A model generated the notes under the pieces. The model was not told where the DNA came from and did no database searches. It worked only from the letters and a program-made list of their open reading frames with translations. Below are positions 1 to 64,000 of a DNA stretch of 64,000 nt, piece by piece (position 1 is the first letter of the stretch; each line of letters begins with the position of its first letter). Origin of the DNA: Pelagibacteraceae bacterium AG-422-D23 (lineage in GTDB: Bacteria > Pseudomonadota > Alphaproteobacteria > Pelagibacterales > Pelagibacteraceae); the NCBI GenBank assembly GCA_003213615.1, contig QCMQ01000002.1, forward strand, positions 1 to 64,000, in the 5' to 3' direction. The translations under genes were made by a program, and so were the position numbers.

Positions 1-1
1 G

Positions 2-763
2 ATGTTAGTCACAAGTTTCAAAACACAAATAGCTTTGTTAGTGAATCCTTTAGATTTTAGTATAAACTTCGGACAAGATATAAAAGACTTATTTAAATCT
101 TATTTCGTAATTTTTAAATCTTATAAATTTGGAAAATATATAGTGACAAGTACTATTGTTTCTGTTGGTACCGTTATTATCACTCTTCTTTTTGCAATAC
201 CTGCTGCTTATGCAGTTGCAAGATTAAATTTCTTTGGAAAAACATTTTTGTCTACATCTATTCTTATAATATATATGTTCCCTGCAATCGTTCTTGTTAT
301 TCCATTGTATACGATATTTAGTCAATTGGGCTTACGTAACTCTATAGAAGGTTTATTAATTGTGTATACAGCAACAACTCTTCCAGTAGCTATTTATATG
401 TTACAAGGATATTTTAAAAGCATACCTAAAGAATTAGAGGAAGCTGCAATTTTAGACAAATTAAGTTGGTTTGGAATTATAACAAAAATTATAATTCCCT
501 TGAGCATTCCTGCAATTTCATCTGTAGCTTTGTATGTTTTTATGATTGCGTGGAATGAGTTTTTATTTTCTTTGATGTTTTTGGACAATCCTAATTCATT
601 TACATTATCAAGGGCTATCCAATATTTAAGTGGAGATGCAGAAACGCCAAGACAATATTTAATGGCAGGCTCAGTGGTTGTTACATTACCGGTACTATTT
701 ATATTTGTTTATTTTGAAAAATATTTAGTAAGTGGTCTGACTGCAGGAAGTGTGAAAGGTTAA
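2..763 (+). CDS. Sugar ABC transporter permease, MalG type (5' partial)
   Basis: Inner-membrane permease of a carbohydrate importer (binding-protein-dependent transport, CUT1/MalG family). About five membrane segments are visible (near residues 50-70, 83-103, 113-133, 172-192, 222-242), with the cytoplasmic EAA loop (LEEAAILDKLSWFG) near residue 145 that docks on the ATPase. The visible protein opens with MLVTSFKTQ. In this family that motif directly follows the first transmembrane helix, and 253 residues is short for a family of about 275-280. The gene therefore most likely starts before base 1 and this Met is internal. The stop overlaps the next ATG by one base (TAATG), so the glycosidase downstream is co-translated and probably acts on the imported sugar. 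The substrate cannot be read from this protein alone. Confidence 0.88.
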   Translation: MLVTSFKTQIALLVNPLDFSINFGQDIKDLFKSYFVIFKSYKFGKYIVTSTIVSVGTVIITLLFAIPAAYAVARLNFFGKTFLSTSILIIYMFPAIVLVIPLYTIFSQLGLRNSIEGLLIVYTATTLPVAIYMLQGYFKSIPKELEEAAILDKLSWFGIITKIIIPLSIPAISSVALYVFMIAWNEFLFSLMFLDNPNSFTLSRAIQYLSGDAETPRQYLMAGSVVVTLPVLFIFVYFEKYLVSGLTAGSVKG

Positions 764-2019
764 TGAGAAATTTAATTAATAAAGCTCAAAAGACCTTACT
801 GGGTAACAGAAGAAAAGGGTACACCTTACCTACAAATAATAAGCTTTACCCAGCTCAATGGAATTGGGACTCTGCGTTTATAGCACTAGGTTATTCTTAT
901 TTTAATTTAAACCATGCACTTAAAGAAATTACAACTTTGCTAGATGGTCAGTGGAAAGATGGCATGGTTCCTCACATATTGTTTCATGATACGAATACAA
1001 ACTATTATCCAAATTATACTGCTTGGAATTGTGGTAATAAAATTCATTCATCTGGCATTACTCAGCCACCTATTTTATCAACTATTTTGAAATTGATTTT
1101 AGATAAAAACAAAATATCTAATAAACAAACTAAAGAAGTAAAAAAAATTGTAAAAAAAATAATTAGATTTCATGAATGGTTTATTAAATTTAGAGATCCG
1201 AAGAAAACTGGGTTAGTTTCAATTCTTCATCCTTGGGAAAGTGGATATGATAATTCTCCTATTTGGGATGAACCAATGGAAAAAGTAACTATTGAAAAAA
1301 ATTTAAAATATAAAAGAGCAGATAATAAACTTGTTAACCCAGATCATAGACCTCTTAATATAGACTATGATAGATATGTATCTATTAAGAATAAATTAAG
1401 AAAAAAAAAATATAATCCTAAAAAAATTTTTAAATCTTCTTTATTTAATGTTGTAGATGTTGGATTTAATTCTTTATTTTTAAAGGCTAACAAAGATCTT
1501 ATTCAAATATTAAATAAGTTTAATCTAGAGAGTTCTAAAATAAGTAATTATGTCAAAATTACTGAAAAAAATATTTTAAAGTTATATGACAAAAAGAAAG
1601 AAACTTTTTTTTCAAAGGATATAAGAAATAAGAAAAAAATTTATGTACCTTCGATTACAAATTATTTTATCCTTTTTGCAGATTTAAATAACGATTTAAT
1701 TAATAAGAAATTAATTAAAAGTCTTAAAAATCATAATAAAAATGATAAATATTTTTTTTCTTCAATCAAACCCAATCATAAAAGTTTTGAGGAAAAAAGG
1801 TATTGGAGGGGTCCGATTTGGGTGAACTGTAATTGGTTTATTTATAAAGGATTAATGAATAAAGACAATTCTTTTTCAAAAAAAATTAAAAGAAAAACGA
1901 TACAAATTATAGAGGCAAATGGTTTTCATGAATATTATACCCGAAAAAGTGCTAAACCTATGGGGGCCAAGAATTTTTCTTGGTCAGCAGCTCTTTATTT
2001 AGACTTAGTGTTAAATTAA
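763..2019 (+). CDS. MGH1-like / GH63-type glycoside hydrolase
   Basis: Putative cytoplasmic glycosidase of the (alpha/alpha)6-barrel GH63 clan, resembling mannosylglycerate/glucosylglycerate hydrolases (MGH1-like). Visible hallmarks are the N-terminal LYPAQWNWDSAF block, DGMVPHILFHD, the ESGYDNSP block around residues 159-166 (D163 is the likely catalytic acid), YWRGPIWVNCNWF, and the C-terminal FHEYY...FSWSAALYLDL segment carrying the second acidic residue. There is no signal peptide, so it acts inside the cell. It overlaps the sugar permease gene by one base, suggesting that an imported glycoside (an osmolyte such as a glycosylglycerate is a reasonable guess) is hydrolysed here. The middle (residues 180-330) is Lys/Asn-rich and poorly conserved. 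Exact substrate is inference. Confidence 0.75.
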   Translation: MRNLINKAQKTLLGNRRKGYTLPTNNKLYPAQWNWDSAFIALGYSYFNLNHALKEITTLLDGQWKDGMVPHILFHDTNTNYYPNYTAWNCGNKIHSSGITQPPILSTILKLILDKNKISNKQTKEVKKIVKKIIRFHEWFIKFRDPKKTGLVSILHPWESGYDNSPIWDEPMEKVTIEKNLKYKRADNKLVNPDHRPLNIDYDRYVSIKNKLRKKKYNPKKIFKSSLFNVVDVGFNSLFLKANKDLIQILNKFNLESSKISNYVKITEKNILKLYDKKKETFFSKDIRNKKKIYVPSITNYFILFADLNNDLINKKLIKSLKNHNKNDKYFFSSIKPNHKSFEEKRYWRGPIWVNCNWFIYKGLMNKDNSFSKKIKRKTIQIIEANGFHEYYTRKSAKPMGAKNFSWSAALYLDLVLN

Positions 2020-2021
2020 AA

Positions 2022-3308
2022 TTAACCTGTATATCCGTATTTTTTCAATCTTACGTCACCAGTTCTTGCATGTGCCTCCATACCCTCGTATCTTGAAAGT
2101 CTTGCAGCTGCAGCTCCAACTAATTCTGTAGATTCTTTTGTCATTCTTTGGAAACTTAGTGTTTTGATAAATTTTCCTACAAATAAACCACCTGTGTATC
2201 TTCCAGCTCCTTTTGTAGGTAAAATATGATTTGTTCCTGAACATTTATCTCCATAAGCAACAGTTGTTTCTTCACCAACAAATAAAGAACCATAATTTTT
2301 TAATCTGTTGTGGAACCAATCTAAATTCTTTGTTTGTACCTCTAAGTGCTCAGGTGCATATTCATCACTAATTTTAGCCATCTCTTCATCAGTATCACAT
2401 AACACTACTTCACCATAATCTCTCCAAGCTGCCTCAGCATTTGTTCTTGGTAATTCTGGTAATTCAGCAATTAATTCTGGAACTCTTTTCATTACCTTTT
2501 CTGCTAGTTCTTTACTAGTAGTGTACAACCAAGCAGGTGAATTATAGCCATGCTCAGCTTGACCAACTAAATCTACTGCTACAATTTCTGGATCAGCAGT
2601 TTCATCAGCGATTATTGCAATTTCAGTTGGACCTGCAAACAAATCTATTCCAACTTTACCAAATAAAATTCTTTTTGCTTCAGCAACAAATTGATTACCT
2701 GGACCTACTAAAATGTCAGCAGGCGCATTTCCAAATAAACCATTTGTCATAGCTGCAATTGCTTGCACTCCACCTAAGTTCATTATTACATCTGCTCCAC
2801 AAAGATCAGCTGTATAAACAATAGTAGGATGAACCCCAACACCTGGTTTTGGTGAGCTACATACAAGAATATTTTTAACACCAGCAACTTTTGCAGTTGT
2901 TACACTCATCACAGCAGAAGCAATATGTGCGTATCTACCAGCAGGAACATAACATCCAGCAGTATTTACAGGAATTAATCTTTGACCAGCATACAAACCT
3001 TCTGAAAGTTCAACTTCAAAATCTTGTCCATAATTTTTTAATTGGGCTTCTGCAAATTTTCTAACTCTTTCGTGAGAAAACTGAACATCATCTTTAGTTT
3101 TTTGATCTAAACTTTTTTTTATTTCTTCAATTTTTTCTTTGGAAACAATTACATCACCCTCAAATTTATCAAATTTTTTTGAAAGTTCTTTACAGCCTTC
3201 TTCTTTAGTTTTTTCAATATCTTTTAAAATATTTTCAACTATCTCTCTTGTTTTGGTGTCATCTGTTGAAGATGTTTTTGGTGATTTTTTTAAATATTGT
3301 ATTGCCAT
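2022..3308 (-). CDS. Histidinol-dehydrogenase-family enzyme, probably sulfopropanediol dehydrogenase (HpsN)-like
   Basis: Zinc- and NAD-dependent alcohol-to-acid dehydrogenase of the HisD superfamily, 428 aa. The family catalytic set is intact: Q250 and H253 (GQAEHG), E320-H321 (YAPEHLEV), D354 (YGDKCSGTNHILPT) and H413 (EAHARTGD). The MAIQYLKK start and EGMEAHARTGDVRLKKYG end resemble, from memory, HpsN, which oxidises 2,3-dihydroxypropane-1-sulfonate to sulfolactate, more than histidine-biosynthetic HisD. There are no other his genes nearby. It is the last gene of an operon with a phosphotransacylase and an ABC importer, a setting that fits sulfonate catabolism. A 74-nt gap separates it from the preceding gene and holds a possible -10 (TATACT, minus strand, 3341-3346) and a GGAAG ribosome site. 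Family call is firm; substrate is inferred. Confidence 0.78.
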   Translation of the reverse strand: MAIQYLKKSPKTSSTDDTKTREIVENILKDIEKTKEEGCKELSKKFDKFEGDVIVSKEKIEEIKKSLDQKTKDDVQFSHERVRKFAEAQLKNYGQDFEVELSEGLYAGQRLIPVNTAGCYVPAGRYAHIASAVMSVTTAKVAGVKNILVCSSPKPGVGVHPTIVYTADLCGADVIMNLGGVQAIAAMTNGLFGNAPADILVGPGNQFVAEAKRILFGKVGIDLFAGPTEIAIIADETADPEIVAVDLVGQAEHGYNSPAWLYTTSKELAEKVMKRVPELIAELPELPRTNAEAAWRDYGEVVLCDTDEEMAKISDEYAPEHLEVQTKNLDWFHNRLKNYGSLFVGEETTVAYGDKCSGTNHILPTKGAGRYTGGLFVGKFIKTLSFQRMTKESTELVGAAAARLSRYEGMEAHARTGDVRLKKYGYTG

Positions 3309-3382
3309 TATCGCTTCCTTTTTTTGAGCCTCTTTAATAGAGTATAAAAGCTACGAATTCAATAGGTTTGCTTAACTTAGAA

Positions 3383-4294
3383 TTAGTCTAATGCAACAAC
3401 GGCAGCTGCAATAGAAGCTAAACGCGCTTGCGCTTCATCAGATCTACTTGTTATTACCACTGGCACTTTTCCACCAACTACAACTCCTGCGGCACATGCA
3501 CCACTAAAATAGATAAGCATTTTAACCAAAGCATTTCCAGTTTCTACACTAGGAACCAATAATACATCTGCTTCACCAGCAACCAAATTTTTAATTCCTT
3601 TTATTGCTGCTGATTTTTTTGAAATACTATTGTCAAATGCTAAAGGGCCAAATACGTCAGCATTTAAATTTTCCTCTTTTGCTAATTTTGTAATTTCAGC
3701 AGCTTCAATTGAACTTGGCACACTTTCTAAAACTTCCTCTGTTGCTGATAAAACAGATATTTTTGGTCTTTCTATTCCTATTCTGTGTGAAAAATTTATT
3801 ACATTTTTCAAGATATGCATTTTAGTTTTTACATTGGGCAATACATTTAATGCTCCATCAGTGATTATTAAAGGCTTATCATCTTTACCAATACTCATAT
3901 GCCAAATATGACTTAGTCTTGTTTTGCCTAACAAATTGTATTCACGTTTTAAAACCTCTTTCATGAGAACATCTGTATGAATGTGTCCTTTGACAATTAT
4001 TTTAACCTTATCTTCACTTGCAAGTTTAGAAGCAATTTTAGCCGTATCATTCTCTACAGGCTCATGAATAAGTTCATATTTAGAGATATCCCATTTAATA
4101 TCTTCAGCACATTTTTGTATTTCTACTTCATGACCAATAAAAATTGGTTCAATTAGATTTTCATTTACCGCATCTTGAATGGATAACATTGGTAAAGGTT
4201 TTCCCGCATTTACAACAGCAACTTTAACACCTTTTTTTTTATGAGCTAAATCCAGAAGGTTATTTGGGCATATAATTTCTTTACTTGATAGCAT
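3383..4294 (-). CDS. Phosphate acetyl/butyryltransferase
   Basis: Phosphotransacylase of the PTA_PTB family, 303 aa, the short single-domain form (closer in length to Ptb than to large Pta). It would interconvert acyl phosphate plus CoA with acyl-CoA plus phosphate in the cytoplasm. Family blocks are visible: VAVVNAGKPLPMLSIQDA near the N terminus, VKGHIHTDVLMKEVL near residue 102, ITDGALNVLPN near 145, VFGPLAFDNSIS near 215, and ADVLLVPSVETGNALVKML near 240. It starts 5 bases after the ATPase gene stop, clearly the same operon. In sulfonate degraders a Pta handles the acetyl phosphate released by Xsc; that role would match the dehydrogenase next door but is an inference, since no xsc is in this window. 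Confidence 0.85.
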   Translation of the reverse strand: MLSSKEIICPNNLLDLAHKKKGVKVAVVNAGKPLPMLSIQDAVNENLIEPIFIGHEVEIQKCAEDIKWDISKYELIHEPVENDTAKIASKLASEDKVKIIVKGHIHTDVLMKEVLKREYNLLGKTRLSHIWHMSIGKDDKPLIITDGALNVLPNVKTKMHILKNVINFSHRIGIERPKISVLSATEEVLESVPSSIEAAEITKLAKEENLNADVFGPLAFDNSISKKSAAIKGIKNLVAGEADVLLVPSVETGNALVKMLIYFSGACAAGVVVGGKVPVVITSRSDEAQARLASIAAAVVALD

Positions 4295-4299
4295 AATAT

Positions 4300-5355
4300 T
4301 TAATCGTTAAGAATTTTTACTTCTTGGTCATTTATACTTAAAAAGACTTCTTCTCCAACTTTAAATATATCATTTGTTTCTCCAGAAATTACAAACAGTT
4401 TCCCAGCATTTGAATTTAATATGTATTGATAGCTACTTCCCACAAATGAAGCATTATTTACAGTTGCATGGATTGAGTTCTCTTTTTTATCTTTGTTAAT
4501 TAAAATTTTTTCAGGTCTAAGCGCTACAGAAACAGTTTTTTCAAAATCTTTATCACTTTGCACTTTAATATTCATTTCAGCTATTTTTAAATCATAAGAG
4601 TTAGATTGTTTATTTAAGATTTCAGCCTTTACTACATTTGCATCACCTATAAAATTAGCTACAAATTTATTTTGTGGAAAATTATAAAGATCTTTTGGAC
4701 TACCTTCTTGAGCGATGACTGCATTATTCATCACAATAACTTTATCAGAAATAGCTAACGCTTCTTCTTGGTCATGGGTTACATAAATAGTTGTAACTCC
4801 TAATTTTTGTTGAATTTCTCTAATATCTTCTCTTACTTGTCTTCTTAATTTTGCATCTAAGTTAGAAAGAGGTTCATCGAAAAGCAGTACTTTTGGTTCC
4901 AACACAATTGCTCTTGCAACCGCAACCCTTTGCTGCTGTCCGCCAGATAGTTCTGATGGCATCCTGTTTTCATACCCCTCTAAATTTACCAATTTTAGAG
5001 TTTCTAAAGATTTTTGAATATATTCTTCCTTATTTACATTGACCATTTTTAAGCCATAAGAAACATTTTCAATTACACTCATGTGTGGAAACAAAGCATA
5101 AGATTGAAATACCATTGATACATCTCTGTCAGTTGCAGGCAATAATGTTACGTCTTCATCATCTACTAATATTTTACCGCTTGTAGCTCTTTCTAGACCT
5201 GCAATAATTCTTAGTGAAGTGGTTTTTCCACAACCAGATGGACCAAGTAAAGTAGTTAAAGTTCCTGCTTCAAATTTACAGCTAACATTATCTACTGCTG
5301 TAGTTTCATTAAATTTTTTTGTTATATTTTCAAACTTAACTTCTGCTTTTTTCAT
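4300..5355 (-). CDS. ABC transporter ATP-binding protein (Fe3+/PotA-like subfamily)
   Basis: Cytoplasmic ATPase of an importer, 351 aa. Walker A GPSGCGKTT at residues 38-46, Q-loop FQSYALFPHMS, signature LSGGQQQ at 136-142, Walker B VLLFDEPLSNLD around 156-167, then THDQEEALAISD with the switch histidine. The last 110 residues form a TOBE-like regulatory domain (VALRPEKILIN). Its ATG overlaps the permease stop by one base (TAATG). Its sequence class is the one usually labelled FbpC/AfuC, but that label covers transporters for iron, sugar phosphates, phosphonates and polyamines, so substrate must come from the binding protein and operon context. Confidence 0.93.
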   Translation of the reverse strand: MKKAEVKFENITKKFNETTAVDNVSCKFEAGTLTTLLGPSGCGKTTSLRIIAGLERATSGKILVDDEDVTLLPATDRDVSMVFQSYALFPHMSVIENVSYGLKMVNVNKEEYIQKSLETLKLVNLEGYENRMPSELSGGQQQRVAVARAIVLEPKVLLFDEPLSNLDAKLRRQVREDIREIQQKLGVTTIYVTHDQEEALAISDKVIVMNNAVIAQEGSPKDLYNFPQNKFVANFIGDANVVKAEILNKQSNSYDLKIAEMNIKVQSDKDFEKTVSVALRPEKILINKDKKENSIHATVNNASFVGSSYQYILNSNAGKLFVISGETNDIFKVGEEVFLSINDQEVKILND

Positions 5356-7553
5356 TATCCTAAATTTCCTTGTAAAATTCCAGCTGCCTGATCTCTTCTT
5401 CCTAATTTACGTTTTCCTATTATTAATTGCATTAAAGTAATTGTAATCAGCATAACTACAATTAATGCAGATGAATACACTATTGCAAGGCCATAGTCAT
5501 TATTTTCTAATCGACCAAGTATGTATGAAACAGCTAAGTCATAATTTGCACTTACCAAGAAGATAACTGCACTAATTGCTGTCATTGCTCTTACAAAACT
5601 AAAAACTAAAGATGCTGTAATGGCAGGCTTAAGTAAAGGAAGAATTATATTCCTAAATGTTTGGGCGCTAGAAGCGTTTAAAGTTGATGAAGCTTCATCT
5701 AAGTGTGGATCAAGCTGGTTCATAGCTGCTATTCCTGCTCTAACTCCAACAGGCATATTTCTAAATACAAAAGCGATCACTAAGATTATTCCAGTTCCTG
5801 TTATTTCAAGAGGAGGAACATTAAAAGCAAAAACGTAACTTACACCGATAACACTACCAGGTATTGCAAAGCTCAACATCGTACCAAATTCAAAAGCATT
5901 TTTTCCTTTGAATTTGTGTCTTGTTAGAAGATATGCAGTTAAAATTCCTATTGCAGCAGTCGGTAATGATGAAATTAAAGCAATCGTAAATGTAGTATTA
6001 AAGGAGTTCCACGCAGTTCCTGTCCATAAGAAACCTCTCTCTTTTACCCAATCAACACTAAAAGCTTCAATATAATGTCTTAACGTAAAGCTATGATCAA
6101 CACCCCACATTTCTACAAATCCACCGAACATGATCATTACATAAATTATAAATGTCAATAAAGCCCACGGAAGCACGGTTGAATAAATTACCCATTTTGT
6201 TTTATTTGGAAGTTCTGGATGAACACCACTATCTCCTTTACCTGAAATTGAAATATAGGATTTTTTTCCTAACCATTGGTTTTGTAAATAAAATACTACT
6301 AGAACAACAGATAATAAAATCATAGCTAATATTGCTGCTTTAGTTTCATCGTACTGTGCACCAACAATTGCAAAAAATATTTCAGTAGATAATACATCGT
6401 ATTCTGCTCCTAGTACTAAAGGGTTACCAAAGTCTGCCAAACTTTCTATAAAACCAAGTAGAAATGCATTTGCAATTCCTGGTCTCATTAATGGTAAAGT
6501 AACTGTTTTAAAAACTTGCCATTTAGAAGCCCTCAATGTTTGAGATGCTTCTTCCATAGATGGACTAACACTTTCAACAACTCCAATTAAAACTAAAAAT
6601 GCAATAGGGGTGAAAGCAAGTGTTTGGGCAAACCATATTCCTGGTAAACCATAAATCCATCTAGAAGGTTCAATGTCAAATCCCCATTCAAGAAACGAAC
6701 TAACAACACCAGTTCTTCCGAATAAAATTATTATCGCTAATCCAATTACAAATGGTGGAGTAATTATTGGTAATACAGATAATACTCTAATTGTTTTTTT
6801 AAATCTGAAACTAGTTCTTGCAACTAATAAAGCAAAAGCTAACCCCAAAATTGTTGATGAAAATGCAGTAAGTGTACCCATAGTAACGGTATTCCAAAAA
6901 ACACCACAAGCATAATCACTATAAAGGCAATCTAGCCCCCAAATTCCTTTGTTAAATATTTTGTCTGAAAAATTACTTATTTCATATCCACCTTCGGTAC
7001 CTTTAAAAGCAACTGCAAACATTCTGAAAATTGGAAAAAACACAAAAGTTGAAACTAAAATTATAATACTACCTATACTTCCAACTATAAAATTATCCCC
7101 ATTCAACCACCCACGTGCTGATAGACCATGAGTGATATAAAATACAAATGTACAACAAGTTAAAACTGCACCTGACCCAACACCAAACTGGTTTTCTACA
7201 TCACCAAAAATAGATTGTAAAATTTCAAAATTCCACCCTCTTATACCAATAGAAAATCCCTGAAGAAAAAAGTAAAAAAAACCAATTAACCCTGAGTATA
7301 AGAAAATTTTAGAATATATCGGATTGTTCTGATTTAATTTTAATGTTGTTAAAGGAAAAATTAATGGAACTAATATCGGTAAAAGCCAATACTTTTTATT
7401 TATAAATACTTGTGGTAATATCGAACCGTAATCTTCTAAAGAATATTCTAATATCCAGTTTATTGAGAAAAACCCGTCACCTGTTACATACCAAGGAAAG
7501 ACTAGGAAGCCCAATCCCCCTATGAGCATCCAACAGATAACGAGTCCTCTCAT
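5355..7553 (-). CDS. ABC transporter permease, two fused membrane domains (FbpB/AfuB type)
   Basis: Inner-membrane permease of 732 aa carrying both halves of the channel in one chain. Each half has an EAA loop: EEASQTLRASKWQVFKTVTL near residue 335 and DEASSTLNASSAQTFRNIIL near residue 610. About four hydrophobic segments precede the first permease domain, giving 14 or more membrane segments in total. Fused double permeases are standard for the iron(III)/AfuB group. The start codon lies directly against a hairpin that contains the binding-protein stop codon (7554-7579), so its translation may be damped relative to the binding protein. Confidence 0.9.
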   Translation of the reverse strand: MRGLVICWMLIGGLGFLVFPWYVTGDGFFSINWILEYSLEDYGSILPQVFINKKYWLLPILVPLIFPLTTLKLNQNNPIYSKIFLYSGLIGFFYFFLQGFSIGIRGWNFEILQSIFGDVENQFGVGSGAVLTCCTFVFYITHGLSARGWLNGDNFIVGSIGSIIILVSTFVFFPIFRMFAVAFKGTEGGYEISNFSDKIFNKGIWGLDCLYSDYACGVFWNTVTMGTLTAFSSTILGLAFALLVARTSFRFKKTIRVLSVLPIITPPFVIGLAIIILFGRTGVVSSFLEWGFDIEPSRWIYGLPGIWFAQTLAFTPIAFLVLIGVVESVSPSMEEASQTLRASKWQVFKTVTLPLMRPGIANAFLLGFIESLADFGNPLVLGAEYDVLSTEIFFAIVGAQYDETKAAILAMILLSVVLVVFYLQNQWLGKKSYISISGKGDSGVHPELPNKTKWVIYSTVLPWALLTFIIYVMIMFGGFVEMWGVDHSFTLRHYIEAFSVDWVKERGFLWTGTAWNSFNTTFTIALISSLPTAAIGILTAYLLTRHKFKGKNAFEFGTMLSFAIPGSVIGVSYVFAFNVPPLEITGTGIILVIAFVFRNMPVGVRAGIAAMNQLDPHLDEASSTLNASSAQTFRNIILPLLKPAITASLVFSFVRAMTAISAVIFLVSANYDLAVSYILGRLENNDYGLAIVYSSALIVVMLITITLMQLIIGKRKLGRRDQAAGILQGNLG

Positions 7554-7579
7554 TAATTCCTAAAATTATCTAGGAATTA
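7554..7579 (-). promoter_or_regulatory. Hairpin at binding-protein/permease junction
   Basis: Perfect 9-bp inverted repeat TAATTCCTA / TAGGAATTA with an 8-nt loop. The loop region holds the stop codon of the binding-protein gene and the second arm ends one base before the permease ATG. There is no U-run, so it is more likely an RNA-stabilising or translation-limiting hairpin than a terminator. Similar hairpins occur at the other three binding-protein junctions in this window. Confidence 0.55.
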
Positions 7580-8603
7580 CAGATACATCGTTATCCCACT
7601 TGGATAACAGGCTCGCTCTGGTACTTTTATCTCCATAAACTTTAAAATTGTAATCAATTAAGTTAATTGTAGATAAATCTGGAGCATCAGGATCAGCTTT
7701 TGCTTTAGTATTTGATGGTACTTGCAAAGATTTTCCTGAAGTGAAAACCATAGTTTGTATAGCAGGACTTAATGCCCAGTCATAAAACTTTTTAGCTTCC
7801 TTCATGTTTCTTGCACCAGCAATAATACTCATTGATCCAACTTCGTAACCAGTCCCTTCAGCAGGAGATACTGTTACAACAGGCAAACCTTTTTTAGTTT
7901 GTTTAACACCATCGTGTTGGAAACAAATACCAATTAAGTTTTCACCTCTTCCAGTCGCTTTAATTGGAGCAGAACCAGATTTTGTATAAGTATTTATGTT
8001 TGCATGAAGTTTTTTCATGTAATCCCAACCTTTATCTTCTCCAAAAATTTGAAGAATTGTAGCTAAAGTTGTGTAAGCAGTTCCAGATGAATTTGGATTT
8101 GCTACTTGGATTTCACCTTTATAAATAGGTTTAGTTAAGTCCATCCATGATTTTGGAGCTGGAAGACCTTTTTTAGCTAAAAGATCTTTATTGTATCCAA
8201 AACCTAATGCACCAACATAAATCCCTACAGATTTATAGTCAGCATTTTTTGCTTGGTTTTGTGCTGCAGGTAATAAATCATCAAAATGTTTTGATTTATA
8301 TTTTTCTGTTAAATTTTCCTGAGCAGCTGTTAAGTGTGGATCGCCAGTTCCTCCAAACCAAACGTCTCCTTTTGGATTAGATCCTTCTGCTTTAATTTTC
8401 GCAAAAGTTTCACCACTACTTGCTCTTGTCATCGCAACTTTTGTGCCTGTTTCTTTTTCATAAGCTTGTTCAAGCATTTCACAAACATCAATTTCTACAC
8501 TGCAATATAAGGTTAATTTTGCAGCAGAAGCTTTGTTTGTAAGACCAAACAATGTTATTGAAAAAAGAAGGACAATAGATGCTATCTTTATTAGATTTTT
8601 CAT
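7566..8603 (-). CDS. Periplasmic binding protein, Fe(III)/AfuA-like class
   Basis: Extracytoplasmic solute-binding protein, 345 aa, with a cleavable signal peptide (residues 1-27, ending NKASAA). The mature protein opens LTLYCSVEIDVCEMLEQAY and continues with GETFAKIKAEG, PKGDVWFGGTGDPH, typical of the type-II binding fold used by iron and sugar-phosphate importers. It lacks a recognisable tandem tyrosine pair and N-terminal histidine that bind Fe(III) in FbpA; a Cys pair (YCSVEIDVC) may form a disulfide. Strong AGAGAGG ribosome site. First gene of the operon that ends in a phosphotransacylase and an HpsN-like dehydrogenase, so an organic anion such as a sulfonate is a plausible ligand. Iron cannot be excluded. 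Confidence 0.85.
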   Translation of the reverse strand: MKNLIKIASIVLLFSITLFGLTNKASAAKLTLYCSVEIDVCEMLEQAYEKETGTKVAMTRASSGETFAKIKAEGSNPKGDVWFGGTGDPHLTAAQENLTEKYKSKHFDDLLPAAQNQAKNADYKSVGIYVGALGFGYNKDLLAKKGLPAPKSWMDLTKPIYKGEIQVANPNSSGTAYTTLATILQIFGEDKGWDYMKKLHANINTYTKSGSAPIKATGRGENLIGICFQHDGVKQTKKGLPVVTVSPAEGTGYEVGSMSIIAGARNMKEAKKFYDWALSPAIQTMVFTSGKSLQVPSNTKAKADPDAPDLSTINLIDYNFKVYGDKSTRASLLSKWDNDVSVIPR

Positions 8604-8746
8604 TATTTCCTCTCTCTAAAGTTATATTGTTAATAAAGTTAATATGTTTTTTAATAAATTGTTACTGTTTTATTAAAAAATTCACTTCTAAGTTTAAAAT
8701 TTATTTTATTTATCAAATAGATAAAAATTATTGTATAATTTCTCCT

Positions 8747-8754
8747 GAGAGGGG
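8747..8754 (+). promoter_or_regulatory. Ribosome binding site supporting a TTG start
   Basis: GAGAGGGG with its GAGG core five bases before the TTG at 8758. Few genes in this window have so clear a Shine-Dalgarno, and it decides the rare TTG start of the BASS transporter over the next in-frame ATG 16 codons downstream. Confidence 0.6.
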
Positions 8755-8757
8755 ACT

Positions 8758-9609
8758 TTGGAAATTGTAACTAAAATAGCGCCAATTATTTTGGCTTTGA
8801 TAATGCTAGGTTTAGGTCTAGGATTAAAACTAGAAGATTTTGGCAGAGTATTAAAAACACCAAAAGATTTTATTGTAGGCTTTGTTTCTCAATTAATAAT
8901 CCTTCCAATTGTAGCATACATATTAATTTTAATTTTTAGAGCACCGCCAGAAATAGCAATAGGGGTTATGATTATAGCTGCAGCTCCAGGTGGAGTTACA
9001 TCTAATATTATGACAAAATTTGCTGATGGAGATGTTGCATTATCAATATCTTTGACTGCTGTAATTAGTTTATTAAGTATAATTACTGTTCCGTTGATAA
9101 TTTTTACATCTGCAGATTTCCTTGGAATAACAGAAATATCACAAAATATTTCAATGACAGGAATAGCACTAAAAATGTTTTTAGTGGTGACGGTTCCTGT
9201 AATTTTAGGAATGATTATCAGAAAAGTTGCTGAAAATTTTATAGCATCTAAAGTTGGAATATTTAACAAACTTAATATTGTTTTATTTGTAATTTTCTTC
9301 TTCGCAGCGTTTTATGAAGAAAGAGAAAATTTAATTAGTTTTATAATGCAAGCTGGTTTAATTACTTTAATATTAAACATATCGATGATGGTTATTTCAT
9401 ATTATATTGCAAAAGCTTTTACCACAGGGATTAAGCAAATGAGGTGTATTGCCTTAGAATGCGGATTACAAAATGGTACTTTAGCTATATTCGTTTCTAC
9501 ACAAATATTTGGTACCGATATATTATATGCAATACCTACAGCTGCTTATGCACTAATCATGTATATAACTGGATTTATATTTATTTTTATTTTAAGAAAG
9601 TCTAATTAA
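8758..9609 (+). CDS. Bile acid:sodium symporter (BASS) family transporter
   Basis: Inner-membrane secondary transporter, 283 aa with 8-10 hydrophobic segments. BASS hallmarks are IAAAPGGVTSNIMTKFADGDVA near residue 75 (the crossover segment that binds Na+) and IALECGLQNGTLA near residue 237. Family members take up organic anions with sodium; in bacteria substrates include pantoate, pyruvate and other acids. The substrate here is unknown. It uses a TTG start backed by GAGAGGGG. Its stop overlaps the stop of the converging regulator gene in the shared bases TTAA at 9606-9609. It is divergent from the binding-protein operon, with a 154-bp intergenic region that could hold both promoters. Confidence 0.88.
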   Translation: MEIVTKIAPIILALIMLGLGLGLKLEDFGRVLKTPKDFIVGFVSQLIILPIVAYILILIFRAPPEIAIGVMIIAAAPGGVTSNIMTKFADGDVALSISLTAVISLLSIITVPLIIFTSADFLGITEISQNISMTGIALKMFLVVTVPVILGMIIRKVAENFIASKVGIFNKLNIVLFVIFFFAAFYEERENLISFIMQAGLITLILNISMMVISYYIAKAFTTGIKQMRCIALECGLQNGTLAIFVSTQIFGTDILYAIPTAAYALIMYITGFIFIFILRKSN

Positions 9610-10568
9610 GTATTGATTATTCTTATTTGATTAAAAACTTTATAAATAAAATGGCTTAAGCTAAGCATATTTTTATTCACCATTCCCTTTGTTGTTACAA
9701 AAGCACTATCTTTAGCATTGTATGTAATTAATTTTTTATCATTTATATGAAGAAATTTTTTATCAACTAAATATTTTATTTTTCTAACAACTGTAGGTCT
9801 AGGAATACCAGTTATCTCAGAAATTGACATGGCATTAACTCCTCTTTTATCTGATCCCTGAATCTCTTTTCTATATGAATCTAAATGTTGTTTTTTTGGA
9901 GTAAATTTTGGATTTTTTATTGTATTTATTAGCACAACCATGCCGATTGCAAAAACTTCTAAATCCTTCAATTCTTCTCTCCATCTTTTAATAAAAATAA
10001 ACCAAAATTTATTAAACTGATATAAGCAGTAAGAAAAATTTTCTTTTATTGCTAATATTATTTCTTTAACAGAGTAAACTTCATTTACTAATTTTTCTTT
10101 TTTTAAAATTTTATTAAATTCATGCAACATATTTGCAACCTCAGTAAGAGTATCGACCGCTTTAGCTGAGTAAAGTGTATCTCGAACAACAAATATTTTC
10201 TTACCGATTCTTTTAATTATTCTTTGTTCTTGTAATTCTAAAACTTTTCTTCTGATGCTCTCTTTTGGTACCCCTAAATCTTGTGAAATGTCTGAAATAT
10301 TAATTTTATTAATTTCGATTGATTTATCCTTATAAAATGTGTCGTAGTTAATTTTTACTCCATTTTGTCTGAAATATATAAGGTCTTGATGTATCAAATA
10401 TATAATGAGCACAAACTTATCTATGTCTTTGTAATGATCATAGGCTCTTACAAACCAGTTGCTTGTTAGAGTAAAATAAGAGGGTGCCAGTGCGGCAAAA
10501 TTATCTTGAATTACTTTATTGATTACCTTCTCATTAATATGTTCAGATATGCTTGGTATTGTGTTCAT
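9606..10568 (-). CDS. DNA-binding regulator with two winged-helix modules
   Basis: Likely cytoplasmic transcription factor, 320 aa, that I cannot assign to a named family. Two helix-turn-helix segments are visible: residues 88-122 (ISDISQDLGVPKESIRRKVL then EQRIIKRIGKKIFV) and 246-280 (MSISEITGIPRPTVVRKIKY then KKFLHINDKKLI). Each is preceded by a similar helical stretch (YDHYKDIDKFVLIIYLIH; WREELKDLEVFAIGMVVLI), which suggests internal duplication of a helical plus winged-helix unit. The second recognition helix is IclR/GntR-like in style. The start codon sits inside an inverted repeat and further direct repeats lie upstream, consistent with autoregulation. Targets are unknown; the flanking transporter and small membrane protein genes are candidates. 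Confidence 0.7.
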   Translation of the reverse strand: MNTIPSISEHINEKVINKVIQDNFAALAPSYFTLTSNWFVRAYDHYKDIDKFVLIIYLIHQDLIYFRQNGVKINYDTFYKDKSIEINKINISDISQDLGVPKESIRRKVLELQEQRIIKRIGKKIFVVRDTLYSAKAVDTLTEVANMLHEFNKILKKEKLVNEVYSVKEIILAIKENFSYCLYQFNKFWFIFIKRWREELKDLEVFAIGMVVLINTIKNPKFTPKKQHLDSYRKEIQGSDKRGVNAMSISEITGIPRPTVVRKIKYLVDKKFLHINDKKLITYNAKDSAFVTTKGMVNKNMLSLSHFIYKVFNQIRIINT

Positions 10569-10593
10569 ATTTTAAAAAAAACCCAATATGAAC
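10563..10593. promoter_or_regulatory. Inverted repeat at regulator start, candidate operator
   Basis: GTTCATATT (10563-10571) and AATATGAAC (10585-10593) form a perfect 9-bp inverted repeat spaced by 13 bases. It covers the start codon of the regulator at 10568. Placement suggests autoregulation by the regulator, but it could also be a hairpin in its leader. Confidence 0.4.
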
Positions 10594-10627
10594 AAGTTTA
10601 TATTTAGAGTCAACCCATTATGGACAA
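10582..10627. repeat. 14-bp direct repeat pair, candidate operator
   Basis: CCCAATATGAACAA (10582-10595) and CCCATTATGGACAA (10614-10627) agree at 12 of 14 positions and start 32 bp apart, about three helical turns. They lie between the regulator and the divergently transcribed small membrane protein gene, the right place for a cooperative regulator site. Confidence 0.4.
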
Positions 10628-10682
10628 CCCTAGTATGTAATAAATGATCTTATAATGATTAAAATTAGTCTTATAAAATAAT

Positions 10683-10880
10683 ATGAGTACAGAAAGCTTA
10701 AATAGAACATCCGAGATTGTAGAGACCCCCTCTCAATATGTTGAAGCTCCGAAAAGGGTTAACGTGGATGTTCTAAAGCAAAGACTTCTAGAAGAAAAGA
10801 AGAAGGAAAAAGTTAAACGAACAATAATTTTATCATCTGTTATAGTTTCTTTGGGTGCTCTAACGATGCTAACTTATTAA
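10683..10880 (+). CDS. Small single-pass membrane protein (SAR11-type, paralogue 1)
   Basis: 65-residue protein with a charged N-terminal half and a C-terminal membrane anchor (IILSSVIVSLGALTMLTY, preceded by KKKEKVKR). Function unknown. It matches the protein at 20829-21032 in design and sequence: both share an N-V-(D/N)-(V/I)-L...R motif, a KKK cluster, then K-(K/R)-(T/R)-I-I and a short hydrophobic tail. The positive cluster before the helix predicts the N terminus in the cytoplasm. It overlaps the end of the converging LDH2-family gene by 12 bases. The relationship between two separated copies argues that this short gene is real. Confidence 0.62.
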   Translation: MSTESLNRTSEIVETPSQYVEAPKRVNVDVLKQRLLEEKKKEKVKRTIILSSVIVSLGALTMLTY

Positions 10881-11873
10881 GGTTTCCAAATCTTTCTTTA
10901 TTATATCCGGTATAGAAATTTCTTTTTTTGAGTTATTTTTATACCGGGCATATTTATTTTGTCCTGGATACATTATTTCCTTAAAACCTTTTATCTTAGG
11001 AAGTTTTTTTATTGTTTTAATATTATCTTTAATTCGTTGGTTGTAATTTTTTTGAAATAAATTTGCTTTAAAAGTAATAAATAAATGTCCAATATTTTGT
11101 GGACCTGAAAAATCATCAAATGGATCTTTAACTCTTCCTGCGTGATTTCCTCCAGTTAAAACTCCACTTAATATATCTACCATCCAAGCAAGTCCTGAGC
11201 CTCTAAAGCCTGCAATTGGTAATTGAACTCCAGCTAATGCTTTTTTTGCATCTGTAGTTGCTTTGCCAAATTTATCTAAAGCAACTCCCATGGGAATTGA
11301 TTGATTATTTCTTGCAGCAACTCTAATTTTACCTCTGTTAATTACTGAAATTGATGTATCTAAAATAAAAGGAATTTTAGAACCAGTAGGGGATCCAAAA
11401 CAAATTGGATTTGTGCCAAATAAAGATTTTAAAGCACCATGTGGAGCAACAGCAGGTGGAGCATTTGTATAGATCATTGTAATTAAATTTTTCTTTACCG
11501 CTTGTTCTGCGTAATAACCAGATAAGCCATAGTGACCACTATTTTTAACTGCCACCATTCCTATACCAGTTTTTTGTGCATGCTTAATTGCAGTTTTAAT
11601 ACCTAGATCAGCTGCAACAAAACCAATACTATTTTTTGCATCTATGTGAGAAATAGATGAAGATATTTTTTTAATTTTAATTTTTGGTTTCGGATTAATT
11701 ACTTTTTTGGAAATTCGATCACAGTACATTTTAAGTCTTGATAAACCATGTCCATATGCACCAACTAATTCTGCATTGATTAATGCATTAGCAGAAATCA
11801 AAGCATGATCTTTACTTAGACCAAATTTTTGGAATATTTTAATGACTTGTTTTTTTAAAACTGGGGTCTTCAT
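10869..11873 (-). CDS. Malate/L-lactate/sulfolactate dehydrogenase (LDH2 family)
   Basis: Cytoplasmic NAD(P)-dependent 2-hydroxyacid dehydrogenase, 334 aa, of the LDH2/MDH2 fold. Visible family blocks: NALINAELVGAYGHGLSRL near residue 30, MVAVKNSGHYGLSGYYAEQA near 105 with the catalytic His, NAPPAVAPHGALKSLFGTNP near 138, and GFRGSGLAWMVDILSGVLTGG near 220. The family includes malate, ureidoglycolate and, notably, (sulfo)lactate dehydrogenases (ComC/SlcC type). It follows tauC with a 16-base gap and a good AAGGGG ribosome site, so it belongs to the tau operon. With the HpsN-like enzyme 8 kb away, sulfolactate is an attractive but unproven substrate. Confidence 0.82.
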   Translation of the reverse strand: MKTPVLKKQVIKIFQKFGLSKDHALISANALINAELVGAYGHGLSRLKMYCDRISKKVINPKPKIKIKKISSSISHIDAKNSIGFVAADLGIKTAIKHAQKTGIGMVAVKNSGHYGLSGYYAEQAVKKNLITMIYTNAPPAVAPHGALKSLFGTNPICFGSPTGSKIPFILDTSISVINRGKIRVAARNNQSIPMGVALDKFGKATTDAKKALAGVQLPIAGFRGSGLAWMVDILSGVLTGGNHAGRVKDPFDDFSGPQNIGHLFITFKANLFQKNYNQRIKDNIKTIKKLPKIKGFKEIMYPGQNKYARYKNNSKKEISIPDIIKKDLETLIS

Positions 11874-11889
11874 TTCATCCCCTTAACAT

Positions 11890-13815
11890 TTATCCTTTTC
11901 CACGCCAAGGAATAGTTTTATCAATTATTTTTCTTAATGTGATATCAAATAAAAGACCTAGTAAACCCATAATAAATATTGTTATCCAAATAACCTCATA
12001 CTGGAAGTATTTTTTAGCAACGTTTTCAACAAAACCGATACCTGTTGTACCCGCTAAAAATTCAGCTGCAACTAAAGTTCCCCAACACATTCCAACAGCC
12101 ACTCTAATTCCTGTAAGAATTTCAGGAAGTGAATTTGGGAAAATCACATGTCTTAAAATTTGTTTTTTGGTAGCTCCTAATGAGTGGGCTGCATGGATTT
12201 TTGAAAGCTGTGTTCCTGAAGCACCAGCTCTTGCAGAAATAATCATAATCGATAAAGAGACCATAAATAATAGAAATACTTTTCCCGAGTTATCAATTCC
12301 AAGTACAGAAATAATCAAAGGTGCCCATGCAAGAGGAGGAACAGGTCTATAAAGTTCGATTAACGGATCAAAGAAACCTTTGGCAAACCTGTTTAGACCC
12401 ATAAACAGCCCTAAAGGTACACCAATTATGATACCAAAGATTAATCCTAAAAATACTCTTAAAAAAGAATCCCAAATATGTCCGTATGGAACAGGTACTT
12501 TAAATAGTTTAAAATCACCTGTAACAACTTTTAAGACATTACTTTTAAAGTTTTCTTTTACTATTCCATCTTTAGTATGCACCGGATATTCACCAGGCAA
12601 TATATCTGCAATCCAATCTGGTAAAATAAATCCTATCATTTTACTTACATCAACCATCTCAATCCATAAAAGAGGAATATTTTTGTAGCCAACACTTGGT
12701 TTTGACATCAGGATAAATTTATTAAATGTATCAGATGGTTTTGGTAGCCATCTTCCTGATCCTTGTTCAGAACATGTAGGTCCACTTGCAACAATTGTTC
12801 CAGCAGGGAATAAAAGAATATCTATTAATCTTAATCCGCCTTGTTCTTTATTTTGCAATTCGTCAAATTCAATTATTGCAGCCTGCATTTCGTTTAATGC
12901 ATTAGGTGGATAGATACTTGCAAACTCTATTCTTCTTGCAATTTTAACAATATTTTTTGCATAATCTGATGCTATTTCTTCATTATCATTTAAACCTTTT
13001 CTGTAAGCTTTAATGTCATCTTTAAGTTGTTTAATTGCATTTTTAAACTGTGGATTATGGTTTCTTAGTTTAAAAAATTTATCATCAATAATTTTTAGTT
13101 CAGCCGCAGCTGCAGCAAATTTTAAACCTCTATTTGTTTGCGGTGCAGTTGGTATCTCAATAGTATTTTCAATTGTACCTGTTCCAGAGTCTATTGTTGT
13201 AATTCCCCAACCACCTTGTTCATCAATAAGTTTTTGTCTTTCAGTTTTCTGAGTATCTGTTTCGAAAGGATAATCTTTCTTTTGAAAATTAGAACTTAGA
13301 ATTTTTATTTCTTCTGTCATTTCCTGAAGTTTAATTTTGGTATTCATTTCCATTAACTCTTCACTTGTTAAAAATGGAATTAATTTAGAAGTTCTATCAA
13401 TGTAGCTAACAAGGATTGTTTTATGTTGATCATTTAGATCTGGAGATGCTTTTATTTCATTTGCAATTTTTACAAGATTTTTATTTTCAATTTTAATAAT
13501 AGATGTGCTTTTAAATTCTCTTTCTTCAATAGGGAATTGGTACTTTAAACCTAATAATGACTCGTTAATTTTAGCAACTTGACATAATTCATTTGCTGAT
13601 TTTGGATAGAAACCTTTTGCAATATCCCATGAATAATAAAGCCACAACATGAGAATTGCACTAGTTCCAACTATTACCCAGTGGGTTCCACCTTTTGCTC
13701 TTTCAGGATTACCAAAAACGGCATCAACCTTTTCAGTTCTTATTAATCTTCTTCCATAAAGAATACAGCCAATAACAGAAACGATAATTAATATTGTTAC
13801 AAATTGGGTTAACAT
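11890..13815 (-). CDS. tauC: Taurine/nitrate/sulfonate-type ABC permease with long N-terminal extension
   Basis: Inner-membrane permease of 641 aa; typical TauC/SsuC proteins are about 260-280 aa. Only the last third (about residues 445-630) is the standard permease domain, with the EAA loop (HAAHSLGATKKQILRHVIFP) and RPVPPLAWAPLIIS. The first 365 residues add two membrane helices (about 5-23 and 44-66) and a helical, charged region of about 300 residues predicted to lie in the periplasm, so the protein may contact the binding protein or the envelope. Its ATG overlaps the tauB stop by one base. The substrate class follows from TauA/TauB homology and from the aminotransferase next door. Confidence 0.85.
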   Translation of the reverse strand: MLTQFVTILIIVSVIGCILYGRRLIRTEKVDAVFGNPERAKGGTHWVIVGTSAILMLWLYYSWDIAKGFYPKSANELCQVAKINESLLGLKYQFPIEEREFKSTSIIKIENKNLVKIANEIKASPDLNDQHKTILVSYIDRTSKLIPFLTSEELMEMNTKIKLQEMTEEIKILSSNFQKKDYPFETDTQKTERQKLIDEQGGWGITTIDSGTGTIENTIEIPTAPQTNRGLKFAAAAAELKIIDDKFFKLRNHNPQFKNAIKQLKDDIKAYRKGLNDNEEIASDYAKNIVKIARRIEFASIYPPNALNEMQAAIIEFDELQNKEQGGLRLIDILLFPAGTIVASGPTCSEQGSGRWLPKPSDTFNKFILMSKPSVGYKNIPLLWIEMVDVSKMIGFILPDWIADILPGEYPVHTKDGIVKENFKSNVLKVVTGDFKLFKVPVPYGHIWDSFLRVFLGLIFGIIIGVPLGLFMGLNRFAKGFFDPLIELYRPVPPLAWAPLIISVLGIDNSGKVFLLFMVSLSIMIISARAGASGTQLSKIHAAHSLGATKKQILRHVIFPNSLPEILTGIRVAVGMCWGTLVAAEFLAGTTGIGFVENVAKKYFQYEVIWITIFIMGLLGLLFDITLRKIIDKTIPWRGKG

Positions 13816-14612
13816 TAATTATCTTTCCCCATTATTTCTTCTTCCATATTCCAAATCATGGATAAAATTTCTTCTCTTGTAGATGAAAATTCTTTATTTT
13901 TTTTAATTTCTCTTAAATCTTGAGTAAGACCCATTTCTGCAAATGGAAGATTATATTCTTTATGTATTCGCCCTGGTCTTGGTGCCATTACATATAATCT
14001 TTCTCCAAGTAATAATGCTTCTTCAACAGAGTGTGTAATTAAGATAATTGTTTTTCCTGTTTCTTTCCAAATCTTTAGAACTAAAGACTGCATCTTTTCT
14101 CTTGTTAATGCATCTAAAGCACCTAATGGCTCATCCATTAAAATTAAATCAGGATCATTAATCAAACATCTTGCAAGAGCAACTCTTTGCTGCATACCAC
14201 CTGATAACTGATAAGTTGGTGTGTTACCAAAACCTTTAAGACCAACGATATCCAACCACTCTTCAACTTTCTTAGCTGTAACTTCAGGATTTTCTTTCTT
14301 CATCCTTAGTCCAAAATTTACATTCTCAGCTACAGTTAACCATTCAAACAATGCTCCTTGTTGAAAAACCATTCCTCTTTCAACACCAGGTCCATCAATT
14401 TCGTTATTGTTTAGTGTTATTTTTCCTGAGGTAGGTCTTAAAAATCCAGCAGTTATATTTAATAAAGTTGTTTTTCCACAACCAGAGGGACCAAGAACTG
14501 TAAGCAATTCTCCTTTCTTGAGAGTAAAACTTACATCTTTTAAAGCATGAACTGTTTCTCCTTTTGGAGTTTTGAAAATCATGTTCAGATTTTGAGAAAT
14601 CAGATCACTCAT
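13815..14612 (-). CDS. tauB: Taurine-type ABC transporter ATP-binding protein
   Basis: Cytoplasmic ATPase, 265 aa, of the TauB/SsuB/NrtD group. Walker A GPSGCGKTT near residues 40-48, FQQGALFEWLTVAENV, signature LSGGMQQRVALARCL, Walker B LILMDEPLGALDALTRE, and ITHSVEEALLLGERL. No C-terminal regulatory domain, as normal for this group. It follows tauA after an 85-base gap that contains an intrinsic-terminator-like hairpin (14643-14676), so the tauBC genes are probably expressed by partial read-through from tauA. Confidence 0.92.
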   Translation of the reverse strand: MSDLISQNLNMIFKTPKGETVHALKDVSFTLKKGELLTVLGPSGCGKTTLLNITAGFLRPTSGKITLNNNEIDGPGVERGMVFQQGALFEWLTVAENVNFGLRMKKENPEVTAKKVEEWLDIVGLKGFGNTPTYQLSGGMQQRVALARCLINDPDLILMDEPLGALDALTREKMQSLVLKIWKETGKTIILITHSVEEALLLGERLYVMAPRPGRIHKEYNLPFAEMGLTQDLREIKKNKEFSSTREEILSMIWNMEEEIMGKDN

Positions 14613-14642
14613 TAGTGCCTTATATTAGAAATTTTATAAAAA

Positions 14643-14676
14643 AAATAGGCACCAATTATAAAATCAGTGCCTATTT
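14643..14676 (-). terminator. Intrinsic terminator/attenuator after tauA
   Basis: On the minus strand AAATAGGCAC pairs perfectly with GTGCCTATTT (10 bp, 14-nt loop) and merges into a run of eight T residues (14638-14645). It sits 21 bases after the tauA stop and before tauB, so it should end most transcripts after tauA and let some continue into tauBC. Confidence 0.8.
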
Positions 14677-14697
14677 AAAAGTTTTAAACCCTTAAAA

Positions 14698-15639
14698 TTA
14701 TAAAGGTAAGAAACTTGTATCTACAGCTCCTCCTGGAGTTCCCATACCTTTTAGGAAACCATCAAGATTACCACTTTCCATAGATGCTTTTGTTTCTTCT
14801 GGAGTTAAGAATTTGAAACCACTTAAAGTGTCCTTCATATCTGCAACAGTCATTTCAGAAGCTTTCGCCATCGAATTCATATCAGCTTTGCCAGATTTGT
14901 ATCTAGCATTAGCTTCATGAGTTACTTCGATGAAAGTTCTTAACATACCTGGGTTTTCTTTCATGAATTTATCTGTAACAGATGTAATATCTATACCTAA
15001 GATACCAGCTGCTCTAGCTTCATCTACAGTTAAAAGTCTTGATCCAACTGCAGTTGCTGCTTTGATAGAGTTACCACCAAATAAACATGCCATTACAACA
15101 TCGCCACTTACTAATGCAGCAGCACCTTCTTCAGGGTCCATTTGAATAATGTCCATTTTACCTCTGTCAGCACCAACAACTTTCATACTCTCATCAAAAA
15201 CGTATTCAGCCATAGTTCCTAATGGAACAGCAACTTTTTTACCTTCTAATTCAGTAGCGTTTGCTTTTGTAATTCCAGAAGCGTTAGATGTAACACATGT
15301 AGTTCCGCCCATTCCGTATTCCATTGCAATATCAACTAATTTGATAGGCGCATTAGATTTTACAGCATTGATAAAAGGCACTAATCCTTGAGAGTAAGAA
15401 ATATCAATATCTCCTGCTAACATCGCATCAGTCATAGCTCCACCATTTGTGAAGTTTGTCCATTTAACTGGAACACCAAGAGCTTTAGCAAAATTTTTCT
15501 TCTGCATATCCTCTAGATTTGGGCTTGGCCATTCTAGAAAGTATGCAACTCTAACCTCGTTCGCAGCTGAATTAGCAACTGAAATTGATAGGTTAAGTGC
15601 AAAAATAGATCCTAGAATAAAACTTAGTATTTTTTTCAT
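14698..15639 (-). CDS. tauA: Taurine-type periplasmic binding protein
   Basis: Secreted solute-binding protein, 313 aa, with a signal peptide (residues 1-26, ending SVANSAA). The mature protein starts NEVRVAYFLEWPSPNLEDMQ and has the family blocks WTNFTNGGAMTDAMLAGDIDI, VDIAMEYGMGGTTCV, LEGKKVAVPLGTMAEYVFD and VVMACLFGGNSIKA, which line the ligand pocket in TauA/SsuA-like proteins. It is first in the tauABC order and followed by a terminator-like hairpin, as expected for a protein needed in excess over its membrane partners. The divergent partner is a class III aminotransferase, which supports taurine or another amino-sulfonate as ligand. Confidence 0.85.
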   Translation of the reverse strand: MKKILSFILGSIFALNLSISVANSAANEVRVAYFLEWPSPNLEDMQKKNFAKALGVPVKWTNFTNGGAMTDAMLAGDIDISYSQGLVPFINAVKSNAPIKLVDIAMEYGMGGTTCVTSNASGITKANATELEGKKVAVPLGTMAEYVFDESMKVVGADRGKMDIIQMDPEEGAAALVSGDVVMACLFGGNSIKAATAVGSRLLTVDEARAAGILGIDITSVTDKFMKENPGMLRTFIEVTHEANARYKSGKADMNSMAKASEMTVADMKDTLSGFKFLTPEETKASMESGNLDGFLKGMGTPGGAVDTSFLPL

Positions 15640-15834
15640 TTATTCCCCTATGTTTAATTAATTAAATTCTGGATATTTAAATTCAAATTGTCTCCGAAGT
15701 AAAACAAAAAAAGAAACATATACAATCCATAGTTGTGTCAATAATGTGGTAGTTAATCTATTTATTTTAGTCTAAAGAGGCCTTAGTGTTAGAGTTTAAA
15801 AAACAAATTAAAACATATTTATAGAAAGAAATTT
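15640..15834. promoter_or_regulatory. Divergent tauA / aminotransferase control region
   Basis: 195-bp gap between divergent genes. It holds an A/T-only 14-bp palindrome TTTAATTAATTAAA (15653-15666) near tauA and a minus-strand TTGACA (15736-15741) that could be a -35 for tauA, with a weak TATGTT about 15 bases on. The palindrome may be chance in such A/T-rich DNA. No regulator gene of the TauR type adjoins it. Confidence 0.35.
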
Positions 15835-17181
15835 ATGAGCTCAGAGAACAGAACTTCAGTTCCAAATTCATTAAATGAACATTGGATGCCGTTTACATCT
15901 AACAAAGATTTTAAAGCTAATCCAAGATTAATAACTGAAGCTAAAGGAGTTTACTTAAAAACTCATCATGGAAAAACTCAAATTGATGCAAGCTCAGGAT
16001 TATTTTGTAATCCATTAGGTCATGGAAGAAAAGAAATTACAGAAGCTGTTACCAAGCAGTTAGAAACTTTAGATTACGCTCAACCTTTTCAACAAGGTTT
16101 TGGTGGATCATTTGAATTGGCAACTAAGATTTCAAAACACACTCCAGGTGATCTAAACAAAATGTTTTTTACGATTTGTGGATCTACTGCCGTTGAAACA
16201 GCAATTAAAATTGCAGTCGCATATCATAGAGCTAAAGGAAACGCACATAGATTTAGATTTGTTGGGCGTGAAAGAGGATATCACGGAATGAATATTGGAT
16301 GTGTTTCAGTAGGTGGAATGATTAACAATGTAAAAACATTTGCAAGTATATTAATGCCAGGTGTGCAACACATGAGACACACTCATTTGCCAGAACATAA
16401 GTTTGTTAGCGGTCAACCAGAAACAGGAGGAGATCTCGCTGATGATTTAGAAAGAATAGCTAGCAACTTTGGTCCTGAAAATATTGCAGCTTGTATTGTA
16501 GAACCAATTGCAGGGTCTACTGGAACTTTAGTTCCTCCAAAAGGATATTTACAAAGATTAAGAGAAATTTGTGACAAACATGGAATTCTATTAATTTTTG
16601 ATGAAGTAATTACAGGTTGGGGAAGAACAGGATCTGCATTTGCTAGTCATGAATTTGGTGTAACACCAGATATAATGACAATGGCAAAAGCAACTACTAA
16701 CGGAGTTGTTCCAATGGGTGTCGTAGCATGTAAAGACGAAATCTATGATGCAGTTATGGATGCTTCACCAATGGGTTCTGTTGAATTATTCCATGGCTAT
16801 ACTTATTCTGGAATTCCAGTAGCTGTTGCAGCTGGATTGGCAGTCCAAGATATTTTTGAGAAAGAAGATATTTTTAATAGAGCTAAAAATTTAGCACCTT
16901 ATTTCCAAAAAGGTTTGTTCTCTCTTCAAGATTTAGAGTCAGTAGAAAATATTAGAGGTTATGGAATGATGGGTGGAATTGACATGAAAATGAATACCAA
17001 ACCTGGAAAAGCTGGTTATGAATGTTTTAAAGCTTGCTACGAAGCAGGTGTTAACTTTAAAGCAACAGGTGATTGTTTAATCATAGCTCCGCAATTTATA
17101 TGTGAAGAAAAACATATAGATGAGATTATTGATAAACTAAGAACAGGTATTACTAACTATCAAAAAAATCAAAAAAATTAA
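15835..17181 (+). CDS. tpa: Class III omega-aminotransferase, probable taurine:pyruvate aminotransferase
   Basis: PLP enzyme, 448 aa, cytoplasmic. It would move the amino group of taurine (or beta-alanine, a common alternative in this subgroup) to pyruvate, giving sulfoacetaldehyde and alanine. The N-terminal LNEHWMPFTSNKDFKANPRL is typical of the omega-amino-acid:pyruvate group; PLP residues D256 (FDEVITGWGRTG) and K285 (MTMAKATTNG) are in place, and VEPIAGSTGTLVPPKGYL is intact. It is divergent from tauABC and followed 32 bases later by alanine dehydrogenase, which would recycle the alanine. This context favours taurine over beta-alanine, but sequence alone does not decide. Confidence 0.82.
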   Translation: MSSENRTSVPNSLNEHWMPFTSNKDFKANPRLITEAKGVYLKTHHGKTQIDASSGLFCNPLGHGRKEITEAVTKQLETLDYAQPFQQGFGGSFELATKISKHTPGDLNKMFFTICGSTAVETAIKIAVAYHRAKGNAHRFRFVGRERGYHGMNIGCVSVGGMINNVKTFASILMPGVQHMRHTHLPEHKFVSGQPETGGDLADDLERIASNFGPENIAACIVEPIAGSTGTLVPPKGYLQRLREICDKHGILLIFDEVITGWGRTGSAFASHEFGVTPDIMTMAKATTNGVVPMGVVACKDEIYDAVMDASPMGSVELFHGYTYSGIPVAVAAGLAVQDIFEKEDIFNRAKNLAPYFQKGLFSLQDLESVENIRGYGMMGGIDMKMNTKPGKAGYECFKACYEAGVNFKATGDCLIIAPQFICEEKHIDEIIDKLRTGITNYQKNQKN

Positions 17182-17213
17182 TTTTTATTTAGTTAAAAAT
17201 ATATAGAGAGTTT

Positions 17214-18332
17214 ATGAAAATAGGCGTACCTAAGGAAATTAAGCCCCAAGAAAATAGAATTGGTTTAACTCCAGAAAGTGTGAAAACTTTAGTTTCAGAA
17301 GGTCATGAGGTATTGGTTGAAAACAATGGTGGATTTGAAGCTGGTTTTGAGAATGATCAATATATAAAAGCTGGAGCTAAAATTGCTGAAACAGCAGCTG
17401 ACATTTTTAATGATGCAGAAATAATTGTTAAAGTAAAAGAACCTCAAAAAATAGAAGTTGATATGATTAGAGAAAATCAAATTGTATATACTTATCTGCA
17501 TTTAGCTGCTGCAAAAGAATTAACTGAAGGATTAATAAAATCTAAAAGTATTAATATAGCTTATGAGACTGTTACTGATGACAATGGAAGATTGCCTTTA
17601 CTTGCACCTATGAGTGCTGTTGCAGGAAGAATGTCAGTACAAGCAGGTGCTCATTGTTTAGAGAAAAATCAAAGTGGTAGAGGTTTGCTTTTAGGGGGTG
17701 CACCAGGTGTAACAGGTGGAACTGTGGTTATATTGGGTGGAGGAGTTGTTGGAGAGAATGCTGCAGTGATTGCAACTGGTATGCAAGCAAAAGTTCATAT
17801 TGTAGATAAATCTGAAGCTAGATTAAAACAACTTGTTGAAATGTTTGGAGATAAAATTATTCCTGAACAAAGTGATAAAACAGATTTAGATAAATTAGTT
17901 GCTGAAGCAGATTTATTAGTTGGCGGAGTGTTAATTCCAGGTGCAGAAGCACCAAAATTAATTACTAAAGAAATGATCAAAACTATGAAAAGAGGATCAG
18001 TAATAGTTGACGTTGCTATAGATCAAGGAGGCTGTGTAGAAACTAGTAAACCTACAACACATGGTAATCCAACCTATATAGTTGATGATGTAGTTCATTA
18101 CTGTGTAGCAAATATGCCAGGAGGTGTTCCTAGAACTTCAACATTGGCATTAAATAATGCAACCTTACCTTTCTTAGTTAAGCTTGCTAATAAAGGTTAT
18201 CAAAAAGCATTAAGTGAAGATAAAAACTTTTTAGCAGGGTTAAATGTTCACAAAGGTCAAGTAACTTACAAAGCAGTTGCAGATGTATTTGGGCATAATT
18301 TTGTTGAACCCGGAGAAGCTATCAAACATTAG
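17214..18332 (+). CDS. ald: Alanine dehydrogenase
   Basis: NAD-dependent L-alanine dehydrogenase, 372 aa, full length. It converts alanine to pyruvate and ammonia. Signatures: MKIGVPKEIKPQENRIGLTP at the start with the substrate Arg/Lys, HLAAAKELTEG with the catalytic His near residue 96, and the Rossmann motif VVILGGGVVGENAA near residue 172, followed by DVAIDQGGC near 263. Between the aminotransferase and an FAD dehydrogenase (2-base gap), it regenerates the pyruvate acceptor and releases nitrogen as ammonium, closing a transamination cycle. Confidence 0.93.
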   Translation: MKIGVPKEIKPQENRIGLTPESVKTLVSEGHEVLVENNGGFEAGFENDQYIKAGAKIAETAADIFNDAEIIVKVKEPQKIEVDMIRENQIVYTYLHLAAAKELTEGLIKSKSINIAYETVTDDNGRLPLLAPMSAVAGRMSVQAGAHCLEKNQSGRGLLLGGAPGVTGGTVVILGGGVVGENAAVIATGMQAKVHIVDKSEARLKQLVEMFGDKIIPEQSDKTDLDKLVAEADLLVGGVLIPGAEAPKLITKEMIKTMKRGSVIVDVAIDQGGCVETSKPTTHGNPTYIVDDVVHYCVANMPGGVPRTSTLALNNATLPFLVKLANKGYQKALSEDKNFLAGLNVHKGQVTYKAVADVFGHNFVEPGEAIKH

Positions 18333-18334
18333 AA

Positions 18335-20779
18335 ATGGAAAAAAACTATCCTTCAAGCTCAAAGGTAGTTGTAATAGGGGGTGGAGTAGCTGGTACCTCT
18401 TGTGCTTACCATTTAGCAAAATTTGGTTGGAAAGATGTTATTTTATTAGAGAGAGATCAATTAACATCTGGTACAACCTGGCATGCAGCAGGATTAATCG
18501 GACAATTAGGAGCAACTTCTACAATTACAAAATTAAGAAAATATTCTTTAGATCTTTACAAAGAGCTAGAAAAAACAACAGGATTATCAACTGGTCTTAA
18601 ACAAAACGGAGCAATAACAGTTGCTTCCTCTAAAGAAAGGATGCAGGAATTATTAAGGCAGGCTACAACAGCACAACTTTCTAATGTTGAGGTAGAAGTT
18701 CTAAATAAAGAGAGAATAAAAGAATTATATCCAGTTGTAAAAAATGAAGATCTTATCGGAGGTGTTTATATGCCAAAAGATGGTCAGGCAGATCCAGTAG
18801 GGGTTACAAATGTATTGGCTAAAGCTGCTAAAATGTTGGGTGTTCAAATATTTGAGAAGTTACCAGTAAAAAAAATTTTAGTAAAAAATAAAAGAATATG
18901 TGGTGTTGAAACTACCCAAGGGAAAATTGATTGTGAATATGTGGTTTTAGCCTCAGGAATGTGGTCTAGACAAATTGGTGAAGATATTGGTGTTAGTGTT
19001 CCACTATATCCTAATGAGCACTTCTATGTAATTACAGAGCCAATGAAAGATCTTCCTAAAGATCTACCTGTTTTAAGGGATTACAATGCTTGTCTTTATT
19101 TAAAAGAAGATGCTGGAAAAATGTTAGTAGGAATTTTTGAACCTAATGCAAAACCTGCATTTCAAAATAGTGGTAGAGTTCCTGATGATTTTTCGTTTGG
19201 GGAATTTCCTGATGATTTTGATCACTTTGAACCTTATCTAGAAAAATCTTTTCACAGACTTCCAATGTTAGAAAACACAGGTATAAGAAAATTTTTTTCT
19301 GGTCCTGAATCGTTTACACCTGACACTCAGTATTTACTTGGAGAAACACCTGAAGTAAAAAATCTTTATACATGTTGTGGTTTTAATAGTATCGGAATAG
19401 CAAGTTCCGGAGGCGCAGGTAGAGTTACAGCTGAATGGATGATTAATGGACATATAAATGAAGATTTATTTTCTCTAGATATAAAAAGATTCCAAAAGTT
19501 TCACTCCTCTAAAAAATTTATTATGGATAGGGTTACTGAAACTTTAGGAGATTTATATGGTATGCATTGGCCTTTTAAACAACATTCAACTTCAAGAAAT
19601 GAAAAATTATTACCTTATCATGATGAATTAAAAAAAGTAGGTGCTTGTTTTGGAGTTGCCGGAGGTTTTGAAAGGCCTATGTGGTACTCATTAAATGGTG
19701 AGGAACCAAAATATAATCATAGTTTTAATTACCAAAATTGGTATCCATCAGCAAAATTTGAAACAATAAATGCAAGAACAAATGTTGGGCTTTTTGATTT
19801 TTCAACTTTTTCAAAATTTGAATTGAAAGGTGAAAAAACTCATAGTGATTTACAAAAAATTTGTACAGCTAATATTAAAAATGAAGTTGGAAAATCTACT
19901 TATACCCATATGTTAAATGAAGATGGTGGTATAGAAACAGATTTAACGGTTGTGTGTTTAGATAAAAATTATTTTAGAATAGTTAGTTCTGCAGCAACTA
20001 GAGAACGTGATAAATTTCATATTTTAAAACATTTATCTAAAGATATTAAATTTTCTGACGTTACTGAAAATATTTGTTGCCTTGGTCTTTTTGGTCCCAA
20101 AAGTCGGAACATGATACAGAAAATTAGCAATGACGATTTTACATCAAAGAATTTTAAATTTGGCTCAGGTAAATATGTAAAAATAAGAGATATTCAAATT
20201 TGGGCACAAAGAATATCTTATGTAGGTGAACTTGGATATGAATTATATATTGATAGAGAAAAGGCTCTTCAATTATATAAAATTTTGATTGATGAAGGTA
20301 AAAATTTTAATTTATCTCATTGTGGTATGCATGCAATGGATATAATGAGAATGGAAAGTGGCTTTGTTCATTGGGGTCATGATGTATCGCCTGAAGAAAA
20401 TCAGTATCAAGCTGGTATAGATTTTGCAATAAGTTATAAAAAAAATACAAATTTTATTGGGAAAGATGCTTTGTTAAAATTAAGAGAAAAAATACCAAAT
20501 AAAGTTATGATGATGTTTACTCTCAAAAATAGCAAACCTGGCGAACCATTATTATTACATGAGGAACCAATTTATCTAGAAGATAAAATTATTGGCAGAA
20601 CAACATCAGGAAATTATTCTTTTTATTATAATAAAAATCTCTCTTTTGGTTATGTTAACTCAGGTAATATAAAAGAAACACTAAAAGGTAAAAATTTGTT
20701 TATCGAAGTTGAAAAAATAAAATATCCTGTTGATATTCTTTCAAAACCATTAAATTCTAAAGATTTCAAAAATTTATAA
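18335..20779 (+). CDS. FAD-dependent dimethylglycine/sarcosine dehydrogenase-like protein with GcvT domain
   Basis: Large cytoplasmic oxidoreductase, 814 aa. Residues 10-400 form the DAO-type FAD domain (VVVIGGGVAGTSCAYHLAKF; SGTTWHAAGLIGQLG near residue 46, where the His-Ala-Ala motif often carries covalent flavin), followed by an FAO_M-like linker and a GcvT/aminomethyltransferase-like half from about residue 430 (NVGLFDFSTFSKFEL; GELGYELYIDREKALQLY). Members oxidise N-methyl amines and pass the one-carbon unit to tetrahydrofolate. It begins 2 bases after ald. Dimethylglycine, sarcosine or a related amine are candidates; a direct link to taurine is not evident. Confidence 0.85.
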   Translation: MEKNYPSSSKVVVIGGGVAGTSCAYHLAKFGWKDVILLERDQLTSGTTWHAAGLIGQLGATSTITKLRKYSLDLYKELEKTTGLSTGLKQNGAITVASSKERMQELLRQATTAQLSNVEVEVLNKERIKELYPVVKNEDLIGGVYMPKDGQADPVGVTNVLAKAAKMLGVQIFEKLPVKKILVKNKRICGVETTQGKIDCEYVVLASGMWSRQIGEDIGVSVPLYPNEHFYVITEPMKDLPKDLPVLRDYNACLYLKEDAGKMLVGIFEPNAKPAFQNSGRVPDDFSFGEFPDDFDHFEPYLEKSFHRLPMLENTGIRKFFSGPESFTPDTQYLLGETPEVKNLYTCCGFNSIGIASSGGAGRVTAEWMINGHINEDLFSLDIKRFQKFHSSKKFIMDRVTETLGDLYGMHWPFKQHSTSRNEKLLPYHDELKKVGACFGVAGGFERPMWYSLNGEEPKYNHSFNYQNWYPSAKFETINARTNVGLFDFSTFSKFELKGEKTHSDLQKICTANIKNEVGKSTYTHMLNEDGGIETDLTVVCLDKNYFRIVSSAATRERDKFHILKHLSKDIKFSDVTENICCLGLFGPKSRNMIQKISNDDFTSKNFKFGSGKYVKIRDIQIWAQRISYVGELGYELYIDREKALQLYKILIDEGKNFNLSHCGMHAMDIMRMESGFVHWGHDVSPEENQYQAGIDFAISYKKNTNFIGKDALLKLREKIPNKVMMMFTLKNSKPGEPLLLHEEPIYLEDKIIGRTTSGNYSFYYNKNLSFGYVNSGNIKETLKGKNLFIEVEKIKYPVDILSKPLNSKDFKNL

Positions 20780-20828
20780 TTGTTTTAATTTTATTGTATT
20801 TGAACTCAATAGCTGTTTTAATATTATT

Positions 20829-21032
20829 GTGAAAAAAAATTATCAAGATACATTGTTCAATTCAGATATTAACCCAGATAAAAATATTGAGCTTAATGTT
20901 AAAACTACTAATGTAAATATTTTGCTTAATAGAGTTAGATTAGATAAAAAAAAAGTTTTAAAAAAAAGAATTATTTTTTCAACAATATTAATTTTTTCAG
21001 TAAGTTCTTTGGCAATTTTTTTTATTGCTTAG
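20829..21032 (+). CDS. Small single-pass membrane protein (SAR11-type, paralogue 2)
   Basis: 67-residue protein read from a GTG start. An Asn/Asp/Lys-rich N-terminal half leads to KKKVLKKR and then a C-terminal hydrophobic helix of about 21 residues. It aligns with the protein at 10683-10880 (TNVNILLNRVRLDKKK against VNVDVLKQRLLEEKKK, then KRIIFSTILI against KRTIILSSVI). Function unknown. Membrane orientation is predicted N-in. There is no obvious ribosome site. The similarity to the other copy is the main reason to call it. Confidence 0.55.
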   Translation: MKKNYQDTLFNSDINPDKNIELNVKTTNVNILLNRVRLDKKKVLKKRIIFSTILIFSVSSLAIFFIA

Positions 21033-21064
21033 TTTGAATTATTTAGTTTTATTGTTATTCAATT

Positions 21065-21580
21065 ATGAAAGAAATTTATATAAGTTGGGAAGATTATCAT
21101 AGCAAAATAGAGCTTTTAGCTAAAAAAGTTTATCAAGATAATTTAAAATTTAACCAGGTTATTTGTATCGCTAAAGGTGGTCTTAGAGTCGGAGATGTCT
21201 TTAGTAGACTTTTTAATATACCATTAGCTATATTATCTGTTGAATCTTATCATGGAAGTAGTGATGATATTAAAAATCAGCAAGGACAATTTACTTTTTC
21301 AAGAGACTTAGCAAAAACTACACCTAATTTAGGTTCTCACGTTTTGTTAGTCGATGATCTTGCTGATTCAGGAAAAACACTAACAAAAAGTATTAAATGG
21401 TTGGAACATTTTTATGGATTTTATTTTGAGGAAAAAATTAAAACTGCAGTAATATGGCATAAATCGACGTCAAAATTTAAACCTGATTATTGCGTTGATT
21501 ATTTAGACGACTCTCCTTGGATACATATGCCATTTGAAAAATATGAAACAACAAATATAAAAGATTTTAAATTTGAATAA
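21065..21580 (+). CDS. Purine phosphoribosyltransferase (xanthine/guanine type)
   Basis: Type I phosphoribosyltransferase, 171 aa, cytoplasmic. The PRPP-binding signature VLLVDDLADSGKT lies at residues 93-105, and VICIAKGGLRVGDVFSRLF near 32-50 matches the Gpt-like family. It would convert xanthine, guanine or hypoxanthine plus PRPP to the nucleotide. Length fits Gpt (about 150-190 aa). It stands alone on the plus strand before a minus-strand pair that includes adenine phosphoribosyltransferase, so two purine salvage enzymes lie within 2 kb. Base specificity cannot be read from sequence. Confidence 0.8.
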   Translation: MKEIYISWEDYHSKIELLAKKVYQDNLKFNQVICIAKGGLRVGDVFSRLFNIPLAILSVESYHGSSDDIKNQQGQFTFSRDLAKTTPNLGSHVLLVDDLADSGKTLTKSIKWLEHFYGFYFEEKIKTAVIWHKSTSKFKPDYCVDYLDDSPWIHMPFEKYETTNIKDFKFE

Positions 21581-21641
21581 ATTTAATTAATAATTTGTTA
21601 AACTTCACATTCTCAAATAACTTTCAAATAATTTATATTGT

Positions 21642-22481
21642 TTAATTTTTTATGTAATTTAACAAATCTTTCAAAGAACTATTATCTGGTTTCCAGCCAG
21701 GAATTTTTTTATATTTAAATAATTTTTCTTTAATTAATTTTGAAGAATTATACTTATAAATTATTTTATTTTTGTTTTGCTTATTAAATAATTTAATTAA
21801 ATTTAAAATATCAATATCTTTGGTGTTTAATAAAGAGTAGTTATTTGGTTTTATATTTCTTTTAAGCAAAATATTAACTGCTGAAATAATATCTACTACA
21901 TTTAAAACATTTATTTTTAAATTTTTGGATACAATTATTAAGGTTTTTTGTTTCTTATAGTTTTCTTTTAGTGTACTGAATAATTTTTTTCTATTATCAT
22001 TTTTACCAAAAGTTTCTGATAAATATAAATTATAGAATTTCACTTTATTGAGTTTTTTTATGTAAAATTGTAAAATTTTAGAAAAAGCAAGTTTATATGC
22101 AGAGTAAAGGTTGAATGGGTTGTTTTTTAATCCATTATAGTTTTCCCAAACGGTTGTAAAATTAATAAATTTTTTACAATACTTTGTATTCTTATTTTCA
22201 AGAATTAAATTCCCTAAATGAATATTTGAATTTATCATTTGATCAATATCTTTTATTGAGTGTGTTTTTTTATAATGAGTAGCGCAATGAATTATTGAAT
22301 AAAACTTATTTATTTCTAAATTATATTTTAAATCATTAGAATTAATATAAACAACATTTTGCTTATTTATAATTTTTTTTTTCGATCTAATAACACAATA
22401 AATTTTATATTTCTTTGAAAGCTCTTCTAGAAGATTGGAGCCTATAAATCCATTAGAACCAGTTAAAAGAATTTTTTTCAT
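21642..22481 (-). CDS. NAD(P)-dependent sugar epimerase/reductase (extended SDR)
   Basis: Nucleotide-sugar SDR enzyme, 279 aa. It has the Rossmann motif LLTGSNGFIGSNL at residues 5-17, IIHCATH near 63, and a YxxxK catalytic pair in YSAYKLAF near residue 128; the usual Ser/Thr precedes it (FTTVWENY). It resembles the CDP-abequose/CDP-paratose synthase type of 4-ketoreductase. It lies downstream of apt on the same strand with a 14-base gap, and the CDP-sugar genes start on the opposite strand just beyond apt, so it is a good candidate for the final ketoreductase of that pathway. Very Lys/Asn/Ile-rich, like the neighbouring sugar genes. Confidence 0.75.
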   Translation of the reverse strand: MKKILLTGSNGFIGSNLLEELSKKYKIYCVIRSKKKIINKQNVVYINSNDLKYNLEINKFYSIIHCATHYKKTHSIKDIDQMINSNIHLGNLILENKNTKYCKKFINFTTVWENYNGLKNNPFNLYSAYKLAFSKILQFYIKKLNKVKFYNLYLSETFGKNDNRKKLFSTLKENYKKQKTLIIVSKNLKINVLNVVDIISAVNILLKRNIKPNNYSLLNTKDIDILNLIKLFNKQNKNKIIYKYNSSKLIKEKLFKYKKIPGWKPDNSSLKDLLNYIKN

Positions 22482-22495
22482 TTATTTAAATATAT

Positions 22496-23023
22496 TTAAT
22501 GCCCAGGAAACTTAATTAAACTTTCAACCTTGTAACCCTTGTTGTGAAGTCTATCTTTTCCCCCAAGATCATAAAGATCAATAACAAAAATAAATGCCAC
22601 AACATTTGCCTTTAACTTTTCAACTAGTTTGGCAGAAGCTTCTGCAGTTCCTCCTGTAGCTATTAAATCATCAATAATTAAAATTGAATCATTTTTTTTT
22701 ATAGAATTTTTATGCATTTCAATAGTGCTAGTTCCATATTCTAGTTTAAAATTAATTGAAATTTTTTTTCCTGGTAATTTATTTTTTTTTCTAAGTAGAA
22801 CTAGGGGTTTTTTAAGCAAATATGATAAAGCTGAGGCAAACACAAAGCCTCTTGATTCTATTGCTGCGATTTTGTTAATTTGATATTTTTTTGATAATTT
22901 GACGAGCTGATTTATACAGCTATTATATGCCTTTTCGTTTTCAAGCAGAGTTGTAATATCTCTAAATAATATACCTTTTTTGGGGTAGTTTTTTATTGAT
23001 CTAATGTATTTTTTTAAGTTCAT
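22496..23023 (-). CDS. apt: Adenine phosphoribosyltransferase
   Basis: Purine salvage enzyme making AMP from adenine and PRPP, 175 aa, cytoplasmic. Matches Apt along its length: the N-terminal IKNYPKKGILFRDITTLL, IAAIESRGFVFASALSYLL near residue 52, LVLLRKKNKLPG near 75, and the PRPP loop ILIIDDLIATGGTAEAS at 114-130. The adenine would come mainly from methylthioadenosine cleavage by the phosphorylase encoded at 27774. The CDP-sugar island lies between these two genes. Confidence 0.94.
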   Translation of the reverse strand: MNLKKYIRSIKNYPKKGILFRDITTLLENEKAYNSCINQLVKLSKKYQINKIAAIESRGFVFASALSYLLKKPLVLLRKKNKLPGKKISINFKLEYGTSTIEMHKNSIKKNDSILIIDDLIATGGTAEASAKLVEKLKANVVAFIFVIDLYDLGGKDRLHNKGYKVESLIKFPGH

Positions 23024-23162
23024 TTTACTTTAGTAAATTAAATAATAATATATCTACAGTTATTATAAATCAAAATAGAATAAACTATAATTTTTATATA
23101 TTTGTATAATTATATTTTAGATTAATCTATTTCTAATTATTTTTTATTAAAAAGGAAATAAA

Positions 23163-23936
23163 ATGAAAGCAGTAATTTTAGCAGGTGGATATGGAACTAG
23201 GATATCTGAGGAGACATATCTAAAACCCAAACCAATGGTGGAAATTGGTGGTATGCCGATTTTGTGGCATATAATGAAAATATATTCAAATTACGGAATT
23301 AATGATTTCATAATCTGCTGTGGTTATAAGGGCTATATGATTAAAGAATATTTTAAAAATTATTCTTTACATATGTCAGATGTCACTTTTGATATAAGTA
23401 AAAATTCAATGAAAGTTCATAAAAAAAAAGCTGAGAATTGGAAAATAACACTTGTAGATACTGGAGAGAAGTCGAATACAGGGGGTAGGCTAAAAAGGGT
23501 TGCTAAATATCTTAAAAATGAAAAAAATTTTTGTTTTACTTATGGAGATGGGTTAAGTGATGTAAATATTTCTGAAGCAATTAAATTTCATTTAAAAAAT
23601 AAAAAATTAGTTACCCTTACTGGTGTACAAGTACCAGGAAGATATGGTTCATTGAATTGTAATGGTGATTTAGTAAAAAATTTTGTAGAAAAACCTAAAG
23701 GAGAAAATTCTTATATTAATGGAGGTTTTTTTGTAATGTCAACTAAGGCATTGAATTATATAGAAGGTGATAACACAAGTTGGGAAGCAGAACCTCTAAA
23801 AAATTTCGCTAAAAAAAAACAACTAGTCGTCTACAAGCATAAAGGTTTTTGGCATTCTATGGATACACTTAGAGACAAAAATTATCTAGAAAACATGTGG
23901 CGCGAAAACAAAGCATCTTGGAAATTATGGCGTTAA
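23163..23936 (+). CDS. rfbF: Glucose-1-phosphate cytidylyltransferase
   Basis: Makes CDP-glucose from CTP and glucose 1-phosphate, the first step of CDP-deoxysugar synthesis. 257 aa, full length. The nucleotidyltransferase start MKAVILAGGYGTRISEETYL with KPKPMVEIGGMPILWHIMK is diagnostic of RfbF, as are FCFTYGDGLSDVNI near residue 125 (metal-binding Asp) and SWEAEPLKNFAKKKQLVVYKH near 210. An AAAAAGGA ribosome site precedes it. First gene of a plus-strand run of CDP-sugar genes ending at the glycosyltransferase at 27766. Confidence 0.93.
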   Translation: MKAVILAGGYGTRISEETYLKPKPMVEIGGMPILWHIMKIYSNYGINDFIICCGYKGYMIKEYFKNYSLHMSDVTFDISKNSMKVHKKKAENWKITLVDTGEKSNTGGRLKRVAKYLKNEKNFCFTYGDGLSDVNISEAIKFHLKNKKLVTLTGVQVPGRYGSLNCNGDLVKNFVEKPKGENSYINGGFFVMSTKALNYIEGDNTSWEAEPLKNFAKKKQLVVYKHKGFWHSMDTLRDKNYLENMWRENKASWKLWR

Positions 23937-23959
23937 AATTTAAGATTTAAGTAAGTATA

Positions 23960-24523
23960 ATGACTAATTTTAAATTTTCAAAAACCTCTATAAGTAATTT
24001 AAAAATAATTTCTAGAGAATACAAAAATGATACTCGAGGTTATTTAACAAGATTGTTTTGCCAAGATGAATTAAACAAAAAAAAATATAATAATAATATT
24101 AAACAAATAAATTTAACACTCACTGCTAAAAAAAATACTTTAAGAGGTTTTCATTATCAAATAAAGCCTTTCTGCGAAACAAAATATGTTACATGTGTAA
24201 AAGGTAAAGTCTTAGATATAGTGATTGATTTAAGAAAAAAATCTAAAACATTTTTAAAATATCACTCAGAAATAATCAAAGAAGATGATAGCAAAACTAT
24301 TTTAATTCCAAAAGGATTTGCTCATGGGTTTTTGACTTTAGTAGATAATTGTAAACTTTTATACTTTCATACTGCTAATTACAGACCTAAATATGAAAGA
24401 GGTATTAATTTTAAGGATCCAATATTAAAATTTAAATTAAAACTTAAACCTAAATATATTTCTGAAAGAGACAAAAATTTTCCATTACTAGATAATGATT
24501 TTAAAGGTATTGAAATTAAATGA
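23960..24523 (+). CDS. dTDP/CDP-4-keto-6-deoxysugar 3(,5)-epimerase (RmlC/RfbC family)
   Basis: Cupin-fold sugar epimerase, 187 aa. H65 in LRGFHYQ is the family catalytic base; the cupin strand VKGKVLDIVIDLRKKS and PKGFAHGFLTL near residue 117 are intact, and a Tyr lies in the NYRPKYERGI segment. It would epimerise the 4-keto-6-deoxysugar made by the dehydratase at 25751, at C3, C5 or both. It overlaps the methyltransferase start by 4 bases (ATGA), so these enzymes are translationally coupled. Which position is epimerised cannot be told. Confidence 0.85.
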   Translation: MTNFKFSKTSISNLKIISREYKNDTRGYLTRLFCQDELNKKKYNNNIKQINLTLTAKKNTLRGFHYQIKPFCETKYVTCVKGKVLDIVIDLRKKSKTFLKYHSEIIKEDDSKTILIPKGFAHGFLTLVDNCKLLYFHTANYRPKYERGINFKDPILKFKLKLKPKYISERDKNFPLLDNDFKGIEIK

Positions 24524-25746
24524 AGTGTAGATTTTGTGATAATAAATTAGATGATAGTGTAATAAATTTAGGATTGGCGCCACCATCCAATGCTTATTTA
24601 AAAGATTTAAATCAAGCAAGAAAAGAGAAAAAATTTCCATTAAAATTATTATTTTGTGAAAATTGTTATTTATTACAAACCGAAGATTATAATAAACCAG
24701 AGGAACTCTTTACTGATGATTATGCATACTTCTCAAGCACTTCAGATTTTTTTCTAAATCATGCAAAAAAATACTCAGATAAAATAATTAAAAAACTTAA
24801 ATTAAATAATGAGAGTTTTGTAGTCGAAATAGCAAGTAACGATGGATATTTACTAAAAAATTTTAAAGAAAAAAAAATACCTATTCTTGGAATTGAACCG
24901 ACAAAGAGTACTTATCAAAAATCCATTGATTTAAAAATTCCTACAATAAACAAATTTTTTGGTGTGGATTTAGTGAATAAACTATTACAAAAACATAATA
25001 AAGCAGATTTAATTATAGCAAATAATGTATATGCACATGTTCCAAACATTAAAAATTTCACTCAAGCACTTAAAAATTTCTTAAAAGAGGATGGAACTAT
25101 TACACTTGAATTTCCTCATTTATTAAATTTATTAAAATTTAATCAATTCGATACAATTTATCATGAACATTTTTCTTATATTTCATTGTCTTTTTTAATA
25201 AATATTTTTGAAAAATATGGACTTAAAATTTACGATGTGCATAAAATTAATACACATGGTGGAAGTTTAAGAGTTTTTGGTTGTCACAAACATTGTAAAG
25301 CAAAAAAAATTTCAAAAAATATAGAATTAATTTTAGATGAAGAATTAAAGAATGGTCTTTTAGATAAAAAATCATATTTAAAACTTTCCAATAATGCTTC
25401 TAAAGTAAAAAAAGAATTTAATATTTTTTTAAAAAAAATAAAGAATGAAAATAAAACAGTAGTTGCTTATGGTGCAGCTGCTAAAGGAAATACTTTTTTA
25501 AATTATTGTGATATAGATAATTCTTTAATTAAATATGTATGTGACGCGGCAAAATCTAAACAGAATAAATTTATGCCTGGTAATCATTTAGAAATAAAAA
25601 ATCCAAAATATTTAGAGGAAGATAAATTTGATTATTTATTAATTTTACCTTGGAATATAAAAAACGAAATATTAAAAAAATATTCTCATTTAAAAAAAAG
25701 AGGTATAATTTTTTTTACAGCAATAAATGGAATCGAAGAATTATAA
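24520..25746 (+). CDS. NDP-hexose C-methyltransferase (zinc-binding, SAM-dependent)
   Basis: SAM-dependent sugar C-methyltransferase, 408 aa, of the TylC3-like family. An N-terminal zinc motif (CRFCDNK, then FCENC near residue 46), the SAM-binding region VVEIASNDGYLLKNF and GIEPTKS near residues 102-127, and the C-terminal domain (INTHGGSLRVF, VAYGAAAKGNTFLNY near 315, LPWNIKNEIL) are all present. The family adds a branching methyl at C3 of a 4-keto-6-deoxysugar. Placed between the epimerase and dehydratase genes, it predicts a branched CDP-sugar. A paralogue forms the C-terminal third of the fusion protein at 52325. Confidence 0.88.
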   Translation: MKCRFCDNKLDDSVINLGLAPPSNAYLKDLNQARKEKKFPLKLLFCENCYLLQTEDYNKPEELFTDDYAYFSSTSDFFLNHAKKYSDKIIKKLKLNNESFVVEIASNDGYLLKNFKEKKIPILGIEPTKSTYQKSIDLKIPTINKFFGVDLVNKLLQKHNKADLIIANNVYAHVPNIKNFTQALKNFLKEDGTITLEFPHLLNLLKFNQFDTIYHEHFSYISLSFLINIFEKYGLKIYDVHKINTHGGSLRVFGCHKHCKAKKISKNIELILDEELKNGLLDKKSYLKLSNNASKVKKEFNIFLKKIKNENKTVVAYGAAAKGNTFLNYCDIDNSLIKYVCDAAKSKQNKFMPGNHLEIKNPKYLEEDKFDYLLILPWNIKNEILKKYSHLKKRGIIFFTAINGIEEL

Positions 25747-25750
25747 ATTT

Positions 25751-26809
25751 ATGAAAAACACCTTGCAAACTAAATTTTGGAAGAATAAAAAAGTTTTTAT
25801 TACTGGACATACTGGTTTTAAGGGAGCATGGTTATGTTTGATCCTCCATAAACTAGGGGCTAAAATTGTTGGATATTCTTTAAAACCAAAAAGAAAAAGT
25901 TTGTACAATCAATTAAAAGTTAATAAATTTGTTAGTAAGTCTTATTATAATAATATTAAAAATTATTCTGCACTAAAAAAATCTGTTGTTAAATTTAATC
26001 CAGATGTAATTTTTCATCTAGCAGCACAACCTTTAGTAATTGAATCTTATAAAAAACCTATTGAAACATTTGATACAAATATAATTGGTACTGCCAATCT
26101 TATAGATTCAATAAGAAATAATTTAAAATTAAAAGTAAAATCGTTAATAATAATTACTACAGATAAAGTTTATGATACTTCTAATAAAAAAACTTATACA
26201 GAGTCAGATAAATTGGGTGCCAGTGACCCCTACAGCACTTCAAAAGCATGCTGTGAACTTGTTTGTGAGTCCTATATCAAATCTTTTAAAGATATAGGCA
26301 AGATTCTTGTAACAGCAAGAGCTGGTAACGTAATAGGTGGGGGAGATTATTCAAAAAACAGACTTGTACCTGATATTTTAAATGCTGCAAGAAACAAAAA
26401 AAAACTATTAATTAGAAACCCAAATCATATACGACCTTGGCAACACGTATTTGAGCCTCTTAATGGTTATATTTTACTTGCTCAAAAAATTTACAAAAAT
26501 AATCTAAAAAGTAAAGAGCCTAATTGGAATTTTGGTCCTGACAAAGACAGTTGTAAGTCGGTCAATTTTATTACAAAAAAATTTAACAAAAAATTATCTC
26601 TTAAAATTAAATTTTTAAAAAATAACCAGGTTAAAGAAAATTCATATTTAAAATTAAATAATAATAAATCTAAAAAATATTTGAATTGGAAACCAAAGTG
26701 GTTTTTGGATGAGGCTATTCTCAAAATAATTGAATGGGATAATTGTTCTAATAAAACTAAATTAAAGATTAGTTTAGATCAAATAGATGAGTATTTTAGT
26801 TTGAATTAA
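25751..26809 (+). CDS. rfbG: CDP-glucose 4,6-dehydratase
   Basis: Converts CDP-glucose to CDP-4-keto-6-deoxyglucose, 352 aa from the ATG at 25751. An in-frame start at 25727 would overlap the methyltransferase gene and adds an atypical eight residues, so I prefer 25751. The NAD motif VFITGHTGFKGAWLCLIL is diagnostic for RfbG; the SDR Tyr-Lys pair is in DPYSTSKACCELV and TTDKVYD precedes it. The C-terminal NHIRPWQHVFEPLNGY is also typical. Together with rfbF it supplies the keto sugar for the epimerase and C-methyltransferase. Confidence 0.93.
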   Translation: MKNTLQTKFWKNKKVFITGHTGFKGAWLCLILHKLGAKIVGYSLKPKRKSLYNQLKVNKFVSKSYYNNIKNYSALKKSVVKFNPDVIFHLAAQPLVIESYKKPIETFDTNIIGTANLIDSIRNNLKLKVKSLIIITTDKVYDTSNKKTYTESDKLGASDPYSTSKACCELVCESYIKSFKDIGKILVTARAGNVIGGGDYSKNRLVPDILNAARNKKKLLIRNPNHIRPWQHVFEPLNGYILLAQKIYKNNLKSKEPNWNFGPDKDSCKSVNFITKKFNKKLSLKIKFLKNNQVKENSYLKLNNNKSKKYLNWKPKWFLDEAILKIIEWDNCSNKTKLKISLDQIDEYFSLN

Positions 26810-26813
26810 AAAA

Positions 26814-26873
26814 ATGTGGTCTTTAAAAAAATTAAGATTTATTTTTAAAAATAATATAGAAAATCAAATGTAA
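26814..26873 (+). other. Possible 19-codon leader ORF or gene remnant
   Basis: An ATG at 26814 opens a 19-residue reading frame (MWSLKKLRFIFKNNIENQM) whose TAA shares its last base with the ATG of the glycosyltransferase (TAATG). It could aid translational coupling or be the remnant of a lost gene start. Too short to be sure it is translated. Confidence 0.3.
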
Positions 26874-27766
26874 TGCGAATTGCTAAGGTTGTATCCACAT
26901 GTTTCAAACGAGGAAGGGTTAGAGAAAAAACCTTATTGATTGGTGAGCCAATAGGTTTTTTTTCACATAGTCAAAACTTTACAACAGTTAAGGATACTAT
27001 CCATCTTTTAAATTTTCAAATTTCAATGGAGGAAAAATATCCTCCTGGAATTAACAGAGATATAATAATTGTAAATAGCGATGTAGGTTCTGAGGAAGGT
27101 AATTCATATATTAAAAAATTGAATAACAAAAAAATAAATAATGGTAAAATTATTACTTTTACGCGAGAAAATTTTGGTTTGTCGTATGGTGCTTATAATG
27201 ATGCTTTTATAAAATTTAGGGATAGTTATGATTATTTTCTTTTTGTAGAAGATGATCTTATTACTGCAAAAAAAAATTATTTAAAAATTGGATTAGAGAA
27301 ATTTAAAGAAAATACTAATACAGGCTTTTTAGCATATTATGGAGTAAGTAAAATACCAAAAAGTTGGTGGAAGATTGCAGGTTTAAATGAGAAAAATGCA
27401 TTTGGCGCATATAGTGGCTGTGGTTTAACTAGTAAAAAAATATTAAATGAAATTTATCATAAACATGGATGCATTCCGCATAACAAAAAAGATATCAACC
27501 ATATCAACTCAATTTCCAATGGAGAAATAGCTTTTTCTAAATCATTTATTGATTTAAAATATAATCTTATTGAAATGAGAAATGAAATATTGATTATACC
27601 CGCATATGATTTAATGCGTAATATTCAATATAAAAAATACCCTAATTTTTTTGAAAAAAGTATATGGACATTAAAGTTAAATATTTACAAATTTTTCTCT
27701 AAGTCACCAAAATTACTTGAAAAATATTTAAATTTATTAAAAAAAATTAAAAATTTCCTGAATTAA
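26873..27766 (+). CDS. Glycosyltransferase-like protein (GT-A fold)
   Basis: Probable sugar transferase, 297 aa, not confidently assigned to a family. The acidic metal-binding pair appears in YFLFVEDDLI near residue 125, preceded by a region that reads like the sugar-nucleotide fold (DIIIVNSDVG; GKIITFTRENFGLSYGAYNDAF). No signal peptide or membrane helix, so it acts at the cytoplasmic face. As the last gene of the CDP-sugar run, it may transfer the branched sugar to a surface glycan. Starts by TAATG overlap with a tiny upstream ORF. Confidence 0.6.
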   Translation: MRIAKVVSTCFKRGRVREKTLLIGEPIGFFSHSQNFTTVKDTIHLLNFQISMEEKYPPGINRDIIIVNSDVGSEEGNSYIKKLNNKKINNGKIITFTRENFGLSYGAYNDAFIKFRDSYDYFLFVEDDLITAKKNYLKIGLEKFKENTNTGFLAYYGVSKIPKSWWKIAGLNEKNAFGAYSGCGLTSKKILNEIYHKHGCIPHNKKDINHINSISNGEIAFSKSFIDLKYNLIEMRNEILIIPAYDLMRNIQYKKYPNFFEKSIWTLKLNIYKFFSKSPKLLEKYLNLLKKIKNFLN

Positions 27767-27773
27767 TAAAATT

Positions 27774-28646
27774 ATGAATGAAAATAAACTGGCAGTAATT
27801 GGTGGAAGCGGTCTATATGATGTAGAAGAGTTTAAAAATAGGGAATTACTTAACTTAAATACACCATGGGGAAAACCATCAGATCAAATTTTAAAAACAA
27901 GCTATAATGATAAAGAAGTTTATTTTTTACCAAGACATGGAAGAGGTCATTTTATCTCTCCTTCAAATATTAATTTTAGAGCAAATATTGATGCTCTTAA
28001 ACAGCTAGGTGTAACAGATATTGTTTCAGTTTCAGCTGTTGGATCTTTAAAAGAAGACTTGCCACCTGGTAAATTTGTTATTGTTAATCAATTTATTGAT
28101 AGAACTTTTGCACGTATAAAAACTTTTTTTGATGAAGAAATTGTTGCTCATGTATCGATGGCACATCCTACATCAAATGGATTAATGAATGCTTGTGAAG
28201 ATGCAATTCAAAAATCTAACATTGATTATCAAAGAAATGGAACTTATGTTGTTATGGAAGGACCTCAATTTTCTACATTGGCAGAATCTAATTTATACAG
28301 ATCGTGGAAAGCAGATGTTATTGGAATGACTAACATGCCTGAAGCAAAACTCGCAAGAGAGGCAGAAATTAGATATGCTTCAGTTTCAATGGTTACAGAT
28401 TTTGATTGTTGGCACCCAGATCATGAAAATGTTGATGTTCAACAAGTAATAAAAGTTTTGTTAGGAAATGCTAAAAAAGCAAAAATTATGATTAAAAATT
28501 TAATTGATAATTTTGAAAGTCACATTGATCCAAATGATCCCACTAATAATTGTTTAGATGTAGCAATTATTACTGCTCCAGAAAAAAGAACAAAAAAGAC
28601 TATAGATAAATTAAAAACTGTAGCAGGTAGAGTTTTAAATAAATGA
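27774..28646 (+). CDS. mtnP: S-methyl-5'-thioadenosine phosphorylase
   Basis: Cleaves methylthioadenosine, the by-product of spermidine synthesis, with phosphate into adenine and methylthioribose 1-phosphate. 290 aa, cytoplasmic. Family blocks: LAVIGGSGLYDVEEF at residues 6-20, FLPRHGRGHFISPSNINFRANI near 50 (phosphate-binding Arg-His), SVSAVGSLKEDLPPGKFV near 85, MEGPQFSTLAESNLYRSW near 161 and MVTDFDCWHPDHENV near 205. Its end overlaps mtnA by 4 bases (ATGA). It heads the MTA-disposal operon with mtnA, an aldolase and speDE. Confidence 0.94.
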   Translation: MNENKLAVIGGSGLYDVEEFKNRELLNLNTPWGKPSDQILKTSYNDKEVYFLPRHGRGHFISPSNINFRANIDALKQLGVTDIVSVSAVGSLKEDLPPGKFVIVNQFIDRTFARIKTFFDEEIVAHVSMAHPTSNGLMNACEDAIQKSNIDYQRNGTYVVMEGPQFSTLAESNLYRSWKADVIGMTNMPEAKLAREAEIRYASVSMVTDFDCWHPDHENVDVQQVIKVLLGNAKKAKIMIKNLIDNFESHIDPNDPTNNCLDVAIITAPEKRTKKTIDKLKTVAGRVLNK

Positions 28647-29713
28647 GAATAGAGGGAAAAGAGTATCGAACTATTTGGTTTGAAAATAATGTTGTTAAGA
28701 TTATTGATCAAACAAAACTTCCTCACCAATTTATAATTAAAGAACTTAGAACTGTGGATGATGCAATAAATGCAATTAAAATAATGGAGGTAAGAGGTGC
28801 ACCTCTAATTGGAGGAACAGCTGCTTATGGTCTAACTTTGGCAGTTCAAGAAAATAATGACCCAGAATTTATAAAAAAAAGTGCAAAAGAATTAATTCAA
28901 TCAAGACCTACTGCTATTAATTTAAAGTGGGCTGTAGACCGAATGATAAAAAAATTAGCAGGAATTAACAGCAAGCAAATATTAAGCATAGCTTTAAATG
29001 AGGCAAAAGAAATATGTGATGAAGATGAAAAGTTTTGTGAAAATATTGGTATTAATGGATTAAAAATAATTGAAAAAATTTACAATAAAAAGAAAGATAC
29101 AGTAAACATATTAACACATTGTAATGCGGGTTGGTTAGCAACTATTAATTGGGGTACAGCAACATCACCAATCTACCATGCTCATAAAAAAGGAATACCA
29201 GTTCATGTATGGGTAGATGAAACAAGACCAAGAAACCAAGGTGCAAATTTAACTTCATATGAATTAAATGAGGAAGAAGTTCCAAACACTATCATTGCTG
29301 ATAACACTGGTGGTATTTTAATGCAGAGAGGCGAGGTTGATATGTGTATCGTTGGTACTGATAGAACTTTATCCAACGGAGACGTTTGCAATAAAATTGG
29401 AACTTATCTTAAAGCATTAGCCGCTTATGATAATAATGTTCCTTTTTATGTAGCCCTTCCAAGCTCAACAATTGATTGGGAAATTAAAGATTCAAAAGAA
29501 ATTCCTATTGAAGAAAGAAACTCAGAAGAATTATCCCATGTTGAGGGTGTTGATCAAAATAACCAAGTCAAGAAAGTTTTGATATATCCTTATAAAAGTA
29601 AAGCCATGAATTTAGCATTTGACGTAACGCCTGCAAAATATGTTACAGGCTTGATTACAGAAAAAGGAACATGCGAAGCATCAACACAAGGATTAAAAGA
29701 TTTATTTAAATGA
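28643..29713 (+). CDS. mtnA: S-methyl-5-thioribose-1-phosphate isomerase
   Basis: Isomerises methylthioribose 1-phosphate to methylthioribulose 1-phosphate. 356 aa, cytoplasmic, related to eIF2B. Visible signatures: EVRGAPLIGGTAAYGL near residue 50, THCNAGWLAT near 157 with the catalytic Cys, VDETRPRNQGANLTSYEL near 190 and IVGTDRTLSNGDVCNKIGTY near 235 with the catalytic Asp. Overlaps both neighbours by 4 bases, so the operon is tightly coupled. The product is the substrate expected for the class II aldolase next in line. Confidence 0.94.
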   Translation: MRIEGKEYRTIWFENNVVKIIDQTKLPHQFIIKELRTVDDAINAIKIMEVRGAPLIGGTAAYGLTLAVQENNDPEFIKKSAKELIQSRPTAINLKWAVDRMIKKLAGINSKQILSIALNEAKEICDEDEKFCENIGINGLKIIEKIYNKKKDTVNILTHCNAGWLATINWGTATSPIYHAHKKGIPVHVWVDETRPRNQGANLTSYELNEEEVPNTIIADNTGGILMQRGEVDMCIVGTDRTLSNGDVCNKIGTYLKALAAYDNNVPFYVALPSSTIDWEIKDSKEIPIEERNSEELSHVEGVDQNNQVKKVLIYPYKSKAMNLAFDVTPAKYVTGLITEKGTCEASTQGLKDLFK

Positions 29714-30375
29714 AGAATTTAAAGGAAAGAGAAGAGGTAATTGAGTATTCTATTAAACTCAATACAACAAATTTATCTCCTTTGAGATCAGGAAATATTT
29801 CAGTTAGAGGTGTTGAGGAAGGAATAGAGGGTTTTTTCATCACTCCTTCAGGAAAAAAATACGAGTTATTAAAACCAGATGATATTGTTTTTTTATCTTT
29901 AACTGAAGAAAAAGATTTTTTATCTTGGTTTAATTCTGGAAAAAATCCATCATCAGAATGGCGTTTTCATCAAGATATTTATAAAAATAAGTGGGAAGCA
30001 AAAGCAATAGTCCATACTCATTCACCTCACGCTACTGCAGTATCTACCCATGGAAAATCTATTCCTCCATTTCATTATATGATTGCACTTGCAGGCGGTG
30101 AAAATATTAGATGTTCTGAGTATGCAACTTTTGGTACTCATGAACTCTCAATGAATATGATCAAAGCCTTGAAAGATAGAAAGGCATGTCTTATGGCGAA
30201 CCATGGACAGGTAGCATTTGGAGAAAATTTATCTAAAGCGTTCGAACTTGCTCAAGAGGTAGAAAATATTTGCCATCAATATATTATTGCTTTAAAGATG
30301 GGTGAACCCAAGAATCTTTCTTTAGCAGAAATGAAAAAAATCTTGGAAAAAGTTAAAAATTATAAAAGTAGCTAG
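29710..30375 (+). CDS. Class II aldolase, FucA-like (candidate methylthioribulose-1-phosphate aldolase)
   Basis: Zinc-dependent class II aldolase, 221 aa. All residues I recall from E. coli L-fuculose-1-phosphate aldolase are present with a constant +10 offset: E83 (E73), H102 and H104 (H92, H94), H165 (H155), Y123 (Y113) and F141 (F131). The closeness to FucA, seen in PSSEWRFH, FHYMIALAGG and YATFGT, argues for aldol cleavage rather than MtnB-type dehydration. Cleavage of methylthioribulose 1-phosphate would give dihydroxyacetone phosphate and methylthioacetaldehyde, as in the DHAP shunt. No mtnC, mtnD or fucose genes occur nearby. Overlaps mtnA by ATGA. Confidence 0.82.
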   Translation: MKNLKEREEVIEYSIKLNTTNLSPLRSGNISVRGVEEGIEGFFITPSGKKYELLKPDDIVFLSLTEEKDFLSWFNSGKNPSSEWRFHQDIYKNKWEAKAIVHTHSPHATAVSTHGKSIPPFHYMIALAGGENIRCSEYATFGTHELSMNMIKALKDRKACLMANHGQVAFGENLSKAFELAQEVENICHQYIIALKMGEPKNLSLAEMKKILEKVKNYKSS

Positions 30376-30379
30376 TTTA

Positions 30380-31420
30380 ATGACAAAAGTTGGGGAACAT
30401 ATCACTCTAGACATTATTGGAACTTCTAAAGAGTATGATCCTTCTGTTTTTGAAAAAGTAATCCATGATATTGCAAAAGCTTCAAAGGTAACAATTTTAA
30501 ATATTTCAAAATACAAATTTGAACCTCAAGGTTTTACAATTCTTGCTTTATTAGCTGAAAGTCATATTAGTTTTCATACATTTCCAGAAAAAGGAATTAT
30601 AAGCTTTGATTTTTTTACATGTGGAAATGTTAGTCCATCGGTTGCAATAGAAATAATAAAGAAAGAATTTGAACATAAAAGAATAGTTAAAAAAGAATTT
30701 AATAGAGATACCAAATCTCTTTATCATGACATCTATAGTTCACCAGGCTTACAAAAATCATATGTAGTGAATGATGTTTTAGAAGATTTTAAATCTAAAG
30801 TTGGTCAACATATAGAAATTTTAGACTTAGAACAATTTGGTAAATCTTTATTTATTGATGGTGAAATACAAGTCGCTTCGACTGATGAGCATTTATATAG
30901 CTCAACATTTGTAGGCTCAGGTTTAGATTTAAATAAAGATAATGAAAGAGCTGCAATTATTGGGGGTGGTGATGGTGGTGTTGCTAGAGAATGTATTTCA
31001 AAAAATTTTAACTTTATCGATTGGTACGAATTGGATCCTGAAGTTGTAGATGTTTGTAATAAACATCTTGGAGATATTGGAAAAAAAGCTACTGAAAAAA
31101 ATTCTGTAAAATGTGTTTGGGGCGATGCTTTCGAAAGCATTAAATTAGTAAGTGATGATACTTATGATCATATTTTTGTTGATTTAAATGATGATCAATT
31201 TTGTATAGATTTAGCTGCAAAAAATATGGACTCATTAGTTAGAATATTAAAACCAAAAGGAGTTATTACAGCTCAAGTAGGGAGTCAGGACAAAAAACCA
31301 CAACAGGTTGAAAATTGGTTAAATGTTTTTAACCAAAATTTTGGAAACGCGAAATTAGCAAGAGTTTACATACCAAGCTTTGATTGCTCTTGGAACTTTT
31401 CTTCATCGATTAATCATTAA
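30380..31420 (+). CDS. speDE: Fused S-adenosylmethionine decarboxylase-spermidine synthase
   Basis: Bifunctional polyamine enzyme, 346 aa. Residues 1-115 are a bacterial SpeD: the self-cleavage site is E60-S61 in LLAESHISFHTFPE, with H66 and C81 (FFTCGNVSP) at the spacing of the prokaryotic enzyme (S63/H68/C83 in Thermotoga). Residues 118-346 are an aminopropyltransferase: LFIDGEIQVASTDEHLYSS, the SAM-fold motif AAIIGGGDGGVARE, the acidic block YELDPEVV and DHIFVDLND. Proenzyme cleavage should leave the beta chain free and the alpha chain fused to SpeE. It makes the MTA consumed by the upstream genes. Four bases separate it from the aldolase gene. Confidence 0.9.
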   Translation: MTKVGEHITLDIIGTSKEYDPSVFEKVIHDIAKASKVTILNISKYKFEPQGFTILALLAESHISFHTFPEKGIISFDFFTCGNVSPSVAIEIIKKEFEHKRIVKKEFNRDTKSLYHDIYSSPGLQKSYVVNDVLEDFKSKVGQHIEILDLEQFGKSLFIDGEIQVASTDEHLYSSTFVGSGLDLNKDNERAAIIGGGDGGVARECISKNFNFIDWYELDPEVVDVCNKHLGDIGKKATEKNSVKCVWGDAFESIKLVSDDTYDHIFVDLNDDQFCIDLAAKNMDSLVRILKPKGVITAQVGSQDKKPQQVENWLNVFNQNFGNAKLARVYIPSFDCSWNFSSSINH

Positions 31421-31479
31421 TTTTTCTTTTTTATTAATTAAATTTGTGAAATAATTATTATTAATTAAAGGAGAAAATA

Positions 31480-32307
31480 ATGAATATATTTAAAAAAACT
31501 ATTTTAACAGTTCTTGCTTCTTTGTTGTTGGTTGCTAATGTAAATGCTGACAATATTAAGATTGGAACTGAAGGAGCTTATCCACCCTGGAACTCAAAAG
31601 ATGCAGCTGGAAATCTTATTGGTTTTGAAGTTGAATTAGCGAATGAACTTTGTAAAATTATGAAACACAATTGTACTATCGTTGAACAAGATTGGGATGG
31701 AATGATTCCTGCATTAGTATCAAGAAAGTTTGATGCTATCATGGCTGGCATGTCTATTACTGATGAAAGAAAAAAAACTATTAATTTTTCACAAGGATAT
31801 GCAGATGAAGTTGCTTCACTAGCTGTTATGAAAGGATCTAAAAATGAGGGTTTAAAAACTTTATCAGCTATAAATTTAACTGATATTAGTGCAGATGAAC
31901 AAGCAACACTGGATACTTTAACTAAAGCTTTCAAAGGTAAAACAATTGGAGTTCAAACTGCAACAATTCACCAAAACTTTTTAGACTCTGGATTAATGGG
32001 TAAAGTAAAAGTGAGAACTTACAAAACACAAGATGAAGTAAACCTTGATTTAGCGGCTGGCAGAATTGATGCTGCGCTTGCTGCAGCTGTGGCGTTTACT
32101 GACTATGCTGAAAAATCTGGTAAAGCAGTAGTTCTGACTGGACCTACTTTTGCTGGAGGTGATTTTGGTAATGGAGTTGGCGTTGGTATTAGAAAAGGAG
32201 ATTCAGAGCTTCTTAATGATTTTAATGCAGCGATAGATAAAGCTAGAGACGAAGGTATTATTAGTAGATTGGCAATCAAACACTTTGGTTTTGATGCTTC
32301 AATGTAA
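31480..32307 (+). CDS. Polar amino acid ABC transporter binding protein (HisJ/ArtJ/LAO type)
   Basis: Periplasmic binding protein, 275 aa, with a signal peptide cut after residue 23 (NVNA). It has the family 3 start IKIGTEGAYPPWNSKDAAGNL, GFEVELANELC, the hinge region WDGMIPALVSRKFDAIMAGMSITDERKK and the ligand Arg-Asp area. Preference for basic amino acids, opines or a similar amine is usual for this clade. A GGAGAA ribosome site precedes it. Two permease genes follow after a strong hairpin (32335-32359); no ATPase gene is nearby. Position just after the polyamine operon hints at an amine substrate but is not evidence. Confidence 0.88.
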   Translation: MNIFKKTILTVLASLLLVANVNADNIKIGTEGAYPPWNSKDAAGNLIGFEVELANELCKIMKHNCTIVEQDWDGMIPALVSRKFDAIMAGMSITDERKKTINFSQGYADEVASLAVMKGSKNEGLKTLSAINLTDISADEQATLDTLTKAFKGKTIGVQTATIHQNFLDSGLMGKVKVRTYKTQDEVNLDLAAGRIDAALAAAVAFTDYAEKSGKAVVLTGPTFAGGDFGNGVGVGIRKGDSELLNDFNAAIDKARDEGIISRLAIKHFGFDASM

Positions 32308-32334
32308 AGTACCTAATATTTCAAATAATATTAA

Positions 32335-32359
32335 ATAGGTGGCTTAATAAGCCACCTAT
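32335..32359 (+). promoter_or_regulatory. Strong hairpin between binding protein and permease genes
   Basis: ATAGGTGGCTT and AAGCCACCTAT pair perfectly over 11 bp around a 3-nt loop, ending three bases before the permease ATG at 32363. No U-run follows, so it is likelier to protect the upstream mRNA end or limit ribosome loading on the permease than to terminate transcription. Confidence 0.7.
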
Positions 32360-32362
32360 ATT

Positions 32363-33055
32363 ATGGAGCTTTTATATTTTGGTGATAGCGGTTGGGGCGA
32401 CGAACTAGCAATTGCAACATTAATGACAATTGCTGTTTCAATTACAGCTATGGTCATAGGGTTTGTTTTTGCAGCAATATTCACACCTTTAAAATTATCA
32501 AAAAGAAAATATTTCAATTTAATATCTAACTCTTACACAACAGTTATCAGAGGTGTGCCTGAGCTATTAGTTATATATCTATTTTTTTTTGGTGGCAGTG
32601 GAGCAATTATGTATGTTGCTTCTATTTTTGGTTATAATGACTATATAGAAATCAATGCATTTATAACAGGTTCATTTTCTATTGGAATAATATCAGGAGC
32701 TTATTCTACAGAAGTTTTTAGAGGTGCAATTCAGTCAATAGATAAAGGTCAGTTTGAAGCTGCCAAAGTACTTGGTGTAAGTAAATTTACTCAATTTTAT
32801 AAAATTATCTTACCTCAAATGTTAAGATTAGCTATCCCGAATTTGAGTAATGTTTGGCAAATAACACTTAAAGACACATCTTTGATTTCTGTAACAGGAT
32901 TGGTAGAAATTATGAGACAATCTTATATTGCAGCAGGATCCACAAGAGATCCTCTATTCTTTTATTCATGTGCAGCTGTTTTATATTTAATACTCACATA
33001 TTTAAGTATGAAGTTAATTAATAAATTAGAAGTAAAATATAGTAGAGGTTATTAA
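32363..33055 (+). CDS. Polar amino acid ABC transporter permease (HisQ type)
   Basis: Inner-membrane permease, 230 aa, about five membrane helices. It shows the family start with a periplasmic TM (ATLMTIAVSITAMVIGFVF), the TTVIRGVPELLVIYLFFFGG block, and the EAA loop EAAKVLGVSKFTQFYKIILPQ near residue 132. It forms a channel with the next protein, whose ATG overlaps its stop by one base (TAATG). The start lies immediately behind a hairpin, so initiation may be restrained. Confidence 0.92.
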   Translation: MELLYFGDSGWGDELAIATLMTIAVSITAMVIGFVFAAIFTPLKLSKRKYFNLISNSYTTVIRGVPELLVIYLFFFGGSGAIMYVASIFGYNDYIEINAFITGSFSIGIISGAYSTEVFRGAIQSIDKGQFEAAKVLGVSKFTQFYKIILPQMLRLAIPNLSNVWQITLKDTSLISVTGLVEIMRQSYIAAGSTRDPLFFYSCAAVLYLILTYLSMKLINKLEVKYSRGY

Positions 33056-33732
33056 TGGATATAGAACTAATGTTTAATAGTTTTCCAAAACTTTTAAGTG
33101 CTGCTGTAATTACATTAAAACTCTTATTTGCATCGTTATTTTTTGGATTATTTATTGGTTTGTTATTTGCAATTTTGAGACTAAATAAAAATATTTTAAT
33201 TAATAAATTTGCCTATGGATACTCATATGTATTCAGGGGCACACCACTACTAGTTCAAATTTTTATTATTTATTTTGGATTGGCTCAAATTGAATATCTA
33301 AGAACATCTTTTTTATGGGTTATTTTGAAAGAACCTTATTGGTGCGCAATTATAGCTTTTACTTTAAATACTGGTGCTTATACCTCAGAAATTTTAAGAT
33401 CTGCATTTCAGACAATAAAACCAGGTATTATTGAAGCTGGAAAAAGTTTAGGAATATCAAACAAAATAATTTTTTATAAAATTCAAATTCCAATCGCCAT
33501 ACGACAATCATTACCAGCATATGGAAATGAAATAATACTAATGATGAAAGGGACTTCTTTAGCAAGTACAGTAACTTTGATGGATTTAACTGGTGTTGCT
33601 AAATATATAATTTCAACAACTTTTAAACCAATCGAAGTATTTATTGTTGCTGGTGGAATTTATTTGTTCATGACTTTTATCATTCATAATGTGATTAAAT
33701 ATTTAGAGAAAAAGTACAGCTTTCAACAATAA
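33055..33732 (+). CDS. Polar amino acid ABC transporter permease (HisM type)
   Basis: Second inner-membrane subunit, 225 aa. Visible: YVFRGTPLLVQIFIIYFGL near residue 58 and the EAA loop EAGKSLGISNKIIFYKIQIP near residue 125, then MMKGTSLASTVTLMDLTG. Overlaps the first permease gene by one base. The gene order binding protein-permease-permease normally ends in an ATPase, but here a dioxygenase gene follows 2 bases later, so the importer must borrow an ATPase encoded elsewhere. Confidence 0.92.
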   Translation: MDIELMFNSFPKLLSAAVITLKLLFASLFFGLFIGLLFAILRLNKNILINKFAYGYSYVFRGTPLLVQIFIIYFGLAQIEYLRTSFLWVILKEPYWCAIIAFTLNTGAYTSEILRSAFQTIKPGIIEAGKSLGISNKIIFYKIQIPIAIRQSLPAYGNEIILMMKGTSLASTVTLMDLTGVAKYIISTTFKPIEVFIVAGGIYLFMTFIIHNVIKYLEKKYSFQQ

Positions 33733-33734
33733 AA

Positions 33735-34523
33735 ATGTTTTTATCAGAGAAACAAATCAATGATTATCAAAACGATGGTGTAATAATAATTAAAGATGCA
33801 TTTAAAGATTGGATTGAACCACTTAGAAAAGGATTTCAAAAGGTTTTAGATAGCCCAAGTAAGCACGGAAGAGAAAATGTAACTGACGATAATGGAAGAT
33901 TTTTTGAGGATTATTGTAACTGGGAGAGGATAGAAGAATTTAAGGAATGTTTATATTATTCACCTGGAGCTCAAATAGTTGCAGAGGCAACTAATTCTAA
34001 ATCTACCCAAATTTTTCATGAACATATTTTTATAAAGGATCCAGGTACTAGTAAAGAAACACCATGGCATCAAGATATGCCTTATTATTGTGTTGATGGT
34101 AACGATACTGGAAGTTTTTGGATACCATTAGATGAGGTTGATCATAAAAATAATCTTAAATTAATTTTAGGTTCTCACAAATGGTCAAAGTTAATTAGAC
34201 CCACAAAATGGTCAAATAACCAATCTTGGTATGATGATGATAGTGCTTTTGTGGATTTACCACCATTAAATGAATTTGAAAAAAATATTTTAATTCCTGA
34301 ACTAAGTTTAGGGGATGCTGTTTTATTTAATTTTAAAACTATACATGGTTCAACAGGAAACAATTCTTCTAAATCAAGAAGAGCATTTTCGATGAGATTT
34401 ATAGGAGATGATGTAAAATATATTGATAGAGGAGGGCCAACTTCACCTCCATTTGATGGGATTAATTTAAAAACTGGAGATTTGATGAGAGATGATTGGT
34501 TTCCTAAAGTTTTTAGTAGCTAG
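33735..34523 (+). CDS. Phytanoyl-CoA dioxygenase (PhyH)-family 2-oxoglutarate oxygenase
   Basis: Probable Fe(II)/2-oxoglutarate-dependent hydroxylase, 262 aa, cytoplasmic. The iron triad is visible as H112-x-D114 (TPWHQDMPYY) and H204 (KTIHGSTGNN), and R216 (SKSRRAF) would hold 2-oxoglutarate. This family acts on diverse small molecules, so the substrate is open. It starts 2 bases after the permease stop, hinting that it acts on the imported compound. Its 3' end overlaps the converging DUF6165-like gene by 11 bases. Confidence 0.85.
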   Translation: MFLSEKQINDYQNDGVIIIKDAFKDWIEPLRKGFQKVLDSPSKHGRENVTDDNGRFFEDYCNWERIEEFKECLYYSPGAQIVAEATNSKSTQIFHEHIFIKDPGTSKETPWHQDMPYYCVDGNDTGSFWIPLDEVDHKNNLKLILGSHKWSKLIRPTKWSNNQSWYDDDSAFVDLPPLNEFEKNILIPELSLGDAVLFNFKTIHGSTGNNSSKSRRAFSMRFIGDDVKYIDRGGPTSPPFDGINLKTGDLMRDDWFPKVFSS

Positions 34524-34902
34524 TATATTCTTTAATTTCTTTAATACTTGATCCTGTATGATTATTCATTTCTAATTTAATTTTTGCACGGTCATCATTT
34601 AAAAAATGGACATCTCTAGATAATTTTATAAATTTATCACCAAAGTCTTTATTTTTTTCACAATCTCTTTTGTCATCTTCTATAACCCACAACTTGGCAT
34701 TAATTTCTTTTAAATCTTGGAATAATTTATTTAGTTTATCGTCAGATTTAACATTTTTTTCTAACTGATCTTTAAGAATCGAATGTTCATTCGATATAAA
34801 TTTAAGTTTTTCAGGATCCTTAATTTTTTCTTTTTTAATTTCTAATATTGAAATTTTGTCAAAAAGCTCACCAACAGATACTTCTACTATAATTTTATTC
34901 AT
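34513..34902 (-). CDS. DUF6165-like small coiled protein
   Basis: 129-residue soluble, helical, highly charged protein of unknown function. The start (VEVSVGELFDKISILEIKKEKI, in parts) and LWVIEDDKRDCEK match, from memory, a conserved family (DUF6165) found near lipopolysaccharide or glycosyltransferase genes. Here too it is divergent from a family 9 glycosyltransferase, with 32 bases between start codons. No signal peptide or membrane segment. Confidence 0.65.
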   Translation of the reverse strand: MNKIIVEVSVGELFDKISILEIKKEKIKDPEKLKFISNEHSILKDQLEKNVKSDDKLNKLFQDLKEINAKLWVIEDDKRDCEKNKDFGDKFIKLSRDVHFLNDDRAKIKLEMNNHTGSSIKEIKEYTSY

Positions 34903-34934
34903 TAAATTTTATACTATGTTAAATTGTTAAAAAT

Positions 34935-35876
34935 ATGTCTAATATTTTAATCATTAAACATGGATCTTTGGGTGATATAGCTCAAGCTTGTGGTGCAATT
35001 CAAGATATTTCTGAGAATCATAAAGGAGATGAAATTCATTTGCTCACAACTAAACCATACTTTGATTTATTTAAAAAAAATCCACATATTTCTAATGTCA
35101 TTTTAGATAAGCGATTATCAAGACTCAACCTAATTTATTTATATTCATTAATGAAAAACATAAAAAAATATAATTTTTCTAAAGTTTATGATCTACAGAA
35201 CTCAAGTAGAACAGCTTTTTATAAAAAAATTTTATTTCCAAAAGTAACAAAAAATATTTGGTCATCATCAGAAACCACTTTACCAGAAGGAACTACAAAA
35301 CAAGATTTTGATAAAGACTCTGTTTTATCTAGATTTGAATATCAATTAAAAAGTTCAGGTATTAATACAAATCATACTTTGAGCCCTGATTTTTCTTGGA
35401 GTACAACAGATATATCTCAAATAAAAAATTATAATCAATTAGATAAATATATTCTTCTTTTTCCTTTTTGTTCGCCTCATTTAACTTCAAAAAAATGGCC
35501 TTATTATAATGAATTAATTTCCATGATTAATGAAAAGTCTAAGAAAAAATTTAAAGTAGTAATTGCACCTGGACCGAGTGAAATTAAAGAAGCATCAAAT
35601 ATCAATGCACTCTGTGTTTTAGATAATGGTAAAGCTTTAGATATTTCCCAGTTAGCAACATTAATTAAAGATAGCTCATTTGTTGTTGCAAACGATACTG
35701 GACCAGCACATATGACAGCACACTTAGGATCAAAAGGAATTGCTTTATTTGGATCTCACACAACTCCTTTTAAAGTAAGTATTGAAAGAGAAAACTTTAA
35801 AGCAATACAAGCTCCTGAATTATCTAAACTCTCTGCAGAAAAAGTTTTTGAGAGACTTTCTGAAATTATTTCTTAA
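34935..35876 (+). CDS. Glycosyltransferase family 9 (heptosyltransferase-like)
   Basis: GT-B-fold transferase, 313 aa, probably acting on lipopolysaccharide core or another surface glycan at the inner face of the membrane. The N-terminal NILIIKHGSLGDIAQACGAI block and the C-terminal VVANDTGPAHMTAHLGSKGIA, with LFGSHTT, are the family 9 signatures; LFPFCSPHLTSKKWP covers the acceptor/donor loop. The donor may be ADP-heptose or another sugar. Its end overlaps the converging AbrB-type gene by 11 bases. Confidence 0.86.
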   Translation: MSNILIIKHGSLGDIAQACGAIQDISENHKGDEIHLLTTKPYFDLFKKNPHISNVILDKRLSRLNLIYLYSLMKNIKKYNFSKVYDLQNSSRTAFYKKILFPKVTKNIWSSSETTLPEGTTKQDFDKDSVLSRFEYQLKSSGINTNHTLSPDFSWSTTDISQIKNYNQLDKYILLFPFCSPHLTSKKWPYYNELISMINEKSKKKFKVVIAPGPSEIKEASNINALCVLDNGKALDISQLATLIKDSSFVVANDTGPAHMTAHLGSKGIALFGSHTTPFKVSIERENFKAIQAPELSKLSAEKVFERLSEIIS

Positions 35877-36942
35877 TTTTTTCTAATACTCTTAAAAATA
35901 TAGGAACAGTGAAAAGTATGAAAAGCAATCTTATTATATGGTGAAAAGCAACAAAGTCTGGGTCTAAATCAAAGGCAATTGCTATAACTGCTACCTCATA
36001 AATTCCCCCAGGACTAAAAGATAATATTAAAGTTAAAATATTTGTTTCAACAAAAAATGTTGCAATATACGCTGCAACTAAACCTAGTATTACCAAAATA
36101 GTAGTAGCTACAATACTATGAAGAGAATTATTAGCTATCTCTTTAACAGTTTTTTCTGCAAACCTACAACCAACTGAAGAACCAAGAATTAGCAGACAAA
36201 AATTTATTGTTTCATCTGGTAATTTATATGAGGCAATATCTGTAATTTGCAACAAACCACTCGCAAATAATGTTCCAGATAATAAAGCTGCAGGAATTCT
36301 AATTTTATCAAAAACAAAAATAAAAAATAAAGATGCAATAATAAGTAAAATTAAATTTAAATGATTTTGAGCTAAATAATTGAATTCATCATTTAACAAA
36401 ACATTGTTGTCAGTGTTATTAACTATAATAAATGGGATGACAGTTATTATTATGATTAATCTAATTAAGTGAGAAGTTGCAACTTGAGATAAATCAGTTT
36501 TTTCATTTTCTGCTAAAATCATTAAAGGACCCAGTGCACCAGGTGCTGCTGAAAATATTGAGGCTTTTTCTCCATAACTTGCAAATTTTTGGAGGTATTT
36601 AGCGACAACTAAAATACAAATTATTATGTAGAATAACATAATTAATGAAGTCCAAATCCAATCAAGCATTTGATTAAATAGATTTTGGTCTATGTAATTT
36701 CCAATATGCAGACCTAAAATTATCAAGATAAAACTTAATACAATTTTAGGCATAATGATTTTTAGACCTAATAAAGCAGCAATTGATGTGATAATCATAG
36801 GTCCTAAAAACCAAGCTAGGGGAATATTAAAATAGTCAGCAATAATTGCGCTAGGAATAGAAATTATTAGAACAGTAACAAATTTAATTGAAAAAACTTG
36901 TTTTGCATTATTAAGGTAAAATGTGATTTGATGATTAATCAT
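35866..36942 (-). CDS. AbrB-family membrane protein
   Basis: Integral membrane protein, 358 aa, about ten hydrophobic segments, of the AbrB duplication family (often mis-titled ammonia monooxygenase, unrelated to that enzyme). The repeated family motif is seen as IPLAWFLGPMIITSI near residue 40, FSAAPGALGPLMILAE near 127 and FSPGGIYEVAVIAIAFDLDPDFVAFHH near 300. Probably a transporter or a transport regulator; substrate unknown. Divergent from tctC with a 222-bp gap. Confidence 0.8.
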   Translation of the reverse strand: MINHQITFYLNNAKQVFSIKFVTVLIISIPSAIIADYFNIPLAWFLGPMIITSIAALLGLKIIMPKIVLSFILIILGLHIGNYIDQNLFNQMLDWIWTSLIMLFYIIICILVVAKYLQKFASYGEKASIFSAAPGALGPLMILAENEKTDLSQVATSHLIRLIIIITVIPFIIVNNTDNNVLLNDEFNYLAQNHLNLILLIIASLFFIFVFDKIRIPAALLSGTLFASGLLQITDIASYKLPDETINFCLLILGSSVGCRFAEKTVKEIANNSLHSIVATTILVILGLVAAYIATFFVETNILTLILSFSPGGIYEVAVIAIAFDLDPDFVAFHHIIRLLFILFTVPIFLRVLEKIKK

Positions 36943-37099
36943 TCATTAAGCTTCTATCATCAACTTTTTAAAAGATAAGAAAAAAGAAATTAAAATTAGT
37001 CAATTAAGTGAAACTTTAATCTGTAAAAAAAATAAAACATCATATTTGATCGATATTTTTTTTGTTAAATGAGTTTCAATTAAAAGTTGTGTTACTTAA

Positions 37100-37157
37100 T
37101 TACAGGTTGAATAAACGTTAAGACTATAATTAACTAGCGTTTTTAAATTAGAGAGGA
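37100..37157 (+). promoter_or_regulatory. Candidate tctC promoter and ribosome site
   Basis: A perfect TATAAT at 37125-37130 could be the -10 of the tctC operon; TTACAG at 37100-37105 is a weak -35 at 19-bp spacing. The ribosome site GAGAGGA (37151-37157) lies seven bases before the ATG at 37165. The rest of the 222-bp gap (36943-37164) shows nothing else clear. Confidence 0.4.
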
Positions 37158-37164
37158 ATAAATA

Positions 37165-38145
37165 ATGAAAAACTTAAAAAAAATAGTTTCAGTATTATTC
37201 TCAGCAATCCTATTATTCTCAGCAACAACTACAAGCTCAGTAGCAATTGACAAATTGCACTTTGTGATTGGTGGTGGTGCTGGTGGTGGTTGGGATGGAA
37301 CAGCTAGAGGTACTGGAGAAGCTTTAACAAAAGCTGGTATGTTAAGTAGTGCATCATTTGAAAATATGTCAGGTGGTGGTGGTGGTAAAGCTTTGGCTTA
37401 TATGATCAATACTAAACCTGCTAATACAGTTTTAGTTCAATCAACACCATTAGTTTTAAGATCAATCACTAGACACAAAGGTTATGTAAAAGGTAGCGGA
37501 ACTTTATCTTACAAAGATGTTGTTCCAATCGCTGGTGTAATCGGTGACTATGGAGCAATTGCAGTTGCAAAAAGCTCATCTTTTAAAAATTTTAAAGATG
37601 TAGTTGATGCTTACAAAAAAGATCCAAATTCAGTTAAAATGGCTGGTGGATCGGTAAGAGGAAGTATGGACCACTTGATTGGTGCTTTAGCTTTCCAAGC
37701 TGCAGGTGCAGACCCGAATGCTGTTCAATACATTCCATATGATGCTGGTGGAAAAGCTTTAGCTGGACTTTTGTCTGGAGAAACTCAAATCATTTCAACT
37801 GGTTTAGGTGAATTGATGGGCGCAAGAGACCAAGTAAGAATTATTGGCATCACTGCGCCTTCAAGAGTTTCTGATGCACCAGATGCACCAACTCTTAAAG
37901 AACAAGGATATGATGTACAATTCGTTAACTGGAGAGGTTTCTTTGGCCCTCCAGGTATGAGCAATGCTGATAGATCAGCTATTGCAAAAATGCTTGGCGA
38001 TGTACAAAAAACTCCTGAATGGGAAACTGTCAGAGCAAGAAATGCTTGGGTTAATATTTATAATCCAGAAGGTAAGTTTGTTTCTTTCTTAGAAAAACAA
38101 ACTCAAGAAATGACAGCTCTTATGAAAAAATTAGGAGTTATATAA
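37165..38145 (+). CDS. tctC: Tripartite tricarboxylate transporter binding protein
   Basis: Periplasmic binding protein of a TTT-family importer, 326 aa, with a signal peptide (about residues 1-27, ending SSVA). The mature start LHFVIGGGAGGGWDGTARGTGEAL is the glycine-rich ligand loop typical of TctC/Bug proteins, here unusually rich in Gly with GGT codon runs at DNA level; SMDHLIGALAFQAAGADP and VNWRGFFGPPGMSNADR are also family blocks. Substrates of Bug proteins range over carboxylates, so citrate should not be assumed. Strong ribosome site. tctB and tctA follow after two hairpins. Confidence 0.9.
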   Translation: MKNLKKIVSVLFSAILLFSATTTSSVAIDKLHFVIGGGAGGGWDGTARGTGEALTKAGMLSSASFENMSGGGGGKALAYMINTKPANTVLVQSTPLVLRSITRHKGYVKGSGTLSYKDVVPIAGVIGDYGAIAVAKSSSFKNFKDVVDAYKKDPNSVKMAGGSVRGSMDHLIGALAFQAAGADPNAVQYIPYDAGGKALAGLLSGETQIISTGLGELMGARDQVRIIGITAPSRVSDAPDAPTLKEQGYDVQFVNWRGFFGPPGMSNADRSAIAKMLGDVQKTPEWETVRARNAWVNIYNPEGKFVSFLEKQTQEMTALMKKLGVI

Positions 38146-38158
38146 TCCTTAGGATTAT
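38142..38158 (+). promoter_or_regulatory. Small hairpin over the tctC stop codon
   Basis: ATAATCC and GGATTAT form a 7-bp stem with a 3-nt loop; the tctC stop lies in the first arm. It comes just before a larger terminator-like hairpin. On its own it is weak evidence. Confidence 0.35.
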
Positions 38159-38166
38159 TTGAAATT

Positions 38167-38220
38167 AGAGCAGTGAATATAAATACTACAAAAATTATAT
38201 CACTGCTCTTTTTTATTTTT
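38167..38220 (+). terminator. Terminator-like hairpin enclosing the tctB start
   Basis: AGAGCAGTGA (38167-38176) and TCACTGCTCT (38200-38209) pair perfectly over 10 bp, with a 23-nt loop, and run into a T-rich tract (38209-38220). The GTG taken as the tctB start lies in the first arm, so folding would both block initiation and favour termination. This fits strong tctC but limited tctBA expression. Confidence 0.65.
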
Positions 38221-38643
38221 TCAGCATTTTATTTATATACTGCTTACCAGATTCAAGTATTTGCATTTGATGAAAATGCACCGTTTAATGCACGAACATT
38301 TCCAATTTATTTAGGTTATGCAGGATTATTTTTTTCTGGATTAAAACTTATTTTACCAGATCCAAATACTATTAAAGTTGATCATAAAAATTTAGAATAT
38401 AAGAATACAGGCATACTTATACTTATTGCTATTATTTATGGAGCTACAATTTTAAAAGTTGGATATTTTTTAACTACATCTTTATTTTTATTTGCGTCAT
38501 ATTACTTTTTAGGAGAACGAAGATGGATTTTAATGTTTTTATTATCCTTTCCATTTGTTGCAGCCTTTATGTATCTCCTACACGGTATACTTGATATATA
38601 TTTGAGAGATCCGTTCTTACAATCAATAGGAGTTATGGGGTGA
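38173..38643 (+). CDS. tctB: Tripartite tricarboxylate transporter small membrane subunit
   Basis: Membrane protein, 156 aa, with four hydrophobic segments as expected for TctB. The N-terminal helix IISLLFFIFSAFYLYTAYQI is followed by FNARTFPIYLGYAGLFFSGL, the conserved family pattern. Read from a GTG that lies inside a hairpin arm; no in-frame ATG occurs until far into the protein, so this GTG (or a nearby rare codon) must serve. The gene overlaps tctA by 4 bases (GTGA). Confidence 0.82.
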   Translation: MNINTTKIISLLFFIFSAFYLYTAYQIQVFAFDENAPFNARTFPIYLGYAGLFFSGLKLILPDPNTIKVDHKNLEYKNTGILILIAIIYGATILKVGYFLTTSLFLFASYYFLGERRWILMFLLSFPFVAAFMYLLHGILDIYLRDPFLQSIGVMG

Positions 38644-40139
38644 TTGAGGGAATATTAATTGGTTTAACAACAGCACTTACTTTTCAAAATATATTAATGG
38701 TAATGGTTGGTTGTTTTTTTGGAACAATCATTGGAATGCTACCTGGTCTTGGGCCAATGACAGCTATCGCATTGATGATACCAATTACCTATGGTTTTGA
38801 TCCTGCAACAGGATTAATTTTGATGGCTGGTGTTTATTATGGAGCAGTATTTGGTGGTTCTACTTCTTCTATATTATTAAATGCGCCCGGTGTTCCTGGA
38901 ACAGTTGCAACTTCATTTGATGGTTATCCTATGGCACAACAAGGTAAAGCGGGTAAGGCTTTAGCGATTGCAGCATGGAGTTCGTTTGCAGGTGGAACAT
39001 TATCTGCAATTTATTTATTATTTATGGCACCAAGTTTATCAAAAGTAAGTTTATCTTTTAGATCACCAGATTACTTTGCTTTAATGATTTTAGGTTTAAC
39101 AGCGATTGCTGCTTTTTCTTCTAAAGGACAATTTTTAAAAGCAATGATGATGGTAGTACTTGGATTGATGTTGGCATCTGTTGGCCAAGATAGTTTGTCT
39201 GATATTACAAGATTTACATTTAATAATATGAATTTAACTGACGGAATTAGTTTTGTACTAGTTGTGATGGCAACTTTTGCAATGAGTGAAGCATTAACAA
39301 TTATTTTAAAAAGAAATGATCCAACTAGTGCTGCTAAACAAGTTTCATTAACTGAATTAGGCTCGATTAAGATTAATAAAGAAGAACGAACTAAAATGTA
39401 TAAAACAATTCCAAGATCATCAGTAATTGGTTTTTTAATTGGTGTTTTACCTGGAGCTGGTGCAACAATTGCATCTTTTTTGGCTTATGGCATGGAACGA
39501 AACGTAGTTAGTGATGAAGAAAAAGAAAAATTTGGTAAAGGAAGTGTAAATGGTTTATCTGCACCAGAAACTGCAAATAATGCTGCTTGTTCAGGTTCTT
39601 TTGTGCCAATGCTCACTTTAGGAATTCCCGGGAGTGGAACTACAGCTGTAATGTTAGGGGCTCTTTTAGGTTTTGGTGTTCAGCCTGGTCCTAGACTTTA
39701 TATGACGAATCCAGAGATTTTTTGGTCAATAATTATGTCTATGTATATTGGAATGGTAATCTTGCTGATATTAAATTTACCACTTATTCCTTATATAGCT
39801 AGAATTCTTGCTGTTCCTAAAAATTATTTAATTCCTTTAATTTTATTTTTTTCTGTTACTGGGATTTACGTAATGTCATTTAATAATTTTGATATTTATT
39901 TAATGATTGGGATAGCTGTAGTAGCAACTTTTTTAAGATTATATGATTTCCCGATGCCACCCTTGATATTAGCTTTTGTACTTGGTGGATTGATGGAAGA
40001 AAACTTGAGACGATCTTTATTATTAAGTAATGGTTCGTGGGAATTTTTGTGGGACAGAACACTAACCGCATGTATACTAGCAACTACAATTTTAATTGTA
40101 ATTTGGCATATCTACAAAACCTTTAAGAAGAAAAATTAA
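38640..40139 (+). CDS. tctA: Tripartite tricarboxylate transporter large membrane subunit
   Basis: Inner-membrane channel subunit, 499 aa, about 11-12 helices. TctA signatures: GTIIGMLPGLGPMTAIALMIP near residue 28, GGSTSSILLNAPGVPGTVATSFDGYPMAQQGKAGKAL near 75 (in parts), FLIGVLPGAGATIASFLAYG near 265 and FVPMLTLGIPGSGTTAVMLGAL near 322. GTG start overlapping the tctB stop. Its own stop shares the bases TTAA with the stop of the converging transporter at 40136. Driven by ion gradient with tctC delivering the substrate. Confidence 0.93.
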   Translation: MIEGILIGLTTALTFQNILMVMVGCFFGTIIGMLPGLGPMTAIALMIPITYGFDPATGLILMAGVYYGAVFGGSTSSILLNAPGVPGTVATSFDGYPMAQQGKAGKALAIAAWSSFAGGTLSAIYLLFMAPSLSKVSLSFRSPDYFALMILGLTAIAAFSSKGQFLKAMMMVVLGLMLASVGQDSLSDITRFTFNNMNLTDGISFVLVVMATFAMSEALTIILKRNDPTSAAKQVSLTELGSIKINKEERTKMYKTIPRSSVIGFLIGVLPGAGATIASFLAYGMERNVVSDEEKEKFGKGSVNGLSAPETANNAACSGSFVPMLTLGIPGSGTTAVMLGALLGFGVQPGPRLYMTNPEIFWSIIMSMYIGMVILLILNLPLIPYIARILAVPKNYLIPLILFFSVTGIYVMSFNNFDIYLMIGIAVVATFLRLYDFPMPPLILAFVLGGLMEENLRRSLLLSNGSWEFLWDRTLTACILATTILIVIWHIYKTFKKKN

Positions 40140-41026
40140 GATTTTATATCTATACGTTTTCTAATGATTTCTTTATCAAGCTTCATTTCACGATATGACA
40201 TAATGATAACCCCTATAAATATCACACTTGCACCAATCCAGGTGAAGAGGTCGGGTGTTTCACTAAAAACATAATATCCAATTAAAGAAGCAAACACTAA
40301 ACTTAGAAATGAGTATGGTTGTGTCATACTAACATCTACTAATTTATATGCGTGATTAATGCAAAGATGTAACAATGTACCAAATAAACCTGCAAAAAAT
40401 AAATAAATCAAAGTTTGAAAACTAGGTGTTTGCCAATAAAACAACGCAATAATGAAACTAAAAATTGTCATATACGTGTATCCATAAGATAAAATCGTAA
40501 TCGAACTATCATCTTTTGCGATAGTTTTTGTAATTATAATCACTATTGACCACATAAAAGACGATGCCAGTGCCATATAAACTCCAAGAGAGATTTCAAT
40601 TATTCCTGGTCTTAAAATTATTAACATTCCTATAAATCCTAAAACCAGTGCAAAACTCCTGTATATGTAAATTTTTTCTCCAAGGAACAAAACAGCCAAA
40701 ATAGTTACTATGAAAGGAACAACAAAAGATATTGCTGTAGCTTTTTCAATTGGCATCATTACTAAAGCTGAAAAATATAATAGCATTGAAGGTAAATTTA
40801 AAACTGCTCTTAAAAAATGTTTCTTGTGATGATTGGTTTTAAAAACTGTAAATTTAGATTTTAACATATATGGAAAAATAATCAGTAAACCAAATAAAAA
40901 TCTAAAAAACCCTGCAACATAAACATTAACTTCTTCTTGTGCTAATTTTAAAAAAGTTAACATTAATGTTCCACAAAACACTGAGATTATAATTAAAAAA
41001 ATTGCTAATTTATTATTTGAAATCAA
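40136..41026 (-). CDS. DMT-superfamily (EamA) transporter
   Basis: Inner-membrane protein, 296 aa, ten hydrophobic segments in two EamA repeats (about residues 6-140 and 150-285). Typical sequences include VAGFFRFLFGLLIIFPYML, the PIEKATAISFVVPFIVTILAVLFLGEKI block and its second-half equivalent YSFLSLVFASLIGYYVFSE. Family members export or import metabolites such as amino acids; the substrate is not predictable. Its start overlaps the stop of the glycosyltransferase gene upstream by 4 bases. Confidence 0.87.
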   Translation of the reverse strand: MISNNKLAIFLIIISVFCGTLMLTFLKLAQEEVNVYVAGFFRFLFGLLIIFPYMLKSKFTVFKTNHHKKHFLRAVLNLPSMLLYFSALVMMPIEKATAISFVVPFIVTILAVLFLGEKIYIYRSFALVLGFIGMLIILRPGIIEISLGVYMALASSFMWSIVIIITKTIAKDDSSITILSYGYTYMTIFSFIIALFYWQTPSFQTLIYLFFAGLFGTLLHLCINHAYKLVDVSMTQPYSFLSLVFASLIGYYVFSETPDLFTWIGASVIFIGVIIMSYREMKLDKEIIRKRIDIKS

Positions 41027-42105
41027 TTTAATATCTTTTTGTATTCTTCAATTATTTTTGACCATTGAAATTTAGATACAAACTCTTTTGCATTTTTCCC
41101 AAGGTTTAAATATTTTTTATTTTCCAACAATGAATTAATAGAAGAATAAATGTCATCAAGATTATTTCCATCACATATTAAACCAGTTTTTTCATGATCA
41201 ATTGCGTCTGCGGCACCGCCATCTTTACCACCAATTGATGGAATACCGTATTGTGCAGCTTCAACATATACAATACCAAAACCTTCAACTGATTTTTTAT
41301 AGATTATGGATGGCATTACAAAGATATTTGATTTTGAAACTAATGCATTTTTTAAATCGTTACTAATATCTTTAAAAAACATAACTTGTGCTTCAAGATC
41401 TAGTTCTTTCACCAGCTTCTTAATATTTTCTTCTTCTTCTCCATATCCAACACATATGTAAACAATGTCAGGATAAATTTGTTTTAAATTTCTTAAAGCC
41501 ATTACTATTTTTTCGTGATTTTTACGTTTATCAAATCTTGAAACAGTGATTAGTCTTGGATTTTTAACTTTAAGTATACTTTCAACTTTATCTAAATTTT
41601 TTTTGTTTAATTCCTTGGCAGGATCCACACCTGGATTTATTACTATTACTTTATTTGCATTAACCCCAAGCTCTATAGCTAGATTTTTTGTAAACTGAGA
41701 ATTTGCTATAACTTTTTCAACATTATTTAAAACGCTAACTACTCTTTTATTTTGACCAGAACCCTTTGGATGGTTGATTTCTTTACTATGAATTAAACAG
41801 TATTTTTTCTTAGAAGTTTTAATAAGCTCTAAACTTTTCCAATGATCAGCAATAACACCATCAATTTTATTTTCTTTGATATATTCATTTATTAATTGTG
41901 CTTTTCTATATTTTCTTAATAATTTAATTCCACCAACTCTTTCTATTGAAAAAGAAGCTTGTTCATCAAAATCTTTATGACCTTCTATATAATCTGCAAA
42001 AACTTTAATCATAAAGTTTTTAGATAGTTCTCTTGAAAGACCCCACATTAAATTTTGCATTCCACCAAGCTCAGGTGGGAATGATCTAGTTACAATTAGA
42101 TACAT
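41023..42105 (-). CDS. Glycosyltransferase family 4
   Basis: GT-B retaining glycosyltransferase, 360 aa, cytoplasmic side of the membrane. N-terminal VTRSFPPELGGMQNLMWGLS is the acceptor-domain start; the donor domain has VINPGVDPAKEL near residue 157, VSRFDKRKNHEKIVMAL near 190, VYICVGYGEEEENIKKL and the EX7E motif in SVEGFGIVYVEAAQYGIPSIGG near 268. Likely builds a surface glycan or glycolipid. It overlaps neighbours on both sides (1 base with the thioredoxin-like gene, 4 bases with the EamA gene). Confidence 0.88.
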   Translation of the reverse strand: MYLIVTRSFPPELGGMQNLMWGLSRELSKNFMIKVFADYIEGHKDFDEQASFSIERVGGIKLLRKYRKAQLINEYIKENKIDGVIADHWKSLELIKTSKKKYCLIHSKEINHPKGSGQNKRVVSVLNNVEKVIANSQFTKNLAIELGVNANKVIVINPGVDPAKELNKKNLDKVESILKVKNPRLITVSRFDKRKNHEKIVMALRNLKQIYPDIVYICVGYGEEEENIKKLVKELDLEAQVMFFKDISNDLKNALVSKSNIFVMPSIIYKKSVEGFGIVYVEAAQYGIPSIGGKDGGAADAIDHEKTGLICDGNNLDDIYSSINSLLENKKYLNLGKNAKEFVSKFQWSKIIEEYKKILN

Positions 42106-42659
42106 TAATCATACTTCCATTTAATACCACAGCCCGCACTTGGTATTTGCTCTTCAGGACCTTTTCCAGTTTCAGCTATTTGTCTCATAGCTCTAAGCAG
42201 ATCACTTTCTCCGTGTTTAACTGGAATAAACTTTTTAAGTTCTCTTAATCGTCCTCTGTATTGAAGTTCTAGATTTTTATTATAGCCAAAGAAATCTGGA
42301 GTACATACAGCATCATATGCTTTAGCAATTTCTTGAGTATCATCATGTAAGTAAGGAAAATTGAAATGATTTTCATTAGAAAATTTAATCATGTTATCAA
42401 ACGAGTCATCTGGATAATTAACAAAGTCATTTGAGCAGATAGCAACTGAGTTGATACCAATTTTGTTTAATTCACTACAATCTTCAACTAATTCTTTTGT
42501 GATAGCTTTTACATATGGGCAATGATTACAAATGAACATTATCAAAGTTCCATTTTCACCTTTGATATCATTTAAAGACAGAATTTTATTATCAGTAGAT
42601 TTTAATTCAAATGGAATAGCTTTTTGACCAAAATCACATATTGGAGTTTGAATAGGCAT
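42105..42659 (-). CDS. Thioredoxin-fold AhpC/TSA-like protein
   Basis: Redox protein of the thioredoxin superfamily, 184 aa, no signal peptide. The active-site CNHCPY (C44, C47) replaces the usual CGPC, and PFELKSTDNKILSLNDIKG and YAVCTP-type residues (AYDAVCTPDFFGY near 113) match the redoxin family with a cis-Pro loop. Such proteins are common as single-domain peroxiredoxin-like oxidoreductases. Its start codon is only 19 bases from the divergent carbonic anhydrase-like gene. Confidence 0.82.
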   Translation of the reverse strand: MPIQTPICDFGQKAIPFELKSTDNKILSLNDIKGENGTLIMFICNHCPYVKAITKELVEDCSELNKIGINSVAICSNDFVNYPDDSFDNMIKFSNENHFNFPYLHDDTQEIAKAYDAVCTPDFFGYNKNLELQYRGRLRELKKFIPVKHGESDLLRAMRQIAETGKGPEEQIPSAGCGIKWKYD

Positions 42660-42678
42660 AATGTAAAATATATAGATT

Positions 42679-43191
42679 ATGTTTTATGATTTAAAAGATA
42701 AAAAACCAAAAAACTCTGGCGAAAATTGGGTAGCTCCAAATGCTACAATAATAGGGGATGTTACTTTAGAAAAAAATACAAGTATTTGGTTTAATGCAGT
42801 GCTTAGAGGCGATATTGAAAATATTCATATTGGTGAAGGATCTAATGTACAAGATGGGAGCGTATTGCACACAGATCCTGGATGTCCTTTAAAGGTAGGA
42901 AAAAATGTTACTGTTGGCCATTTAGTTATGCTTCATGGATGTACCATTGGAGATAATAGTTTAATTGGTATTGGAGCTGTTATCTTAAATAAAGCTAACA
43001 TTGGAAAGAATTGTATTATTGGAGCTAAAGCTTTAATAACAGAAAATAAAGTCATACCAGATAATTCCTTGGTTGTTGGTTCACCAGGTAAAATTATTAG
43101 AGAAGTTACAGAAGAAGAAAAAAAAGCAGTCTTTGAAAATACAAAACAATATCAAGATAATTGGAAAAAATATTCTAAATCAATATTTTAA
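42679..43191 (+). CDS. Gamma-carbonic anhydrase family protein (YrdA/PaaY type)
   Basis: Left-handed beta-helix hexapeptide-repeat protein, 170 aa, forming trimers in this family. The metal ligands H64, H81 and H86 (VLHTDP, VGHLVMLHGC) have the exact 17/5 spacing of gamma-carbonic anhydrase homologues. WVAPNATIIGDV at the N terminus fixes the start. Enzymatic activity is not guaranteed, as many relatives lack it or act as thioesterases. Stops one base before the following secreted protein gene. Confidence 0.9.
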   Translation: MFYDLKDKKPKNSGENWVAPNATIIGDVTLEKNTSIWFNAVLRGDIENIHIGEGSNVQDGSVLHTDPGCPLKVGKNVTVGHLVMLHGCTIGDNSLIGIGAVILNKANIGKNCIIGAKALITENKVIPDNSLVVGSPGKIIREVTEEEKKAVFENTKQYQDNWKKYSKSIF

Positions 43192-44523
43192 ATGAAAATA
43201 TTTTTATTCTTAATATTTTTATTTTTTTCATTTTTTAGTTATTCTCAAGCAGAAATCAAAGAACCAGGAAAAATAAATAGTTTGAAGTGTGCAGTAGGTG
43301 CACTAGATGCTTACTTTGAGCTTCAAGAATACTTAGAAAAAAAACCGAAATATAAAGGTGTAGTATATTTAGCATGTGATACCTCGAGTGGAGAATATTC
43401 ATGGACATGGCAATCATCTAAAAATATTGAAAAAGCTCACACAAAAGCTTTTAAAAATTGTACAAAAAATTCTAACAGTCGTGGAACAGGAGAGTGTTTT
43501 TTATTTGCAGAAAATAATAAAATAGTTTGGCAATTATCTGAGAGAAGAATGGAAATGTTTAAAAAAACATTAGCAAAAAAACAAAATAATGAACCTATAG
43601 AAAAAGATGTTAATTTTACTCATGCTGGAGCATGGAATGTAAAATCAAGTGAAAATGATTTTGTAAAATTTAAAAATCAAAAAAATGAGCTAAAATTTAA
43701 AAAGAGAGAAGACGAGATTCCAGGACGTTATTTATTTGATCAGGAGGATGTCACAGATGACTATCAAGTTCACGCAATATATATTTTAGCCGCCGACTCT
43801 AAAGATAAAAAATTTGATACAAAAGGAATAATCGAAAAAATTGTTTTTAAGGCCAATAAACATATGAAAAAGAAAACAAAAGGAAAAGAATTAAGATTAG
43901 ATTTAACTAAAGATGGTAAACTTGATGTAAGTTTTTTAAGAGTAGACAGAACAAAAAAACAAATAAATGTTGATGATGCAGCTACTTATCTAACAGGAAT
44001 GGCAGTCAAGAATGGTTTTTATAATCCTAAAAAAATTTATACTATTTTTTATCAAGATAAATACAGAGATGAAGGAGGACAAGTTGGGCAAGCAATGCTA
44101 ATTGGAGACAAAGGAAATGTGGAAATTGTATCTGGTGTTACATACTTGGGTTACGGCACAAAAGACTCATGGAAAATTCATCTTCATGAGATATTTCATG
44201 CCTTAGGTTTTGTACAGTTATGTGCACCTGGAGCAGTAACAGATGAAAATAGTAGATGGGGGAAAAATGATCACTTAAAGTATAGTGGAGATATTATGAG
44301 TGACATGGGAGGTGACGCAAATAATATTGACAAAAAAAATACTGAATATTATGGTCATTCCAATCCAAATTGTCCCATGGATTTAAAGAAAAGTGCCTAC
44401 TTAACTCCAACAGAATTAGACCCTCAATTACTTCCTTATTTAAAAGGTTGTGTCATAACAAAAAGATTAAGTAAATATAGTCACGAAAATTCTTTAAATT
44501 GTTTAGCTAAATTAGAATTTTAG
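43192..44523 (+). CDS. Secreted putative zinc protease, SAR11-type
   Basis: 443-residue exported protein of unknown family. A signal peptide (residues 1-21, FSFFSYSQA) leads to an N-terminal Cys-containing region (residues 28-120, YLACDTSSGEYSWTWQSS and CTKNSNSRGTGECFLFAEN) that resembles small stress/DUF4189-like domains. The C-terminal half carries HEIFHALGF at residues 332-340, a zincin HExxH motif; the residue where a metzincin would have its third His is Gln. Cys residues flanking it suggest a disulfide-bonded periplasmic enzyme. The catalytic role is inferred from the motif only. Confidence 0.6.
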   Translation: MKIFLFLIFLFFSFFSYSQAEIKEPGKINSLKCAVGALDAYFELQEYLEKKPKYKGVVYLACDTSSGEYSWTWQSSKNIEKAHTKAFKNCTKNSNSRGTGECFLFAENNKIVWQLSERRMEMFKKTLAKKQNNEPIEKDVNFTHAGAWNVKSSENDFVKFKNQKNELKFKKREDEIPGRYLFDQEDVTDDYQVHAIYILAADSKDKKFDTKGIIEKIVFKANKHMKKKTKGKELRLDLTKDGKLDVSFLRVDRTKKQINVDDAATYLTGMAVKNGFYNPKKIYTIFYQDKYRDEGGQVGQAMLIGDKGNVEIVSGVTYLGYGTKDSWKIHLHEIFHALGFVQLCAPGAVTDENSRWGKNDHLKYSGDIMSDMGGDANNIDKKNTEYYGHSNPNCPMDLKKSAYLTPTELDPQLLPYLKGCVITKRLSKYSHENSLNCLAKLEF

Positions 44524-44527
44524 GAGG
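44522..44527 (+). promoter_or_regulatory. Consensus Shine-Dalgarno
   Basis: AGGAGG, a perfect match to the anti-SD core, overlaps the stop codon of the upstream gene and sits five bases before the ATG at 44533. It stands out because most starts in this window have weak or no SD sequence. Confidence 0.6.
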
Positions 44528-44532
44528 AAAAT

Positions 44533-44823
44533 ATGCCAGCAGGTTATGTAATAGCACAATTGAAAATAACTAATCCTGAGAATTATAAAGAGTATGTTGA
44601 AAAAGTAACCCCACTTGTAAAAAAATTTGGTGGAGAATTTTTAGTAAGAGCTGGTGAATTTCAAATATTTGACGGAGAAACAAAATTTCCAAGAATTATT
44701 ATTCTTAAATTTCCTACATATGAAAAAGCATTAGAATGGTACAATTCTGAAGAATACAAACCAATAAAACAAATAAGATTAGATAATTCCGAAGGTACAA
44801 ATATAATTATTAAAGGTATTTGA
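44533..44823 (+). CDS. DUF1330 family protein
   Basis: Small cytoplasmic dimeric alpha/beta-barrel-fold protein, 96 aa. MPAGYVIAQLKITNPENYKEYVEKV and FPRIIILKFPTYEKALEWYNSEEYKPIKQIR are the two DUF1330 halves. Function unknown for the family. Full consensus AGGAGG ribosome site suggests strong translation. Confidence 0.88.
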   Translation: MPAGYVIAQLKITNPENYKEYVEKVTPLVKKFGGEFLVRAGEFQIFDGETKFPRIIILKFPTYEKALEWYNSEEYKPIKQIRLDNSEGTNIIIKGI

Positions 44824-44836
44824 AAGAATAATTGGT

Positions 44837-45040
44837 TTAGTTAAATAATAGATCGTTCACCGAATAAATGATCAATCCAATTATTACTATAAATAAAATT
44901 AAGAAAGATAATTGCCCACTTAACTTAGATTTAATTTTGGTTTTACCCTCTTTAAATTTTTTAAAATGGATACTCCCAAATCTCATTACAGCTAATCCTA
45001 AAATTATAAGAAATGCTGTAAATATATATCCAGTAACCAT
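44837..45040 (-). CDS. Small two-helix membrane protein
   Basis: 67-residue protein, start codon directly after the stop codon of the flavin-type gene upstream. Two hydrophobic helices (about residues 3-20 and 45-63) flank a Lys-rich loop (KKFKEGKTKIKSK), so a hairpin in the inner membrane is predicted. No family recognised. Its exact abutment with the upstream gene and the clear helix pattern support it as real. Confidence 0.55.
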   Translation of the reverse strand: MVTGYIFTAFLIILGLAVMRFGSIHFKKFKEGKTKIKSKLSGQLSFLILFIVIIGLIIYSVNDLLFN

Positions 45041-45646
45041 CTATGGAACTAACCAGGTATCTTTTTTATTTTCTAAATTAAACTTTGCTCTTCTGTGGCC
45101 TTTAGCTGCTAAATAAAGCCATTCAATAGATTTGATTTTACATTGAATAACAGTAAAGTTTTTATAACCTTCTTCACTTTGTTCTTTTGTATAATCAAAA
45201 TTATCCAGTTCTGGTTTTAGTCCAGAGGTAGGAAGATCTGATTCAGTTCCAGGTCCATTATCAACTAAATAACATTTTCTACTAATATGTTGGGTTTTAG
45301 ACCAAGATTCTTTTGTTACATCATTATTGTGATTAATAATGCATTCTACTTTCAATCTTACCTGTATTTTTTCGTCTTTATCATAAAATAACATTGCTGC
45401 ATTTTTATTCGCTTTCAATTTTTCAATTTTATCTGATCTAATATCGCTATGATATTGTACTAAATTATTTGATTGATCAGATTTTCTTAGCACTACAATT
45501 CTTCCATCAAAATCTGATTGATCACCACAAATGAATACCGGTATTCTAAAAGGAGAACCTCTGTCTTTCACAGCATTATCCAGCATTAACCAAATTTTCT
45601 TTTTGATCTCTGCAAAGTCCTCGTAATAAGGAACTGTATCTGTCAC
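45041..45646 (-). CDS. Pyridoxamine-5'-phosphate oxidase-like flavin-binding protein
   Basis: Split-barrel flavoprotein-like protein, 201 aa, cytoplasmic. The PNPOx features are the GRIVVLRKSDQSNNLVQYHSD block (strand with Arg, near residue 48), SDKIEKLKANKNAAMLFYDK near 70, and the C-terminal IEWLYLAAKGHRRAKF with the conserved W-L...H-R-A pattern of Alr4036-type homologues. True pyridoxal 5'-phosphate synthesis is not assured; the group includes many uncharacterised oxidoreductases. Lies 5 bases after the hydroxyacid dehydrogenase gene. Confidence 0.75.
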   Translation of the reverse strand: MTDTVPYYEDFAEIKKKIWLMLDNAVKDRGSPFRIPVFICGDQSDFDGRIVVLRKSDQSNNLVQYHSDIRSDKIEKLKANKNAAMLFYDKDEKIQVRLKVECIINHNNDVTKESWSKTQHISRKCYLVDNGPGTESDLPTSGLKPELDNFDYTKEQSEEGYKNFTVIQCKIKSIEWLYLAAKGHRRAKFNLENKKDTWLVP

Positions 45647-45651
45647 AAATA

Positions 45652-46527
45652 TTATTTTTTCTTTTTTAATCTAGCAATCAAACCTGAACTATCCCAACGA
45701 TTTCCACCCATTTCTTGAACCTCAGCATAATAACCATCAATAATTTCTGTTATAGGAACAGGCGAGCCATTTTTTTTAGCTTCTTCGATTGCAATTTTTA
45801 AATCTTTTCTCATCCAATCAATAGCAAAACCATAATCAAATTTATCATCAGTCATAGTTCGGTATCTATTTTCCATTTGCCAAGATTGTGCTGCACCTTT
45901 AGAAATAGTTTCCATAACTTTATCCATATCTAAACCAGCATTTATTCCAAAATTGATTGCTTCAGATAAACCTTGGACTGTTCCAGCAATACACATTTGG
46001 TTCATCATTTTTGTTAACTGACCACTTCCACAAGGACCAATTAATTTTACTTTTTTACTGTAGCAATCAATTACAGGTTCAGCTTTTTTAAACACTTCTT
46101 CATCACCACCAACCATAACTGTTAGTATTCCACCCTCAGCACCAGCTTGTCCACCGGAAATAGGGGCATCTAAAAAACTAAACCCTTTATCATTTGCTTT
46201 TTTATTTAATTCTCTTGATACTTCTGCAGATACAGTTGAGTTATCAATAAAAATAGACCCAGCTTTTGCTGTGTTAAATAATCCATTTTCTCCAGTTGCT
46301 ACTTCTCTTAAATCATCATCATTACCAACACATGTAAAAATAAAATCAGCACCATCTGCAGCCTCCGCAGGTGTATTCGCCATTTTACCTTTATATTCAC
46401 CAATCCATTTTTCAGCTTTAGATTTAGTTCTATTAAAAACAGTTACATTGTGTCCGGCTTTTGATATATAACCAGCCATTGGGTAGCCCATGACCCCAAG
46501 ACCTATGAAAGCAACATTACAAGTCAT
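45652..46527 (-). CDS. 3-hydroxyisobutyrate/2-hydroxy-3-oxopropionate dehydrogenase family
   Basis: NAD(P)-dependent beta-hydroxyacid dehydrogenase, 291 aa. The Rossmann start VAFIGLGVMGYPMAGYIS, the substrate loop FLDAPISGGQAGAEGGILTVMVGG near residue 118 and the catalytic Lys in GSGQLTKMMNQM near residue 171 are all intact. Substrates in this family include hydroxyisobutyrate, tartronate semialdehyde and sulfolactaldehyde. No pathway partner nearby decides among them. Start codon is only 11 bases from the divergent MFS gene. Confidence 0.87.
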   Translation of the reverse strand: MTCNVAFIGLGVMGYPMAGYISKAGHNVTVFNRTKSKAEKWIGEYKGKMANTPAEAADGADFIFTCVGNDDDLREVATGENGLFNTAKAGSIFIDNSTVSAEVSRELNKKANDKGFSFLDAPISGGQAGAEGGILTVMVGGDEEVFKKAEPVIDCYSKKVKLIGPCGSGQLTKMMNQMCIAGTVQGLSEAINFGINAGLDMDKVMETISKGAAQSWQMENRYRTMTDDKFDYGFAIDWMRKDLKIAIEEAKKNGSPVPITEIIDGYYAEVQEMGGNRWDSSGLIARLKKKK

Positions 46528-46538
46528 AATTTTTTTCT

Positions 46539-47744
46539 ATGTTTAAAAGTTTAAGTTTAAAAGTAATTGTATTTGGATTTATTTTTACATTTTTTTCAAG
46601 TTTTGGACAGAGTTTTTTTCTTGGCCTATTTAATTCTAGTATTAGAGACGCCTTATCAATTACACATGGACAATTTGGCTCAATTTATGCATCAGCCACC
46701 TTATTAAGTAGTATCGTTTTAGTTTGGATTGGAAAAAAAATTGATGATGTAAATATTTTAAAATTTGCATCTTATGTAATAATTTTTTTATCAGCTTCCT
46801 GTTTTATATTTTCAAAGATTTCATCTGTTATTTTTTTATTTATAGGAATTTTTTTAATGCGTTTAGCTGGACAAGGTTTATCAAGTCACACAGCTACAAC
46901 AACCATATCTCGTTTCTTTGAAAAAAATCGAGGTAGAGCTTTAAGCACAGGTTGGTTAGGTTTGTCTTTAGCTGAATTTATAATGCCAGTTTTAATTGTT
47001 TTTTTATTAACTTTTATAGAATGGAGAGATATTTGGGTTTCAATTTCTATTTTAGTTATACTTGTTTTGCCTGTTGCAACTTTTATTTTAGTAAAAGAGG
47101 TTAAGCTTGATACTAGAGAAGAGTCTAAAGTAGAAGAGAATAATAAAGAAATTAAACAATGGAAAAGAATAGAGGTTTTAAAAGATTATAGATTTTACAT
47201 TATGTGTATGACGATGTTAGCAATGCCATGGATTGCAACAGGATCTTTTGTCTATCAGTCTTTTATATCTTCTTCTAAAGAGTGGGGACCTTATGTGATT
47301 GCACAATCATTTATGGCTTACTCTATTTTATCAGTGATTACTCTGTTTATATCTGGTTTTTTAATTGATAAATTTTCAAGTAGAAAATTATTAATCTATA
47401 TGAATATCCCACTTCTTTTTGGCACTATAGTTCTCTACTATTTTGATGCACCGCTGTCTTCTTTTGTATTTTTTGGTTTAGTGGGGGTAACCAATGGTTT
47501 GGCAAACGTGCTTGGTTCCTCAACTTGGGCTGAGATTTATGGTGTTAAATATATTGGGTCAATAAAAGCCTTAACAACTGCATTGATGGTATTTTCAACA
47601 GCATTTGGTACAGCTCTTTTTGGCTTTCTTATTGATATTGGTTTTTCAATTGAAGACATAGCCGTTGTTTCAGGAACTTATATCTTTGGCTCAATTATTC
47701 TTCTTTATTTGGTTAAAAATAAGTTAAATCCTCATTATTCATAA
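46539..47744 (+). CDS. MFS transporter (OFA/monocarboxylate-like)
   Basis: Major facilitator, 401 aa, 12 hydrophobic segments in two sixes with a charged central loop (residues 190-212, DTREESKVEENNKEIKQWKR). The N half has FGSIYASATLLSSIVLVWIGKKIDD, the A-motif-like region, and GRALSTGWLGLSLAEFIMP near residue 127. Likely a carboxylate transporter, but no substrate residue is diagnostic. Divergent from the hydroxyacid dehydrogenase with an 11-bp gap, so both promoters must extend into coding DNA. Confidence 0.88.
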   Translation: MFKSLSLKVIVFGFIFTFFSSFGQSFFLGLFNSSIRDALSITHGQFGSIYASATLLSSIVLVWIGKKIDDVNILKFASYVIIFLSASCFIFSKISSVIFLFIGIFLMRLAGQGLSSHTATTTISRFFEKNRGRALSTGWLGLSLAEFIMPVLIVFLLTFIEWRDIWVSISILVILVLPVATFILVKEVKLDTREESKVEENNKEIKQWKRIEVLKDYRFYIMCMTMLAMPWIATGSFVYQSFISSSKEWGPYVIAQSFMAYSILSVITLFISGFLIDKFSSRKLLIYMNIPLLFGTIVLYYFDAPLSSFVFFGLVGVTNGLANVLGSSTWAEIYGVKYIGSIKALTTALMVFSTAFGTALFGFLIDIGFSIEDIAVVSGTYIFGSIILLYLVKNKLNPHYS

Positions 47745-47754
47745 AAAATAGCCC

Positions 47755-47785
47755 TTGATTTTTAAAGACTCACTGTGTAGATACT
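47755..47785 (+). promoter_or_regulatory. Candidate rpoZ promoter with leaderless start
   Basis: TTGATT (47755-47760) with TAGATA (47778-47783) at 17-bp spacing or GATACT (47780-47785) at 19. The -10 ends 4-6 bases before the rpoZ ATG and there is no SD, so transcription would begin at or next to the start codon. Confidence 0.45.
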
Positions 47786-47789
47786 CCGC

Positions 47790-48326
47790 ATGGCTAGAGT
47801 TACAGTAGAAGATTGTATAGATAAAGTAGAGAGTCCTTACGAATTAGTACTTGTTGCTAAAGAAAGAGCTACTCAATTAAATTCAGGAATAGAACCAACA
47901 ATTGATAGAGATAACGATAAAAATACCGTTATTTCATTAAGAGAAATTGCAGAGGAAAAAATTAAAGTTTCAGATTTAACAGATAGTGCTGTTTACAAAC
48001 TTAGAAAACATGTGGAACAAGTTGATGATACTGCAGAGGATGATGAAGAAATAGGTGATGATTTTGAAAATCTATATAAAGGTGAAATTTCAAAAAGTGG
48101 TACCCCAATTTTACCATCTAAAAGAGCAAGAAAAACACCTGAAAAAATTCAAGTAACAAAAGAAGATTTGGCTGAGCTATCTGAAACAGCTACAGCAGAC
48201 GTTGATAATTCAGTAGGAGAAGAAACGATGAATGAGCAAGGAGAAGTTTCTTTAGATGAAGTTTCAGAATCAGAAAATCAAGAAGCAGATGTATCTTCAG
48301 ACGACACTGAAGCTTCAAACTCATAA
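47790..48326 (+). CDS. rpoZ: RNA polymerase omega subunit with long acidic tail
   Basis: Small RNA polymerase subunit that aids assembly by clamping beta-prime. MARVTVEDCIDKVESPYELVLVAKERATQL at the start is diagnostic; VISLREIAEEKI near residue 48 is the second conserved helix. The protein is 178 aa whereas omega is often 80-130. From about residue 75 on it carries an Asp/Glu/Ser-rich tail with low complexity (DDTAEDDEEIGDD; EVSESENQEADVSSDDTEA). The tail is probably disordered. No SD; the start may be leaderless. Confidence 0.92.
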   Translation: MARVTVEDCIDKVESPYELVLVAKERATQLNSGIEPTIDRDNDKNTVISLREIAEEKIKVSDLTDSAVYKLRKHVEQVDDTAEDDEEIGDDFENLYKGEISKSGTPILPSKRARKTPEKIQVTKEDLAELSETATADVDNSVGEETMNEQGEVSLDEVSESENQEADVSSDDTEASNS

Positions 48327-48348
48327 AAAAATAATATAAAGTTATATC

Positions 48349-49341
48349 ATGAATAGGAAAGTGTCAGTTGCTCCTATGATGGATTGTACAGATCGTCATG
48401 AACGATTTTTTCTTAGATTAATATCTAAAAACACTCTTCTTTATACTGAGATGATAGTCGATGAAGCCATAAATAGAGGAGATAAAAAAAAGTTATTAGA
48501 GTTTAATATTAATGAGAAACCTGTAGCACTTCAATTAGGAGGATCTTCTCCAAAACTTTTAGCTGAAGCCACTAAAATAGGTGAAGATTTTGGTTATGAT
48601 GAAATCAATCTTAACTTAGGTTGTCCTAGTAAAAAAGTTGAAAAAAATAGATTTGGTGCTTGTTTAATGAAAGAGCCAAATTTAGTGGCAGATTGTTTAA
48701 GTAAAATGCAATCAGTTACAAAACTACCAGTAACTATAAAAACAAGAATTGGTTATGATGATGTGGAAGATTATGAAAATTTACACAGTTTTATTTCTAC
48801 TCTAAAAGCAACAGGGGTTAAAACTTTTATCATACATGCAAGAAAAGCAATGTTAGGTAAATTTACACCTAAGCAAAATTTAAATATTCCTCCTCTAAAA
48901 TACGAATATGTTTATAAATTAAAAAAAGATTTTCCAAATGAAGAGATTATTATCAATGGAGGAATAACTTCAGTAGATGAAATAAAACCTCATTTAGAAA
49001 AAACTGATGGTGTAATGATAGGAAGAGCTGCGTATCATACCCCTTATTTATTAGCAGATATTGAAAGAGAAATATTTAATAATGACGATGTTCCAAGCAG
49101 ACAAGATGTAATTGAACAGCTTATTCCTTATGTTAAAGAAGAATTAAAAAAAGGAACAAGATTAAATCAAATCATGAGACATACTCTTGGTTTATTTCAT
49201 GGTCAAACAGGTGCAAGTTATTGGAAAAGATATTTAAGTGAAAACATGTGTGTAAGAGATGCTGATGTGAAAAAAATTGATCACATTATGGATAAAATTA
49301 AATACAATAATGTAGATACTAGAGTAGGCCAGTCTGCTTAA
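48349..49341 (+). CDS. dusA: tRNA-dihydrouridine synthase A
   Basis: FMN-dependent enzyme that reduces uridine 20/20a in tRNA D-loops, 330 aa. DusA pattern: VSVAPMMDCTDRHERFFLRL at residues 5-24, PVALQLGGSSP near 58, DEINLNLGCPSKKV near 84 and the catalytic C105 in RFGACLMKEP, then TIKTRIGYDD near 138 and FIIHARKAMLGKFTPKQN. Follows rpoZ by 22 bases, perhaps in one transcript. Confidence 0.95.
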   Translation: MNRKVSVAPMMDCTDRHERFFLRLISKNTLLYTEMIVDEAINRGDKKKLLEFNINEKPVALQLGGSSPKLLAEATKIGEDFGYDEINLNLGCPSKKVEKNRFGACLMKEPNLVADCLSKMQSVTKLPVTIKTRIGYDDVEDYENLHSFISTLKATGVKTFIIHARKAMLGKFTPKQNLNIPPLKYEYVYKLKKDFPNEEIIINGGITSVDEIKPHLEKTDGVMIGRAAYHTPYLLADIEREIFNNDDVPSRQDVIEQLIPYVKEELKKGTRLNQIMRHTLGLFHGQTGASYWKRYLSENMCVRDADVKKIDHIMDKIKYNNVDTRVGQSA

Positions 49342-49381
49342 TTCAATTTTAACAAACGAATACAGTTATATTATTTTATTA

Positions 49382-50167
49382 ATGGTTTTAACAGCGATAC
49401 CAGTTGGTTTTGTTGCTGGATTATTTGGTATTGGCGGAGGGTTAATAACTGTTCCCTTTTTATATTTTATTTTTGGTTCTTTAGAAATTGATCCTCAATA
49501 TGTTATGCACCTTGCCGTTGGAACTTCCTTTGCAATTATAATACCAACATCTACAGTTTCAGTTTTAACACATCACAAATTTAAAGCTGTTGATTTCGAT
49601 ATTGTTAAAAACTATGGTTTGTTTGTTGTACTAGGTGTTGTTGTTGGTACTGCTTTTGCAGCTTCTTTAAAAACTAAATCTTTAGTTTTATTTTTTTCAA
49701 TTATGATTTTATTTTTAGGAATTTACTTATTGTTAATAAAAGAAAAGGAACAAAATATAATTGTTAAAATGAAATTACATCTAAAAGTAATTCTTGGTTT
49801 TTTTGTTGGGTTTATATCTGCTCCTATGGGTATAGGAGGAGCCGTAATGAATGTTCCTATCCTTAAGTTTTTTGGTTATTCAATAAATAAAGCTATAGGT
49901 AGTGCAGCAGCTATAGGTTTTTTAATTGCTCTATTTGGAGCAATAGGTTTTTTGATTTCAGGAAATTATTTAAACTCAAGTCTTCCATTAAGTATTGGTT
50001 TTATAAATATCCCTGCTTTTTTAATTTTCATACCGATTACAACTTTTATGGCACGGATAGGAGCTAAAACAGTTCATAGTATTGATAAGAATAAAATTAG
50101 TAAATTTTTTGGAATTTTTCTCTTAGTGGTTTCGATTAAATTTTTTTACGAATACTTAAAATTATAA
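49382..50167 (+). CDS. TSUP-family membrane protein (TauE/SafE type)
   Basis: Membrane transporter, 261 aa, seven to eight hydrophobic segments in two repeats, each with the family motif: GFVAGLFGIGGGLITVPFL at residues 8-26 and GFISAPMGIGGAVMNVPIL near 146. TSUP proteins export small anions such as sulfite or sulfoacetate, or import others. A sulfite exporter would suit an organism that desulfonates taurine, but this gene is about 30 kb from the tau genes and the link is speculative. Confidence 0.87.
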   Translation: MVLTAIPVGFVAGLFGIGGGLITVPFLYFIFGSLEIDPQYVMHLAVGTSFAIIIPTSTVSVLTHHKFKAVDFDIVKNYGLFVVLGVVVGTAFAASLKTKSLVLFFSIMILFLGIYLLLIKEKEQNIIVKMKLHLKVILGFFVGFISAPMGIGGAVMNVPILKFFGYSINKAIGSAAAIGFLIALFGAIGFLISGNYLNSSLPLSIGFINIPAFLIFIPITTFMARIGAKTVHSIDKNKISKFFGIFLLVVSIKFFYEYLKL

Positions 50168-50177
50168 CAAGCAAAAA

Positions 50178-50210
50178 AAAGAGGTGACTTCAGTCTCCCT
50201 CCATCACCTC
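50178..50210 (+). repeat. Structured repeat, copy 1
   Basis: AAAGAGGTGACTTCAGTCTC then, 5 bases on, TCACCTC. GAGGTGA (50181-50187) and TCACCTC (50204-50210) form a 7-bp stem with a 16-nt loop. The same blocks at the same spacing recur at 51490. It lies 10 bases after the TSUP gene. The rest of the 214-bp gap up to 50381 shows nothing else clear. Confidence 0.6.
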
Positions 50211-50381
50211 ACAATTTACACTAGTTGATTCTTTAAATATTCATGAACACTTATTAGTTGAAAATAAACATTATCAACCAATATTAACTCTAACAATCTT
50301 AAGTTGTATTTAGTTTTAAAAAAAACTCAATTTAGCCATACATAATATTTAGTGTTATTATTCTAATTGATACTTTTAAAA

Positions 50382-51452
50382 ATGGTTTCAATAAAAGACA
50401 TTAATAAAAATATTAAAAAAAATTTATTTGATCCAATCGATAAAACAAAAAATAAGTTTTCCTCAATTTTAAATGATTTTCAAAAAAACAAAGTTAAAAA
50501 AGATTTAGCATTACAAAAACAATTAGAAAAGGAAAAAAAAAGAGAATTAATTTTAGAAAAAAAATTAGCAAAAAAAGCTAAACAAGACGAACTAAAAGAA
50601 GAGAGAAAAAAAATCCTTTTTCAAAAAAAATTAATCATTGAAAATGAAAAACAAGAAAAAAAGAATGAAGAAAAAAGACAAAAAATAGAAGCTCAAAGAA
50701 TCAAAATAGAACAGAAAAAAATTAAAGACGAAGAAACGAGAAAACTCAGAGAAGAAGCAAGAAAGCTTAAACAGGAAGATTTAAGGCTAAAAATGTTAGA
50801 GAGACAAAGAATTAGAGAAGAAAATTTTAAGATTAAAGAGGAAGAATTAAAAAATAAAGAAATTGAAGCTCAAAAGAGAAGAGATGAAAAAGAAAAAGAA
50901 AGACAAGAAAAAATAAGATTAAAAGAAATTGAAAGGAAAAATAGACTTGAAGAAGAACAAAGATTAAGAGAGGCAGCAAGGAAGCTGAAATATGAGCAAG
51001 AAAAACTTAAAGAAATGGAAGAAAGATTAAGAGATCTAGAAACCGAAAGACAGCAAGAAATTCAAAGACAGATTTTAAAAGAAGAGGCTGAACAAAGGGC
51101 TAAGGAAGAGGAATTAAGAATTAAAGAAAAAGAACTTAAAGAAGCAGAACGTGAAAGAATAAATCGGGAAAATGAAAGGCGTCAAAGAGAAAGAGAGCTG
51201 AAAATAGAAGAGGAAAGACAAAAAAGAATTGAAGAAGAAAACGAAAGAGTTCGATTAGGTGAAATAGCTCAAAAAGAGAGAGTTGAAGAGGAAAATAGGC
51301 GAATGAAAGAATGGGAAAAAAAATTTGACGAGGAACAGCGACTAAAAGAAGAAGAGCTCGTTAGAAAATTTTACAGTGATGAAACTCTTAAAGAAGAAAA
51401 CTATCAAAGCAACAATAATCCAGAAACTAAGATTGATGATATAAAAAATTAA
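50382..51452 (+). CDS. Highly charged coiled-coil protein
   Basis: Soluble 356-residue protein (from the ATG at 50382; an upstream in-frame TTG at 50367 adds five unlikely residues). From about residue 45 to 330 it is almost wholly Glu/Lys/Arg/Gln with regular hydrophobics, reading as one long alpha-helical coil (repeats such as KLAKKAKQDELKEERKK and EEERQKRIEEENERVRLGE). No signal peptide, no membrane helix, one visible Trp. Could be a cytoskeletal or scaffold-like protein, or RNA-associated; composition alone would match many unrelated proteins. Flanked on both sides by the same short structured repeat. Confidence 0.7.
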   Translation: MVSIKDINKNIKKNLFDPIDKTKNKFSSILNDFQKNKVKKDLALQKQLEKEKKRELILEKKLAKKAKQDELKEERKKILFQKKLIIENEKQEKKNEEKRQKIEAQRIKIEQKKIKDEETRKLREEARKLKQEDLRLKMLERQRIREENFKIKEEELKNKEIEAQKRRDEKEKERQEKIRLKEIERKNRLEEEQRLREAARKLKYEQEKLKEMEERLRDLETERQQEIQRQILKEEAEQRAKEEELRIKEKELKEAERERINRENERRQRERELKIEEERQKRIEEENERVRLGEIAQKERVEEENRRMKEWEKKFDEEQRLKEEELVRKFYSDETLKEENYQSNNNPETKIDDIKN

Positions 51453-51489
51453 ATTTTAATTCATCATTTAAAATTGTAGTAGTAAAAAT

Positions 51490-51521
51490 AAAGAGGTAAC
51501 TTCAGTCTCTATTTTTCACCT
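51490..51521 (+). repeat. Structured repeat, copy 2
   Basis: AAAGAGGTAACTTCAGTCTC followed at the same distance by TCACCTT. It matches copy 1 (50178) in the blocks AAAGAGGT, ACTTCAGTCTC and TCACCT with identical spacing; the loop sequence differs. Lies 37 bases after the coiled-coil gene. Stem pairing is weaker than in copy 1. Confidence 0.55.
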
Positions 51522-51617
51522 TTAATAAACAAAACGCGATACTACTTAAATTTAGTAACAACAAATACTAGAATTTCATTTTTATTGTATAAAAAATTAT
51601 ATATAAAATAAATTAAA

Positions 51618-52322
51618 ATGAGCGAGAAAAAAATATTACTTTCTATAATCGTACCACTTTATAATGAGGAAAAAACCTTGTTAGATATTTTAAAAAATCT
51701 TTCTAAATTAAAAGACTATCATGACTTTATTCAGATTGTAGTTGTTAATGATGGTTCAACGGATAGATCTCAAGAGATACTAGATAATAATAAAAATTTA
51801 TATGATCATGTTATTGTTAATTCATCCAATAATGGAAAAGGTAATGCTGTAAGAAAAGGTTTGGAGGTATCAAAAGGTGAGTATGTGACTTTTCAAGATG
51901 CAGATTTAGAGTATGATCCAATGGATTTTTTAAAATTTATACATTTAATAAATAAGTTTTCCCCAGATCTAATTATAGGATCTAGGTTCAATTATGCAGA
52001 CTACACTAGATCACATTATCTATTTAATAAATTTGGAAATAAGTTTTTAACTTTTTTGTTTAATATTTTTTATAATACTACATTTACAGATATTTATTCA
52101 TGTTATGCATGTTTTAAAAAAAGTCTTTTAAATGGTGAAAAAATTAAAACAGATGGTTTTGAACAACATGCAGAGATACTCACTAAAGTTGTAAAAAATG
52201 GCAAAAAGTATTATGAAGTTCCAATAAATTATAATGGCAGATCACATGAAGAAGGAAAAAAAATTAAATTTTACCATATATTTGCTGTTATATTTCAAAT
52301 CATAATTGGAAGATTTAAATAA
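51618..52322 (+). CDS. Glycosyltransferase family 2 (dolichol-phosphate-mannose-synthase-like)
   Basis: GT-A transferase, 234 aa, with no membrane helices of its own. Signature pattern: IIVPLYNEEKTLLDILKNL at residues 10-28, VVVNDGSTDRSQEI near 41, GNAVRKGLEVSKGEYVTFQDADLEYDP near 75-100 (DAD metal site) and GRSHEEGKKIKF near 214. It would charge a lipid carrier with a sugar. It precedes the three-domain fusion gene by 2 bases and heads the second surface-glycan island. Confidence 0.88.
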   Translation: MSEKKILLSIIVPLYNEEKTLLDILKNLSKLKDYHDFIQIVVVNDGSTDRSQEILDNNKNLYDHVIVNSSNNGKGNAVRKGLEVSKGEYVTFQDADLEYDPMDFLKFIHLINKFSPDLIIGSRFNYADYTRSHYLFNKFGNKFLTFLFNIFYNTTFTDIYSCYACFKKSLLNGEKIKTDGFEQHAEILTKVVKNGKKYYEVPINYNGRSHEEGKKIKFYHIFAVIFQIIIGRFK

Positions 52323-52324
52323 TT

Positions 52325-54880
52325 ATGAAAAAAATAGTTATTACTGGTGGACTTGGATATATTGGAACAGAGCTTTGCAAGATATACTCTGGTTATAGTT
52401 GGAACGATAAAATCATTGTAATTGATAATCGCTTCATATCAGAACGAGTAAATCAAATTAGAAATTGGAATATGGAATTTGTTCAAGGTGATATATTGGA
52501 CAAACAGTTGATAAAAAAATATTGTAGTGATGCAGATGTTGTTCATCACTTAGCTGGTATTACTGATGTTCCTAGGGTTAAAAGTGAAAGCAATGATAAG
52601 CATGATGAAAAAATAAGAGAAGTTGCTGAGGAAGGAACTCAAAATATATTAGATGTCATTAATGACGACTGCAAAATTATAATGCCTTCAAGTCATGTAG
52701 TTTATGAAGGTATTGAGAGGGTTAAAAATGATATTAGAGAAGACGAAGCTACTTCACCTGTATTATCTTATGGTAAATCAAAAGATTACAATGAAAAACA
52801 ACTTAAAGCCTCAGGAAAGAATTATATTATTTTAAGATTAGGTTCTGTTTATGGATATTCTACTGACACAGCAAGAATAGATATTATGGCTAACTTTTTT
52901 TCAAAAGTAGCTTCACAAAATGGTACATTAAAACTTTTTGCTGGAGGCAGACAGGTTAAAAGTCTAGTTCCTTTGATTGATGTTGCAAGATGTTTTAGGT
53001 TCATGGAAGAAAGAGAAGATCTTAAGTCAGAAACATTTAATTTAACAAAGGATACAGTTACGGTTAAGGAAGTTGCTGAAATTTGTAAAAAAATAAATCC
53101 AAAAATAACACTAAAAGAAACAAATGATGAAGTTCCTAACATGGGTTTTTCACTTTCTAATCAAAAGATTGCAGATACTGGTTTTGAATTTTTATACTCA
53201 CTAGAAGAAAGTATAAAAGAAATGATAGTGAAATGGTCTAAACAAGATTTAATTAAAGATTTAGAACATGTAAGAGATGGAACCGATGAATTTATTGATG
53301 AGAGAGGAAAAATTAGTAATCACGAATTAACTGAACCTGTTAACTTAATTGGATTGATTGACTCAAAAAAAGGTACTATTAGAGCAAATCACTATCACCC
53401 GCAACAAGAACAAAAGTGTTTATTTACAAAAGGTCAGATTATTGAAATTTTTCAAGACATATTAAATCCTAATTCACCAAAAATAACTCAAGTAGTTAAC
53501 GCAGGTCAATTATCAATAATAAAACCAAATGTTGCTCATACAATGGTTTTCACTAAAGATACTACATTTTTAAATTTAGTCAGGGGTGAAAGAGATCATG
53601 AAAATTATGGGATATCTCATACGATCAGGCACTGGTTCGTAGATGAAAAAGAAAGAGATATGCTTTTAAAATATTATAAATTTGATTGTAGATCATGTGG
53701 TGAAACTAAGCTTAAACGGGTTTTATCACTTGGTTACCAGCCGCTAGCAAATAATTTATTAAGTAAGAAAAATGAAAAAACTGATCTTTATCCATTAGAA
53801 CTAAATTATTGTCCAAAATGTCATAACTGCCAACTTTCTGTTGCTATTGATCCAAAAAAAATGTTTTCAAATTATTTGTATACTTCATCTACCTCAAAAA
53901 GTTTTAGAGAACATTTTTCTAAAGCTGCAAAAAAATATATAAGAGAATTTAAGTTAAAACCTAAAAAATCTTATATAATTGACATTGGCAGTAATGATGG
54001 TGTTGCATTAAAACCGTTTAAAGAATTAGGTTATAAAAAACTACTAGGTATCGAGCCAGCTAAAAATTTAGCTAAACTTGCAAACAAAAATAAAATTAAA
54101 ACTTTAAATATATTTCTAAATAAAAAAAACATTAAAAATATCAAAAAAAATGCAGATTTAATTCTTGCTTCAAATGTTTTTGCTCATTCAGATAACTTAA
54201 AAGAAATGGCAGAATGTATGATAAAACTTTTGAGTAGAAAAGGAACAATCATTATAGAAATTCAATATTTGCTTAATACATTAAAAGATCTAACTTTTGA
54301 CAATATTTATCATGAACATTACAATTATTGGTCACTAACATCTTTAAATAATTTTTTTAATCAATTCGATGTTAAGATATTTAAAGCAGAAAGAATAAAT
54401 ACTCATGGTGGTTCATTGAGAATTTATATAAAAAAAGATAAAAATATTAAAATTCAAAAAAGTGTAAAAGATTTAATAAACGAAGAAGAAAAATTTGGAA
54501 TTAAAAATTTTAAAACGTATCAGGATTTTGGAGATAAGATAAATAAAATAAGGTTAAATGTAATCAAGAATATAAAAAAATTAAAGCAGGATAAAAAGCA
54601 AATAGTTGGTTACGGAGCACCTGCCAAAGCCACAACTGCATTAAATTATTTTAATATAACTAAAGAAATTAATTATATTATCGAGGACAATAAATTAAAG
54701 CATGGGAAATTTGTACCGGGTGTTAAAATTCCAATATTTTCAAAAAAAAAATTAAAAGATCCAAATAATACAATTTTAGTTTTAGCTTGGAATTTTTTTG
54801 ATGAAATAAAAAATAATAATAAGAAATTATCTAATAATTTTATTAATATAAAATCCTTAGAGGAAAATAAAAGGAATTAA
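52325..54880 (+). CDS. Three-domain fusion: sugar epimerase/dehydratase - cupin epimerase - C-methyltransferase
   Basis: 851-residue cytoplasmic protein with three enzyme domains. Residues 1-300: extended SDR (IVITGGLGYIGTELCKIY; YGKSK as the Tyr-Lys pair near 150). Residues 315-445: WxcM/RmlC-like cupin (IRANHYHPQQEQKCLFTKG; IKPNVAHTMVF). Residues 450-851: sugar C-methyltransferase with zinc motif C455/C458 and C496/C499, SAM site IIDIGSNDGVALKPF and C-terminal INTHGGSLRIY and VGYGAPAKATTALNYF. The third domain is paralogous to the free enzyme at 24520. The fusion could channel a keto sugar through epimerisation and methylation. I do not know a characterised protein with this exact order. 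Confidence 0.82.
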   Translation: MKKIVITGGLGYIGTELCKIYSGYSWNDKIIVIDNRFISERVNQIRNWNMEFVQGDILDKQLIKKYCSDADVVHHLAGITDVPRVKSESNDKHDEKIREVAEEGTQNILDVINDDCKIIMPSSHVVYEGIERVKNDIREDEATSPVLSYGKSKDYNEKQLKASGKNYIILRLGSVYGYSTDTARIDIMANFFSKVASQNGTLKLFAGGRQVKSLVPLIDVARCFRFMEEREDLKSETFNLTKDTVTVKEVAEICKKINPKITLKETNDEVPNMGFSLSNQKIADTGFEFLYSLEESIKEMIVKWSKQDLIKDLEHVRDGTDEFIDERGKISNHELTEPVNLIGLIDSKKGTIRANHYHPQQEQKCLFTKGQIIEIFQDILNPNSPKITQVVNAGQLSIIKPNVAHTMVFTKDTTFLNLVRGERDHENYGISHTIRHWFVDEKERDMLLKYYKFDCRSCGETKLKRVLSLGYQPLANNLLSKKNEKTDLYPLELNYCPKCHNCQLSVAIDPKKMFSNYLYTSSTSKSFREHFSKAAKKYIREFKLKPKKSYIIDIGSNDGVALKPFKELGYKKLLGIEPAKNLAKLANKNKIKTLNIFLNKKNIKNIKKNADLILASNVFAHSDNLKEMAECMIKLLSRKGTIIIEIQYLLNTLKDLTFDNIYHEHYNYWSLTSLNNFFNQFDVKIFKAERINTHGGSLRIYIKKDKNIKIQKSVKDLINEEEKFGIKNFKTYQDFGDKINKIRLNVIKNIKKLKQDKKQIVGYGAPAKATTALNYFNITKEINYIIEDNKLKHGKFVPGVKIPIFSKKKLKDPNNTILVLAWNFFDEIKNNNKKLSNNFINIKSLEENKRN

Positions 54881-54886
54881 TTGGAA

Positions 54887-56446
54887 TTATTTTTTATAAA
54901 AATTCCATAATAAGCTTTTAAAATCAGGTTTAATAATAGAAAGGTCTCTCTTTTTATCGATAACCACCCAGTCATAACCAGCAACTTTTTGCACATCACA
55001 AAAGATATTTTTTGATAAATAAATTTTATTAACTTTGACTTGATATTTATTTTTAAAATATATTAATAGTGGGTCATAAAGATATGAACATAAAAAATAA
55101 CTTTTGTTATGTCCTAAAATATTTTTAGAGTATTCTTCAGCATTTATTGAATATTTTTCAACTGGAATGTGTCTAAGTATATTAACAGAAAGTATTGCTT
55201 GAATTAAAAAACATAAAATTATCAAATTTTTTTTAGTCATTTTTTTCGTTAAAATTTTTGTAGGTAAAAAAATCATTATTAAAGTTAGTATGTAAACTAA
55301 ATGAAAGGTTCTACCGGGAGGGATAGCTTTTGTTATATAAGGAAAAAAAAGAGTAAATGTGATTATAGAAAAAAGTGCTAAAAATTCTTTCCATTTTTTA
55401 ATCTTAACTGAATAATATAAACTTATAAATGACAAGATCAGAATAATAAAAATTGATATACCAAAAACTTCTTGCTCCAATATTTCTTTTAAAGAACTTA
55501 CATAAAAAAAGAATTGATTATAGTCAATTCTGGTAAGTAAATTTGAATTAAAAATAAAATCATACCCCTGGAAAATTATAATTGGAAAATATAATATTAA
55601 AGTAATAAATAAAATTATAGTGTTTGATTTAATTAAATATTTAAAACTATTTTTTTTAAAGAAAAAAATAATAATACAAAATATAGCATGGCAGTAAAAA
55701 TAGCTTGGAATTGTGTAAAAAGCTAAACTAGTAAAAAGAGAAAAAGTTTTTAAATATTCATTGTTTTTATTTTTTAATATTTTTTGAATTAGATAAATAT
55801 TTATTAATGTTAAAAATATTAGCAGGCTATAACCTCTGGTTAAACTAGACGAATATATGTAAACAAGACTTAAAGGAAATACAGATATTAGTATATAATA
55901 ATAATTTTTTAAATTTAAGGAGTCTTTTAAAAAAATTTTAACGATGGCAACCAATGATGCTAGAAAAAAAATAGCTGAAATAATTCTGAAAGGAATTATT
56001 GATTTAAAATTAAAAAAATTAAAAAATGATGCAATTACCGAATAAAATACATGATTGTTAGGTGATGGATAATAAGACATTGAAATAATTATTCCTCTAT
56101 CTATAAAATTTAAAAAAGTAAAAGCCTCATCATATGTTGGAGGTAAGTAAAATATTAAGAATAAATTTAGCGCTACAGGTATTATAAATATTAAATATAT
56201 TTTTTGTTTGATTATTGTACTAATTAATAAATTTAAGTTATCATTTAAATTAAATAATTTATTTAATAATATTGATTTATTTTTAATAATTTTATAAACG
56301 CCTAAAGATAAAATTCCAGATAATGAAATTAAATAAATTATTATTAATAATAAATTTTGTGAATTTAATAAAGCTACTATTTGATCTGAGTACTTTTGCA
56401 GTTTTAGAAGACCAATTATACCTAAAATAAGTTCATTTAAATTCAT
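54887..56446 (-). CDS. Membrane glycosyltransferase (GT-C type)
   Basis: Integral membrane protein, 519 aa, about 11-12 hydrophobic segments and a short C-terminal extracytoplasmic domain. The first large loop carries YLPPTYDEAFTFLNFI near residue 105, whose Asp-Glu matches the catalytic loop position of GT39/GT83-like lipid-sugar transferases, and SYYPSPNNHVFYSVIASF follows. It probably moves a sugar from a polyprenyl phosphate, perhaps the one charged by the family 2 enzyme at 51618. Converges on the fusion gene with 6 bases between stops. Confidence 0.7.
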   Translation of the reverse strand: MNLNELILGIIGLLKLQKYSDQIVALLNSQNLLLIIIYLISLSGILSLGVYKIIKNKSILLNKLFNLNDNLNLLISTIIKQKIYLIFIIPVALNLFLIFYLPPTYDEAFTFLNFIDRGIIISMSYYPSPNNHVFYSVIASFFNFFNFKSIIPFRIISAIFFLASLVAIVKIFLKDSLNLKNYYYILISVFPLSLVYIYSSSLTRGYSLLIFLTLINIYLIQKILKNKNNEYLKTFSLFTSLAFYTIPSYFYCHAIFCIIIFFFKKNSFKYLIKSNTIILFITLILYFPIIIFQGYDFIFNSNLLTRIDYNQFFFYVSSLKEILEQEVFGISIFIILILSFISLYYSVKIKKWKEFLALFSIITFTLFFPYITKAIPPGRTFHLVYILTLIMIFLPTKILTKKMTKKNLIILCFLIQAILSVNILRHIPVEKYSINAEEYSKNILGHNKSYFLCSYLYDPLLIYFKNKYQVKVNKIYLSKNIFCDVQKVAGYDWVVIDKKRDLSIIKPDFKSLLWNFYKK

Positions 56447-56704
56447 AAGTAAACGAGCGTAATTTTTTTTTAGTAAATTTTGTAATACTAATAAAATTAA
56501 TTTTCAATTTCCCTTTACTATTATGTTAAGTCTTTACTTACAACAATTAAAGATGGTTCAATCCAGATGAATATTATTCCTTAATATCAATTCTTTGAAA
56601 AAATATAATTTATTTCTAATTAAATTTTAATAAATTCATTGTGTATTTTGATAAAATACATAAACATATTCAAAAAACTAATTATAAACAATTTAACTTA
56701 ATTT
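56447..56704. other. 258-bp divergent intergenic region
   Basis: Very A/T-rich gap between the divergent membrane glycosyltransferase and family 2 glycosyltransferase genes. The only clear structure is an 8-bp inverted repeat TGTATTTT / AAAATACA with a 3-nt loop (56642-56660), 45 bases before the plus-strand start. No RNA gene recognised. Confidence 0.4.
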
Positions 56705-57682
56705 ATGATAAAAAGTGTAGAAAAAAACATAACAATTTTAATTCCTTCTAAAGTAGTTGACTACAACCTTAACAACTGTATTAAAAAAATTAGAAAATTT
56801 TATAAAAAAATTAAGATAATTTTAATTCTAGATAAATATTCAAAAATTAAATTTGATAAAAATATTCAAATACTAATATCGGGAAATAAAACTATTGGCT
56901 TTAAAAGAAACATGGGTGCAAAACATGTGAAAACAAAGTTGTTATGCTTGATTGATAGCGATGCTTATCCTAATTCATATTGGTTAAATGAAAGTTTGTA
57001 TATATTAAATCATAAAGAAATATCATCTGTTGGTGGTCCAAACCTGTCTCCAAAAACAGACAATATAGAGAAAATTCTTGTGGCTAGATCCAGAAAGTTT
57101 TCTTTTGTTACTCTAAATCCAAAAATGAAATCTAAAAAAACTAAAAAACATTTTTTAAATTTTTTACCTAGTTGTAATTTAGTAATTAAAACTTCAGTAT
57201 ATAAAAAAGCTAAAGGCATGGATTCGAAGTTTTATTCTGGTGAAGAAATTTCTTTAAATGTTTTTCAAAATAAATTGGGTTATAAAATGCTTTTTGATCC
57301 TAAAATTTCAGTTTTTCATATGGATAGAGATTTTAAACATTTTTCGAGACAAAGATTTATTTATGGATCAACAGGCTTATGGCAGTTCTTGAAATATCCA
57401 TGTAAAGAGAGTTTTATGTTGCTACTTGGTAGTTTACCCACATTATTTTGTTTATGTTTCCCAGTAATTTTTTTTAATGAGATCTTAAAATTAACTTATT
57501 TGATTGGTACTATGATGTTAATTTTTTTAATAGTAATGAATAGTTATAAAATTAATTATAAAAATAATTTTTTTAAAAGTCTAAAGCTTTCAGTTATAAT
57601 TTTTATTATGCCAGGAATTGGCCTTATTGCTAGACTTTTTTTAAAAGATAAAACATTTAAAGGTTTATATACTCAAAAATAA
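56705..57682 (+). CDS. Glycosyltransferase family 2 with C-terminal membrane segments
   Basis: Transferase, 325 aa. The GT-A half has ITILIPSKVVDYNLNNCI at the N terminus, IGFKRNMGAKHVKTKLLCLIDSDAYP near residue 62-87 (DSD metal site) and SVGGPNLSPKTDN near 103; about residues 230-310 hold two to three membrane helices (FMLLLGSLPTLFCLCFPVIF). Likely adds sugars to a surface polymer at the membrane. Its stop shares one base with the ATG of the radical SAM gene (TAATG). Confidence 0.82.
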   Translation: MIKSVEKNITILIPSKVVDYNLNNCIKKIRKFYKKIKIILILDKYSKIKFDKNIQILISGNKTIGFKRNMGAKHVKTKLLCLIDSDAYPNSYWLNESLYILNHKEISSVGGPNLSPKTDNIEKILVARSRKFSFVTLNPKMKSKKTKKHFLNFLPSCNLVIKTSVYKKAKGMDSKFYSGEEISLNVFQNKLGYKMLFDPKISVFHMDRDFKHFSRQRFIYGSTGLWQFLKYPCKESFMLLLGSLPTLFCLCFPVIFFNEILKLTYLIGTMMLIFLIVMNSYKINYKNNFFKSLKLSVIIFIMPGIGLIARLFLKDKTFKGLYTQK

Positions 57683-58785
57683 TGATTTTTAAAAAAGCTA
57701 AATTTGGAACTGTCGTAAATAATATTCTAATTAAAAAAAAAACACCCGTAAGTCTTATCCATTTTTTAACCAATAGATGTAACGCAAGATGTTCTTTTTG
57801 TTTTATTGATTTTGATAATCCAAAAACTTTTGCTGGTGAGTTATCCTTAAAAGAAATTGAAAAACTTACTAAAAATATGGGTGATACCCTGTTAAATGTT
57901 AATTTTACTGGTGGTGAACCTTTTGCGAGGAAAGATATTGTGGAAATAGCAAAAACTTATATTGATAACACAACTATTCAGTCAATCTATATAACAACAA
58001 ACGCAAGTTTACCTGATCGAGTATTAAATTTTGCTAAAGAAATTAATGATTATAATTCTGATATTGAGTTAAATTTTCAAATATCAATAGACGATTTACC
58101 TGAAAGACATAATGCGGTTAGAAAAATTAAAAATTTATTTGAAAGTTGTTTAAAAACATACAATGATCTTAAAGCATTAAATAATGATAAAATTAAGTCT
58201 GCAGTAAGTATAACAGTTTCAGAAGAAAATTGTTCTCATATAAAATCTATTTTTAATTATTTTGTAAATGATTGTAATATTGACTCAATAAAATGTTGTA
58301 TTGTTAGAGAAGAGGGTGTTTATAAAATGCCCTTAGAAAAAAAAAATGCAATGCTTGAAGCATATAGTTGGTTAACAAATGAAATTAGAAAATTAAAAAA
58401 AAGTAATAAGATTAAAAATTATAATAATTCTATACAAGGCAAAATTCATAATAAAAAAGATGATATTTCATGGGAAATGGTAAAAAAAATATATAAGAAT
58501 AATTCTTATATTAGCCCATGTCATGCCTCATCATTATTTGGTGTTATTACAGCAGATGGTAAAGTTTACCCTTGTGAAATATTAGAAGATAAAATGATTG
58601 GTGATTTAAGAGAAAATGATTTTGATTTTTTGAAAGTTTGGAATAGTGAAAAAAACAAAGATATTAAAAAATTTATAAGTGATACCAACTGTACATGTAC
58701 CTACGAATGTGCAATTTCTTTTAATATACTGGGAAACTGGAGATATCAGCATAAACTTCTAATGAGTTTATTAACTAAATATTAA
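57682..58785 (+). CDS. Radical SAM/SPASM protein
   Basis: Radical SAM enzyme, 367 aa. The [4Fe-4S]-SAM cluster cysteines are C33, C37 and C40 in NRCNARCSFCF, with LLNVNFTGGEPFARKDI as the GGE motif near residue 75. The C-terminal part (ISPCHASSLFGVITADGKVYPCEILED, then CTCTYECA near residue 350) carries extra cysteines for one or two auxiliary clusters in SPASM style. Such proteins modify peptides or small molecules such as sugars. Coupled by overlap to a glycosyltransferase, it may modify a surface glycan. Substrate unknown. Confidence 0.85.
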   Translation: MIFKKAKFGTVVNNILIKKKTPVSLIHFLTNRCNARCSFCFIDFDNPKTFAGELSLKEIEKLTKNMGDTLLNVNFTGGEPFARKDIVEIAKTYIDNTTIQSIYITTNASLPDRVLNFAKEINDYNSDIELNFQISIDDLPERHNAVRKIKNLFESCLKTYNDLKALNNDKIKSAVSITVSEENCSHIKSIFNYFVNDCNIDSIKCCIVREEGVYKMPLEKKNAMLEAYSWLTNEIRKLKKSNKIKNYNNSIQGKIHNKKDDISWEMVKKIYKNNSYISPCHASSLFGVITADGKVYPCEILEDKMIGDLRENDFDFLKVWNSEKNKDIKKFISDTNCTCTYECAISFNILGNWRYQHKLLMSLLTKY

Positions 58786-58835
58786 ATAAAATCAAAATTC
58801 TCAAGAATTCATTAGTTATTATATTTATTATTTAA

Positions 58836-60290
58836 TTATATTTTTTGATCGTAGTCACCAACTTTTCCAGTTTTTTGAAGTAAATCGTCAATAAAATCAA
58901 AAATTTTTTTTTTTCTAGAATTTGTTGTTGGGCTTTCTGTAACAATGACTAATGATGGTTTATTTGAAGAAGCTCTAATGAGTCCCCAAGAACCATCTTC
59001 AAATGAAAACCTAACTCCATTTACAGTTAAAATATCAATTATTATTTGACCATCTACTTCTATTTTATTTTTTTTTAAATTTTCAATTTTTTTAACTAAT
59101 TCCTGAACAACTAAATATTTTTCTTCATCTTTACAAAATGGTGCCATTGTTGGTGTTTGAAATGTTTTAGGTAATTCACTAATAATTTCACTCATTTTTT
59201 TATTTTGATTATCTAATAAGTGGCAAACTTGAATTGCTGAATTGATACCATCATCATATCCAAAACCTAATGGTTGATTGAAGAAAAAATGTCCGCTTTT
59301 TTCAAATCCAGCTAAAGCTTTTTCAGTGTTTACTTTTCTCTTAATGTGAGAATGACCTGTTTTCCAATAAATTGTTTCACAATTGTTTTTAATTAATATT
59401 TTATCTTTTGAAAATAAACCCGTTGATTTTACATCTACTACAAATTTAGAATTTTTATGTTTATTTGATAAATTTCTAGCTATTAAGAGACCTATTTTGT
59501 CTGAAAATATTTCATTACCCTCATTATCAATAACCCCGACTCTATCTCCATCACCATCAAATCCAAACCCTATGTCAGCATTATTTTCTTTCACCACTTT
59601 AGCAATTTCATGAAGCATTTCTAAATCTTCAGGATTTGGATTGTATTTTGGAAAATTCCAATCTAGGTTACAATCTAGTTCTATTACTTCACACCCAACT
59701 CCTCTTAAAATATCTGGAGCAAAAACACCTGCTGTTCCATTCCCACAAGCAACTACCGCTTTTATTTTTTTCTTAATTTTATTTTTATTGATTAATTCAT
59801 ACTTATAAATTTTATCAAAATCTTTAATTTGTTTTTCATTACCATCACCTTTAATAAATTTTTCATTTAAGGTAATTTCTTTTAATTCCTTCATTTCTTC
59901 AGGTGCATGAGTTAGTCCTTTTTTGATTCCCATTTTCACACCAGTCCAACCGTTTTCATTATGACTTGCTGTAACCATAGCAACTGCATCTGCATCTAAA
60001 TTAAATTGTGCAAAATAAACCATTGGAGATAATGACAGACCAATATCTTCTATATTGCATCCTGTAGACAATAATCCTTGTTTAAGAGCTGTTTTTATTT
60101 CTTCACTATAAGAACGATAATCATGGCCTACTATGATTCTAGGATTATCTTTTTTGGTATGTATTTTTACCTGTGTTCCAAGCCCTCTTCCAAGATTCTT
60201 TATTCCTTCTTGGTTTATATCTTTTTCATACAACCAACGGGCGTCATATTCTCTAAAACCATAGGGATCTATTTTTATATTTTGGCTCAT
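58836..60290 (-). CDS. Phosphomannomutase/phosphoglucomutase
   Basis: Alpha-D-phosphohexomutase, 484 aa, cytoplasmic, close to AlgC/ManB. The phosphoserine is S109 in VTASHNENGWTGVKMG; the Mg2+ loop GFDGDGDRVGVID lies near residue 243; GFEKSGHFFF near 320 is the sugar-binding loop and IRASSNKPSLVIVTES near 438 holds the phosphate. It interconverts hexose 6- and 1-phosphates, feeding CDP- and GDP-sugar routes for the neighbouring glycan islands. Confidence 0.92.
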   Translation of the reverse strand: MSQNIKIDPYGFREYDARWLYEKDINQEGIKNLGRGLGTQVKIHTKKDNPRIIVGHDYRSYSEEIKTALKQGLLSTGCNIEDIGLSLSPMVYFAQFNLDADAVAMVTASHNENGWTGVKMGIKKGLTHAPEEMKELKEITLNEKFIKGDGNEKQIKDFDKIYKYELINKNKIKKKIKAVVACGNGTAGVFAPDILRGVGCEVIELDCNLDWNFPKYNPNPEDLEMLHEIAKVVKENNADIGFGFDGDGDRVGVIDNEGNEIFSDKIGLLIARNLSNKHKNSKFVVDVKSTGLFSKDKILIKNNCETIYWKTGHSHIKRKVNTEKALAGFEKSGHFFFNQPLGFGYDDGINSAIQVCHLLDNQNKKMSEIISELPKTFQTPTMAPFCKDEEKYLVVQELVKKIENLKKNKIEVDGQIIIDILTVNGVRFSFEDGSWGLIRASSNKPSLVIVTESPTTNSRKKKIFDFIDDLLQKTGKVGDYDQKI

Positions 60291-60392
60291 CAGTTAGTTT
60301 CTTACTGTTTATTATGTTAATTTCTTGAAAAATTTTTTATTTTTTTATTGATTATCATATTGTCGCGTTCTATAAATGTTCTGTTGTTTAAA

Positions 60393-60438
60393 TGATTATA
60401 TAGTATATTTACGACAAACGCCTACAACATATAGTTGT
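60393..60438. promoter_or_regulatory. Candidate NrdR box pair upstream of nrdAB
   Basis: Box 2 (60424-60438) ACAACATATAGTTGT is an inverted repeat; box 1 (60393-60407) TGATTATATAGTATA shares the core ATATAGT. The cores (60398 and 60429) are exactly 31 bp apart, the three-turn spacing known for tandem NrdR boxes. Box 1 is degenerate, so this is a putative site. Confidence 0.5.
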
Positions 60439-60471
60439 TTTCGTACTAATAACAAAATATATTAAACTTTT

Positions 60472-62409
60472 ATGAATAAGATTCTTTCTCAGGCCCTCAA
60501 AAAAGCTGTCTCTGAATATAGCCCAGAAGTTAAAGAAGTTTCTAAAATAAATAAACCTGATCTTTTTTCACTAAATAATGAAACAGAATTATTTCAAAAT
60601 GACAAAGGTATCATAATTAAAATTGATCGTTCTAAAGATGCAAATCTAACTGATTTTGGTAAAGCAACTTTAAAAGACAGATACTTAGGTTTAAACGAAT
60701 CTTATCAAGATTTATTTGCAAGAGTAGCAAGCACATATGCAGATGATAATTTGCATGCTCAAAGAATTTATAATTATATAAGCAATCTTTGGTTTATGCC
60801 AGCAACACCAGTTTTATCAAATGGTGGTACAAAAAGAGGATTACCAATTTCATGTTTTTTAAATGAAGCATCTGATAGCTTAGGAGGCATTCTTGATTTA
60901 TGGAGTGAGAATGTTTGGTTAGCAGCAAAGGGTGGAGGAATTGGAAGTTACTGGGGTAACCTAAGATCTATTGGTGAAAAAATAGGAAGAGTTGGAAAAA
61001 CTTCAGGAATAATTCCTTTTATTAAAGTTATGGACTCTTTAACAATGGCTATCAGCCAAGGATCATTAAGAAGAGGTTCTGCAGCATGTTATCTTCCAAT
61101 AGATCATCCTGAGATAGAAGAGTTTATTGAAATGAGAAGACCTACTGGTGGTGATCCAAATAGAAAAGCATTAAATTTACATCATGGCGTTTTGGTTTCT
61201 GATGCGTTTATGAGAGCTGTAGAAACAGATGAACAATGGGCTTTAAAAAGTCCTGCTGATGGTAGTGTTCAGCAAACTATTTCAGCAAGAAATTTATGGA
61301 TAAGATTATTAACTGCAAGAATTGAAACAGGTGAGCCATATATAATTTTCATCGATACTGTTAACAGACAAATTCCTCAACATCACAAGTTAGCAAATCT
61401 TACTGTTAAAACTTCTAACTTATGTAGCGAAATAACTTTGCCAACAGGAATTGATAAGGATGGAAGAGACAGAACCGCAGTATGTTGTTTATCTTCGTTA
61501 AATCTAGAAAAATACGATGAATGGAAAGATGATCCAGACATGATTAGTGATGTTATGAGATTTTTAGATAATGTCTTATCTGATTTCATTAATAAAGCAC
61601 CAGATCAATTTAAAGATGCAAAATATTCTGCGGAAAGAGAAAGAAGTGTTGGATTAGGTGTGATGGGCTTTCATTCATTTTTACAAAAAAATAGAATTCC
61701 ACTTGAATCTGTAATGGCAAAATCATGGAATAAAAAAATATTTAAAAATATACATGAAAAAGTTAATCAAGCTTCTAAGGACTTAGCTGAAGAAAGAGGA
61801 GCATGTCCAGATGCAGCTGAGTATGGCTATAAAGAAAGGTTTTCAAATAAGACAGCAATAGCTCCGACTGCTTCAATTTCAATTATATGTGGTGGAGCAT
61901 CACCAGGAGTAGAGCCAATTGCTGCTAATAGCTACACACACAAAACTCTTTCAGGATCTTTCAATGTAAGAAATAGATATTTAGAAGAAATTCTCCAATC
62001 CCATGGAAAAAATGATGAAGAAACATGGTCTAGTATTACTACAAATCAAGGATCTGTTAATCATCTAGATTTCTTAACTGACTTAGAAAAAGACGTATTC
62101 AAAACTGCATTTGAGCTGAACCAAAATTGGATAATTGAATTAAGTGGTGATAGAACGCCATTTATTTCACAGGCACAGTCAGTAAATTTATTTTTACCAG
62201 CAGATGTTCACAAAAAAGAATTACACAAAATTCATTTTGATGCTTGGAAGAAAGGCTTGAAGAGTCTTTATTACTGTAGATCAAAATCAATTCAAAGAGC
62301 CGAGAATGTTAATGATTCAAAATCAACAGATATCTTAGCAAATGTTTACAAAAATAAATCAAACGAAAATCAAGAACAAGAGTACGAGGAGTGTTTATCA
62401 TGTCAGTAG
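60472..62409 (+). CDS. nrdA: Class I ribonucleotide reductase, large (alpha) subunit
   Basis: Makes deoxyribonucleotides from ribonucleoside diphosphates, 645 aa. Active-site features: LPISCFLNEASDSLGG (first redox Cys), GGIGSYWGNLRS, NLCSEITLPTG (radical Cys region), CCLSSLNL (second Cys), KSLYYCRSKS-type Tyr-Tyr pair near residue 600 and a C-terminal CLSCQ tail that receives electrons. The N terminus is short (about 40 residues before the catalytic core), so the usual ATP-cone domain is missing and overall dATP inhibition may be absent. Overlaps nrdB by 10 bases. Confidence 0.94.
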   Translation: MNKILSQALKKAVSEYSPEVKEVSKINKPDLFSLNNETELFQNDKGIIIKIDRSKDANLTDFGKATLKDRYLGLNESYQDLFARVASTYADDNLHAQRIYNYISNLWFMPATPVLSNGGTKRGLPISCFLNEASDSLGGILDLWSENVWLAAKGGGIGSYWGNLRSIGEKIGRVGKTSGIIPFIKVMDSLTMAISQGSLRRGSAACYLPIDHPEIEEFIEMRRPTGGDPNRKALNLHHGVLVSDAFMRAVETDEQWALKSPADGSVQQTISARNLWIRLLTARIETGEPYIIFIDTVNRQIPQHHKLANLTVKTSNLCSEITLPTGIDKDGRDRTAVCCLSSLNLEKYDEWKDDPDMISDVMRFLDNVLSDFINKAPDQFKDAKYSAERERSVGLGVMGFHSFLQKNRIPLESVMAKSWNKKIFKNIHEKVNQASKDLAEERGACPDAAEYGYKERFSNKTAIAPTASISIICGGASPGVEPIAANSYTHKTLSGSFNVRNRYLEEILQSHGKNDEETWSSITTNQGSVNHLDFLTDLEKDVFKTAFELNQNWIIELSGDRTPFISQAQSVNLFLPADVHKKELHKIHFDAWKKGLKSLYYCRSKSIQRAENVNDSKSTDILANVYKNKSNENQEQEYEECLSCQ

Positions 62410-63413
62410 CAGAAAATATAAAAAAGGAATCAGTGCAACCAAAAAAAAACAATAATGGTTTGTTAGTAGCTAATCCAGTTTATAAACCATTTAGATATCC
62501 TTGGTGTTACGATGCTTGGTTAACACAACAAAGAATTCACTGGTTGCCTGAAGAAGTACCATTAGGAGATGATGTACGAGATTGGCAAAAAAATCTAAGC
62601 CCTTCTGAAAAAAATTTATTAACTCAGATTTTTAGATTTTTCACCCAAGCTGATGTTGAAGTAAGTAATTGCTACATAAGACATTACATGAATGTGTTTA
62701 AGCCAACTGAAGTTTTAATGATGATGTCGTCATTTGCTTCTATGGAAACAGTTCACATTGCAGCTTATTCTCATTTGCTTGATACAATTGGAATGCCTGA
62801 ATCTGAATATTCAGCTTTTATGAAATATAAAGAAATGAAAGATAAATACGATTACATGCAAGGCTTTGATGTTAAATCTAATCATGACATTGCAAAAACA
62901 ATAGCAGTCTTTAGTGCGTTTACAGAAGGTCTACAATTGTTTGCTAGTTTTGCAATTTTACTAAATTTTCCAAGACACAACAAAATGAAAGGTATGGGTC
63001 AGATCGTTACTTGGTCTGTAAGAGACGAGACATTGCATTGCAATTCAATGATCAGATTATTTAAAGATTTCATTAAAGAAAATCCTGAAACATGGACTCC
63101 ACAATTAAAAAAAGAAATTTATGAGGCTTGCAGAACTATAATTGAGCATGAAGATGCTTTTATAGATTTAGCATTTCAAATGGGTCCAATGGAAGGACTA
63201 ACTGCTGAGGATGTAAAAAAATATATCCGTTTCATTGCAAATAGAAGATTAAGTCAGTTAGGCCTAGAAGGAATTTATGATATTGAGAAAAATCCTTTGA
63301 CTTGGCTTGATACAATGCTTAATGCTGTTGAGCATATGAATTTCTTTGAAGGTAGAGCAACAGAATACTCTAAAGCATCAACTCAAGGTACTTGGGCAGA
63401 AGCTTTTAGTTAA
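62400..63413 (+). CDS. nrdB: Class Ia ribonucleotide reductase, small (beta) subunit
   Basis: Diiron-tyrosyl radical subunit, 337 aa from the ATG at 62400 (an in-frame GTG at 62391 adds three residues). D85, E116, H119 and the radical Tyr Y123 match E. coli D84/E115/H118/Y122 with a constant +1 shift, and VRDETLHCNSM holds the second Glu/His pair. The intact tyrosine marks class Ia rather than the Tyr-less Ic form. Its start lies inside the end of nrdA. No ATP-cone at its N terminus either. Confidence 0.94.
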   Translation: MSVAENIKKESVQPKKNNNGLLVANPVYKPFRYPWCYDAWLTQQRIHWLPEEVPLGDDVRDWQKNLSPSEKNLLTQIFRFFTQADVEVSNCYIRHYMNVFKPTEVLMMMSSFASMETVHIAAYSHLLDTIGMPESEYSAFMKYKEMKDKYDYMQGFDVKSNHDIAKTIAVFSAFTEGLQLFASFAILLNFPRHNKMKGMGQIVTWSVRDETLHCNSMIRLFKDFIKENPETWTPQLKKEIYEACRTIIEHEDAFIDLAFQMGPMEGLTAEDVKKYIRFIANRRLSQLGLEGIYDIEKNPLTWLDTMLNAVEHMNFFEGRATEYSKASTQGTWAEAFS

Positions 63414-63421
63414 TCTTAAAA

Positions 63422-64000
63422 TTATCTTTGGTTTAACTGCATCACTTTTCTGTGCTTGTTACCTTTGTAGCTAGCCAAAGGTCTTATTAGTTTATTCGCA
63501 GCGTGTTGCTCCATTATGTGAGCAGACCAACCTGTAATTCTAGAAATTACAAATATTGGAGTGAAAAAATCAGTATCAAATCCCATTAGATGATAAGTAG
63601 GTCCTGTTGGATAATCTACGTTGGGATGAATGTTTTTCTGTTTAATCATAACTTTTTCAACAATGTCATAGATTTTTTCAAATTTTTTATCTTTCTTAAG
63701 TTTAGCGACTTTACCAAAGTATTTTCTCATTGTTGGAACCCTTGAGTCGCCTGATTTATAAACTCTATGACCAAATCCCATAACTACTTCCTTATTTTTA
63801 AGTGCATTATTTATCCATTTTAGTGCATTTTCAGGTTTTTTAATTTTGCTCATCATATGCATCACTTCTTCATTGGCTCCACCATGAAGTGGGCCTTTTA
63901 AACTTGCAATTGCACCTGTAATTGCTCCGTGTATATCAGATAAGCTACTAGTAATTGTTCTTGCTGTAAAAGTTGAAACATTAAAACTATGTTCTGCATA
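63422..64000 (-). CDS. Citrate/2-methylcitrate synthase, C-terminal part (truncated by window end)
   Basis: The last 192 residues of a citrate synthase; the reading frame runs off the end of the window without a start. Seen: YAEHSFNVSTFTARTI, LKGPLHGGANEEVM with the catalytic His, VVMGFGHRVYKSGDSRVPTM with the second His, VDYPTGPTYHLMGFDTDFF with the catalytic Asp, and RITGWSAHIMEQ. The style (FNVSTFTAR, LKGPLHGGAN, YHLMGFDTDFFTP) is nearer to PrpC/short citrate synthases than to long GltA. It may serve the TCA cycle or the methylcitrate cycle. Converges on nrdB with 8 bases between stops. Confidence 0.88.
   Translation of the reverse strand, partial: YAEHSFNVSTFTARTITSSLSDIHGAITGAIASLKGPLHGGANEEVMHMMSKIKKPENALKWINNALKNKEVVMGFGHRVYKSGDSRVPTMRKYFGKVAKLKKDKKFEKIYDIVEKVMIKQKNIHPNVDYPTGPTYHLMGFDTDFFTPIFVISRITGWSAHIMEQHAANKLIRPLASYKGNKHRKVMQLNQR

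Follow-up and report, generated by a model that had tools for sequence, protein, structure and literature searches.

A predicted hairpin RNA of about 50 nucleotides in SAR11 bacteria whose loop is shared with pelagiphages

Introduction

Why should a SAR11 genome carry two copies of the same short structured repeat on either side of one gene? SAR11 is among the most abundant bacterial groups in the sea, has few transcription factors, and how it regulates after transcription is largely open. The locus lies in the window analysed here, which is a stretch of 64,000 nucleotides of contig QCMQ01000002.1 (Pelagibacteraceae bacterium AG-422-D23). The original prediction, made from the sequence alone, placed a repeat at 50178-50210 and 51490-51521, considered it a structured RNA or terminator family with differing loops, and proposed that it could be a family of 3' UTR elements of the TSUP and coiled-coil genes or the ends of a mobile cassette.

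Results and discussion

The repeat and its strand

The two copies are real and are found where the original prediction had placed them, in register. Positions 50156-50209 and 51468-51521 match at 76% over 54 nt, and AGAGGTNACTTCAGTCTC with up to 3 mismatches occurs twice in the window, whereas the mean in 100 shuffles is 0.05 and none of them has two. In the whole 1.28 Mb genome, the only exact matches are these two. However, two corrections are needed. First, the element reads on the minus strand, where copy 1 is GAGGTGAT-GGAGGGAGACTGAA-GTCACCTC-TTTTTTTT. Second, the shared block ACTTCAGTCTC is the antisense of the loop, so the loop is the conserved part of the family and only the 5' half of the loop of copy 2 differs.

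Copy 1 is a hairpin of 7-8 bp (50181-50210, minus strand), with arms at 50203-50210 and 50181-50188 and the 14-nt loop GGAGGGAGACUGAA at 50189-50202, directly followed by a U8 tract at 50173-50180 that resembles that of an intrinsic terminator. About 11 nt before the hairpin lies a conserved promoter-like block (TTCAAYTAWTAMGTGTT-N12-RAGAATCANNTA). Its proximal part, AAAGAATCAACTA, is at 50222-50234 and contains a -10-like AAGAAT (50228-50233), GAATC, which is a GANTC site (50227-50231), and TA (50222-50223). The upstream part, TTCAACTAATAAGTGTTCA, is at 50244-50262, at a fixed distance from the -10-like block. The hairpin strand with its U tract folds better than the opposite strand (-16.3 against -10.9 kcal/mol). 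The plus-strand reading, either as a TSUP 3' UTR or as an anti-SD loop, was rejected because the U tract is absent and the G-U pairs become A-C mismatches. A small ORF over the loop (GTG-x-GAG-GGA-GAC-TGA) was also discarded, since several members have TAG in that frame.

Distribution in the SAR11 order

Eight further exact or one-mismatch copies were found in near relatives, one per genome, and they shared the hairpin as well as the upstream block at a fixed distance. A covariance model (R1) found it in 122 of 201 genomes of the genus, almost always once, and a model of the diverse set (R3) found it in 248 of 398 genomes of the order at E<=0.05. Eight of these are weak, which leaves about 240, and all strong matches lie in two genera of one family. 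A hairpin-only model gives a sharp gap between real copies (39 bits or more) and chance (below 30 bits). About 93 of 142 family genomes searched have a strong copy, and about a third of the well-assembled family genomes lack a strong match, so the RNA is not essential to all. A complete genome of the sister genus g5 (G225) has none, and no divergent copy was found in 1.18 of its 1.21 Mb with up to 3 loop mismatches. Weak matches of model R2 elsewhere in Alphaproteobacteria were chance terminators without the loop, except in G739, a genome of a third genus that is 8% contaminated and has one divergent member with loop GGCGGGAGACUUAA after GACTCATATA. In this genome an IMES-2 RNA (RF02035, 126 bits; locus L374, 1690-1828, minus strand) lies about 140 nt upstream of the divergent hairpin, next to mnmA.

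Regarding known families, no Rfam 15 family reached its curated threshold over the element in the window, in nine other host loci or in 18 phage loci, and permissive scans gave only chance-level matches. A literature search for the loop sequence returned only unrelated papers. The element is unannotated in HTCC1062, where its copy is located at 1142921-1143037, between COG0659 and HIT genes.

Structure, conservation and genomic context

Seven of the eight pairs show changes on both sides (score 0.53-0.56 against 0.33 in shuffled data), with 51 double-change cells against 18 in shuffles and nothing comparable when the partner is slid. The core loop columns (GAGGGAGACUGAA, apart from its first G at 94%) are 97-100% conserved in 117 non-redundant copies, and only the first two or three loop columns depart from this. 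In the inner six pairs of the host copies there are 28 G-U cells and one A-C cell, so the functional strand is the minus strand of the window. It should be noted that this asymmetry alone does not separate RNA from single-stranded DNA, and that the stem and loop statistics come from related sequences. A pseudoknot of the loop with the sequence downstream looks possible in one subgroup (GUCUCC tail), but it is not general.

In 30 loci of the commonest such arrangement the upstream coiled-coil gene is divergent and the downstream TSUP gene is convergent, so nothing else is transcribed on the strand of the element. In the window these are the coiled-coil gene at 50382-51452 (plus strand, no Pfam match), which is divergent from copy 1 and convergent with copy 2, and the TSUP (TauE/SafE) gene at 49382-50167 (plus strand, PF01925). 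In other genomes the neighbours are pgm, HIT, DUF2061, a small lipoprotein-like gene or NlpC/P60. This context, together with the conserved block and the U tract, leads to the inference of a stand-alone RNA of about 50 nt at 50173-50222 (minus strand), whose start site is deduced from the -10-like block; no transcript data were examined. The U tract is present in 75 of 117 non-redundant host copies, whereas 42 lack it (e.g., loci L078, L067 and L180) and the formation of the 3' end is unexplained there. In such copies the tail after the stem is C-rich (UACCCCAUC, GACCCCUUC, ACCCCCCUAUC) and its role is unknown.

The upstream block lies 8-13 nt before the stem. The motif xAGAAT fits a -10 box, but no -35 box fits. 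GAATC and TA are 98-100% conserved in the 117 copies. The block does not define a regulon, as its exact match is found only at the element in the genomes tested and its matches are no more frequent than those of the reversed control. SAR11 has a CcrM homologue (PMC3973325) and GANTC is the methylated motif of a Pelagibacter genome (PMC12570018), so the feature expected of a CcrM-controlled promoter, a GANTC site at a conserved promoter position in a CcrM-bearing host, is present, although changes of transcription with methylation were not measured here.

GANTC-N3-TA is present in every non-redundant copy with sequence there except two, and both are the second copy in their genome (copy 2 of the window and the second copy of genome G306), which have also lost loop bases. 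Copy 2 (51493-51522, minus strand; 36 and 39.7 bits in two model searches) has the loop AAATAGAGACUGAA, one G-U pair in the stem, and GTATC at 51538-51542 in place of GAATC. It is therefore most likely a decaying local duplicate, although its stem still pairs through one G-U. On the other hand, genome G377 has two intact copies in tandem 480 nt apart (locus L247, hairpins at 2001-2116 and 2481-2596), which bracket a small lipoprotein-like gene as the pair of the window brackets the coiled-coil gene. Further along the window, at 52325-54880, one 851-aa protein joins an NAD-dependent epimerase domain to a zinc-binding and C-methyltransferase pair, an unusual fusion in a sugar-biosynthesis region.

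Considering these data, the interpretation given in the original prediction is partly supported. The structured RNA family is right, whereas the 3' UTR elements are not supported, since the element lies on the opposite strand, has its own conserved upstream block and changes neighbours between genomes. The ends of a mobile cassette are not supported either, because nearly all genomes have one copy instead of the many dispersed copies of a cassette or REP-type repeat. The absence of other copies and of covariation had been set in advance as the outcome that would reduce the similarity to a recent local duplication; for the family this is contradicted by the hundreds of copies in other genomes and by the covarying stem, but the pair itself does look like a local duplication.

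The same hairpin in pelagiphages

A search for similar DNA in 50,697 phage records unexpectedly found the hairpin, without the promoter, in Pelagivirus genomes between lysozyme and primase. Further hairpin queries with different stems hit only pelagiphages, always intergenic and in sense: HTVC019P, 022P, 131P, 201P, 304P, Jormungand, Ran and the metagenomic MedDCM S35-C6 before the primase, and HTVC031P, 142P and 168P between capsid and tail tubular protein A. Overall, the hairpin is found in 12 named complete pelagiphage genomes. Nevertheless, three of the first four pelagiphages show no hairpin (HTVC010P, HTVC011P and the first 50 kb of HTVC008M). In HTVC019P, a tRNA on the opposite strand (locus L461, 4045-4115) sits between the hairpin and the primase gene and may be the phage attachment site.

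In IMG/VR, each of the two loop types (GAGGGAGACUGAA and GCGGGAGACUNAA) was found in at least 120 contigs, while the reversed loop and the version with the host promoter gave none. Of 265 loop matches, 237 have 6/6 and 26 have 5/6 stem pairs, in 36 stem types, where about 2% would pair fully by chance. These counts are lower bounds from a sample that is not random, and the hosts of the contigs were not assigned one by one. Over 163 distinct flanks, G-U cells outnumber A-C cells 73 to 2, and the next start codon is mostly 9-34 nt downstream on the same strand. The gene contexts include an unknown gene/primase (the largest group, 99 of 163), lysozyme/primase, capsid/tail tube, and a 2OG-oxygenase-like/unknown pair and an HSP20-like/unknown pair (the last two named from sequence only), among others. 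Among the loop variants, positions 3 and 12 change together (A with G; C with U, C or A), which suggests a non-canonical pair inside the loop.

A natural control is found at the unknown-gene/primase position. There, the pelagiphage HTVC027P has the GGGAGACUG loop (GGCGCT-GAAGGGAGACTGGA-GGCGCC), whereas its relatives DSL-LC04 (a lake phage, recorded host Gammaproteobacteria) and 023Pt_psg01 (host unknown), not assigned to SAR11, have hairpins with unrelated loops, and HTVC023P has no room for one. The hairpin position is thus more general than the loop and, in this small comparison, the loop goes with the SAR11 phage. Moreover, phage and host loop types need not match, since HTVC019P (A-type) grows on HTCC1062 (C-type) and HTVC168P (C-type) on HTCC7211 (A-type). 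This favours a common partner and argues against simple loop pairing between the two RNAs.

A possible shared partner and other explanations

The explanation that is best supported, and in which we have reasonable though not full confidence, is that copy 1 is the gene of a very small stand-alone RNA. It would be transcribed on the minus strand from its own promoter, with an invariant GAATC site that the SAR11 CcrM methylase could modify, and in most species it would end at the U tract after its only hairpin. In this view, the working part is the nearly invariant loop, held by a stem free to vary as long as it pairs, and the loop is recognised by a trans-acting SAR11 factor, most likely an RNA-binding protein or ribonuclease. 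Unrelated SAR11 phages would place the same hairpin between their genes, mostly just before a start codon, to bring that factor to their mRNAs and use it in cis, and the host RNA would then most likely be a regulator or decoy of the factor. The conservation, the covariation, the strand, the genomic context and the phage copies rest directly on the sequences analysed, while transcription, promoter activity, control by methylation, the factor itself and the direction of the effect are deduced from them. No candidate factor was identified, nor does the analysis indicate whether it stabilises, cleaves or changes translation. A nearly invariant loop shared by host and viruses gives direct bait for finding this factor, the loop may also mark uncultured viruses as SAR11 viruses from sequence alone, and the GAATC site offers a specific test of methylation-controlled transcription in SAR11.

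A broader and more tentative reading, compatible with the data but less likely than not, is that SAR11 and its phages share an RNA signal of a new kind: one invariant loop, made by the host as a free RNA of about 50 nt under a methylation-sensitive promoter, placed independently by unrelated phages before replication and structural genes, and read by an undescribed SAR11 RNA-binding factor that replaces Hfq-type regulation in a streamlined cell. A profile search for Hfq (PF17209) gave no match in four SAR11 genomes (G000, HTCC1062 and two others), while the controls, including Caulobacter, were detected.

The main rival, which seems unlikely, is a trans-acting antisense RNA whose loop GGGAGACU base-pairs with host mRNAs, with phage copies that mimic or titrate it. 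A single-stranded invariant loop on a short terminator-ended RNA is typical of antisense RNAs. However, the exact complement of the 11-nt loop core occurs nowhere else in the genomes searched, one-mismatch sites are no more frequent than the control, and only one pair of them is orthologous (G231:174762 and G227:1095178, given as genome and position). In addition to the lack of Hfq matches, the phage copies are in the same sense as the host RNA. Concerning alphaproteobacterial anti-SD ('cuckoo') RNAs, their CCUCCUCCC-type loop motif is not found here, since on the strand inferred to be transcribed the loop is purine-rich.

Less likely still is a DNA element, where the hairpin would act in single-stranded DNA as a primase or replication signal or an attachment site, and the conserved block would be its protein site. 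Two of the phage contexts precede primase genes, and G-T asymmetry would also arise for a one-stranded DNA hairpin. Nevertheless, the U tracts in most host copies, the -10-like block, the stand-alone context and the proximity to start codons in phages all point to RNA, and other phage contexts are capsid/tail genes. Ordinary intrinsic terminators or mRNA-end hairpins, alike by descent or convergence, are about as improbable. The hairpin plus U tract of most host copies would fit them, and one phage context lies between capsid and tail tube genes, where T7 has its terminator. On the other hand, terminators do not need an invariant 14-nt loop or a conserved block upstream, the phage copies inspected lack a U tract, and phage relatives keep a hairpin at the same place with a different loop. 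Finally, a recent local duplication or cassette ends only, as the bracketing pairs of the window and of G377 might suggest, explains copy 2 but is already refuted for copy 1, which is found across a family, once per genome, in several contexts.

Comparison with known systems

The closest known elements in SAR11 are the candidate RNAs of Meyer et al. 2009 (rhtB, pntA, babIM and SAR11_0636 elements; PMC2704228), which are small conserved RNAs in GC-richer intergenic regions. The rhtB element is also a single hairpin, about half followed by U tracts, but it is located at 1297623-1297755 of HTCC1062, a different place from the element described here. The intergenic region that holds the latter (1142870-1143031, COG0659/HIT) is in their Table 1 with no RNA assigned and 29 BLAST hits, below their cut of 200. 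Hence, the element lay in a published candidate list but was not pursued. Yfr-type small RNAs of marine cyanobacteria are likewise short abundant marine RNAs with conserved upstream sequence (Yfr103 in PMC5069720), but Yfr19 scores only 19.8 here against a cut-off of 70.

Intrinsic terminators share with the element the GC-rich stem with a U tract in most host copies. This feature leaves membership undecided, since the tract is missing from the other host copies and from the phage copies inspected, whereas a loop free to vary, as a terminator would have, is not what is observed, since many stem types carry the same loop in phages. The conserved promoter-like block is a further difference.

CsrB/RsmZ-type decoy RNAs and the hairpins bound by CsrA/RsmA resemble the element in having GGA in a hairpin loop (GGGA in the invariant loop) and in a stand-alone RNA that shares its hairpin with mRNA sites near start codons. 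The element has a single hairpin per RNA rather than many, and a longer invariant loop; as CsrA was not searched for in the host, whether it belongs with the CsrA sponges is not settled by these features, and the resemblance is one of mechanism only. Phage translational operators and mRNA-processing hairpins, such as the T4 gp43 operator and the T7 intergenic RNase III sites, are also intergenic hairpins near phage start codons, and the lysozyme/primase position also holds a T7 processing site. What differs from them is the presence of the same loop in unrelated phages and in a host gene, which points to a host factor.
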